This document shows, piece after piece, positions 1 through 39,990 of a stretch of 39,990 bases of DNA (the first letter of the stretch is position 1; every line of letters starts with the position of its first letter). The position numbers were made by a program, and so were the translations under genes. Below the pieces are notes generated by a model that was given only the letters and a program-made list of their open reading frames with translations, did no database searches and was not told where the DNA came from. The stretch comes from Pseudanabaena cinerea FACHB-1277 (lineage in GTDB: Bacteria; Cyanobacteriota; Cyanobacteriia; Pseudanabaenales; Pseudanabaenaceae): assembly GCF_014696345.1 (NCBI RefSeq), contig NZ_JACJPY010000037.1:1-39990 (forward strand), in the 5' to 3' direction.

Positions 1-2
1 TT

Positions 3-143
3 GTTCGTCCATTTCGCGGTATCCATAAAAAGTATCTGCATCTCTATGTAGCCATGTTTGAGTGGGCTTACAATTTACGTTGGATTGATTTTGACTTCCT
101 CCGCCGTCTTCTTGTCCCTCCTTTCACCTATTTACCCACATGA
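3..143 (+). pseudogene. ISXO2/IS1595-type transposase, C-terminal fragment
   Basis: Reading frame 3 is open from the left edge of the window to a TGA at 141-143 and gives 46 residues. They contain the stretch YLHLYVAMFEWAYNL and end in FTYLPT. This matches, from memory, the C-terminus of ISXO2-like (IS1595 family) DDE transposases, whose last region has this LYVAMFEW signature. The rest of the gene lies left of the window, so I cannot tell whether it is intact. The stop overlaps the first codons of the ATPase-like frame that follows, so no room is left for a normal IS end with terminal inverted repeat. That suggests a recombination scar rather than a living element. Confidence 0.65.
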
Positions 144-768
144 GCGAATTTTTGATTTTTTGAATGCTGGGAGTGGGGTGGAGTTGTTGGGCGATCGCCA
201 GATTGGTAAGTCTTCGGTTTTGCAACAAATTAAGCATCGTGCGGCTTCAGCGCTGAGGCTCGAACGCAAACCAATTTATTTAAATTTGCAGGAAGTCCAT
301 ACAGAGATAGAGTTTTATGCGTCTTTGTGCGAGAAGTTAGAGATGGCAACTTGTAAAGGCTATAGTTTTTTTAGGGCGATGCGCGATCGGCGGGTTTTGC
401 TGCTACTAGATGAGGCGGAGAAAATGTCTTGGGATGGTTTTACAAGAGAGGTTAGGGAGCAGTTACGCAGTCTTGCGGAGGGTGAGAATGCGCCGTTGCG
501 TTTGGTAGTGGCTGCAAGGACTCCTTTGGATCGTCTGTTCCCAGATAGTCATGAGAGTGGAATGACTTCGCCTTTTCAGGGAATTTGTGTGCGGGTGGAG
601 CTAAATACTTGGCATAGGGAGACAGTGCAGAGGTTTATTATTTCAAAACTTGAGAATACTGGGGTTTGCTTTAGTGATGCAGAAATAGAAAAATTGTGGC
701 AAGACAGCCAAGGACATCCACAAAAACTAATGAAAGCTTGTTTTGATCTTTATCGTCAATATCGCTAA
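142..768 (+). pseudogene. P-loop ATPase (AAA/STAND type), 5'-truncated
   Basis: The recognisable protein starts near base 142 with ERIFDFLNAG and has a Walker A motif GDRQIGKSS. A Walker B-like strand VLLLLDEAEK follows about 80 residues later, and then an arginine-containing sensor-like strand LRLVVAARTP. This is the bacterial AAA/ORC-like ATPase pattern also seen at the C-terminus of the next gene. The frame can be opened from a TTG at 58, but bases 58-141 code in another frame for a transposase tail, so the first 28 residues of that longer version are not credible. No good start codon with a ribosome site is visible, and family members usually have more sequence before the P-loop. I read it as a gene whose 5' end was replaced by an insertion sequence. 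It stops 5 bases before the next ATPase gene, so they probably formed one unit. Confidence 0.55.
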
Positions 769-773
769 AAACT

Positions 774-3728
774 ATGAATGAAGAAACATCGACACCACAA
801 GTACCGCTCCTTGATCTCGCGCCAAAACGCAAGCGTCCTCTATCACTTTGGAATCCACTTGATTATCTATTACTACTCTATTGGGTGTTCTATTTTCCAA
901 AAGCGATTCCTTGGTATATTAGTGTATATGAAAATACCTTTGATAGCTTCTATCATAATTTAGTTGATCTGCGTAGAACTTATAAAAGACTTCTCCTTCC
1001 CTCCTTTTTTAGTCAATTTACTCCTTGGCATACAAGAGTATTTAGATACTTGATGTATGAGATTATTGATGACACTAAAGACTTTATTTGGGAAAAATTT
1101 TTAATACTTAAAGAGGTAAAACACCCAAGGACACAGCTTGTAATAATGGCAATATTACTTAATATTTTTATTGCTATCTCTTTTTATTTTGGGTTAAACA
1201 AGATAGGAATAAAAATTAACTGGATTGAATTTGCAGTTAGTAATCTATTTAGTTTGTTTTTTATTTTTAATGATCAGATTGCGGCTGGTATTAGCATAAG
1301 CATAGTAGGAGGGTTAGCTTTCAGCATTGTAAATGCTAATCCTATTGTGTCAAATATATATCATTTATCTAATGGGACTGAATTGAGTGTAATGAGTGCG
1401 TTGAGCTTAGGAAGCTTATACGGATCAGCAAGTGGTTTAATATGTGGTATAGCATATAGCACTGTTGGCACTTTAAAAGAGAAAATCTATGGTTGGATTG
1501 GAGCGATAACTATCAATACTTCTTTCATTATCATGGGATTTATTGTTGGCAATATAAAAGGCGGTTTATCTTTTTTTGTTGGATTAACACTCTTCCTTGT
1601 ATTGTTAGTTAAGTTTGCAAAAAAATGGTTAATTCTAATTCTAGGCTTTTTTACTGTTTGTTTATTAGTAGGTATTTTAGTAGGTGGATCTTTAAATAGT
1701 GTAATAAGCACGTTAGTAATTATTTTAGCTTTTTGGGTCACTAACTTTTTAATATCAGCCTTTTCAATAGCACGTCTAGATGAATTGTGTTTTTCTTTTG
1801 GGCGTATCCCCCATACTTCACAATATAATTTTTCTTGGATTCGTCATTTACTTATTAGATGGTTAGAGAGCAACTGGATTAGTGGAATTAGTAACGCAAA
1901 TCAAATTTTTCTTTTTTCTCATCAGAGTAAAGTTGTTCAAGAGTCAATCTTTGAATCTCTAGCAAGTTCTTGGCATACTGATTTAGTCTATAGAATGGCT
2001 ATATTAAGTGATCTCATAACTGATATAGACATTTTGCATAAATTGACACTTCCATCCATCAAATCTAGGCATGTTTCTATAGCTGCTCAAGGATTTTGGC
2101 ACTTTCATAAAGCTAGCTCTATGAGCGACTGTAAAGAAAAAAGATCTGAAATTTTGTTGTCTATCAATTCTTTTGAAAAAATAAGAGATATTCGATATGG
2201 CGAGGAAATGTATGTTCTATCTATTGATTTGCATAACCTCAGTATTCCACAAAATTATCAAGAACTTCTAGATTATTCTACTAGATTTAGGAACAGACAT
2301 GCTTACCTTATCGAACAAACTACAGATTTAAATCAGAACCAACTAATCCGTCTTGATCTATGGAATGTAATTAATCAATTCTATAAAGTTTTAGATGACA
2401 TTTATACATTAAATCAATCTATTTCTCGCACCTCCAGATCTTTCTCACTAAATCGTGCGCTTGGAGAAATTAGTAAAGCTATTGATATCTTAGGGGCTTT
2501 ATCGCTTGAAACTTCTCGTGCTGAAAAACCTATATTAAAAGATATAGCAACCCGTTGGCGCGATATACTCCTCGCTGAGGCAGGTAGCATCGGACAAGTA
2601 AAAATTGACAAGCCAATAGCAAATCCCTACACCATCGGCGATCCAGTTATCGGTGAGCGTTTTATAGGACGAGAGGATATTCTCCGACAACTTGAAGAAC
2701 TGTGGTTTATCAATCCCATACCTCAATCAATTATTCTGTATGGTCATCGCCGCATGGGTAAAACTTCCATCCTCCGCAATGCCACTACCAAGGTTAATGA
2801 TCAAGTCCGTATTGCTTATGTTAATCTCCTCACTATAGGTAATTCCCCTAATGCAACTATAGAAACTCTAATGGCAATCTGTGATGCCATCGCAATCGCC
2901 GCCGATATCGCTGCTCCAAGAGATCAAGACTTCATCCAATTTCCAGCAACAACCTTTCGTCGTCATTTAGAGTATATCGACAAGACCTTTACAGGCAAAC
3001 TGATAATTGCCCTAGATGAATTTGAGAAAATCGAAGAATTGATCGATTCAGGTAAACTCAGAAAAGAACTTCTTGGCTTCCTGCGTGGCATGGTGCAAAT
3101 GAGCAGCAAGCTCGCCTTTGCCTTTGCAGGACTGCACACCCTCCAAGAAATGAATGCCGACTACTTCCAGCCCTTCTATGCCAGTTTCATTCCCATCTCC
3201 GTCGCCTTCCTCAACCGTGACGCAACCCACCAAGTCCTCGCCAACCCCGATCCCGAATTCCTACTGGAATACGAACCCGCCGCCCTTGACCATATCTACG
3301 ACCTCACCAACGGACAGCCCTATCTCACCCAACTAATTGGCTTCCAACTCGTGCGAATGTTTAATGACTATGTATTCGAGCAAGGCAAACCCCGCGATCG
3401 CACCTTCACCATCGATGATGTCCGCACCATCTGCTCAGGCGAAAACTTTTTCACCACAGGCTTTAACTACTTCAATGGAGTCTGGCAACAAGCCTCTGAG
3501 GGGGCAGCGCATCAACAAGACATTCTCAAAGCCCTAGCCCCCTATCCTCAAGGAATCACCGAATCAGAATTAATCTCACAAACTAATCTACCTAGCGAAA
3601 CTCTGCAAGCCGCCCTCAAAACCCTCAAAGATCACGACGTAATCCGCAGTCAAAAAACTAACGAGATCGTTAATTGGGCGATCGCTGTTGAACTCTTCCG
3701 TAATTGGGTCGTTAAATATAAAGCATAA
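774..3728 (+). CDS. multi-pass membrane protein with C-terminal AAA/STAND ATPase domain
   Basis: This is a protein of 984 residues. Residues about 110-340 contain roughly seven or eight long hydrophobic segments, so this part is an integral membrane domain. Residues about 350-620 form a soluble helical linker. The ATPase starts near residue 630 with the entry motif RFIGREDIL. Walker A is GHRRMGKT at 657-664, and Walker B is LIIALDEFEK with acidic residues at about 748-749. The last 80 residues look like a winged-helix domain (ITESELI...LKTLKDHDVI). The ATPase resembles bacterial ORC/STAND-like ATPases that sense or switch; the membrane half is not one I recognise. The first two thirds is clearly more AT-rich than the ATPase part, which hints at domain shuffling. 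The gene begins 5 bases after the truncated ATPase. A role as a membrane-anchored switch or defence sensor is inference. Confidence 0.8.
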   Translation: MNEETSTPQVPLLDLAPKRKRPLSLWNPLDYLLLLYWVFYFPKAIPWYISVYENTFDSFYHNLVDLRRTYKRLLLPSFFSQFTPWHTRVFRYLMYEIIDDTKDFIWEKFLILKEVKHPRTQLVIMAILLNIFIAISFYFGLNKIGIKINWIEFAVSNLFSLFFIFNDQIAAGISISIVGGLAFSIVNANPIVSNIYHLSNGTELSVMSALSLGSLYGSASGLICGIAYSTVGTLKEKIYGWIGAITINTSFIIMGFIVGNIKGGLSFFVGLTLFLVLLVKFAKKWLILILGFFTVCLLVGILVGGSLNSVISTLVIILAFWVTNFLISAFSIARLDELCFSFGRIPHTSQYNFSWIRHLLIRWLESNWISGISNANQIFLFSHQSKVVQESIFESLASSWHTDLVYRMAILSDLITDIDILHKLTLPSIKSRHVSIAAQGFWHFHKASSMSDCKEKRSEILLSINSFEKIRDIRYGEEMYVLSIDLHNLSIPQNYQELLDYSTRFRNRHAYLIEQTTDLNQNQLIRLDLWNVINQFYKVLDDIYTLNQSISRTSRSFSLNRALGEISKAIDILGALSLETSRAEKPILKDIATRWRDILLAEAGSIGQVKIDKPIANPYTIGDPVIGERFIGREDILRQLEELWFINPIPQSIILYGHRRMGKTSILRNATTKVNDQVRIAYVNLLTIGNSPNATIETLMAICDAIAIAADIAAPRDQDFIQFPATTFRRHLEYIDKTFTGKLIIALDEFEKIEELIDSGKLRKELLGFLRGMVQMSSKLAFAFAGLHTLQEMNADYFQPFYASFIPISVAFLNRDATHQVLANPDPEFLLEYEPAALDHIYDLTNGQPYLTQLIGFQLVRMFNDYVFEQGKPRDRTFTIDDVRTICSGENFFTTGFNYFNGVWQQASEGAAHQQDILKALAPYPQGITESELISQTNLPSETLQAALKTLKDHDVIRSQKTNEIVNWAIAVELFRNWVVKYKA

Positions 3729-3863
3729 AGCGATCGCCTATCTGGTGTGTTGAGTCATTCTTATCATGCCAAAATTCAGGATCGTGAAGATGGGTCACAG
3801 GTAGAGCATCGTGTTAATGTGGCAATAATGCCTGAGTCTAATTCTTTGCGTAAAGTTGCTTGA
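3729..3863 (+). pseudogene. possible short gene remnant after the membrane ATPase
   Basis: After the TAA of the preceding gene the same frame stays open for 44 codons to a TGA at 3861-3863. The translated text (SYHAKIQDREDGSQVEH followed by RVNVAIMPESNSLRKVA) has a composition like a real protein rather than random sequence. No ATG exists; a GTG at 3747 would give 38 residues. I do not recognise a family. It could be the last piece of a gene deleted by recombination or chance. Confidence 0.25.
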
Positions 3864-3878
3864 ATGCGATAAAAAACA

Positions 3879-6476
3879 ATGACATCTCCGCAATCCCAAG
3901 ACAACCCATCAATTAAGCAAACTGCGTTAGAAAACGTGACGGCTGGCGGTGATATTAATGTCACTACTCATCAAAATATCACTATTCATCAAGTGGTTTC
4001 TGCTCAACCCGTGGCGATCGCTGCAACCCTGAATACGACACCGCCACCTGTGGATGAATGGCAGGGACGACAGGATGAAATCAAGGAACTCCAAACTGCC
4101 CTAAGCAATGACAAAGTCCGCTTAATCGGGATGACCGCCGCAGGAGGCTATGGTAAATCGGCTTTAGCGGTGAAATTCAAGGAGCAGTTAACCCCTGATT
4201 GGCGGGTGTTGTGGGTGAGTTTTATCCAGCCTTATCCTTTGGCGCAATTTGGGCGATGGTTATTGGAGGAGTTGGGACGAGATTATGATGAAAAATGGGA
4301 CGAGGAGACGTTAATTGGGCAGATCGTCGAAGGGTTAATTGCTGAGCCTTGTTTGTTGGTGTTGGACAATATGGAAACGGTGATACCAGCAGAAGGGAAG
4401 TCGGTTTATGGTCAATTTTTGAGCCAATGGTTAGGGAATGGGATGCATAGTAAGCTACTGCTCACCAGTCGGGAACAGCCAGTATTTAGCGCCAATTTGC
4501 TACCGCGTTGTTATTGGTTAGCGCTAAAGGGGTTAGCAGAAGCCGATGCGATGCGTTTGGTAACGGAAGACTATGGTTTAACGGGAACGCAGAAGGAATT
4601 AGCCCATTTTGTGAACCGAATGGATCGGCATCCTCTCTTGATGCAACTGGTATCGAGTTGGATGCGGGAGGAATTGGGGGAAGGGGTTGGTGTGACAGAG
4701 ACGGAAAATTTGGGCTTAGATTTGTTTACGGTGGAGGGTTATCACCGTGATACGGAAACCTGTGTCAGGGAAGTGGTAGCGGCGAGTTTGGCGCGATTAT
4801 CGGCAAGGTTAGGGGATATTTTAAAGCGGTTGTCGGTATTGCGAGGGATTTTTGATCTAGGGTTAGCTCAGGGGTTAACTGCCGAGGTAACGGAGGCAGA
4901 GTTACGGTATTTAGCCCGTTTGTCGTTGTTGCAGGAGTTTCCACCCGAACCGCTCAAGGGAAAACCGCGACGGTTTCAGTTTTTGCCTTTAATTTCGATG
5001 GTGGTGCAACAGCAAGCGGATTCTGAGTTGTTGCGATCGGCGCATCAGGCGGCGTTGGATTATTTTTTGGCACATTTACCTGCGCCACCATGGGAATCGT
5101 TGGAGGATTTGACGGCGTATTTAGAGGGTTTCTACCATGCAGGGGAGTTGGGAGAATGGCAGTTAGCTTTTGATATTTTGAATGAGGAGAGAGGAGGAGA
5201 AGGGAAAAATAAATCGGTTGATCAATTTCTGGAATTTCAAGGGTTTTATCGTCAGCAGGCACAGTTATATGAACAGGTAGTTGCGGGGAGTCAGCGAGAA
5301 CAAGATTGTCATCGCAAATCGTTAAACAGTCTGGGCAATTGTTATAATTCCTTGGGGCAGTATGAAAAAGCGATCACCTATCACCAGCAACATCACAACA
5401 TCAGTGAAGAAATGGGTAATCGACAAGGAGAGGCAAGTTCTCTAGGTAATTTAGGCAATTGTTATGCATACTTGGGGCAGTATGAAAAAGCGATCGCCTA
5501 TCAGCAGCAATCTCTCGAAATCGAAGAAGAAATAGACAATCGGCAAGGCGTAGCAAATTCTCTAAGCAATTTAGGAAGTTGTTATTATTACTTGGGACAG
5601 TATGAAAAAGCGATTGCCTATCAGCAGCAATCTCTCGAAATCAAAGAAGAAATCGGCAATCGGCAAGGCGTAGCAAATTCTCTAGGCAATTTAGGAAGTT
5701 GTTATTATTCCTTGGGGCAGTACGAAAAAGCGATTGCCTATCAGCAGCAATCTCTCGAAATCAAAGAAGAAATCGGCAATCGGCAAGGCGTAGCAAATTC
5801 TCTAGGCAATTTAGGCAATTGTTATTATTCCTTAGGGCAGTATGAAAAAGCAACCGCCCATCACCAGCAAGATCACGATATCAGTGAAGAAATAGGTGAT
5901 CGGCTAGGCGTAGCAAATTCTTTAGGGAATTTAGGCAATTGTTATTATTCCTTGGGGCAGTACGAAAAAGCGATTGCCTATCAGCAGCAATCTCTCGAAA
6001 TCAAAGAAGAAATCGGCAATCGGCAAGGCGTAGCAATTTCTCTATGCAATTTAGGCAATTGTTACTATTCCTTAGGGCAGTATGAAAAAGCGATCGCCTA
6101 TCTCCAACAACAGCGTGACATCAGTGAAGAAATCGGCGATCAGCAAGGGGTGGCAATTTCTCTACACAATATAGGGAAGACATTGCTCAAACTTGAAAAC
6201 TACAGCGAATCAGAAACTAAAATTCAAGAATCCTTAGTTATTTCCCAAGAGATTAACTATAAGAATTTAATCGCCGACAGTTTAAAAGCTCTTGCCGATA
6301 TTGCCCATCAAACCAATCAACCCCAACTCGCCCTCACCCATTGCCAAGCCGCCCTCACCCTCTCCAAAGAACTTGGCATTCCTTTAGTCAAAGAATGCGA
6401 AGAACTCCTAGCAAAAATTCAGAAGGACTTAGATCCCCCTCAATCCCCCTTAAAAAGGGGGAAGAAGAAAAATTAA
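3879..6476 (+). CDS. STAND NTPase: NB-ARC-like domain plus TPR array
   Basis: This is a protein of 865 residues. The first 60 residues hold an ENVTAGGDINV segment of the kind found in front of bacterial signalling NTPases. The NTPase follows: Walker A AAGGYGKS at 87-94, Walker B LLVLDN with Asp at 163, a sensor strand LLLTSREQP, and a helix RHPLLMQLV typical of the NB-ARC helical domain. From about residue 480 to 830 it is tetratricopeptide repeat. Seven units of exactly 40 residues (NCYYSLGQYEKAIAYQQQ type) are followed by diverged ones. Family knowledge: STAND proteins bind a ligand through the repeats and oligomerise on ATP; many act in defence or programmed death. No effector domain such as TIR, caspase or nuclease is visible, so the output is unknown. 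The last 14 residues (DPPQSPLKRGKKKN) are translated from an inverted-repeat element. Confidence 0.88.
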   Translation: MTSPQSQDNPSIKQTALENVTAGGDINVTTHQNITIHQVVSAQPVAIAATLNTTPPPVDEWQGRQDEIKELQTALSNDKVRLIGMTAAGGYGKSALAVKFKEQLTPDWRVLWVSFIQPYPLAQFGRWLLEELGRDYDEKWDEETLIGQIVEGLIAEPCLLVLDNMETVIPAEGKSVYGQFLSQWLGNGMHSKLLLTSREQPVFSANLLPRCYWLALKGLAEADAMRLVTEDYGLTGTQKELAHFVNRMDRHPLLMQLVSSWMREELGEGVGVTETENLGLDLFTVEGYHRDTETCVREVVAASLARLSARLGDILKRLSVLRGIFDLGLAQGLTAEVTEAELRYLARLSLLQEFPPEPLKGKPRRFQFLPLISMVVQQQADSELLRSAHQAALDYFLAHLPAPPWESLEDLTAYLEGFYHAGELGEWQLAFDILNEERGGEGKNKSVDQFLEFQGFYRQQAQLYEQVVAGSQREQDCHRKSLNSLGNCYNSLGQYEKAITYHQQHHNISEEMGNRQGEASSLGNLGNCYAYLGQYEKAIAYQQQSLEIEEEIDNRQGVANSLSNLGSCYYYLGQYEKAIAYQQQSLEIKEEIGNRQGVANSLGNLGSCYYSLGQYEKAIAYQQQSLEIKEEIGNRQGVANSLGNLGNCYYSLGQYEKATAHHQQDHDISEEIGDRLGVANSLGNLGNCYYSLGQYEKAIAYQQQSLEIKEEIGNRQGVAISLCNLGNCYYSLGQYEKAIAYLQQQRDISEEIGDQQGVAISLHNIGKTLLKLENYSESETKIQESLVISQEINYKNLIADSLKALADIAHQTNQPQLALTHCQAALTLSKELGIPLVKECEELLAKIQKDLDPPQSPLKRGKKKN
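5341..6180 (+). repeat. seven tandem 120-bp repeats inside the TPR region
   Basis: Seven units begin at 5341, 5461, 5581, 5701, 5821, 5941 and 6061, each exactly 120 bases and each beginning GTTAT or GTTAC. Neighbouring units are nearly identical at DNA level over long stretches, including third codon positions. Each encodes one 40-residue TPR of the tetratricopeptide/kinesin-light-chain type. The DNA identity points to recent expansion or gene conversion, so copy number may vary between strains. Confidence 0.93.
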
Positions 6477-6511
6477 TTCTCCCCCCTTTACAAGGGGGGC
6501 TGGGGGGGATC
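6432..6511. repeat. inverted-repeat element rich in CCCCCT/AGGGGG
   Basis: The left arm GATCCCCCTCAATCCCCCTT (6432-6451) and the right arm at 6492-6511 are imperfect reverse complements about 20 bases long, with a 40-base middle. The start and end both read GATC-CCCC. The left arm, middle and stop codon form the last 14 codons of the STAND/TPR gene. The same left arm recurs at about 8503-8522. This looks like a small dispersed palindromic repeat of the kind common in cyanobacterial genomes. Confidence 0.7.
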
Positions 6512-6565
6512 ATTTTTGGTATGTATCATGTCTTTTGAATCAAATGTAATTTCTGTTTGCTATCT

Positions 6566-7180
6566 ATGGCTAAAGGCAAGAATAAGAAAATCCTGTTCTT
6601 TATCGATGAATTTGGGACTGCGGGGGTAAGCGATTTATATTTCGGAGGGGTTATTGCTTTAGCGAAAGATACTGGACGTTTAGATAAGTGTTTTAGCGAT
6701 CAGTTAGAGGCAAGTGCGAATGAAATTCATGCTGTTAATATGGACGATCAATATCTCAAAGATCTTATGAGGCGCTTCAAGCAGTCTGCATCTCAAGAAC
6801 ATTTCATTTTGATTAATCGTGCTGTTAGTATTCGACAGGGTGCTGCCCCAATAATTTATGCCCAAGGTTTAATCGAGACAGTAAAAGTTGGTTTAAAGCT
6901 TTTCAGAGAAGAAGTGCTAAAAAGTGAGCATATTAACAACGTAGAAATTATTATCGACATCAATCAACACAATACTCACCGTGATTTTGAAAGTGAAATA
7001 TCTAGAGAACAATCTGAAGATAGAAAACTCAATCCAGTTAAACACATCGCTAGAATTGATTCTGCTGCATCACGGATGCTTCAGATTGCTGACATAGTGG
7101 CTTATTCTCGCAAATTCATTATTAATAGAGAACTAAATGCCGAGCAACTAAAGAGAGATTATGGTATTCATACAAAATGA
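6566..7180 (+). CDS. DUF3800 domain protein
   Basis: This is a protein of 204 residues from the ATG at 6566; a TTG nine bases upstream is possible but less likely. The N-terminal strand ILFFIDEFGTAG, a middle strand IIIDIN and the C-terminal motif SRMLQIADIVAYS are the DUF3800 signature (a DES/DEF-G start and a final QxADxxAY helix). From family knowledge, DUF3800 proteins are predicted RNase H-fold nucleases that often sit near mobile elements and defence genes; the activity of this one is not shown. It lies 89 bases after the STAND/TPR gene, on the same strand, separated by the inverted-repeat element. A hairpin followed by six T residues ends the unit. Confidence 0.8.
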   Translation: MAKGKNKKILFFIDEFGTAGVSDLYFGGVIALAKDTGRLDKCFSDQLEASANEIHAVNMDDQYLKDLMRRFKQSASQEHFILINRAVSIRQGAAPIIYAQGLIETVKVGLKLFREEVLKSEHINNVEIIIDINQHNTHRDFESEISREQSEDRKLNPVKHIARIDSAASRMLQIADIVAYSRKFIINRELNAEQLKRDYGIHTK

Positions 7181-7276
7181 GATAAGGGCTACCAATTGGC
7201 AACCCTTACTTAAGATTCTTTATGGAATAAGAGATTATAGTGATCGTCAACCAAGGCTTTTTCCCTCTGGGTAATC

Positions 7277-7318
7277 ACGACTCTTACTAGGCACACGGCT
7301 GAGTAAGTCGTCTTTTTT
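7277..7318 (+). terminator. rho-independent terminator after the DUF3800 gene
   Basis: The arms ACGACTCTTACT and AGTAAGTCGT pair with one bulged base and are followed directly by CTTTTTT at 7312-7318. The site lies about 100 bases downstream of the DUF3800 stop. A weaker hairpin (7184-7207) lies nearer the stop. Confidence 0.6.
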
Positions 7319-7407
7319 GATCTCTACTACGATCATTATCTATCTAGATACATCTCTTAATTTATCCTACTATTCGCTAAAAGTCAATCCCCCTTAAAAA
7401 GCTTAGC

Positions 7408-8256
7408 TTAAATCCTACTAATAACTTCGTATGATAACCCAGTTGATTCGGCAATGATTTCTATAGCTATATTTTGCTCTTTCAATGCTTTGGCAACCTT
7501 CTCAATACCCTTCTCAATACCCTTCTCGATACCGACCTTTTCACCTTCTTCAAAGGCTGTATCAAATACATTTTTCACTTCTAAATACTGAACTAAACTC
7601 TTTTTATACTGTTCATACTGCTCTAAATCTAAGTGCGATATTTCAGCGATTTCAAACCCTTTTTGAAAGATTGGTTCATTGAGTATTGTGGGTATGTGAT
7701 TAAAACTTTCTAGGTTCTTTAAAAAATACAGCCATTTATCGAAGTGAGTTACCAATTCATTCTCTTGTTTGTTGAATAGCGGCATTTGCAAAAATTTAAA
7801 ATTTAATTTATCGAAAAACACATCTCCATCTTGGTCTTTGAGGCATACATCGCGCCTAAACTTGGGTGTAGTATGCTCCTCATACTCAAAATCTAATATC
7901 GCAATAAAATAGATTGGTAATAAATAGAAATTCCAATCACCCTTTTCCGACTGTTCTCGAATTGGGAATGTGGAATAGAATAAGGCTCGATCTTTGAAAT
8001 GCTTGATTTTCGCTTTTTGCATTTCCACAATAAACTTATCACCAGTTTTGCTTTCGCAATAAATATCAAAAATAGCTTTACGTTCCGATATGGTGTCGGA
8101 GAGATTTTCAGGATTTTTAAATGTTAATTGTTGGATTTGATGATGTATCGGTAACAGTTGATTGAGAAAATCGATGAGTAAATCTTTACTGCCCTCTTCG
8201 CCAAACAGTTTCTTAAAGCCAAAATCAGTATAAGGATTAAAGTATTTCGCCATCAT
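7408..8256 (-). CDS. Rpn family / PD-(D/E)XK nuclease family transposase-like protein
   Basis: This is a protein of 282 residues. It opens with KYFNPYTDFGFKKLFGEEGSK, the hallmark of the PD-(D/E)XK 'nuclease family transposase' (Rpn) group. The predicted catalytic residues are D64 (AIFDIY) and E78/Q80 (FIVEMQK). Family knowledge: Rpn proteins are DNA endonucleases that promote RecA-independent recombination in E. coli; cyanobacteria carry many paralogues. The C-terminus contains a GIEK repeat encoded by three 12-bp tandem copies near 7499-7535, followed by a short helix-turn-helix-like tail (IAIEIIAESTGLSYEVI). It faces the DUF3800 gene and shares the gap with its terminator. A second Met directly follows the first and could also start translation. 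Confidence 0.85.
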   Translation of the reverse strand: MMAKYFNPYTDFGFKKLFGEEGSKDLLIDFLNQLLPIHHQIQQLTFKNPENLSDTISERKAIFDIYCESKTGDKFIVEMQKAKIKHFKDRALFYSTFPIREQSEKGDWNFYLLPIYFIAILDFEYEEHTTPKFRRDVCLKDQDGDVFFDKLNFKFLQMPLFNKQENELVTHFDKWLYFLKNLESFNHIPTILNEPIFQKGFEIAEISHLDLEQYEQYKKSLVQYLEVKNVFDTAFEEGEKVGIEKGIEKGIEKVAKALKEQNIAIEIIAESTGLSYEVISRI

Positions 8257-8380
8257 GATTTCCCTAAAACATTCGTATAATTTAGCTGTGAAAACCTTGT
8301 AAACAACCTTCTGTATAGCACAAAAAATGTGGTTAAAGATGTAACAGCGACTTTACTGCACGATATCCCTTGACACCAAA

Positions 8381-8522
8381 TTGCCCATCAAACCAATCAC
8401 CCCCCTCAGCCATTGCCAAGCCGCCCTCACCCTCTCCCAAGAACTTGGCATTCCTTTAGTCAAAGACTGCAAAGAACTCCTAACAAAAATTTAGGATGAC
8501 TTAGATCCCCCTCAATCCCCCT
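8381..8522 (+). pseudogene. relic of a second STAND/TPR gene 3' end
   Basis: This stretch is a close copy of 6301-6451, the last coding part of the STAND/TPR gene plus the left arm of its inverted-repeat element. It has a small deletion near 8400 that breaks the frame. After the deletion it reads CQAALTLSQELGIPLVKDC to a TAG at 8492-8494, where the intact gene reads CQAALTLSKELGIPLVKEC. The rest of the gene is missing. The relic is followed by A-rich sequence and the broken ISAs1-type transposase. Confidence 0.75.
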
Positions 8523-8646
8523 TTGTAAGCAGGGTGGTTTCATTTTCGGAAAGGGCTAATGGGTATAGATTAGAGAAAAAAAGTAGACAAAAAACAGGGA
8601 ATAAAAAAGGGGCAAAAAAAGTAAAAAATGGTCTGGTAAAAGCTAA

Positions 8647-9109
8647 GCAATTTGTGAGAAACATTGGGGAACCCTGCAAACAATGCTAGAGCTACCAACC
8701 AAAAGTCGAATCCCCTCATATTCAACCTTCTGCCGTGTCATTCAGGGAGTAGAGATCGAGCCAGTAGTCAAACTGTTTAACGAATGGTGTAAAAATAGCC
8801 AGAAATGGCTGGCGATGGATAGCAAAAGCATCAGATGTACTGTGACCAATCAGACTGACTTCTAAGCAAAACTTTACCAGTACCGTATCCGCTTTCACCC
8901 ACGAAACAGGGGCAGTAATCGTCCTTGCTATATCTGAAAATAAGCAAATTAGCGAAATCGAAGTAGTTAAGCAAGTGATTACTTCCTTACAAGCACAGTC
9001 AGCCTCTTTCACAATGGATGCCTTACACTGCCAAAAAGATACGGTGAAATTAATAGCTGAGCAGGGACAGCATTATTTGATTGCCTTTAAAAATAATCAG
9101 CCCAGATAG
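8647..9109 (+). pseudogene. ISAs1-type (H-repeat) transposase, frameshifted and truncated
   Basis: The first part (8647-8865) reads through LPTKSRIPSYSTFCRVI and WLAMDSKSI, the usual N-terminal and first catalytic Asp region of ISAs1/H-repeat DDE transposases. It then hits a TAA. The next part (8867-9109), in another frame, reads QNFTSTVSAFTHETGAVIVL, then FTMDALHCQKDT with the second catalytic Asp, then HYLIAFKNNQP, and stops at a TAG. The N-terminus and the last catalytic region are missing. Degenerate remains may continue to about 9215 but cannot be read with confidence. Confidence 0.8.
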
Positions 9110-9243
9110 TCAAACACATCTTGGTACGGACGGTGAAACCCGAAGACAAATAAATATGGATTTGATGGTTTGCAAGGTGTCCTTGACAATTTGCAAACTG
9201 AGATATTGAGAGGATACCAATTATCTATATCTGTAATGATAAA

Positions 9244-9273
9244 TCAAAAAAAGTGCGCGGCGAAGCCGCGCAC
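9244..9273 (-). terminator. rho-independent terminator after phosphoketolase
   Basis: On the - strand the nine-base arms GTGCGCGGC and GCCGCGCAC enclose a three-base loop and are followed by a run of seven T residues. It lies about 40 bases after the phosphoketolase stop. Confidence 0.8.
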
Positions 9274-9279
9274 CTACAA

Positions 9280-9310
9280 AACAAAGCAATGGCTTAGCCA
9301 TTGCTTTGTT
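9280..9310 (-). terminator. 15-bp perfect hairpin with one-base loop
   Basis: The arms 9280-9294 and 9296-9310 are perfect reverse complements (AACAAAGCAATGGCT type) around a single base. The hairpin starts 5 bases after the phosphoketolase stop and precedes the classic terminator, so termination or 3'-end protection is the likely role. Confidence 0.6.
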
Positions 9311-9315
9311 TCAGA

Positions 9316-11775
9316 TTAATGAGGATAGCGCCAGTTGACGATTTCGGGCTTGTCGATGCCATGCTCAAAGGCATAGTGGCGACATTCAATCTGTTGGTCG
9401 AGCAGTGCTTGCTTAGCATGAGCGCCGATCGCCTGTAACTTCGGCACGCGGTCAATTACATCGATCGCCAGACTGAAGCGATCGACTTGGTTGCTGATTG
9501 CCAATTCCAAGGGCGTGTTGATATTGCCCTTCTCTTTGTAGCCACGCACGTGCATATTTTTATGGTTAGTGCGGCGATAGGCGAGGCGGTGAATCAACCA
9601 AGGATAGCCGTGGAAGTTGAAGATAATCGGTTTGTCGGTGGTAAAGAGGGAATCAAAATCGCGATCGCTGAGCCCGTGGGGGTGTTCTGTATCAGGCTGC
9701 AATTTGAAGAGATCCACCACATTGATAAATCGAATCTTCAATTCGGGGAAATGCTCCCAAAGTAAAACGGTGGCGGCGAGAGCTTCGGCGGTGAGAACGT
9801 CACCACAACCAACCATCACCACATCTGGTTCCACACCCTGATCATTACTTGCCCAATCCCAAATGCCTAAGCCCTTGGTGCAGTGCTTGATCGCCTCATC
9901 CATATTCATAAACTGCAAGTGCGACTGTTTATCAGAAACAATCACATTCACATAGTCAGTACTGCGGAGGCAATGATTGGCAACGGAGAGCAAGCTATTG
10001 ACATCGGGTGGTAGATAGATGCGGGTAACTTCAGCGCTCTTGTTAACTACCACATCTAAGAATCCTGGATCTTGGTGGGTGAAACCATTATGATCCTGCC
10101 GCCAGACGGTGGAAGTAATCAGCAAGTTAAGCGAGGCAATAGGCGCTCGCCAAGGGATCTCACGACTGATTTCTAACCATTTGCAATGTTGATTGATCAT
10201 TGAGTCAATCACATGGACAAAGGACTCATAGGTGGAGAAGAAGCCATGACGACCCGTGAGCAAGTAGCCCTCTAGCCAGCCCTCAAGGGTATGCTCACTA
10301 AGGATTTCCATTACCCGTCCATCGTTAGACAGTTCGCCACCATCGGCATCTTCTTCTAGATATTCCGCAATCCAGAATTTTTTGCTGACCTCATAAATTG
10401 CTTGCAGTTTATTGGAAGTATTTTCATCGGGACCAAATACACGGAAATTAGTCATGTTCTCCTTCATCACATCCCGCAAGAAAACGCCAAGGGGCTTCGT
10501 GTTTTCTACTTCGATATGGGCAGGCTTTTCCAACTTTACGCCATACTCACGGAAGTCGGGCATTCTCAGGGAACGGCGTATCAATCCACCATTGGCGATT
10601 GGATTGGCACTCATGCGGCGATCGCCTGTGGGGGCGAGTTCTTTTAATTCGGGAATCAATTTGCCTTCAGCATCAAATAGCTCTTCAGGCTTATAACTCC
10701 GCAGCCAATCTTCCAACATTTGCAGATGTTCAGCGTTATTGTGCATTCCCGACAATGGCACTTGGTGCGCTCTCCAGAAACCTTCCACCTTGTGACCATC
10801 AACCACCGCAGGGCCAGTCCAGCCTTTAGGTGTCCGTAACACGATCATCGGGAATTTCGCCCGCTTAACAACACCTGTTGTTCTTGCTTCCTGTTGAATG
10901 GAACGGATCTCATTGACACAATGCTCTAGGGTAGCAGCGATCGCTTGGTGCATTGTTTCAGGATCAGAACCTTCCACAAAATAGGGTTGATAGCCATAGC
11001 CCACAAATAGGCTCTCTAGCTCTTCATGGCTAATGCGGGAGAGAACCGTGGGATTATTAATTTTGTAACCATTCAAATGCAAAATCGGTAATACTGCACC
11101 ATCACGAATCGGATTGATGAATTTATTGGAATGCCAAGCAGTGGCAAGGGGACCTGTTTCCGCTTCGCCATCACCAACCATCACCACCGAAATCAGATCG
11201 GGGTTATCAAAGACCGTGCCATAGGCATGGGAAATGCTGTAACCAAGTTCCCCCCCCTCATGGATTGAGCCGGGAGTTTCAGGGGTGCAGTGGCTACCGA
11301 TCCCACCTGGGAAGGAAAACTGCTTGAAAAAACGTTTCAATCCCTCTTCATCTTCACTAATATCATGGTAAACCTCGGAGTAGGTTCCTTCTAGATAGAC
11401 AGGACCTAAAATACCAGGCGCACCATGCCCAGGTCCAGCTAGAAAGATCGCATTCAAATCATATTTCTGAATCAAACGATTCAAGTGGGTATAGACAAAG
11501 CTCATCCCAGGACTTGATCCCCAATGTCCAAGGAGTCGATTTTTGATATGGGTAGGGGTGAGGCGATCGCGCAATAATGGATTGTCGCGCAGATAGATCA
11601 TGCCAATGGCTAGGTAATTGCAGGCACGCCAGTAGGCATCTAGCTTTCGTAGTTCTTCACCACTAAGGGGCTTGCCCGTCACTGTAGAACGAGCAGTTCC
11701 ATAGGCGCTGATTGATTGGTTTGGTTCCATATTCAAAGAGTCTAAGTCAGCCGTTTTGAGGGGGGTAGATACCAT
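9316..11775 (-). CDS. xfp: xylulose-5-phosphate/fructose-6-phosphate phosphoketolase
   Basis: This 819-residue thiamine-diphosphate enzyme splits xylulose-5-phosphate (or fructose-6-phosphate) with phosphate to acetyl phosphate plus glyceraldehyde-3-phosphate (or erythrose-4-phosphate), in the cytosol. Family residues are visible: the [15 protein letters not shown] start, GHWGSSPG with H84, GPGHGAPG with H117, GGELGYS, and the cofactor motif GDGEAETG (201-208) followed by [10 protein letters not shown]. The length is normal for the family. In cyanobacteria this enzyme gives a carbon-saving route to acetyl units. No acetate kinase or phosphotransacetylase lies beside it, and it is transcribed alone with its own terminators. 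The ATG at 11775 lacks a clear Shine-Dalgarno sequence. Confidence 0.96.
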
Positions 11776-12178
11776 AAAGTTACAATTCGCTCTTATTTGG
11801 TGATTACTTTGACCAATTCGAGAATCACTTTACAGGAAATAACCTAACTTGATGGCTTAAGTGAATACTTAATTTAGATTTGTCGGGGTGATTTTTACTT
11901 TGGTATAGGGAAGTAAAAGCTCTAGACATTGGCTGTGTTTGACTTTGACCATAAATAGGTGATTACTTGTTGGCAAATCGCTATATTTAAAATGGATAGA
12001 TTATATCTAAGTATAAGGTTGAGATAGGGTTTAAAATAGATAGATGGATTGTATCTGAGTATAGGGTTGGGATGTTGAAATAGGGTTTAAAATGGATAGA
12101 TATAGCGCTTTGCGCTTACTTAAAATCCAGAAAATCCAGAAAATCCAGAAATACTGTCTCCGTAAATGGGCTGTATGC
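11776..12178. other. intergenic region with degenerate direct repeats
   Basis: No gene is seen. Bases 11988-12105 hold three imperfect copies of a unit starting TTTAAAATGGATAGAT, two of them continuing with TATCT.AGTATA.GGTT. A palindrome AGCGCTTTGCGCT follows near 12106, and three exact 9-bp copies of AAAATCCAG lie at 12122-12148. The promoter of the phosphoketolase gene must lie in the low-numbered half, but no clear element stands out. Confidence 0.5.
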
Positions 12179-13219
12179 TTATATCTTGATATAAGGTTTG
12201 ACAATAATCCCCACCTGCCAAATGGCTAAACCCACTGCCCAAGAGCAGGCGATCGCGATCGGTACATACCATAGTCCGCCAAGGGATTTGCATGGATCAA
12301 TATGGCGCAGCACCCAAACATGGGTTAAATATGTTGTGAAACTTGCCTGAGCCAAAATCTCGATAATATTCGCCCCCACAGTAGATTTAATCGGCTGCCA
12401 TGACATCGACCACAGCAAAAAGAGCAGTGTCATCAAAACCACCGTTGGGCGGGTGTAATGCCCGACATCTTCGGCGGCATTGTGCATCTGCGCTAACCAA
12501 TAAAATTCGCCAAGCTCCAAACTAGCAGCGATCGCAAAGAGATTGCGCCATTGCCACGATCGCCACTGCTCAACAAGTTGGTTGCCCCATGTTGGAGCCT
12601 TGGCTAACCAGATCCCGATTTGGAAGTAGGGTAGCCAATAGATTGCATGATTGCCGTGGGGCAGCAGTTCGGCAAAGACAGGCACATATTTCACCGTTGC
12701 CCCGATCCATCTCAGGGTAAACAGCAGGAAAGTAACACTAATTAAGAGCCATAACCGCCGATTTGTAAATTGCCAACGCCGCATGATGGGATAGCAAACA
12801 TAACATTGCAGAATGATCCCCAAGAAATACAAATGGTAATCGCCCATGCCAGAGCTTAGTGCTTGCCAAATCTGCTCCCCCTTGCCACCCCAATCAGCAT
12901 TCTGATACTGCGATCGCCCAATCAGATGTAGCATCGTAAAAAAGACATAGGGCGGCAAAATTCGCCATAGGCGGCGCTGCACAAACACCCGAATTGTGAA
13001 GGGGCGCTTGTCTTCAGACTTGGCAATGGCAAAGCCAGACAAAATCACAAATATGGGTACTGTCAGCCGCCCCACCTGATTGATCAATGTATTGACAAAT
13101 ATTTCCCCGTTGATCGTGGTGGTGTCGTTAACCCCAAACCACCAAGCATGGGAGGCATGAATCCCGATCACGATTGTCGTGGCGATCGCCCGCAGCAGAT
13201 TAGATAATTCCCAAGTCAT
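12179..13219 (-). CDS. acyltransferase 3 family membrane protein
   Basis: This is a protein of 346 residues with about ten hydrophobic segments. It begins with LLRAIATTIVIGIHASHAWW, the first helix of the acyltransferase-3 family with the expected His. IFVILSGFAIAKS is the second conserved block (family FFVLSGF), and an arginine-rich RRLWRILPPY follows. Family members (OafA/WecH/NodX-like) move acetyl or other acyl groups onto sugars at the membrane. The substrate is not readable. It is followed downstream by a gap and phosphoketolase on the same strand. The DUF309 unit lies upstream, separated by a strong hairpin. Confidence 0.82.
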   Translation of the reverse strand: MTWELSNLLRAIATTIVIGIHASHAWWFGVNDTTTINGEIFVNTLINQVGRLTVPIFVILSGFAIAKSEDKRPFTIRVFVQRRLWRILPPYVFFTMLHLIGRSQYQNADWGGKGEQIWQALSSGMGDYHLYFLGIILQCYVCYPIMRRWQFTNRRLWLLISVTFLLFTLRWIGATVKYVPVFAELLPHGNHAIYWLPYFQIGIWLAKAPTWGNQLVEQWRSWQWRNLFAIAASLELGEFYWLAQMHNAAEDVGHYTRPTVVLMTLLFLLWSMSWQPIKSTVGANIIEILAQASFTTYLTHVWVLRHIDPCKSLGGLWYVPIAIACSWAVGLAIWQVGIIVKPYIKI

Positions 13220-13245
13220 ATCACGAACGAATAAAAAGCCTGATG

Positions 13246-13276
13246 TTACTTGGCGGCACTAAGTGCCGCCAAGTAA
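13246..13276 (-). terminator. 15-bp perfect hairpin with one-base loop
   Basis: The arms TTACTTGGCGGCACT (13246-13260) and AGTGCCGCCAAGTAA (13262-13276) pair perfectly around one base. It sits 40 bases after the stop of the DUF309 gene and just upstream of the acyltransferase start. There is no U-tract. It has the same design as the hairpin after phosphoketolase but an unrelated sequence. Confidence 0.6.
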
Positions 13277-13315
13277 TTAGTACAGATAATTTTGAATCAT
13301 CAGCGTAATGTGTCG

Positions 13316-13747
13316 CTAATTAATTATAAAAATTTTAGGAAGCCGCAAATCCCCATTGGCAATATCGGTTAAGGATTGGGGTAAGCGCTCTTTACCGCCC
13401 TGCTGCAAAGTTTTCAACAAGTGCAGACTATCATCTAACAACATCTCCACGTTAATTGTCATATATTCGGGCAGATACATCGGTAAACGGCTAGTCCCTT
13501 CCCCTAGTAAAATTACTGCCCCGTTCCAATTGTGATTGTGCAAGTGATATAGCCCCACCGCGATCTGCAAGATACCTTGATAAAAGGCGCGATCGCTTTG
13601 CCAAGCATTATGCCAAATCTCCTCTAAGGTGTCATGACAACTATAGTATTCGCCACCATTAAATTGGGCGATCGCAGTTAAAAAATCACCATCCAGATCA
13701 CTATCAAAATTATTACCAAAGCCAGAATCAAGATTATTGTCATTCAT
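13316..13747 (-). CDS. DUF309 domain protein
   Basis: This protein of 143 residues has FNGGEYYSCHDTLEEIW, then FYQGILQIAVGLYHL, then N..GAVILLGEG, which is the complete DUF309 signature. Conserved His, Glu and Gln face a possible metal or ligand site. The function of the family is not established. The first 25 residues are Asp/Asn-rich and probably flexible. It starts 8 bases after the stop of the upstream 221-residue gene, so the two are almost certainly co-transcribed. Confidence 0.85.
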   Translation of the reverse strand: MNDNNLDSGFGNNFDSDLDGDFLTAIAQFNGGEYYSCHDTLEEIWHNAWQSDRAFYQGILQIAVGLYHLHNHNWNGAVILLGEGTSRLPMYLPEYMTINVEMLLDDSLHLLKTLQQGGKERLPQSLTDIANGDLRLPKIFIIN

Positions 13748-13755
13748 TAAGCTAA

Positions 13756-14421
13756 TTAATCGCCACTAAGGTGATCAAGACAATGATTGGGCAAAAATGC
13801 TGTCCAGCCATTGTCCAACTTAACCCGACAGCTTACGCTAATCACCTGTTCAACAATGCCCGTGTGGTTCGCATATTGCTGACGATTGGCATTTACACAG
13901 ACGCGATCGCCAATTTTAAAGGTCTTACTATTTTTAGAATCAGTACTATTTTGTTTCTTTTCGGCAAGTTTAGGAATAGCCGCTTTCTTGAGCGTCGGCA
14001 CTGAGTGAAAGGTCAGTGAAGCCGCCTTTTGATCCCCAACTTGATAGTTGTAGCCCCTGCCTTGAATCAGTTGCAAACTACCAATCTGCACATTTTGCAA
14101 ATATTCCACAAAGGTATCAATGGAAATTTCCATCAACTCCGCCAAGTCCTCAAACATGACAGGGTAACTCCAATAATTTTCACCCACCTGTAAATCTGCT
14201 AATTCTTGCCATGCTTCAAATAGCTTTTGTCCAAACTGGGGCTGAAGATCATCAATGCGATCGCGATTTGCTTTTTTTGCCGCATCTACCGCTTTACCCT
14301 CTGAGGCAATGGTTTCTAACGTCTTGAGCAAGCTTTGAGCCACGCGATCGCCAGATTCTGAGCGCGTTCGCAGATAAACAAGCACCTGCTCAAATAGTGA
14401 TTCACTAACATTGACAGTCAT
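13756..14421 (-). CDS. conserved-looking hypothetical protein with C-terminal SH3/KOW-like region
   Basis: I do not recognise a named family in these 221 residues. Residues 1-75 are helical and charged. Residues 80-140 hold a predicted helical segment with YWSYPVMFEDLAELM. A Lys/Ser-rich linker follows. The last 55 residues (FKIGDRVCVNANRQQYANHTG then IVEQVISVSCRVKLDNGW) have the pattern of a small beta-barrel like KOW/SH3 modules that bind nucleic acid or protein. It is the first gene of a two-gene unit with DUF309. Two HIP1-like sites lie in its coding region. Confidence 0.7.
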   Translation of the reverse strand: MTVNVSESLFEQVLVYLRTRSESGDRVAQSLLKTLETIASEGKAVDAAKKANRDRIDDLQPQFGQKLFEAWQELADLQVGENYWSYPVMFEDLAELMEISIDTFVEYLQNVQIGSLQLIQGRGYNYQVGDQKAASLTFHSVPTLKKAAIPKLAEKKQNSTDSKNSKTFKIGDRVCVNANRQQYANHTGIVEQVISVSCRVKLDNGWTAFLPNHCLDHLSGD

Positions 14422-14562
14422 AGGAGTTTTTACAGTAATTGCAGTTTTTACGGTAATTGATTGAGCAGACAGCTAAAGCGCTCTGCCTGATTCTTTTATG
14501 ACTCCTTTAGCGTGTCATGGCAATTAATCGCAACTTAAGTTAACACCTTATTGGAGCCAATC

Positions 14563-14595
14563 ATAATTTCGGGACGCATCGCGCCCCAAAATTAT
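14563..14595 (-). terminator. hairpin after the glycosyltransferase gene
   Basis: Fifteen-base arms (14563-14577 and 14581-14595) pair fully in - strand RNA if two G-U pairs are allowed, around a three-base loop. It begins 6 bases after the glycosyltransferase stop. No U-tract follows. Confidence 0.5.
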
Positions 14596-14601
14596 TTTTT
14601 G

Positions 14602-15774
14602 TTAAAAAGCACTAACCCTCACCCACTGTTGGCTCATGGTTTGCTCGTATAAATCCTCAAGACGATCAATATTTTTGGTAAGTGTATAGCGATCTAGCAC
14701 CCTTTGCCTTGCTTTTGTGCCAATAATTTTGGAAAGTTCGGGCTGATCAACAAATAGTTGCAATAACGTGGATAACTGCGATGTCACTTTATGGGAATCG
14801 AGAATGATCCCTGCCCCATTTTCGATTACTTCACCATCTGCTCCCACATCCGTGGCAATGCAAGCCACACCGCAAGACATCGCCTCTAGCAAAGATAGGG
14901 ATAACCCCTCCACCAGTGACGGTAAAATAAATACATCCGTACCCCGCAAAATCTCGATCCTTCGCTGCTCATCGGCTATATAGCCCAACCAAATAATATT
15001 AGGATCACTGCCATAAAAAGCCTTTAAACCAGCCAATAAGGGACCAGTCCCCACGATCGCCAATTTACAACCCTCTGGCATCTTGCATTTACGCCATGCC
15101 CTCAATAGTGCTTCCACATTCTTTTCGGCGGCAAGACGACCCTGATATAGAAATAGGACATCAGCTTTTAATTCCTCCTTGATCGTTGAAGCCCCTGGAG
15201 AGTAGCGATCGGCATCCACCCCATTGGGGATCACCGCAATGCGCGTATTCGGTACACCTAACTTATTGAGCAGTTCTTTTTGAATATTGGAGAAAATGAT
15301 TACCTGATTATAATCCGCCAGCGAGGGGGCATAGATCTGGTAAGTAAGCTGTTGGGTGCTAGAAGCCAGATTGCGGCGCTTCAGGTCAAAGGGCTGATGA
15401 AAGGTGGCAACTAATGGCAAGTCTAACTCGGCGCATATCTCAGGCAACCGAAAATCAAGGGGTGATATGGCGAGAGAAGCATGGACAAGATCTGGTTTAA
15501 GCGATCGCAAAGAATCAACCAAAATCTTATTTGCCCTGAGGGAAGGCACTGTATAAATCGTAGATTTGTACAAAAAAGGGAGTGTGACATCCTGCGCCTC
15601 TTGATTAGCAGCTTCTATGATTTCAAAATTGTCACCATGATCACTGTCGGCATCTGGGGCAAAGTGCATAAAACTAACCCGATGACCGCGATCGAGTAAA
15701 GCATTTGTGATTTCACGACTATAGGTCACGTTGCCACAGGCAGGGGATTTTTTACCGAGCCATGCAATATGCAT
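14602..15774 (-). CDS. GT4-family glycosyltransferase
   Basis: This is a protein of 390 residues with the GT-B two-domain plan. An N-terminal Rossmann half contains the G-x-x-TYSREI loop, the acceptor-side strand KPDLVHAS and VATFHQPFD. The C-terminal half has IPNGVDADRYSPG, FLYQGRLAAEKN, LAIVGTGPLL, and the nucleotide-sugar motif EGLSLSLLEAMSCGVACIAT (the E-x7-E pair of retaining GT4 enzymes). It transfers a sugar from a nucleotide donor to an unknown acceptor such as a glycolipid or exopolysaccharide precursor. It is monocistronic, with tRNA-Lys upstream on the same strand. Confidence 0.92.
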   Translation of the reverse strand: MHIAWLGKKSPACGNVTYSREITNALLDRGHRVSFMHFAPDADSDHGDNFEIIEAANQEAQDVTLPFLYKSTIYTVPSLRANKILVDSLRSLKPDLVHASLAISPLDFRLPEICAELDLPLVATFHQPFDLKRRNLASSTQQLTYQIYAPSLADYNQVIIFSNIQKELLNKLGVPNTRIAVIPNGVDADRYSPGASTIKEELKADVLFLYQGRLAAEKNVEALLRAWRKCKMPEGCKLAIVGTGPLLAGLKAFYGSDPNIIWLGYIADEQRRIEILRGTDVFILPSLVEGLSLSLLEAMSCGVACIATDVGADGEVIENGAGIILDSHKVTSQLSTLLQLFVDQPELSKIIGTKARQRVLDRYTLTKNIDRLEDLYEQTMSQQWVRVSAF

Positions 15775-15841
15775 GATTTACACCACATGATTGTTAGAGC
15801 CTATGATACAGCGCTTTGCGTTTTGCATAAATAACATAAAT

Positions 15842-15872
15842 AATAAGGGAGTCACGATGTGACTCCCTTATT
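15842..15872 (-). terminator. 14-bp perfect hairpin after tRNA-Lys
   Basis: The arms AATAAGGGAGTCAC and GTGACTCCCTTATT (15842-15855 and 15859-15872) pair perfectly around GAT. It lies 31 bases beyond the 3' end of the tRNA and upstream of the glycosyltransferase, so it most likely ends the tRNA transcript. Confidence 0.6.
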
Positions 15873-15903
15873 GCGCTGGTGTTTCAGCTAGTTTCTTTTT
15901 TAT

Positions 15904-15974
15904 GGGTCGCCCGGGATTCGAACCCGGAACTAATCGGTTAAAAGCCGAGTACTCTACCGTTGAGTTAGCGACCC
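15904..15974 (-). tRNA. tRNA-Lys (anticodon UUU)
   Basis: The reverse strand folds as a standard cloverleaf of 71 bases. The acceptor stem is GGGTCGC/GCGACCC, the D arm ACTC...GAGT, and the anticodon loop CTTTTAA with anticodon TTT. The T arm is CCGGG-TTCGAAT-CCCGG. The 3' CCA is not encoded. The first pair of the anticodon stem is a C-U mismatch. TTT reads AAA/AAG lysine codons. Confidence 0.95.
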
Positions 15975-16241
15975 TTGCGTTAAGAATATTAAACTAGATT
16001 TGCTTAAATTAACAGGATTAACTTAGCGCTTAACTAGTATAGCATAGATTATGCAAATTTCAAAGGCAATCATTAATTTTTTTAGGGCAGCCGCCCATGG
16101 TTAAGAACCATGGAGGATACATTTCGTAACAATTTGTACAAATATAGACACCGTTTGTACTGCGTCTTTGGATGTTCCCATAAAGCTGTCCCGTCTGCGT
16201 AGAGAGTGGGATAGCTTTATGGTTTTAGGTTTTAACTATGC
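15975..16241. other. intergenic region with two palindromes
   Basis: There is no gene. A short perfect hairpin CCATGGTT-AAG-AACCATGG lies at about 16094-16112. The larger hairpin 16178-16222 (next entry) is the likely 3' end of the gene starting at 17324. The tRNA promoter should lie at the low-numbered end. Confidence 0.5.
16178..16222 (-). terminator. 15-bp hairpin after the 360-residue hypothetical gene
   Basis: The arms 16178-16192 (CCATAAAGCTGTCCC) and 16208-16222 pair with one wobble around a 15-base loop. It is 20 bases past the stop on the - strand. No U-tract is present. Confidence 0.5.
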
Positions 16242-17324
16242 CTAGCTACTTAGAACATCCTCGCTAAACATTTCAGTGAGGGAAATTAGATATGGCTCAA
16301 ATACATTGACATAAGTTGGAGTCAAATGGGAATACATTTCCTGATTGAGAAGTCTTAATAGAGTTCTGACAAGTTCCCAACTTACTTTCAATGGCGGATA
16401 AAGCATCACACAAAGGGGAAATAGTTCTTGTTGAATCGCGTTAACACTATGCTCAAGCACACATAAACACAGATAGACCTGAAACATTTCAATGTCACGT
16501 AGGCTGGAAACTCTTACCTGTGGGCAACTGAGCAGCCCACTATGACATTGATAGTCTGAGTGCATAATCAATGTCCTTTGCGAAACCTGTCGGGCAATTT
16601 TGCTGGTTAAGGGCAACAGTTGACGCACCGCTTCTAGGGCAATGTCGTCATATTCCAGATTTGCGGCGGCTTCGTAGCATCTTTGCAGAGGCATATACAA
16701 ATGATCATCAATTACTTTAAGGTAAGAATTAACGACCATTTGTTCCATTGGTGGTAAAGAATTTAAAAGCATCTGACCACTATAATGGAACTGCATACTC
16801 ACAAAGCCGATCACACGGGGATCGATGGATGTATATTTCCTGCGAATATTGCCAACATTATTGGCGATCGCTACCGAAAGTTGCCCTGTGTTGGGAAGTT
16901 GGGTTGGGCTAGAAAGCTTGATGTTATTTTCTGGAAGATTTAACTCAATTTCGACTAGACGATGGGAACTGTTTTCTGTATAGACACTGAGGGCTTTTTC
17001 TAATAAAAATCGCGAGTCAGCAGCAATCTGCCAAGGATCAACGAGGTCTGAGGTGATCCCGTGAGATTGTAACTGCCCGATCAACAGATCCTCAGTTTTT
17101 ACCCAAGCTTGAGCGCTGGCAAACCGTAACGATTGCAATAATTTAGCGGCAGTCGCACTGCGCCTTTCCGAGGTCAAGATCTCGTCTAAATCATTAGAGC
17201 CAAGGTCTTGATGTGAGGCATCTGGCTGAAGATTTTGGATATATTTTTTTGCCCAGATATTGGCAAGGGAAGGTATTGATGCTTGGGGTAAGGGTGGAGC
17301 ATCTCGCAGAATATCTTTATTCAT
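16242..17324 (-). CDS. conserved-looking hypothetical protein, 360 residues
   Basis: I do not recognise an experimentally named family. The protein is soluble and largely helical, with no signal peptide or membrane span. A distinctive central block reads VSMQFHYSGQMLLNSLPPME, then SYLKVIDDHLYMPLQRCYEAA, and looks like a conserved core. The C-terminal 120 residues are helical with several Cys. It stands alone on the - strand, divergent from the MOSC gene, with a hairpin after its stop. The 133-base gap to the MOSC gene holds both promoters. Confidence 0.7.
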   Translation of the reverse strand: MNKDILRDAPPLPQASIPSLANIWAKKYIQNLQPDASHQDLGSNDLDEILTSERRSATAAKLLQSLRFASAQAWVKTEDLLIGQLQSHGITSDLVDPWQIAADSRFLLEKALSVYTENSSHRLVEIELNLPENNIKLSSPTQLPNTGQLSVAIANNVGNIRRKYTSIDPRVIGFVSMQFHYSGQMLLNSLPPMEQMVVNSYLKVIDDHLYMPLQRCYEAAANLEYDDIALEAVRQLLPLTSKIARQVSQRTLIMHSDYQCHSGLLSCPQVRVSSLRDIEMFQVYLCLCVLEHSVNAIQQELFPLCVMLYPPLKVSWELVRTLLRLLNQEMYSHLTPTYVNVFEPYLISLTEMFSEDVLSS

Positions 17325-17457
17325 TAAGTGTTAAGGGATAAAAGGTATAGTAAAAAGCTTTGTTATGTGTCGCTCATTATATTTGCTAAACTTGACATTA
17401 TTAAGACTTGATTAAAAATGTTTACTTCCCAATGCCATAGCACAATGGCATAACGCG

Positions 17458-18240
17458 ATGGCACAACTCAGTAAGATTTTGTTGTTTCCGATTAAGTCCC
17501 TAGATGCGATCGCTGTCGATCAAGTTGGCATTGCTTCGGGTGGCTCATTGCAAGGCGATCGCGAGTTTGCCTTATGCGATCAAACAGGAAAATATATCAA
17601 TGCTAAGCGCTACCCACAAATCCATCATATTCGCGCTAACTATGATTTAGCAAAGCGTTTAGTCATCTTACAAACCCCTAAACACCCTCAATCTATCACC
17701 TTTCATTTAGACCGCGATCGCCCCTCATTAAGGGAATGGTTTAGCGATTTTTTTGAACAGCCAGTAACTATCCAGCAAAATATTGCCAACGGCTTTCCCG
17801 ATGATCCTGATGCTTGGGGGGCAACACTGATCTCTGTTGCCAGTTTAGAGACTGTGGCAAGTTGGTATCCTGAGCGATCGCTAAACTTGGCACAGATGCG
17901 GCAAAGATTTCGCACAAACTTGGAGATCGATGGTGTTCCGCCCTTTTGGGAGGATACGCTATTTGCTGAGGCTGGGCAATTAGTGCCATTTCAAATTGGT
18001 GAAGTGCAGTTTTTAGGATCTAATCCCTGTCAGCGCTGCCCTGTTCCCACTCGTGATCCCATTACGGGCATAGTTTATCCATCTTTCTCAAAAATATTCT
18101 CTCAGCATCGGGAATCAACCCTACCAAATAATGTTGAGCGATCGCGTTTCAACCATTTCTACCGCCTAGCGGTCAATACCCGGATTCCTATTACCGAAGC
18201 TGGCAAGATTCTCAAATTAGGAGATACTCTTAACATTTGA
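17458..18240 (+). CDS. MOSC domain protein (YcbX/mARC-like)
   Basis: This is a protein of 260 residues. The N-terminal MOSC beta-barrel opens with ILLFPIKSLDAIAVDQ and GSLQGDREFALCD. The C-terminal MOSC domain has DLNPC-type residues NPCQRCPVPTRD with C191 and C194, the first being the likely molybdenum ligand. Family knowledge: such proteins bind molybdenum cofactor and reduce N-hydroxylated compounds, usually with a ferredoxin partner. No fused ferredoxin domain is present, so a separate electron donor would be needed. The length fits the single-protein version. It is the only + strand gene in this stretch and is not in an operon. Confidence 0.87.
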   Translation: MAQLSKILLFPIKSLDAIAVDQVGIASGGSLQGDREFALCDQTGKYINAKRYPQIHHIRANYDLAKRLVILQTPKHPQSITFHLDRDRPSLREWFSDFFEQPVTIQQNIANGFPDDPDAWGATLISVASLETVASWYPERSLNLAQMRQRFRTNLEIDGVPPFWEDTLFAEAGQLVPFQIGEVQFLGSNPCQRCPVPTRDPITGIVYPSFSKIFSQHRESTLPNNVERSRFNHFYRLAVNTRIPITEAGKILKLGDTLNI

Positions 18241-18334
18241 CATTCATCAACTGTATGGCATCGGCTATTGCGAATGTAGGCTGCTAATATCAACTGTTTT
18301 CGCCTAATTCAGCAAGTCCTAATAATGATGATGA

Positions 18335-19351
18335 TTACGAATTATTTTGTGCTGGCAGAGGACTATTAGTTTCTGATGGCTTCACCTCAACTTGCTTATC
18401 AGAACCTTTACCAGTTTTTGCTAAATAGATACCACCGATAATCACGGTAAAGCCTAGCCAATTGATCAAACTTAAGCTTTCGTCAAACAGCACCCATGCC
18501 AGAATTGCCGCAATCACAGGATCTAGCAGAAACACGATCAGAATGAATGTCGAAGAAAAGTGTTTGAGGCTATAGACCGTTAGTCCATGTCCCAAAGCTT
18601 CACAGATCACGGCGAGTCCAAATACGGCAAGCCAACCTGACCAAGAAGCTGGAAAGAATTGCTCTTGATGAAGCAGTATGAGCGGTAACGTCAAATAAGC
18701 GCCCACCAAGCACCGCCACATAAGTATAGTTTGCACTGCAAAATTATTTCGCAGATACTCTAAGATTAAATAAGTGCCTGCATATAAAACGGCACAGCCA
18801 AGAGCAGCCAAATCGCCAACAAGACTATCCTGAGACACCAGTAAATCATCTAATCCTAAAATTGCAGCACCTATGATCGCCAATACCATACCAATCAGAA
18901 ACTTGCGATCAAAAATCCGTTGAAAGAATAACCATGCCCCCAAGGTAGTAAATATTGGACTTAAGCCACCCAATACATTGGCGTTAGCAACACTAGTTTG
19001 CGTCAAAGACCAAGTCCAGAGCAGACGACCCAACATATAGGCTAGGGAGGCTGCCAGTAATAGGGCATAGTCACCTGCATGGTGGGGTTGTTTGGGTATA
19101 GACGGAGTATCAGATTTTTGAGCGCGTAACTGATAGAGTCCATTCCACAATCCAAATATTAGTGCCGCGATCCAAGAGCGATTGAATAAGGTTACATTAA
19201 TGCTCATTTCTATTAGCGAAAATTTGACCAAAATCCCCGTAACCGATAGAGCCAATAAGGCGACAATTAGCAATATGAAGGGAATGACTTTTGATCGAGA
19301 TTGAGCCGATGGGAGACCGATATCTGCTATTTCTTGGTTATTAGTAGTCAT
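18335..19351 (-). CDS. EamA/DMT-superfamily transporter
   Basis: This is a protein of 338 residues with about ten membrane helices arranged as two EamA repeats. The second repeat contains ILVFLLDPVIAAILAWVLF and the conserved LNWLGFTVIIGGIYL end. Drug/metabolite transporters of this type usually export small metabolites. Its start overlaps the last 11 bases of the nucleotidyltransferase gene, so it is translationally coupled as the last gene of the six-gene unit that begins at 25670. Export of the product of that unit is a reasonable inference; the substrate cannot be read. Confidence 0.9.
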   Translation of the reverse strand: MTTNNQEIADIGLPSAQSRSKVIPFILLIVALLALSVTGILVKFSLIEMSINVTLFNRSWIAALIFGLWNGLYQLRAQKSDTPSIPKQPHHAGDYALLLAASLAYMLGRLLWTWSLTQTSVANANVLGGLSPIFTTLGAWLFFQRIFDRKFLIGMVLAIIGAAILGLDDLLVSQDSLVGDLAALGCAVLYAGTYLILEYLRNNFAVQTILMWRCLVGAYLTLPLILLHQEQFFPASWSGWLAVFGLAVICEALGHGLTVYSLKHFSSTFILIVFLLDPVIAAILAWVLFDESLSLINWLGFTVIIGGIYLAKTGKGSDKQVEVKPSETNSPLPAQNNS

Positions 19352-20192
19352 TTAAATTTTCGGTAATTAGGAGTTCATCAAGACTATCGATCAAAGCATT
19401 TATTAGATTGAGGTGGCGATCGCTAAGCTGAGAAGAGTCGAACGTCAGGCATCCTGTTTGATCTGTCTGATTGAGTAAATTTGACAGGTGATTTTCCATA
19501 TCTGGAGGATATTTTGGACAAAGCTGCTTGACAAACTCTACCAAACGTTTCTCCCCAGGATGAGGGACATAATTAACCGCAAAAATAATATCGAAATAAC
19601 TAGCAAGCAAAGCCGTTATTCGATGATTAATACTAAAGTAGTCTCGGCGTTCTATGGCTAATTCTATTTGATGCAAATATGATGAGATGTTTCTGCGGAG
19701 AATCGGATAATTCTTGGCAACGATCGCCTTTCTCAATGGTTCAGGATAGGGCTGATTGGCAAAAGATTGGAGCTGTCTAAACCATCCTGTTTTGTCGTAT
19801 AGAATTTGGGAATGCAAAACATTAGACCAAAAGCAAGTGGTATAGCCAATGCTGGGTTGATGTTTGACTAAAATCGCTTCAAGCTGTGCTTCAATCCAAG
19901 CAGGATCTCGATACATAATGTCTACACCAATACCTGACTCAGTGACGATCCACTCATCGCCATTCTCCCAATATTGGTTGTTAATTTCAACCCTCACAGC
20001 AAATTTTTGAGCGATCGCGGTTCTAATTTGCGGAGGAATTTCCTCGGAAACATAAACATAAAAATCTAAATCTGATCGGCGATCGGCAACGAGACTCGTT
20101 TGAGAACCCGCTAAAACAACAGCCACAACCTGAGCCAAACCGCTAAATTGATCGGCGACTGTTTGAACAAAATCAGCAACTTCTTTTTGCAT
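19341..20192 (-). CDS. nucleotidyltransferase-fold protein (DUF4037/aminoglycoside adenylyltransferase-like)
   Basis: I use the ATG at 20192 (283 residues). A longer frame starts at 20297, but its first 35 residues lie over glucokinase and are not protein-like. The active-site motif is GS at 29-30 followed by DLDFYVYV, with metal-binding D41 and D43, as in the pol-beta nucleotidyltransferase fold. The C-terminal 150 residues are helical, as in aminoglycoside nucleotidyltransferases and DUF4037 proteins. The usual reaction is transfer of AMP to a hydroxyl of a small molecule. It overlaps glucokinase upstream by 20 bases and the exporter downstream by 11, so all three are coupled. Lincosamide or aminoglycoside resistance, or a step in a sugar pathway, are both possible. 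Confidence 0.75.
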   Translation of the reverse strand: MQKEVADFVQTVADQFSGLAQVVAVVLAGSQTSLVADRRSDLDFYVYVSEEIPPQIRTAIAQKFAVRVEINNQYWENGDEWIVTESGIGVDIMYRDPAWIEAQLEAILVKHQPSIGYTTCFWSNVLHSQILYDKTGWFRQLQSFANQPYPEPLRKAIVAKNYPILRRNISSYLHQIELAIERRDYFSINHRITALLASYFDIIFAVNYVPHPGEKRLVEFVKQLCPKYPPDMENHLSNLLNQTDQTGCLTFDSSQLSDRHLNLINALIDSLDELLITENLNDY

Positions 20193-21141
20193 ACCAAGCC
20201 GCCCCCTGTAAGCCTGTGTATTGATTGAGAATAACGTATACAGGTATCGACTGCAAAAAGTTACGCATTTTATCCTTATTAACGAAATTCTCGACAAACA
20301 AGGGCTGGCGCAAACTTGCTAAAATGCGAGGAGCCATCCCCCCACCCAAATAAATTCCGCCAGTACTAAAATACTTAACTGCGGCATTACCCGTTTCCGC
20401 CGCCAAAATTGAGACAAAAAGACGCAGTGCCTCCACGCATATCGGACATTCACTACCCTGAGCAGCTTGATTAATAGCCGCAGCCTTGTCATCAATTTGC
20501 AGATTTTGCTCCAATAATTGAGGACTATCTTTAAACTTGGTATCGCGCAGGAAATTGTAGATCTGCACTAAACCTTGACCACCGAGAATAACCTCATAGC
20601 TCACCCTCTTGTAGTCCCGTTGCGTGTAACAAAGCAGATCCCATTGCTGTTGATCATAGGGACCAAAATCAGAATGTCCACCTTCCGATGGAATTACGTG
20701 GATCTTACCTTCCACTTCAACGATCGCTGCTTCTCCTAAGCTAGTCCCAACGGCAACGACAGCGCGATTACCCCCTGACAACTTATCACCAATATTTAAT
20801 GTTACCAACTCATCGTCCCGCAAAGTTTCCACACCATAGGCTGTGGCTTCCACATCATTGAGTAAACTCACGGGGCTATCAATCAATGTAGCCAATATCT
20901 CGGCATCGATCACTTCCCAAGGAACATTCGTTAATTTACATTTACCCTCTTTGACAGGACCTGGCACACCGAAACAAGCAGCTTTGATGGCATATTTAGT
21001 GTTTTCCAGAAACTGCCGCACCACATCCTGCAAGCTCTTATACTCTTGGCTTTTATAAAGATGTTGATCAAGGATGGTAAGGTTGTCGTCAAATACCGCT
21101 AATCGAACGTTAGTGGCTCCAATGTCGCCTGCTATAATCAT
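20173..21141 (-). CDS. glk: glucokinase
   Basis: This 322-residue protein phosphorylates glucose to glucose-6-phosphate with ATP. Family features are the N-terminal phosphate-binding loop GDIGATNVRLAVF, the sugar-binding block NVPWEVIDAE and LLNDVEATAYG, the adenosine loop VAVGTSLGEAAIV, SEGGHSDFGP with the glucose-contacting Glu and His, and the C-terminal GGIYLGGGMAPRI. The length and all blocks are those of the bacterial Glk family. It lies between the HAD/dehydrogenase fusion and the nucleotidyltransferase, so here it may feed a sugar phosphate to that unit rather than serve only central metabolism. Its gap to the upstream gene holds a heptamer-repeat element. Confidence 0.93.
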   Translation of the reverse strand: MIIAGDIGATNVRLAVFDDNLTILDQHLYKSQEYKSLQDVVRQFLENTKYAIKAACFGVPGPVKEGKCKLTNVPWEVIDAEILATLIDSPVSLLNDVEATAYGVETLRDDELVTLNIGDKLSGGNRAVVAVGTSLGEAAIVEVEGKIHVIPSEGGHSDFGPYDQQQWDLLCYTQRDYKRVSYEVILGGQGLVQIYNFLRDTKFKDSPQLLEQNLQIDDKAAAINQAAQGSECPICVEALRLFVSILAAETGNAAVKYFSTGGIYLGGGMAPRILASLRQPLFVENFVNKDKMRNFLQSIPVYVILNQYTGLQGAAWYAKRSC

Positions 21142-21147
21142 GGTTTA

Positions 21148-21266
21148 ATCAAGGAAAAAGGAAAAAGCTGGATGGTAGGATATTCAATGTTTTTAAGGAA
21201 AAAGTGGAAAGCAAAAAGGAAAAATTCGATTATTTCTTACTTTTTACTTTTTACTTTTTTCTTGAT
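21148..21266. repeat. purine/pyrimidine-split repeat with ACTTTTT heptamers, copy 1
   Basis: The left half is purine-rich (TCAAGGAAAAAGGAAAAAG and GGAAAAAGTGGAAAG-like stretches). The right half carries about three tandem copies of ACTTTTT and ends CTTTTTTCTTGA, an inverted match of the start. It fills the spacer between glucokinase and the upstream fusion gene. A related copy sits in the next spacer at 23105-23187. Confidence 0.6.
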
Positions 21267-21270
21267 CGTT

Positions 21271-23088
21271 TTAGGGGAAGTCTATTACTAAAGCTCGGCA
21301 GTCCGATCGCTGATGGATATCAACTGCATCGGTGGTCAAGTTAGAGGACAAGACTTGATGAGTTATTATAGGACTTAAATCTATTTGTTTTGTACAGATT
21401 AGTTCTAATGCTCTGCGGAAATGCTCTGGCTTGTATCGATAGCTACCATGAATTTTAAGAGAGCGGTAGTGGATGAGGTTAGGATCACCTGTAAATTTTG
21501 TGCCTGGGGGAGTGCCACCAAATTCCACAGCCGTACCGCCACAACGGAGTAGGCTCATCGACTGTTCATAGGTTTGTCGGTTGCCTACTGCTTCTATGAT
21601 CACATCAGCGCCATAGCCCTGCGTTTCTTGATTCACTACCGCTTCTAAGGATTCATGTTGAATATTTACGACCCGAAATGCACCCAAATCTAGGGCTTGT
21701 TGCAGCGCTTCATCATGTTTGCCAGCGATTATAACCTTGGTTGCCCCTTGAAGACGCGCTAACTGCACAAAGGTCAACCCCACGCCCCCATCCCCTAAAA
21801 TCACGACAATATCTGAGTTGCCAATATCTGACTTGCCAATATCTGACTTGCCAATATTAGACAAGTCCATAGCTTGAAGGATGCAGGCAAGGGTCTCAGT
21901 ATAAGCACCCTCCGCATAGGTGATATTTGGAGGAAGTTCAAAAATGCGATCGACCAATGGCGCAGGAACCAATACATACTCAGCCATGCCGCCTGAAGCT
22001 AATAGGGTTGGATTGAGGCAATGTCCCCATTCCTTAACTTGACAATAGTAACATTGACCACAAGGACGTTCGGGATTGAGTGTGACACGCATTCCCACTT
22101 TAACATTGGTGACATTTGCTCCCACCGCTACGACATCACCTGCAAACATCCTACCAAAAATTTCGGGTGGCTGATGCTTGGCATGTCCAACTAAAACTGC
22201 CCGCACGTGCATAGCCGAAAAAAAGCATTTCTTGACTTTAATCAGCACTTCTTCTGTATTCGGTCCAAGGAGATCCACTTGTTCCCATCGGAAATTTTCG
22301 CGCCCAGCACCGTACCAGATCGCCGCCCCCATCTTTGTGGGGATAATTGGCTTGGTTAGGATAACTTTATCTACCCTATTAGATACTTGATCGGGGCTAG
22401 GATCTGCGCGATCAGCAAAGCTAGATAGAGAAATAAAATGCTTTAACCAAGATTCAGTGATCTGGGTGAGTGAGTCTAGTTTGGCATCGGCGATCGCTAG
22501 TCGCGTATCTTCTCTATCCAATGGTGCAGGAATAGCAATACACCGCATGGAAGCAGCTTTGGCACTGATAATGCCGCGAATAGAGTCTTCAAAGGCTATA
22601 CATCTTTGGGGAGCTACACCTAATTTCTCAGCAGTGTGCAGATATACCGCAGGATGGGGTTTGCCGAATGCTTCGTACTGGGCAGAACTGACTACATCAA
22701 AGGCGTTTTCTAAACCTAGTTTATGCAGTACTGCCCCCACTAGGCGCATGGGTGATGATGTTGCCAAGGCTAAGGGCAATTGCAGCCGCCGACAGAGTTG
22801 CACAGCTTCTACGGCTCCATGCAATGGTTGTCCGCAGGTAGCTACCAGTTCACTAACACGACTAATAATCCTTTCGGCTACCACGGTTTGATCGGGAGCT
22901 TTCCAAGGAAATCTTGCATACCAATAACTAACGACTTCATCGGTTCGCAAGCCCATAGTTTGACTACACATACTTAACTCCAAGGGTACGCCTAGATCTT
23001 GGAATACTTCCAGTTCGGCTTTGCACCAGAGAGGTTCGCTGTCAATTAGCAAACCATCCATATCAAAAATTAGGGCTGAATTTAGCAT
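21271..23088 (-). CDS. fusion: HAD phosphatase (YniC/HxpB-like) + zinc-type alcohol dehydrogenase (MDR)
   Basis: The ATG at 23088 is preceded by GGAG at seven bases, so I prefer it (605 residues) to the upstream start at 23127. Residues 1-230 are a HAD sugar-phosphatase or phosphomutase-like domain: DMDGLLIDSEPLW with D9 and D11, TSS motif II near 110, GKPHP with K143, and FEDS with E167/D168. Residues about 255-605 are a medium-chain dehydrogenase with four structural-zinc Cys at 343, 346, 349 and 357 and a nucleotide loop GDGGVG near 432-437. The catalytic-zinc GHE is replaced by GRM (312-314), although a Cys remains at 288. Before the nucleotide loop three SDIG(K/N) repeats come from tandem 18-bp copies. 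A single protein could thus oxidise or reduce and dephosphorylate one sugar. It is co-directional with its neighbours. Confidence 0.9.
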   Translation of the reverse strand: MLNSALIFDMDGLLIDSEPLWCKAELEVFQDLGVPLELSMCSQTMGLRTDEVVSYWYARFPWKAPDQTVVAERIISRVSELVATCGQPLHGAVEAVQLCRRLQLPLALATSSPMRLVGAVLHKLGLENAFDVVSSAQYEAFGKPHPAVYLHTAEKLGVAPQRCIAFEDSIRGIISAKAASMRCIAIPAPLDREDTRLAIADAKLDSLTQITESWLKHFISLSSFADRADPSPDQVSNRVDKVILTKPIIPTKMGAAIWYGAGRENFRWEQVDLLGPNTEEVLIKVKKCFFSAMHVRAVLVGHAKHQPPEIFGRMFAGDVVAVGANVTNVKVGMRVTLNPERPCGQCYYCQVKEWGHCLNPTLLASGGMAEYVLVPAPLVDRIFELPPNITYAEGAYTETLACILQAMDLSNIGKSDIGKSDIGNSDIVVILGDGGVGLTFVQLARLQGATKVIIAGKHDEALQQALDLGAFRVVNIQHESLEAVVNQETQGYGADVIIEAVGNRQTYEQSMSLLRCGGTAVEFGGTPPGTKFTGDPNLIHYRSLKIHGSYRYKPEHFRRALELICTKQIDLSPIITHQVLSSNLTTDAVDIHQRSDCRALVIDFP

Positions 23089-23104
23089 TGCGGATCTCCT
23101 GTAT

Positions 23105-23187
23105 TCAAGGAAAAAGTAGAAAGGCAAAAGGAAAAAGAAAGTAGATTACTTTTTACTTTTTACTTTTTACTTTTTACTTTCCCTTTT
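23105..23187. repeat. purine/pyrimidine-split repeat with ACTTTTT heptamers, copy 2
   Basis: It begins TCAAGGAAAAAG like copy 1, is purine-rich for 40 bases, and then has four tandem ACTTTTT heptamers and a closing TTTCCCTTTT. The right end touches the stop codon of the dehydrogenase gene. It resembles the short tandem heptamer repeats known from filamentous cyanobacteria. Confidence 0.6.
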
Positions 23188-24178
23188 AAGCGTTCATGTC
23201 AACAAAGGTACGAGTACCTAGTTGGGGGTTCCAAGCGGTTAGTTCTTGGGGCAGATTTTGCAGAGAAATCACGCGCCCTAGTAATTGTTCAAAGAAGGCT
23301 TCATCATTGCGAATGTAGTCGATCGCTTTGCCCATAGTCTGCTCAGTCGCACCCGCGAAGGATGTGATTACGGCAATTTCCCGCATAAACAACTCATGGG
23401 GAGAGATCGGCAAAGGGATTCCGACTTTGGGAACACCATAAATGCAGACTAGTCCAGCCTTACGCACAGATGTCAAAGCCGTATCTAAGCCATTGGGAGA
23501 ACCAGAGCATTCAATCACTAAGTGAGCTTTGTCTTTTACGACTTCCGTTATCCTTTCTATCCCCAATTTCTCAGCCCAAAGAATTGGCTGGTTGACGATA
23601 TCATACAATTTGATATTGCCTTGGAATTGAGGAGAATGCGTCAATAAGTAACCGACTAAAGATCCTGACAGTCCACCACCGATAATGAGAGTCGTTGGTT
23701 GGTCAACTGACCACAGATTTGCAGTAGCCAGAATACGTTCTACACCCCTCACCGCACAACTCAAAGGTTCGATGAGAATCCCCAAAGATGGATTAGAAAA
23801 GACAAAGGGGTATAGAGAACTTCTAGGCGCAAGCATTTTTTGGGCATATCCGCCGTTACAGTTTACTCCTAATTCTTGCAAGTTCTGGCAGTGGCTGGTG
23901 AGTCCTTCTTGGCAATAGCTACATTCACCGCAGGAGATTTCGTTGTTGAGGGCAAAGTAAGTCTGTTCATCAGGTATTTGGCAAACAACCTCATGCCCCA
24001 AAATCAATTCTTGACCTTTTGGCAATTGGTTAGGGGCTGTGGCAGTTATTTGTTGATCGGTTTTACAAAGTCCCACAAATTGAACATCGGCGATTACTTC
24101 TCCTGCTTGGGCGATCGCTGGTGTGGGAACATCGCGAATTTCTATTTTGTTAGCTCCGTAGAGAACTGCGGCTTTCAC
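23186..24178 (-). CDS. zinc-dependent medium-chain dehydrogenase
   Basis: This is a protein of 330 residues with a GTG start at 24178 that has GGAG seven bases upstream. The catalytic zinc set is intact: C38 (GLCKTD), H62-E63 (LGHE) and E137 (IEPLSC). The structural zinc Cys are at 83, 86, 89 and 97. The nucleotide-binding loop is IGGGLSGSL near 170. The enzyme should oxidise or reduce a secondary alcohol with NAD(P). The N-terminal domain is slightly short between H62 and the zinc loop. It lies between the class III aminotransferase and the HAD/dehydrogenase fusion; a ketone made here could be the aminotransferase substrate. Confidence 0.9.
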   Translation of the reverse strand: MKAAVLYGANKIEIRDVPTPAIAQAGEVIADVQFVGLCKTDQQITATAPNQLPKGQELILGHEVVCQIPDEQTYFALNNEISCGECSYCQEGLTSHCQNLQELGVNCNGGYAQKMLAPRSSLYPFVFSNPSLGILIEPLSCAVRGVERILATANLWSVDQPTTLIIGGGLSGSLVGYLLTHSPQFQGNIKLYDIVNQPILWAEKLGIERITEVVKDKAHLVIECSGSPNGLDTALTSVRKAGLVCIYGVPKVGIPLPISPHELFMREIAVITSFAGATEQTMGKAIDYIRNDEAFFEQLLGRVISLQNLPQELTAWNPQLGTRTFVDMNA

Positions 24179-24208
24179 TTAATGGCTCCTGTAATTGGTT
24201 TATTAGTT

Positions 24209-24241
24209 AAAGATAGGCGGCGCTTTGCGCCGCTTATCTTT
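24209..24241 (-). terminator. 15-bp hairpin between aminotransferase and dehydrogenase
   Basis: The arms 24209-24223 and 24227-24241 pair with a single G-T wobble around TTT, and the core reads GGCGCTTTGCGCC. It overlaps the stop codon of the aminotransferase. No U-tract follows, so it may attenuate or stabilise rather than fully stop the transcript into the downstream genes. Confidence 0.5.
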
Positions 24242-25670
24242 AGTTATTTAGAACTACTCCTAGTTTTTGGAGTACTTGATCAAGCATCTCAATGACCAAA
24301 TCAATTTCTTGATGGGTGATGTCGAGATAGGGCGCAAATTTAAGGGTGTTGAGATTGTAGCCGCCTGTTTGTAAGATCATGCGCCAGGTTTTGCCCTGCA
24401 CTTTAAAATCATTATCCTGAGCGATCGCGGCGGCTATTTGAGCGGAGTTTTGGTAAGGGATACCCTCCTCATTAGCAAAGGTCATGTTTAGCAACAATCC
24501 CAAGCCATCGACACTATAGACAATAGAATGTTTGGACTGCAACTGTTGCAGCTTTTCTAGGAAATAAGCGCCCTTTTCTGGGACTGACTTCTCGTAGTCC
24601 TGAGACATCATGTATCGCCAAGTACCTAGAGCCGCCGCCGTGCCTAGAGGATGGTTCGCAAAGTTGCTATGGGCGTGCCCGGGGGTGAATACATCTGGAT
24701 GTACTAAATCTTCCCTAGCCCAAACTAGGCTAACTGGACTCAAGCCATTGGTAAAGGATTTGCTGAGGGTAATAATATCGGGAACGAATCCAAAGTGTTC
24801 AAAGGCAAATAATTTCCCTGTACGGTACATCCCCACTTGAATTTCATCGGCAACTACCAACAGCCCTCGATCTTGCAAATCTTGGACAAAGCCTCGATAG
24901 AAATCCTTAGGTGGAATAGTGTAACCACGTCCTTGACAAGGCTCAATCACAACTGCACCAACTTCGGCATCACTAACACTAGCAATACCATAATACTCGT
25001 TGGAAAAAGCTTTACTAATCATGCGAGCACAATATAGGTCGCAGGTTTCTCTCTCCTTTTCGTAGAAGCATTGGGAGCAGTTAGCAAAGGGAAACATGAT
25101 TGCGCGATCGGGAAACTCATTATAGTACTGTCGATAGCGATGACTACTAGAAAGCGATAGAGTGCCAAGAGAGCGCCCATGATAAGCACCCATTAACACA
25201 GCGACCTTATTTTTTTTAGTGTTTTTTCTAACAATTTTGAGCGCATCTTCAACAACCAGAGAACCACCAACATTGAAAGATACACGACCCTTCACACCCG
25301 TTCTTGCATAAATGGCATCAACAACTTCTTTGGCAATTAATAACTTCTCTCGGTGCAAAAAATCTCCACAGGCTTGAGGCAATGTACCCAGTTGCTTAAA
25401 AACTGCTGATTCAATGTAAGGATTGCGATAACCAAAGTTGCAGCTTGAGTGCCACATTCCTGTATCAAAGTAGGTGTTGTTATGATCATCAAACAACAGC
25501 CCACCCTGACACCCCGTAGCCATAATCGGCTTTTCTTGGTAATGAACCGTGTCTCCCCAACTCATGTATTCTTGGTCAATCAAGCGTAGATCATCATGAT
25601 GTGTTGAGCGATTGTTGCCGTTGTTTGGCTCGTCACCTAAAGTAAATCTCGGATTTTCTAACTCTAACAT
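24240..25670 (-). CDS. PLP-dependent class III aminotransferase
   Basis: I choose the ATG at 25670 (476 residues). The longer frame from 25784 adds 38 residues of AT-rich, non-homologous-looking sequence. PLP features are GAYHGRSLGTLSLS, EPCQGRGY, DEIQVGMYRTG with Asp 275, and the Schiff-base lysine 304 in TLSKSFTNGLSP. An insert with CSQC (198, 201) and CDLYC (C210, C214) may bind metal or an iron-sulphur cluster, as the CxxC of some GABA aminotransferases does. The enzyme moves an amino group to an aldehyde or ketone. It is the first gene of the six-gene unit. The lysine and fold type are certain; the substrate is not. Confidence 0.9.
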   Translation of the reverse strand: MLELENPRFTLGDEPNNGNNRSTHHDDLRLIDQEYMSWGDTVHYQEKPIMATGCQGGLLFDDHNNTYFDTGMWHSSCNFGYRNPYIESAVFKQLGTLPQACGDFLHREKLLIAKEVVDAIYARTGVKGRVSFNVGGSLVVEDALKIVRKNTKKNKVAVLMGAYHGRSLGTLSLSSSHRYRQYYNEFPDRAIMFPFANCSQCFYEKERETCDLYCARMISKAFSNEYYGIASVSDAEVGAVVIEPCQGRGYTIPPKDFYRGFVQDLQDRGLLVVADEIQVGMYRTGKLFAFEHFGFVPDIITLSKSFTNGLSPVSLVWAREDLVHPDVFTPGHAHSNFANHPLGTAAALGTWRYMMSQDYEKSVPEKGAYFLEKLQQLQSKHSIVYSVDGLGLLLNMTFANEEGIPYQNSAQIAAAIAQDNDFKVQGKTWRMILQTGGYNLNTLKFAPYLDITHQEIDLVIEMLDQVLQKLGVVLNN

Positions 25671-25885
25671 TCTGTGCCTGGGCTTGTGGATAATGTAATA
25701 TTGGGATTTTATCTTTATTGTGTTTGAATTGTATTTATATGGGATTTCTGAATGATTTATTATAAAATCTTTCACTGAAATCACATTTTAAGTATTTTTA
25801 TGCTACTTAAAAGATTGATCCTATATGCAACGATAGTACAAATATAAGGATTACTGTTGTTTTGAGTTATACAATCGGCGCACTA

Positions 25886-26725
25886 TTAAATATCATCAGG
25901 ATTGATTCCCAACGATCTCAAGTAAGCAGCAAGTTTTTCATTTTTATTACGTTCTTGGAGAGCGACTAAACGCTCTTGCTCCGCGATCGCCTCCGCCTGT
26001 TGTTTAGCCAGCCGCTCTTGCTCCGCGATCACCTCCGCCTCTCGCCTAGCCTGTTGCTCATACAATCTCTCTAACTCAGCAATCGAGCGATCGTGTTCTG
26101 CCTCAGCATAGGATCGCAACATCTGATTAGAAATTGGATCAAAGAAACGAAAGTTTAGACTTGGATATAAATGTAAATCTAAACCTAAAACCTCACTATG
26201 TAATGCTAAAGTTCCATCGGCTAAAACTGAAGAGGCGATCGCCACATATTCTCCATGCTCCAAACGCACACCATTTAACGCGCTAGGTTTCAAGATCTGG
26301 ATGGAAGGATCATATTGAAAATATTCCTTTACACCTAGATATTTATAAATTAATGGGTTCTGTTTACGATCTTTTGTCCTCGTTCCTCTTGAAATTACTT
26401 CCAAAACGAAATCAGGTGCTTTGCCACCATCTTCCCCTATCGTATAGCTAACCCGATCTTCTTTGCTCATTCCAAACACAACAAAAATATCAGGCGCGAC
26501 TCTTTTCTCTACTAAATCTTGCTCATAGCGAATAAATAGATTCCCTGAAACATAGACATTCTGTTGTTTCTCAAACCAAAGTTTTAAAGCTTCAGTGGCA
26601 TAGCTTAAATTTCGACGCTGGATATCGCCTTCGGGCATCGGCTCAAAGTCCTCATCAGGCAGTTCTATTCTTGTTATTAGTTTGCGGCAGGACGCATCCG
26701 CTAAGGACTCGCCAGAAATAGTCAT
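25886..26725 (-). CDS. Uma2 family (DUF820) endonuclease-like protein
   Basis: The ATG at 26725 has GGAG seven bases upstream and gives 279 residues; the frame can extend to 26764. The core shows VAPDIFVVFG, then APDFVLEVISRGTRTKDRKQ, then KYLGVKEYFQYDP. This is the Uma2/DUF820 PD-(D/E)XK pattern with Asp, Glu and the TxxxDxxxK helix. The C-terminal 75 residues are a Glu/Gln/Arg-rich coiled coil. Cyanobacteria carry dozens of paralogues, and their role is mostly unknown. It stands alone between the aminotransferase unit and the phosphate transporter. Confidence 0.85.
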   Translation of the reverse strand: MTISGESLADASCRKLITRIELPDEDFEPMPEGDIQRRNLSYATEALKLWFEKQQNVYVSGNLFIRYEQDLVEKRVAPDIFVVFGMSKEDRVSYTIGEDGGKAPDFVLEVISRGTRTKDRKQNPLIYKYLGVKEYFQYDPSIQILKPSALNGVRLEHGEYVAIASSVLADGTLALHSEVLGLDLHLYPSLNFRFFDPISNQMLRSYAEAEHDRSIAELERLYEQQARREAEVIAEQERLAKQQAEAIAEQERLVALQERNKNEKLAAYLRSLGINPDDI

Positions 26726-26767
26726 AACGGCACTCCAAGTCACGTCTATAACATAACTTAGCATATT

Positions 26768-26997
26768 TAGGACTTACGCGAAATAACCAACCTTGTTAGG
26801 GATACAATCTAGAGCCATTTGAAACTTAGTTGACTCACCTTACGCAGATAGAAGTCCTGAGATAGCTAAGGTTTCGGGCTGGCACGCACCATCTACAGCC
26901 CCTACAAAACATGAATGATTCAGGTAGGGGCAATCTCCCTGTAGTTGCGCTTGGCTAGCAGTAAGAGATTCATCAACTGCGTTCTGCGTAATATGAA
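26768..26997. other. intergenic region with MITE-like ends
   Basis: No credible gene is seen. TAGGACTTACGC at 26768-26779 is identical to the terminal sequence of the small element at 34864-34950, and an opposing AAGTCCT lies near 26851. A second pair of inverted blocks, CTACAGCCCCTAC and GTAGGGGCAATC..CTGTAG, lies at about 26892-26944. The sequence appears to be made of decayed small repeats. Confidence 0.4.
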
Positions 26998-28470
26998 TTA
27001 GTTGATGAATATAGCGCTTTTCATGGGCATCTGCATCAAAAATAGGGCGATCACGTAGGTTGAGAAGCCTAAGATCGTGCAGACTGGTAAGGTTAGTATC
27101 CAAGCTAGCAATAGGTTTTTTAAAGTATTCATCTGTAAGCCAGAACGATTAGCCACCATTGAACCCGCAATCCCTGATGAGAGAATGTGCGTAGTGCTAA
27201 CGGGGAGTCCAAAATAATCGGCAGCGCTAATTGTAGACATTGTAATTAACTCGGCAGCAGCGCCCTGAGCATAATTGAGATGTTCTTCGCCAATCTTTTC
27301 GCCAACAGTCACCACCACGCGCTTCCATCCCACCATTGTTCCCAAACCTAATGCCAAGGCTACCGTAATTTTCACCCAATAGGGAATGAATTTACTGATT
27401 TGATCCAACTGCTTTCTGTAATCAATGAGTAAACTGTGTTCGGGAATATTGGCTAATTTTTCTTGTTTGGCTAATTTAGTAATGGTACTAGCAACAAGGT
27501 CAATATCATTTTTCAGTTCATGGCGATCGCTGGCTTCTAGATCCAAAAAACTATGGTTATTGACTAAACTTTTAGTGATTACTTGACTTTCTGCAATTAA
27601 TGCTTGCCAAATATCTTTGTTAACCTGTCCTTGGGGTTTTAAAAAATCAATCAAGTGATCGCGACTCTGCTGAGAACTTTGATCATGAGTATAATTGCGG
27701 GTCTGTGACTCTAATATGGGAATTACCGCATTTGATGTGGCAACTAATTGAGCGATCGCTTGGGGACTGGTATCCATATTTAGTGAAAATAAGCTGGGTA
27801 AAATCGCGATTAAAACCAGCATCATTAGCCCCATTCCTTTCTGACCGTCATTAGAGCCGTGGGCAAAACTTACGCCTGTACAGGTCAAAATTAATATCCC
27901 GCGCACCCACAGTGATGGAACCTTGTCTTCGGGTGCTGTATAAAGCTCATCTTGCTTGATCAGTCCCTTTGCAGCTAAGAATAGTAGCGCTGCGCCCAGA
28001 AATCCTGCTAAGGGCGAAATTACCAAGGAGAGCAAGACTTCCTGTGTTTTTAGCCAATTGATTCCATCCCACCAAGGCTCTGCTGACACAAAGGAGTGGG
28101 CAATTCCAATTCCCATAATTGCACCAATTAAGCTATGGGTACTAGATACAGGTAATCCTAAATACCAAGTTCCTAGGTTCCAAATAATCGCTGAACTTAG
28201 CAAAGCCAAGGTCATTACTAGTCCTTGTCCTGAAGATACGTTGACAATTAATTCCACAGGCAATAGGGCAATGATTGCAAAGGCAACAGTGCCACTGGAT
28301 GTTAGTACACCAATTAAATTCCAAATCCCTGACCAGACAACCGCATGAACAGGTTTAAGGGTATTGGTATAAATGACAGTGGCTACGGCATTAGCAGTAT
28401 CATGAAAACCATTTACAAATTCAAAGCCAATTACCAAAGCGATCGCCAAACCAAAAAATAAATATTCCAT
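26998..28470 (-). CDS. pit: PiT family inorganic phosphate transporter
   Basis: This is a protein of 490 residues with about ten membrane helices. Both copies of the PiT signature are present: GFEFVNGFHDTANAVATVI at the N-terminus and VSFAHGSNDGQKGMG in the middle. PiT proteins bring in phosphate, usually as a metal-phosphate with protons or sodium. A soluble loop of about 130 residues (about 225-360) separates the two halves, as is common in this family. The C-terminal half ends with the conserved GLPVSTTHILSSGIAGSM. No pho genes are beside it. A 24-bp inverted repeat pair lies just upstream of its start. Confidence 0.92.
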   Translation of the reverse strand: MEYLFFGLAIALVIGFEFVNGFHDTANAVATVIYTNTLKPVHAVVWSGIWNLIGVLTSSGTVAFAIIALLPVELIVNVSSGQGLVMTLALLSSAIIWNLGTWYLGLPVSSTHSLIGAIMGIGIAHSFVSAEPWWDGINWLKTQEVLLSLVISPLAGFLGAALLFLAAKGLIKQDELYTAPEDKVPSLWVRGILILTCTGVSFAHGSNDGQKGMGLMMLVLIAILPSLFSLNMDTSPQAIAQLVATSNAVIPILESQTRNYTHDQSSQQSRDHLIDFLKPQGQVNKDIWQALIAESQVITKSLVNNHSFLDLEASDRHELKNDIDLVASTITKLAKQEKLANIPEHSLLIDYRKQLDQISKFIPYWVKITVALALGLGTMVGWKRVVVTVGEKIGEEHLNYAQGAAAELITMSTISAADYFGLPVSTTHILSSGIAGSMVANRSGLQMNTLKNLLLAWILTLPVCTILGFSTYVIALFLMQMPMKSAIFIN

Positions 28471-28815
28471 AGAGTTGGACTTTGAAAAGTAAAACCGTAT
28501 GTACAGAAAATGGCACTGGTTCCGCCCAATGAGGAGCAGAAAGTCTTATTCAGCAAGGAGTGTAGGAATCTGTTGTCAAAGCTGGTTAACGTGGTTTTTG
28601 AGCAAAAAGTGCCTGTACACCCTGTTTTTGTGTTAGGTTACTGCCATACAAGATTCTTTTAATTAAAACCATAACCCTTGCTATGCTTGGCTTTTACTTC
28701 CTCACTGGGCGGAACCAGTGCCCAGAAAATTGAAGGTACAGCAGGTGTATTATACTTTAAATGGAATAGGGACGCGAATTGGAGAATTGCCAAACGTTTT
28801 GTCATGGCTGCATTT
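28471..28815. other. intergenic region with long inverted repeat (MITE-like)
   Basis: The 24-base block GGCACTGGTTCCGCCCA..GAGGA at 28512-28535 and its reverse complement at 28699-28722 match at 23 of 24 positions. Outside them AGAAAAT and GTAC sequences also mirror each other. The 163-base middle has no open frame. It could be a non-autonomous insertion upstream of the phosphate transporter. The transporter promoter would have to lie within or next to the left arm. Confidence 0.6.
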
Positions 28816-29415
28816 TCAGGGCTGTTGTGAAACTAATGCTGCCTTGACTACCTGACGGATATTATTGAAACCGCGCCGAAGGCGATCGCTGTCGCTATAC
28901 AATCTCACCATCAGCAATACCCCTTCGAGCATCGTTAAAATTTGTTCAGCCAGTAAATCAGGATCAACGCGATCGCTGAGTTGCGCCTTACCTGCTTGCA
29001 ATAATTCCGCAAATAGGGCTTGCCAATCATCAAAAATCTGTTGCAAATGTTGGCGAAAAGACTCATTATGCTCAACCAAATCGACAATTAGATTCCCCAA
29101 TAAACAACCAGCACAGTTAATTTCAGACAGATGTTTAGCTTCAATTTTGTCAATCACTAAAAATAAACGGGCGATCGGATCTTCTGCTAGTTCTTTAGTT
29201 GCTTCAAAAGTATCTTCTCGAATTTGCTGCCATTGAAAATCGATTAGTGCATGGGCAAATTCATCCTTAGATGGAAAATAATTATAAAAACTACCCGATG
29301 AAGCTTGGGTAACGGCAAATAAGTCTTTTAGTCCCGTTGATTGCAAGCCTTGTCGATGTACAGTGGCGATCGCCGATGTGAGAATGTCTTCGCGGGTACG
29401 TTTGAGATTTGCCAT
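28816..29415 (-). CDS. TetR/AcrR family transcriptional regulator
   Basis: I use the ATG at 29415 (199 residues); the 20 extra residues of the longer frame run over a palindrome and look non-coding. The N-terminal helix-turn-helix is clear: TREDILTSAIATVHRQGLQ, then TGLKDLFAVTQASSGSFYNYFPSKDEF. The ligand domain has INCAGCLLGNLIVDL with two Cys, a block found in regulators of small reactive compounds such as AcuR/NemR-like proteins. It sits 78 bases after cynS on the same strand, with a hairpin between, so it may be partly co-transcribed. A link to cyanate or another electrophile is inference. Confidence 0.88.
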   Translation of the reverse strand: MANLKRTREDILTSAIATVHRQGLQSTGLKDLFAVTQASSGSFYNYFPSKDEFAHALIDFQWQQIREDTFEATKELAEDPIARLFLVIDKIEAKHLSEINCAGCLLGNLIVDLVEHNESFRQHLQQIFDDWQALFAELLQAGKAQLSDRVDPDLLAEQILTMLEGVLLMVRLYSDSDRLRRGFNNIRQVVKAALVSQQP

Positions 29416-29445
29416 AAACTTTTGTTTAAATATGCCTAATCTTTG

Positions 29446-29484
29446 CTTCACAGAGCGCCTTGCAATGCATTGCACTCTGTGAAG
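29446..29484. terminator. palindrome between cynS and the TetR gene
   Basis: The arms CTTCACAGAG and CTCTGTGAAG (29446-29455, 29475-29484) enclose a second palindrome TGCAATGCATTGCA (29461-29474). It lies 10 bases after the cynS stop and 30 upstream of the TetR start. It could be the cyn terminator, the TetR operator, or both. Confidence 0.5.
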
Positions 29485-29493
29485 TTATAAATA

Positions 29494-29940
29494 CTACCAC
29501 TTTTTATAGGGTAAGAATTTACCATTCATGGTCACTTTGACGCGATCGCCTTTAGGGTCTTCCACTTTTTCGATGTCGAGGGTGAAGTCAATGGCGCTCA
29601 TGATGCCATCGCCAAACTTTTCATGGATCACTTCCTTCATTGGATAGCCATAGACCTGCATGATTTCATAGAAGCGATAGATCAAAGGATCGGTGGGAAC
29701 TACGGGACCTAAGCCTTTACTGGGGTAACTAGTCAGGGCAGCGATCGCCTCTTCTCCTAAGCCCAATGCCTCGGCAATTTTTTGAGCCTCCTCAGGACTG
29801 GCGCTATTTTGACCGTAAAATAGCGAAGCAATCCATACTTCATCACGGCCTAAGATGGTTTCGAGGTCAGCAAAACTAATGCCTTTTGCTTTTTTGGCAG
29901 CGAGAATTGTATGGGTAAATGCGGGAAATTCTACTGTCAT
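29494..29940 (-). CDS. cynS: cyanate hydratase (cyanase)
   Basis: This 148-residue protein converts cyanate plus bicarbonate to ammonia and CO2 (via carbamate) in the cytosol. The N-terminal helix bundle starts with [15 protein letters not shown] and the dimer-forming C-terminal domain ends KFLPYKKW. The active-site triad of the family is present as R89 and E92 ([12 protein letters not shown]) and S115 (DGIMSAIDF), matching Arg96, Glu99 and Ser122 of the E. coli enzyme. The ATG has AAGGAG 11 bases upstream. It begins 36 bases after cynD, so it is the fourth gene of cynABDS, and should use imported or internally formed cyanate as nitrogen source. Confidence 0.97.
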
Positions 29941-29976
29941 ATTTACTAAGACTCCTTAATGTTGATATTGGGATTG

Positions 29977-30882
29977 CTAAATTCTCGCGGCTTCAACAGC
30001 ACGAGTTTCACGCATGAGATGATCTTCCATTTCCGCTTTGAGGTCATGGTAGCCCGCCTGTTGATCGAGATTTTCACGCGATCGCGGACGGGGAAAATTC
30101 ACATCAAGGATTTCATCAATCCCTGCGGCGGGTCCCCGCTTCATCATGACAATTTTATCAGATAGAAGCAAAGCTTCCTCAATACTATGGGTAATCATCA
30201 CTACGGTTTTGCGTTTCTGTTCCCAAATTCGCGCAACTTCATCCTGAAGGAAGCCTCTGGTAAGGGCATCCAATGCGCCAAAGGGTTCATCCATTAACAG
30301 GATTTCAGGATCGATCGCCAAGGCACGGGCGATGCCCACCCTTTGCTTCATACCGCCTGAGAGTTCATGGGGATGTTTCTTTTCCGCCCCCTTCAGTCCC
30401 ACGAGTTCAATATATTCATAAACCCGACTTTTGCGATCGGCGAGGGACATCTGCGGATAGACCGTTTCAATGGCAAAGTGGAGGTTCTCTGCCACTGTCA
30501 GCCAAGGCATAAGGGCATAGTTCTGAAATACGACACCGCGATCGGGCCCTGGCTTGTAAATGCGATCGCCATTGACAAACACAGCGCCACTAGTGGGCAT
30601 CGTCAAGCCAGCAATGAGACTGAGTAATGTGGATTTGCCACAACCCGAAGGACCGATAATTGTCACAAAAGTATTCGGGGCAATATCAAAATTAATATCT
30701 GATAGAGCCACATAATCCTTGGAAGTACGCTTGGTAATTTTATTGATCCAACCACTTCGCCCACGATAAACCATCGAAACATTCTGAATAGAGATCTGGG
30801 CATTATCTATGGCTGAATCGGCTTCTAATAATGCCCCTGATTCTTCGCTTGATTTTTCCATTTCTCCTAGAGATAAAATCAT
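29977..30882 (-). CDS. cynD: cyanate ABC transporter ATP-binding protein
   Basis: This is a protein of 301 residues. The ABC motifs are Walker A GPSGCGKS (77-84), Q-loop FQNYALMP, signature [16 protein letters not shown] (174 on), Walker B ILLMDEP (194-200) and H-loop [11 protein letters not shown]. It belongs to the NrtD/SsuB/TauB group. It powers the CynA-CynB importer on the cytosolic face of the plasma membrane. Its ATG overlaps the stop of cynB by four bases. Sequence alone would also fit nitrate, sulphonate or taurine; the cynS gene directly downstream decides for cyanate. Confidence 0.93.
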
Positions 30883-31739
30883 GATTCCCTACCAAAAGAT
30901 ACCGAGTGTTGTAATAATCCAAATAAGCGATCAATAATTAAGCCGATCGCACCAATCAAGAGAATCGCGGTAATGATACTGGTAATGCTGAGGTTGTTCC
31001 ATTCATTCCAAACGAAATAGCCCACACCAGTACCACCGATGAGAATTTCCGCAGCAACGATGACCAGCCAAGCAATACCCGCGCTAATTCGCATTCCTGC
31101 CACAATACTCGGAGCCGCCGCAGGTAAAATCACCCTTGTGATCGTTCGCCATTGAGAAGCACCAAGGGTACGGGTGACATCAATGTAAGTGCGATCAACA
31201 TTGCTCACACCGAATTTAGTATTGATCAACGTGGGCCAAAGGCTGGTAATCGCAATTACGAAAATAGCAGTGCTTTCGGAATCCTTGATCAAGCCTAGAC
31301 CAATGGGCAGCCAAGCGAGGGGCGAAACTGGTTTGAGAACCTGCACAAAGGGATCGATCGCTTTGGAGACGACGGGAAATAGACCGACAACGATGCCAAT
31401 GGGGACAGCGATCGCCGCACCGACAATAAATCCGATCGCCACACGACGCAGACTCGTGAGCAAATGCCAACCGATGCCGAGATCATTAGTACCTTTGACA
31501 TAGAAGGGTTTAGAAATCCAGCCCCAAAAGTCGCTCATGGTCAGTGTGGCAGAGGGCATTAGGGGTGAGAACCAACCAGAGTTTGCACCAATTTCCCAGA
31601 AGGTCAAGATTGCTGCCAAAATCAGGATAAATAGGGCAAAGGCTTGATAATCCTGATTTGGCAGTACTTTTTGAATGACTGCCATAACAGGATTTTCTTG
31701 CGGTTGTGTTTTGGTAGGGCGTGAGGGTGAATAATTCAT
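30879..31739 (-). CDS. cynB: cyanate ABC transporter permease
   Basis: This is a protein of 286 residues with about six membrane helices and the binding-protein-dependent permease motif near residues 185-205 ([22 protein letters not shown], the EAA-like loop). It resembles NrtB/SsuC/TauC permeases. It is followed by cynD with a four-base overlap. A 127-base gap with a hairpin separates it from cynA, which may set a higher level for the binding protein than for the membrane part. Confidence 0.92.
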
Positions 31740-31814
31740 AAATTTTAATTAGGATTTCAATCAATTTCTCTAAATCTCAAGAATCACTCAAAAACAACTT
31801 GAAACCCATAATCC

Positions 31815-31848
31815 ATCGTAAGGACAATCCATGAATTGCCCTTACGAT
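31815..31848 (-). terminator. intercistronic hairpin between cynA and cynB
   Basis: The arms 31815-31828 and 31835-31848 (ATTGCCCTTACGAT side) pair fully in - strand RNA with one G-U, around a six-base loop. It lies 19 bases after the cynA stop. No U-tract follows. It probably protects the cynA message or partly terminates. Confidence 0.55.
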
Positions 31849-31866
31849 CATTATTTTGTGTAAGCC

Positions 31867-33534
31867 TTAAATCTTAAACTGCTTGATTTGTTCTTCGATG
31901 TAAGCTTCGGGTTTGGCAGGATCAAAGGAGTCGAACTTGAGCTTCTCAATCCGTTCGGTTGCCGTTGGTGGTGTTTGTCCCAGTTCCTTCGCCAATTCGC
32001 TGGCTAATTCAGTTTGATAGATGTTCTCAGCGATCGCCTTGTAATCAGCCTTCTCTTTGGGCATCAGTTCCCACCGTACCATTTGGCTAGAAATCCATTT
32101 CGCGAAGCTCTTCCAAGGATAGGGATCGAAACCAACCCGATCAGGCACATCAAGGGTATTGCCCTGTCCATCTTCAAATTTGCCCGTTAATACGGCTTTG
32201 AGTACAGGTTCGGGTTGATTGAGATAGTTTTTACCAGCGATCGCCTTGGCAATTTCCTCTCGATTTTTCGCATCATTGGCATAGCCAGCACCATCAATAA
32301 TTGCCTTGTTTATAGCCCGATAGGTGTTGGGATTGGCAGTAATCCATTTTTCACTGGCAGCAAAGGCACAGCAGGGATGCCCCGCCCAAATATCTTTGGT
32401 AAGTAAATGGATAAAGCCGATTTTGTTGAATACGGAACGCTGCACCACGTTATCTGGCAACAGGAAGGCATCTAATTGTCCTGCCGTCATCTTGGCGATC
32501 GCATCGGGTGGCGGAATCACTTGAATCTGCACATCCTTATCGGGGTTCAGCCCACCAGAGGCAAGGTAATAGCGCAATAACAAATTGTGCATGGAGAAGG
32601 CAAAGGGAACGCCGATGCTAAATCCTTTGAAATCTTTCGGCTCCTTGACCTTGCCCAGATGCTGATTGGCAACTGAGATCGCCTGTCCGTTAATATTTTC
32701 AATACTGGCAAGCTTTATAGGAAAAGCGGCTGAACCTAAGCCAAGGGACATAGAGATGGGCATCGGTGAAAGCATATGGTAAGCATCTAACTCACCAGCG
32801 ATCGCCGAATCACGAATTGCTGCCCAACTAGGCATCTTCACCAGTTCCACCTTCAAACCATGCTTAGTATAAAAACCAAGCGGCTCCGACATGATGATCG
32901 GGGTTGCACAGGTAATTGGTAAAAAGCCAACCTTGAGGCTAGTTTTTTCCAAGTTTGCCGCAGGGCTAGGCACATTGGGAGAACCTGCTTGAGGTGTAGG
33001 GGTTTCGGGTGGGGCAGAGGGGCAACCTGTGAGCGTAACTACCGCCGCAGCCGCAGCCACCTTAATCAAAAATTCACGGCGGCGGAAGGTACTCGATTGC
33101 AGGGCATCACCAAAAAATTCCTGCGCTTGGGGACCAAAGGCAGCGCTAAAGGCTTCTTCCACACCACCCGCTAATTTAATCAGATCATAGCAGATAAGCT
33201 TTTGGCTCTCTGTGGCATTAGCCAAAGCCCCTTGCTCTAGCAATTGCCAGAGATCGGCTTTCATCGCATTGGTTTCCCATGACATCGCCATTAGCTGGGC
33301 GCGATCAGAATAATGCCCCATTTTAATGAGGTCATTTACCAGTTCTGCGGGATCTGTGGGCATTCCTTCCATAACACGCTGATGCTCGTCAGCATTATGA
33401 TCTGCACCGCAAGGGCATGGGCTAAAAAGACTGTTTATCTTGGCACTGGAATAGTAAGAAGTTTGAGGACTAATGTGATCAGAATTATTGGCGATCGCGG
33501 ATGCGACCATTTGTTCTATCAATGTAGATGTCAT
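31867..33534 (-). CDS. cynA: cyanate ABC transporter substrate-binding protein (NrtA/CmpA-like)
   Basis: This is a protein of 555 residues. The binding domain (about 195-555) follows the NrtA/SsuA plan: LKVGFLPITCATPIIMSEPL, then GLKVELVKMPSWAAIRD, then a C-terminal family-specific tail. A Tat-type lipoprotein signal, RRREFLIKVAAAAAV with lipobox LTGC (C171), lies internally at about 151-171. In front of it are 150 residues including a CPCGADHNADEH motif (C40, C42) and helical sequence. NrtA/CmpA relatives often carry a shorter CPCGCGKH-type leader before their RR signal, so the head is likely real but unusually long. After lipid anchoring, the protein captures cyanate (possibly nitrite) in the periplasm. 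The ATG at 33534 fits the predicted transcript start at about 33630. Confidence 0.9.
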   Translation of the reverse strand: MTSTLIEQMVASAIANNSDHISPQTSYYSSAKINSLFSPCPCGADHNADEHQRVMEGMPTDPAELVNDLIKMGHYSDRAQLMAMSWETNAMKADLWQLLEQGALANATESQKLICYDLIKLAGGVEEAFSAAFGPQAQEFFGDALQSSTFRRREFLIKVAAAAAVVTLTGCPSAPPETPTPQAGSPNVPSPAANLEKTSLKVGFLPITCATPIIMSEPLGFYTKHGLKVELVKMPSWAAIRDSAIAGELDAYHMLSPMPISMSLGLGSAAFPIKLASIENINGQAISVANQHLGKVKEPKDFKGFSIGVPFAFSMHNLLLRYYLASGGLNPDKDVQIQVIPPPDAIAKMTAGQLDAFLLPDNVVQRSVFNKIGFIHLLTKDIWAGHPCCAFAASEKWITANPNTYRAINKAIIDGAGYANDAKNREEIAKAIAGKNYLNQPEPVLKAVLTGKFEDGQGNTLDVPDRVGFDPYPWKSFAKWISSQMVRWELMPKEKADYKAIAENIYQTELASELAKELGQTPPTATERIEKLKFDSFDPAKPEAYIEEQIKQFKI

Positions 33535-33636
33535 GGTGAAGTCCGATCTATTTCTAGTTATGTTTAATTCACTAAATTAAGTGGGATTAAATAAGATATT
33601 TTTAACCAAAAGCTAAATAATAATTTAATCACTTCT

Positions 33637-33678
33637 ACTCTAGCAACATAGGCGTAGTGAATCGGTATATGCCTATAC
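33637..33678 (-). promoter_or_regulatory. NtcA-activated promoter of the cyn operon
   Basis: The perfect palindromic NtcA box GTATAGGCATATAC (GTA-N8-TAC on both strands) lies at 33665-33678. On the - strand, exactly 22 bases later, TAGAGT at 33637-33642 matches the TAN3T -10 box. GTA-N8-TAC-N22-TAN3T is the canonical class II NtcA promoter. It implies a transcript start near 33630 and a leader of about 95 bases before cynA. Nitrogen-controlled cyn expression through NtcA is known from Synechococcus elongatus; here it is predicted from sequence. Confidence 0.85.
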
Positions 33679-34286
33679 GAAAAGTCTTGACAGATAAATT
33701 AAAAATACTTTTTTAAAAGGGATTTTTAAAAGGGCTTTTTAGTGGGGCAAAGAAAACAAATTAAAATCGTACCAATAATGCAGTCAAATTTTTGATTGCT
33801 GTAATTTATTGCTACCCAATGATGTTTTGAGCAATCCAATCATATTTTCAAAAATATTGCCTTAGAAGTTGTTTAAAAATTTTTGATTCTCATTTTTAAG
33901 GGGAAATTCTTTAATTTCTTTTTTCCTTTCTTAAGATGGTTTAGGGGCGATAGATTAGTATTTTTAGCAAAAGTCAAGACTTTTAAAACAATCTCCTATG
34001 CTAATTTCAAAATTTTTTAGGATTTGCAATCTAGCCCAAAGTACTGTAACTGCTCTCTAAATCTAGTTTTCTTGAAAAGCTTGATAACATCAGCAGAATA
34101 ATATCTTACTTGTAAAATGAAACTATTTTGACATTGCAGAGTAAAGTGCCAAGCAAGCAAATATTTTAGTCAGCACCATACGCTGTAATTACTACATAAT
34201 GCAAATATAACCATTATTTAACCTTTTATTGGTATTAACTAAACAAGGTCTCGATCTATATTTGCTTCTAGTTTTCATGGCTAAAT
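33679..34286. other. long AT-rich intergenic region upstream of the EF-hand gene
   Basis: I see no gene, tRNA or convincing RNA here. A TTGACA at 33687-33692 on the + strand has no -10 at the normal distance. A tandem TTTTTAAAAGGG pair lies near 33711-33740. The EF-hand gene promoter should be in the last 150 bases. Confidence 0.45.
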
Positions 34287-34841
34287 ATGTTAAGTAATCT
34301 TAAAAGAAGAAAGTTAGTTAAGCTGTTCACCATGTACGATGCGTGTAATAGCGGATTTCTCAAATTTGCCGACTATGAAAAAATCGTCGCTAGACTAGCA
34401 AACTTAAGGGGATTTAAAATTGACTCCAACGAGTATCAGCTAATGATTGAGAAGTATGGCTTCCAATGGATTAAAATGCGTGGTGACATTCAGGAAATTT
34501 TACAAAAGCAACAGGAACCTGTTGTTTCTCTTGAAGATTGGCTGGCTTATCATGAAATAGTTTCGCAGAACAGTGACCATCAAAAAATGATTAGCTCATT
34601 GGATGAGCTAGTATTTGACACTGTTGATGTCGATCGCAGTAACAACTTAGACTTATCGGAATGGAAAATTTTCTTTTCTATCTTCAATATTCCAGTTGTA
34701 TATGCAGATGAGAGCTTTCAGCAGATTGATCGCAATGGCGATGGTTCAATTACTAGAGAAGAATTATTTCCCCTCTTGGAAGAATTTTATTACAGTGAAG
34801 ATGAAAATGCTGCTGGCAACAAGGTATTTGGTCCTATTTAA
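34287..34841 (+). CDS. EF-hand calcium-binding protein
   Basis: This acidic cytosolic protein of 184 residues has two canonical EF-hand loops: DVDRSNNLDLSE (114-125) and DRNGDGSITREE (148-159), each with acidic position 1 and Glu at 12. A degenerate loop DACNSGFLKFAD lies near residue 18, and the spacing leaves room for a fourth helix pair around 60-95. The four-hand layout is that of calmodulin/sarcoplasmic-type sensors or buffers found in some bacteria. No enzyme domain is fused. It stands alone, divergent from the cyn operon, and is followed by a small palindromic element. Confidence 0.9.
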   Translation: MLSNLKRRKLVKLFTMYDACNSGFLKFADYEKIVARLANLRGFKIDSNEYQLMIEKYGFQWIKMRGDIQEILQKQQEPVVSLEDWLAYHEIVSQNSDHQKMISSLDELVFDTVDVDRSNNLDLSEWKIFFSIFNIPVVYADESFQQIDRNGDGSITREELFPLLEEFYYSEDENAAGNKVFGPI

Positions 34842-34863
34842 AAATCCCGATTTAACAAACCTA

Positions 34864-34950
34864 TAGAACTTACGCAAAAGAACTTGAACACCTGATTTTA
34901 TCGTAGGGGCAATTAATTGCCCCTAGTTTAGCTATTGTGCGTAAGTCCTA
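34864..34950. repeat. 87-bp MITE-like element with ACTTACGC ends
   Basis: The left end TAGAACTTACGCA and right end TGCGTAAGTCCTA are inverted repeats (12 of 13). The centre has the palindrome AGGGGCAATTAATTGCCCCT. The end sequence TAGGACTTACGC is found again at 26768. The element lies between the EF-hand gene and the convergent acyl-CoA dehydrogenase gene and may act as a bidirectional terminator. Confidence 0.65.
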
Positions 34951-34976
34951 GTTTTTCGATTAGACCTCTACCAGAT

Positions 34977-36116
34977 TTAGAGGTTGGCTAAAACTTTGCG
35001 GAGATGTTTGAGAGCAGGTGTCACCATGGCCACAAAGTAGGATTCGCGGAGGCGGCGATCGTATACACTGCCATGGACATAACCGATCGCCCCTGCATGG
35101 AGCATTAAGGATTGCGAAGCCCTCAATGACAACTCAGAAGCGGTCGCCCTTGATTCAACTACTCCGCGCAATACATCTTTGCTAACCAACTGCCGACCAT
35201 TGCCGATCGCTTCTGCTAATCCGTAGGATTTTAGCCGCAATGCTTCCAATTCTGATTCCAACTCTTCGGGGCGATCGTCAAGGTATTGATTGACGTGCTG
35301 CTTAGTGCGGTCGATTCTTCGCATGAGGTCAATGCAATTTTGGGTCAAACCTAGTCCCATACCCACCTGCATCAATATAAAGCCTGGTTTGATATATTCC
35401 ACATAGCGATCGCAGGGAGCAGCCAAAATCCAATCATTGCTAATAAATACGTTCTTAAATAAGCATCTAAAAGTTCTTGTGCCTTCCAAAGCAATGAAAT
35501 GAACATCCTGCTTTAGTTCTAGACCTGCCATTCCACCTTGGGCGATCGCCATCAAGTAGTCATCGGTCCCAGCGATTTGGGCTGAGACTCCAAACAAATG
35601 ATTTTCGCCCAAATTTGACACCCAAGGCAATGTGCCATTGAGAATATAGCCACCTTCACAGGGGGTTGCGACAATTTTGATCTTCTCAATTCCCGCAAAA
35701 TGCTTCATTGGATTCGATAAGCCTGTCGCTGCTAAAACTTCGCCCCTCGCAACTTTCGGCAAAACCTGCGATCGCAAAAATGTATTATCTGAATTTTGCA
35801 GATACCAAGCACAAGCATTGTGACACCAAACCATGAAGCCACTACTCAAACAGGTTTCCGACACCATCTCGATCGCCTTGAGAGCAGGCAATACACCCCT
35901 CTCTGTACCACCGCAATTAAGATCTACTCCCTGACCATAGGCTCCGATCGCCCCAATATGACGCAAAAATCCTTCTGGGTAGATACCTTGCAAGTCAATC
36001 TTGGTGACATCAGGGGCTAATTTTTGGGCGATCGCATCTTGCAAACTCTGCATTAAAGCCCTATCGGTAAGCAAATCTGGCGTTGATTGCTTAGGACTGA
36101 TTTCACTAACCTGCAT
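34977..36116 (-). CDS. acyl-CoA dehydrogenase-like flavoprotein
   Basis: I prefer the ATG at 36116 (379 residues); the frame can start at 36161. It has the three-domain acyl-CoA dehydrogenase fold: an N-terminal helical domain with GAIGAYGQGVDLNCGG, a beta domain with EVLAATGLSNPMKHF and GYILNGTLPWVSN (FAD/substrate loop), and a C-terminal helical domain with DRTKQHVNQ and ASQSLMLHAG. The typical catalytic Glu region is replaced by LHAGAIGYVHGS, so a normal dehydrogenation cannot be assumed. Relatives include flavin monooxygenase-like members acting on organosulphur or aromatic compounds. It lies downstream of the OsmC gene on the same strand, separated by two hairpins. Confidence 0.8.
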   Translation of the reverse strand: MQVSEISPKQSTPDLLTDRALMQSLQDAIAQKLAPDVTKIDLQGIYPEGFLRHIGAIGAYGQGVDLNCGGTERGVLPALKAIEMVSETCLSSGFMVWCHNACAWYLQNSDNTFLRSQVLPKVARGEVLAATGLSNPMKHFAGIEKIKIVATPCEGGYILNGTLPWVSNLGENHLFGVSAQIAGTDDYLMAIAQGGMAGLELKQDVHFIALEGTRTFRCLFKNVFISNDWILAAPCDRYVEYIKPGFILMQVGMGLGLTQNCIDLMRRIDRTKQHVNQYLDDRPEELESELEALRLKSYGLAEAIGNGRQLVSKDVLRGVVESRATASELSLRASQSLMLHAGAIGYVHGSVYDRRLRESYFVAMVTPALKHLRKVLANL

Positions 36117-36189
36117 TTTCTCTATTCTCCAAGCTTCTTTTATCAATTGTAATTCAGCCAAAAAAGGTTTGGTTAGCTTTAAATACTCT

Positions 36190-36234
36190 CTTGCTAATGG
36201 TTAGCATTGCGGCGCAACGCTAACCATTAGCAAG
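36190..36234 (-). terminator. long hairpin between OsmC and acyl-CoA dehydrogenase genes
   Basis: The 16-base arms CTTGCTAATGGTTAGC and GCTAACCATTAGCAAG are perfect. After one mismatch the stem continues with four more pairs around a three-base loop. It lies 46 bases after the OsmC stop on the - strand. Confidence 0.55.
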
Positions 36235-36242
36235 GGTTTTGA

Positions 36243-36273
36243 GTTTTCGTTTTGCCGTAGGCAAAATGAAAAC
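36243..36273 (-). terminator. second hairpin after the OsmC gene
   Basis: The arms GTTTTCGTTTTGCC and GGCAAAATGAAAAC (36243-36256, 36260-36273) pair with one wobble around three bases. It begins 7 bases after the OsmC stop, directly before the longer hairpin. Confidence 0.55.
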
Positions 36274-36280
36274 CGCCACA

Positions 36281-36820
36281 CTAAGCTAGTGATACTTCCA
36301 TATCAACAGGATTACGGAAAGTATTTGCCACAGGCGACCAATGGTTAGCATGGGCGAGCAACTCTGCAAGTTCTTCCTTAGTTGCGTCAGATTCAATATC
36401 CACCTTGACACGCACTGCACTAAAGCCTAGGCGCTTTTCTGATAGATCGCCGATCCCCCATACACCTGTGATATTGATATCCCCTTCAAGGTGCAGTTCT
36501 AACTTAGATAGGGTAATGCCGCGCATAATTGCATTAGCATGAATACCAACAGATAAACAGGAGCCAAGGCAAGCGAGAAGAGCTTCCGATGGGTTCGGCG
36601 CTGTATCTTCACCAAGCAATGTTGGTGGCTCATCAATAACGTGTTCTGGCAAGTTGCGGACATAGGTGAGGTTACGAAACTGACCTTCGCATACGGTTTT
36701 AACTTTTAAAGTGCCGATCACGTTAGGATTTGCCTGTGCTTTGGCGGCAAGTGCCTGTAGTCCATCTTTGCTTACGGGACGCAATGGGGTAATTACTGAG
36801 GCGGTTGCAGTTTGAGTCAT
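36281..36820 (-). CDS. OsmC family protein
   Basis: This is a protein of 179 residues. The OsmC core is clear: NPSEALLACLGSCLSVG on the central helix with C84 and C88, and a C-terminal strand pair ending ANHWSPVANTFRNP. OsmC proteins are thiol-dependent (hydro)peroxide reductases with one Cys on the central helix and a second in the AxxxCPV motif. Here the second position is Ser (S162), so a standard two-Cys peroxidase cycle is not available unless C84/C88 pair. It is followed by the acyl-CoA dehydrogenase-like gene. Redox or organosulphur metabolism is the likely context but is not shown. Confidence 0.87.
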   Translation of the reverse strand: MTQTATASVITPLRPVSKDGLQALAAKAQANPNVIGTLKVKTVCEGQFRNLTYVRNLPEHVIDEPPTLLGEDTAPNPSEALLACLGSCLSVGIHANAIMRGITLSKLELHLEGDINITGVWGIGDLSEKRLGFSAVRVKVDIESDATKEELAELLAHANHWSPVANTFRNPVDMEVSLA

Positions 36821-36928
36821 ATTTTTTGCTGATTATGGTTCAATCAAATAGAACGTTCTGTACAATTAAATACTATACAAGATTAAGACAATTCAGTATA
36901 GCGTGACACAAAATTAAAAGGCTAATAC

Positions 36929-36964
36929 CCATACACAAAAGTTTTGTCACACTTTTGTGTATGG
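36929..36964. terminator. 14-bp perfect hairpin between OsmC and TPR genes
   Basis: The arms CCATACACAAAAGT and ACTTTTGTGTATGG (36929-36942, 36951-36964) pair perfectly around eight bases. It lies 53 bases beyond the TPR gene stop on the - strand. A second, wobble-rich hairpin at 36990-37022 overlaps the TPR stop codon. Confidence 0.5.
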
Positions 36965-37016
36965 AAAAACAAACCCAGTATGGTTTTTAAAATGAGGAAG
37001 TGGCTACGCCATTTCT

Positions 37017-37796
37017 TCATTTGGTATGAGAGGTTATAAGCAACTGACTCAGGTATTCACGGGCTTGGATAGAGGTGGGATCAAGCGCGATCGCTGACTC
37101 TAGACAGGCGATCGCCTCATCAATATTGCCAGTATTGCTAAAAACGATCCCAAGATTAAAGTAAGCCTGGGCAAACTGCGGATCGATATCGATCGCTTCT
37201 TTATAAGCTAGGACAGCATCTTTGACCTGATCTTGCCGCAAAAAGGCACTGCCAAGATTGCAATGGGCATCGGCATAGGTGGGATCGATGGCGATCGCCT
37301 TTTGAAAACAGCTAATTGCTTGGGGCATTGCCCCTTGATCTTGGACAGCCGACAGTTCCGCTTGCCTTAGCCATAACACGCCCAAATTGTTATAGTCCCT
37401 TGCTTGCCAAATTGCCTCACTATGTTGATTTGCCCTTGCGTAGGTTTGCAGAATTATGTCAAGGGAGCTATTCGTCTGGATTTGGATCTGTACCAACGAT
37501 CGCCAACCAATTACTAGATCTGGATTAACCATTATTGCTTGTTCATAACAGGCGATCGCCTCAGCCACCTTGCCCCTCTGTTTAAAGCGATCCCCTAACC
37601 GACAATGATCCTCAGCCAGAAATTGCTCAGGGGCGATCTCCAAAGCCTTTTGCAAATGTGTAATCGCTAATTCGTCCCAACCCATCTGTTGGTAGGCATT
37701 GCCCAGACCTAGATGCGCCTCTAGAGACTGCGGCTCCATTTCAATGGTGCGACTAAAATTAGCGATCGCCTCCATAATTTGCGATGTATCATTCAT
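37017..37796 (-). CDS. TPR repeat protein
   Basis: I use the ATG at 37796 (259 residues). The longer frame starts one base beyond the tnpB gene, and its first 19 residues come from insertion-sequence DNA. The protein is almost entirely tetratricopeptide repeats of 34 residues, such as LGLGNAYQQMGWDELAITHLQKALE, NLGSAFLRQDQVKDAVLAYKEAI and NLGIVFSNTGNIDEAIACLE. There is no enzyme domain, membrane span or signal peptide, so it is a soluble scaffold with unknown partner. The insertion sequence ends just upstream of its start and may have separated it from its original promoter. Confidence 0.85.
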   Translation of the reverse strand: MNDTSQIMEAIANFSRTIEMEPQSLEAHLGLGNAYQQMGWDELAITHLQKALEIAPEQFLAEDHCRLGDRFKQRGKVAEAIACYEQAIMVNPDLVIGWRSLVQIQIQTNSSLDIILQTYARANQHSEAIWQARDYNNLGVLWLRQAELSAVQDQGAMPQAISCFQKAIAIDPTYADAHCNLGSAFLRQDQVKDAVLAYKEAIDIDPQFAQAYFNLGIVFSNTGNIDEAIACLESAIALDPTSIQAREYLSQLLITSHTK

Positions 37797-37853
37797 AAAA
37801 ATTGATGCTGTGGCTACAGATGTAAGCTTCCTAAAAAGGGATTTTTGAAACAC

Positions 37854-39038
37854 TCACCGAGCTGAAGCGACGGTGATTCTTAACGCATCACTGAGACTTG
37901 CTACCGAAGTAGTCTTATTGTCTCTCCGCATTCGTTTAGAGTCGTGGCAGTTCCCTATCCCGACTTTATCTATATTTTTAGCGGCATTCTCATCGCGGTC
38001 ATGAGTAGTCCCACAACTTAGGCAAGAAACAGTCCTGACACAGAGATCTAACTTACCCCATTGGTAGCCGCAATGGGAACAAACCTGACTGGTAGGCTCC
38101 CATCGACTAACTGTTGAGAAAGTTCTGCCATACTTTTCAGACTTAGCCTCGCAAAGAGTTCTAAATTCTCTCCATCCTTGCTGACTAATTGCCCGTGCAA
38201 GTTTGCGATTTTTGACCATGCCAGAAACATTGAGATCTTCTAAAGTGATTGCTTGGTTTTTGCGTACCACGACCGTAGAGACTTTATGTAGAAAGTCATT
38301 GCGAGTATCAGCAATCTTGGTATGTTTTTTAGCTATCCTCAAACGGGTTTTATGTCGCCTGTTAGAGCCTTTAGATTGCCTTGCTAATTTGCGCTGTAAC
38401 TTTCTAGCCTTTTTATCCAGTTTGGAGTAATTAGGGCTTTGAAACTTTTCACCCGTACTGAGTACAGCAAAGATTTTGATGCCTAAATCGATCCCTACCG
38501 TAGGATTAATTGGTTCAATATTTTCTGGTTCTATGTCCACTACAAAGCTAAGAAAATATCGGTTTGCACAGTCTTTAATTACTGTTACAGAGCTAGGCTC
38601 CGATGGTAGTTTTCTAGACCATATTGGTTTGATATCTCCTACTTTGGCTAAATAGACACTATCCCCAGAAAGAGAAAAAGCCGCTTTGGTAAATTCAGCA
38701 GATTGATTATTGGTTTTCTTTTTGAATTTTGGAAAACCAACTTTTTTACCTTTGCGCTTTCCTTTTAAAGAATTAAAAAAGTTACGATAGGCAACATCTA
38801 AATATCTTAGGGATTGCTGTAAGGGTACAGATGATACTTCTTTAAGCCATTGCCTTTCATCAGTCTTTTTTGACTGAGTGAGCATAGCTGAAAGCTTATT
38901 AAAACCAATCGCTTTACCAGATGCTTTGCAAAGCGCTAAAGCGTCATTCCAGACCACACGAACACAACCAAACAATTGAGCTAGGCTCTTTTGTTGTTGG
39001 TCAGTTGGGTAAAATCTGTATTGATATCTAGCTTTCAT
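37854..39038 (-). CDS. tnpB: TnpB, IS605-type RNA-guided nuclease
   Basis: This is a full-length protein of 394 residues. It has the N-terminal helix-turn-helix region (MKARYQYRFYPTDQQQ), the RuvC-like motifs GIDLGIK with D184, TLEDLNVSG with E267 and HDRDENAAKN with the final Asp (347/349), and a zinc finger CSHC...CLSC (320, 323, 339, 342). All catalytic residues are present. Family knowledge: TnpB is the ancestor of Cas12 and cuts DNA guided by an RNA from the element's right end. That RNA should overlap the 3' end of this gene and end near 37845, and its guide would be the flanking DNA in front of the TPR gene. Confidence 0.93.
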   Translation of the reverse strand: MKARYQYRFYPTDQQQKSLAQLFGCVRVVWNDALALCKASGKAIGFNKLSAMLTQSKKTDERQWLKEVSSVPLQQSLRYLDVAYRNFFNSLKGKRKGKKVGFPKFKKKTNNQSAEFTKAAFSLSGDSVYLAKVGDIKPIWSRKLPSEPSSVTVIKDCANRYFLSFVVDIEPENIEPINPTVGIDLGIKIFAVLSTGEKFQSPNYSKLDKKARKLQRKLARQSKGSNRRHKTRLRIAKKHTKIADTRNDFLHKVSTVVVRKNQAITLEDLNVSGMVKNRKLARAISQQGWREFRTLCEAKSEKYGRTFSTVSRWEPTSQVCSHCGYQWGKLDLCVRTVSCLSCGTTHDRDENAAKNIDKVGIGNCHDSKRMRRDNKTTSVASLSDALRITVASAR

Positions 39039-39089
39039 TGCTTATGCTAAAATTGGTCTGTAGGTTTATTATACATTGGTCTGCTTAAA

Positions 39090-39491
39090 ATGACAACTCA
39101 TTTACGCAAGGAACGACATAGTGTTTCCGACCTTAAAATACATTTGGTCTGCGTTACAAAATATAGACGCAAGATTTTTACTTCTGAGAGCCTTACTGTA
39201 ATTGAAAAATCTTTTAAAGAAGTGGCAGCAAAGATGGATTTTCAAATACAGGAGTTCAATGGTGAGTCAGATCATATTCATGCTTTGATTGAATACCCAC
39301 CCAAGCTGTCTGTATCTCTAATAGTTAATGCCTTAAAAGGTGTCTCAAGTCGAAGATACGGTCAAGCTGGCTATACTAAACCTTATGGAAAGGATGCACT
39401 ATGGAGCCCAAGCTATTTTGTTTCTTCTGTTGGAGGTGCGCCCTTGGAAATTCTTAAACAGTACATTCAAAACCAAGAAAAGCCGTGCTAG
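39090..39491 (+). CDS. tnpA: TnpA, Y1 HUH transposase of IS200/IS605
   Basis: This 133-residue protein is the normal length. The HUH motif is DHIHALIEYPP with H62 and H64. The single catalytic tyrosine is Y125 in KQYIQNQ, and the family block KYRRKIF is present. It cuts and joins single-stranded DNA at the element ends to move it by a peel-and-paste route. The gene appears intact, so the element may still be mobile. The stop codon lies inside the subterminal hairpin at 39483-39499. Confidence 0.94.
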   Translation: MTTHLRKERHSVSDLKIHLVCVTKYRRKIFTSESLTVIEKSFKEVAAKMDFQIQEFNGESDHIHALIEYPPKLSVSLIVNALKGVSSRRYGQAGYTKPYGKDALWSPSYFVSSVGGAPLEILKQYIQNQEKPC

Positions 39492-39625
39492 AAGCACGGG
39501 GTTTTAAACCCAATTTTCTGATAACTACAATTCGTATAGCCCTTGATTTGCATGACAATGTGAATTTGTTGCAATTTTAGGTGTTTGGTTTATTAGCGAT
39601 CGCCTGTTCGAGTGAGTAAGCAAAC

Positions 39626-39658
39626 AAAAAAGCAGCCTGTATGACGGACTGCTTTTTT
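39626..39658. terminator. bidirectional rho-independent terminator
   Basis: The arms AAAAAAGCAG and CTGCTTTTTT (39626-39635, 39649-39658) make a stem with T runs on both strands. It lies between the convergent tnpA and IS630-type transposase genes and can serve both. Confidence 0.75.
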
Positions 39659-39687
39659 ACTAGGCGAGCATACAGCCTATTGAGGAA

Positions 39688-39990
39688 TTAAGGGGTACAA
39701 TAGCAGCATTTGGAAAACCAGTTTGAGAAGAAAGATTTATCGAGCAAAAGAAAGAATGTTTTCAAGACAATCTGGATGACAAGTAAACAATGCGGTTTAA
39801 ATTTGCGAACAAAGGACTTCAGTACCGACCACAGCATTTCAATGGGATTAAAATCAGGAGAATGGCGAGGTAAATATAAAGGCTTTGCGCCAGTAGCCGT
39901 AATCAGTTGCTGCACTTGAGCCGATTTATGGGAGTTGAGATTGTCCATCACCACCACATTGCCCGAGGATAGATGAGGACATAAATCATC
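39688..39990 (-). CDS. IS630-family transposase, C-terminal part (continues past the window)
   Basis: The reading frame continues to the right edge at 39990, so the start is outside the window. The visible part holds VVVMDNLNSHKSAQVQQLI with the second catalytic Asp, then YLPRHSPDFNPIEMLWSVLK with the final Glu of the DDE triad. It ends in FFSNWFSKCCYCTP, the usual C-terminus of cyanobacterial IS630-type transposases. No frameshift is visible in this part. The element end should lie between the stop (39688) and the terminator at 39658. Confidence 0.9.
   Translation of the reverse strand, partial: DDLCPHLSSGNVVVMDNLNSHKSAQVQQLITATGAKPLYLPRHSPDFNPIEMLWSVLKSFVRKFKPHCLLVIQIVLKTFFLLLDKSFFSNWFSKCCYCTP

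Follow-up and report, generated by a model that had tools for sequence, protein, structure and literature searches.

Azasugar gene clusters have been described by Beal and Horenstein (PMC8382821, cited here, like the other papers below, from an excerpt) as adjacent genes for an aminotransferase, a phosphatase and a dehydrogenase, in which the aminotransferase belongs to a 40%-identity cluster and carries the motif SGNxFR...PYCxRC. In that excerpt, neither the C2 epimerisation nor the reduction that forms the 1-deoxy compounds is yet assigned to an identified enzyme. For a Streptomyces, the route to deoxynojirimycin is described as ending in cyclisation, dehydration and, finally, reduction of the nojirimycin dehydrate (excerpt of PMC6713920), and in another iminosugar pathway an enzyme of family PF00107 prefers cobalt (excerpt of PMC11844564). 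As to cyanobacteria, the excerpt of PMC8402191 names Cylindrospermum as a genus in which the glucosidase inhibitor DMDP was found, and notes that there was no report of nojirimycin from the phylum; the search it describes of Synechococcus for the Bacillus enzymes returned only aminotransferase-like matches, a result that counts against an azasugar reading of the locus presented here. Our searches of the open-licence PMC literature found no description of a cyanobacterial azasugar cluster.

Zinc-free enzymes of the MDR superfamily are known from plants. In DPAS the catalytic zinc is absent and only the structural one is left, and the enzyme reduces an unsaturated iminium (excerpt of PMC9828224), and the excerpted part of a review (PMC12224309) describes DPAS-like enzymes and RedOx1 as reductases of iminium without catalytic zinc. 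In plant GS, by contrast, activity is gone once the zinc ligands are mutated (excerpt of PMC9828224), which counts against a simple transfer of the DPAS picture to the bacterial protein studied here.

We have analyzed a stretch of 39,990 nucleotides from Pseudanabaena cinerea FACHB-1277, referred to as the window. On its minus strand an operon runs in the order aminotransferase (AT), MDR1, a HAD-MDR2 fusion, glucokinase (Glk), a nucleotidyltransferase-like gene and an EamA-family exporter (Table 1). The N-terminal half of the fusion protein matches Pfam HAD_2 (2.5e-27) and PDB entry 1te2 (1.2e-56), and its score of 271.4 bits against the NCBIfam hexitol phosphatase HxpB, with a cut-off of 191, places it in that family; the motif residues D9, D11, T110, K143 and D168 are all intact. 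The other half matches ADH_N (2e-18) and ADH_zinc_N (1.1e-26), and with its GroES-like and Rossmann domains, and structural cysteines found in 11/11 orthologues, MDR2 belongs to the MDR superfamily with structural zinc. The 605-codon frame and the Pfam matches bear out the original prediction of complete HAD and MDR domains in a single frame; D9, D11, K143, D168, the GRM of residues 312-314 and the four structural cysteines all lie where it had placed them, and the intact dehydrogenase it had seen next door is MDR1, which carries GHE. A tandem SDIG(K/N) repeat had also been predicted and is present, its unit being 15 bp and not 18 bp as first given. Translated as SNIGK-SDIGK-SDIGN-SDI, it forms a 10-residue insertion ahead of the Rossmann fold that is private to the window and absent from ten relatives. 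Note that the spacers flanking the fusion frame (window 21151-21263 and 23107-23180) share AAGGAAA / TTACTTT short-unit repeats, and that seven tandem 120-bp units (85% matches) at window 5334-6175 probably belong to a repeat protein.

Table 1. Features of the fusion gene and its operon, in window coordinates.
Feature	Position	Strand	Remarks
HAD-MDR2 fusion ORF	21271..23088	minus	605 codons + stop; ATG at 23088, stop at 21271
HAD phosphatase domain, residues 1-225	22414..23088	minus	hexitol phosphatase HxpB type; D9, D11, T110, K143, D168
Linker, residues 226-255	22324..22413	minus	internal Met253 (22330-22332) close to unfused MDR2 gene starts
MDR2 domain, residues 256-605	21274..22323	minus	Pfam match, alignment and tree
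S291, position of the catalytic-zinc Cys	22216..22218	minus	residue alignment
G312-R313-M314 instead of GHE	22147..22155	minus	residue alignment
Structural zinc Cys 343, 346, 349, 357	22018..22062	minus	residue alignment
15-bp tandem repeat, 3.4 copies	21807..21857	minus	97% matches (repeat scan)
MDR1	23186..24178	minus	GHE intact; nucleotide site of NAD type (beta-2 ends in Asp)
Class III aminotransferase (AT)	24240..25784	minus	Pfam/NCBIfam
Glucokinase (Glk)	20173..21141	minus	Pfam/NCBIfam
Nucleotidyltransferase-like gene	19341..20297	minus	no Pfam match itself; G111 orthologue weak Polbeta/DUF4037
EamA-family exporter	18335..19351	minus	Pfam

Orthologues of MDR2 were sought in overlapping genome samples that cover part of the phylum, and further genomes with MDR2 may exist. 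With the fusion protein as query, 1/38 genomes matched in the family sample (E <= 1e-20). A phylum sample gave matches in 39/386 genomes at 1e-50; three of these carry MDR2 (70-100% identity), and the remaining 37 matches are to paralogues with 34-39% identity. Further samples at 1e-90 gave a match in 2/217, 9/195 and 3/387 genomes. The MDR2 set has 11 members (window, G111, G455, G209, G664, G649, G638, G695, G714, G627 and G600) and was compared with 27 paralogues, namely those of the 37 paralogue matches for which loci were returned, with nine MDR1 sequences, from which L056 and L059 were excluded as a cross-match or fragment, and with four azasugar-type MDRs.

The GHE histidine is replaced by arginine in 11/11 MDR2 proteins, where 27/27 paralogues, 9/9 MDR1 and 4/4 azasugar-type MDRs have histidine. 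The glutamate of the same motif is methionine in 11/11 as against glutamate in the 40 others, and the acid/base threonine is likewise methionine (M293 in the window) in 11/11 as against threonine in 40/40. As evidenced by the presence of GRM in 11/11 MDR2 and 0/27 nearest paralogues, the replacement predicted from one genome does recur in its homologues, and a sequencing error is ruled out as its cause. The position of the catalytic cysteine is more variable, with serine in five proteins (S291 in the window) and cysteine in six. S291 and M293 had escaped the original prediction. All 11/11 proteins retain E398, the glutamate of EPLAC, with threonine instead of the proline that follows it; structural cysteines and Rossmann glycines are present throughout. 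MDR2 thus departs from the zinc-dependent MDRs, which combine the cysteine, the histidine and glutamate of GHE and an acid/base threonine or serine. In the tree it forms a single clade with branch support of 100/100, the tree tool warning that long branches meet deeper, and the five serine-bearing rows are one clade (100/97), so that the catalytic cysteine was lost last. As read from alignment and tree, the zinc site is lost stepwise within one clade, histidine, glutamate and threonine ahead of cysteine, and the altered site is conserved across a cyanobacterial MDR family whose operon is azasugar-like; searches of open-licence PMC found no description of it. Scans of the viral collection for further MDRs confirmed no relative.

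In the MDR2 alignment (n=11), 156/350 positions are invariant. The dN/dS analysis was run on the window and 3/10 relatives and yielded ratios for three MDR2 pairs, 0.06 for window-G111, 0.08 for window-G455 and 0.12 for G111-G455, which indicate purifying selection, with dS above 1.6 in two of the pairs and synonymous sites near saturation in both pairs with the window. MDR2 had the lowest ratio of four genes in two pairs, the exception being window-G455, where AT was lower (0.073 vs 0.077); the window-L053 pairs were saturated and gave no ratio for AT, MDR1 or MDR2. In our view MDR2 is probably a zinc-free yet functional MDR, as had been suggested for this half of the protein: the change is fixed in 11 sequences, the acid/base threonine included, and a working enzyme also fits the kept structural cysteines, the intact nucleotide site and the low dN/dS. 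Because the cysteine is kept in 6/11 proteins and Glu398 in 11/11, MDR2 may nevertheless bind a metal. After beta-2 MDR2 has Gly-Lys and MDR1 an aspartate; by the usual rule the former points to NADP(H) and the latter to NAD(H), which suggests that MDR2 uses NADP(H) and MDR1 NAD(H). The structure model of the fusion protein reached a mean pLDDT of 56.5, and its MDR alignment rows were partly placed on the HAD half. That of MDR2 alone reached 61.3, and as most of the loop from S291 to before R313 lies below 50, the model is no evidence on metal binding. Foldseek ranked 4ejm (4.2e-22) and 4ej6 first for the MDR2 model, zinc-binding dehydrogenases by title, and such ranks say nothing on metal in MDR2 either.

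Within the stretch fetched around the 11 MDR2 genes, Glk and EamA are present in 11 loci each, AT and a full MDR1 in nine each, and a full-length HAD and the nucleotidyltransferase-like gene in eight each. Glk and EamA are the closest company of MDR2, which would not be expected of a pathway made up of AT, MDR1, HAD and MDR2 alone; the Glk of the window is the sole match of its kind in its genome at E <= 1e-10. The window-type AT has no match genome-wide at 1e-60 in G695 and G600, MDR1 was not found in the G695 locus and is a fragment in that of G600, and these two loci may be decaying clusters. HAD orthologues also occur in loci without matches to Glk, EamA, AT or MDR in Dolichospermum (L006), Richelia (L010), Moorena (L009) and Cryomorpha (L011) and on the short contig L008, and HAD alone is therefore not diagnostic of the pathway. 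A PDB search with the G111 orthologue of the nucleotidyltransferase-like gene gave no convincing match; the gene may possibly serve tailoring or self-protection. In Microseira wollei (L007 3750-6765) the window-type AT lacks its middle part, and a gene that by eye resembles a transposase stands between AT and MDR1.

The window does hold a class III AT, an MDR and a phosphatase in adjacent positions, as in the azasugar clusters. Its AT, on the other hand, shares 27.5% identity with the AT of the Paenibacillus polymyxa cluster, 26% with that of Streptomyces and 28-29% with two cyanobacterial GabT1-like ATs, and reads SSSHRYRQYYNEFP...FANCSQC in place of the motif. At 26-29% identity and with no motif it fails the azasugar signature, which counts against the pathway, and we do not claim membership in the canonical three-gene cluster. 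The AT of Cylindrospermum sp. FACHB-282 (L005) is 48% identical to that of P. polymyxa and carries SGNAFRKEPFPN...VPDPYCHRC, nearly fitting the motif in the PMC8382821 excerpt. In G455 a single locus combines an azasugar-type set and a window-type set, and MDR2 is followed there by an additional Glk fragment; in G111 a 113-residue match to a GabT1-like AT, interrupted by an internal TGA, lies as a remnant beside Glk. The simplest reading of these arrangements would be the exchange of an AT-MDR1-HAD-MDR2 module into an azasugar-type locus.

The azasugar-type clusters with GabT1-like AT, at L005 3296-11707 (Cylindrospermum) and L052 2082-14586 (G455), are a lead for DMDP-like inhibitors; the report of DMDP concerns the genus, FACHB-282 not being itself a stated producer. 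On its plasmid, P. polymyxa has MFS, AT, gutB1 and HAD genes in a row and DUF1349 next on the other strand. DUF1349 (PF07081) is found near azasugar-type and window-type clusters in G455, Microseira wollei, P. polymyxa and, by annotation only, Streptomyces (L052 15873-16421; L007 3037-3615; L090 8531-9142; L091 8491-9048). An open-licence PMC search for DUF1349 together with azasugars found no paper.

We consider the chances of an aminopolyol or azasugar-like pathway to be evenly poised. The complete route, in which an operon akin to the azasugar clusters would yield an aminated sugar or polyol by way of a dedicated MDR2, its catalytic zinc site replaced by arginine and methionine and the protein fused here, is put forward as a tentative proposal whose prospects fall somewhat short of even. 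Glk would supply a hexose 6-phosphate, AT would aminate a keto-sugar phosphate and the HAD domain would take off the phosphate, whereupon MDR1, zinc-dependent and of NAD type, could oxidise a free hydroxyl. Ring closure of the resulting amino-aldehyde would give a cyclic imine or hemiaminal; a zinc-free MDR2, its cofactor probably NADPH, would then reduce the imine to a 1-deoxy azasugar or pyrrolidine, and EamA would export the product. Our best single proposal for MDR2, and a doubtful one, is that it reduces a ring imine with NADPH and without zinc. Speaking for the route are the residue changes fixed in 11/11 MDR2, the low dN/dS, the gene order shared with P. polymyxa, the Glk, HAD and EamA orthologues beside an azasugar-type AT in Cylindrospermum, the mixed locus of G455, the 1-deoxy step that has no assigned enzyme and the precedent of DPAS. 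Against the route stands the persistence of MDR2 without the window-type AT (G695, G600) and with a broken HAD (G695, G627, G600).

The same gene company might serve another aminated sugar, kanosamine- or aminocyclitol-like, instead of an azasugar. An AT that is not GabT1-like (26-29%), the glucose 6-phosphate implied by Glk and the nucleotidyltransferase-like gene of 8/11 loci point that way, but HAD, Glk, EamA and the site are common to a canonical-looking azasugar cluster, DUF1349 accompanies both cluster types, and no sugar-phosphate cyclase occurs among the ten locus proteins scanned, so that on balance such a product seems rather unlikely. Alternatively, MDR2 could act in the proposed pathway as a zinc-free MDR with other chemistry, be it an epimerase-type oxidoreduction, a reductive dehydration or an enoyl/1,4-reduction. 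The zinc-site and acid/base changes fixed in 11/11 proteins agree with this, DPAS carries out 1,4-reduction of iminium and enal (excerpts of PMC9828224 and PMC12224309), and the C2 epimerisation, too, is without an assigned enzyme in the excerpt of PMC8382821; no gene of the locus, however, obviously yields an unsaturated substrate, none of the observations tells these reactions apart, and we consider this chemistry unlikely.

The fusion itself is confined to the window. All 10/10 other loci encode MDR2 in a frame of its own (349-378 aa) downstream of HAD, so that 1/11 is fused; the HAD of those ten is intact in seven, carries a frameshift in G695 and retains only the C-terminal half in G627 and G600. 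In G111, whose MDR2 is the sister of the one in the window (tree support 100/97), HAD and MDR2 share a frame with one TGA between them, because of which the fusion is derived and little more than loss of a stop would have been needed; the window linker also differs in length. In the tree, unfused proteins surround the fused one, which rules out fusion as the ancestral architecture; judged by tree and gene order, it is a late local event, presumably through loss of the stop between adjacent genes. Since the internal Met253 lies near the usual start of MDR2, MDR2 may still be translated separately. The two-domain architecture on which the original prediction had focused, present in one locus and late, is hence not the main point. 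That prediction had also named homologues encoded as separate genes with GHE intact as a sign of error; the genes are indeed separate, but the relatives carry GRM.

A sequencing or assembly artefact, with HAD and MDR2 in reality separate, overlapping or coupled genes, could be suspected from the single fused locus among 11, from the draft state of the window genome (179 contigs) and from the position of Met253 inside the linker near the start of other MDR2 genes. The same-frame genes of G111 with their single TGA nevertheless place the fused state one easy step away, and both halves are intact and the linker open, which makes an artefact improbable. A plasmid search with the fusion protein returned 1882 records, the best identity of each below 60%, and in the best 2 of the 1882 by joined-piece query cover HAD and MDR are separate genes; in the Catenovulum record a regulator gene stands between them. 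On a Rhizobium plasmid (L092 2486-5659) HAD adjoins an MDR with GHE, which bears the annotation 'sulfurtransferase', and a gene of sugar-isomerase type stands beside them. These neighbours appear to stand in no recognised azasugar context, which counts against an azasugar reading of the HAD-MDR pairing. An open-licence PMC search for HAD-MDR fusions and iminosugars found nothing relevant.

Very improbable, finally, is a role for MDR2 without catalysis of its own, as a partner or regulator of MDR1 or Glk. The lost catalytic residues, MDR1 next door and the linkage of Glk in 11/11 loci suggest it; against it stand nucleotide-binding glycines in 11/11, the 156/350 invariant positions, the low dN/dS and the survival of MDR2 in G695 and G600, in whose loci MDR1 is not found or is a fragment. 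The latter also speaks against MDR1, the partner envisaged by the original prediction, as the sole partner of MDR2, while the wider partner reading stands as a rival.

The ring-imine reductase reading, if true, would provide a candidate for the azasugar step that the literature lists without an enzyme. It would also set a bacterial counterpart beside the plant MDRs that work without zinc, and would point to genes behind glycosidase inhibitors of cyanobacteria. In a speculative extension that we regard as quite unlikely, MDR2 would stand at the head of a lineage of bacterial imine reductases, zinc-free and of MDR type, that perform the last azasugar reduction in cyanobacterial clusters of which open-licence PMC searches gave no description; here it would be tied covalently to the phosphatase of the pathway.

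Compared with the azasugar three-gene cluster (gabT1-yktc1-gutB1; the AT-dehydrogenase-HAD type of Paenibacillus and Chitinophaga), the window likewise has AT, MDR and HAD adjacent, and its order AT-MDR1-HAD is that of AT-gutB1-HAD in P. polymyxa. It differs in its MDR1, which shares about 25% identity with GutB1 of P. polymyxa across 170 residues, in the extra MDR2, glucokinase and EamA, and in an AT without the published motif. The 12.7-kb Cylindrospermum locus L005 shares orthologues of the window Glk (75%), HAD (73%) and EamA (74%), yet has a GabT1-like AT and one GHE dehydrogenase and contains no MDR2, window-type AT or MDR1. HxpB (1te2) resembles the HAD half, which in the window is joined to an MDR in an aminotransferase operon. 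The bifunctional mannitol-1-phosphate dehydrogenase/phosphatase (NF046057) also joins an N-terminal HAD phosphatase to a polyol dehydrogenase, but the match covers the HAD part only (1.9e-16) and, with 59.7 of 800 bits, stays far below the cut-off; its dehydrogenase belongs to another superfamily than MDR. With the zinc-free plant MDRs of the DPAS type, as excerpted, MDR2 shares replaced zinc ligands including the catalytic histidine, retained structural cysteines and a lost proton relay, a likeness drawn from residues and not from a direct tree. In contrast to these, MDR2 is bacterial, its replacements are His to Arg, Glu to Met and Thr to Met, and where DPAS keeps an acid/base serine or threonine, MDR2 has Met293 in 11/11.
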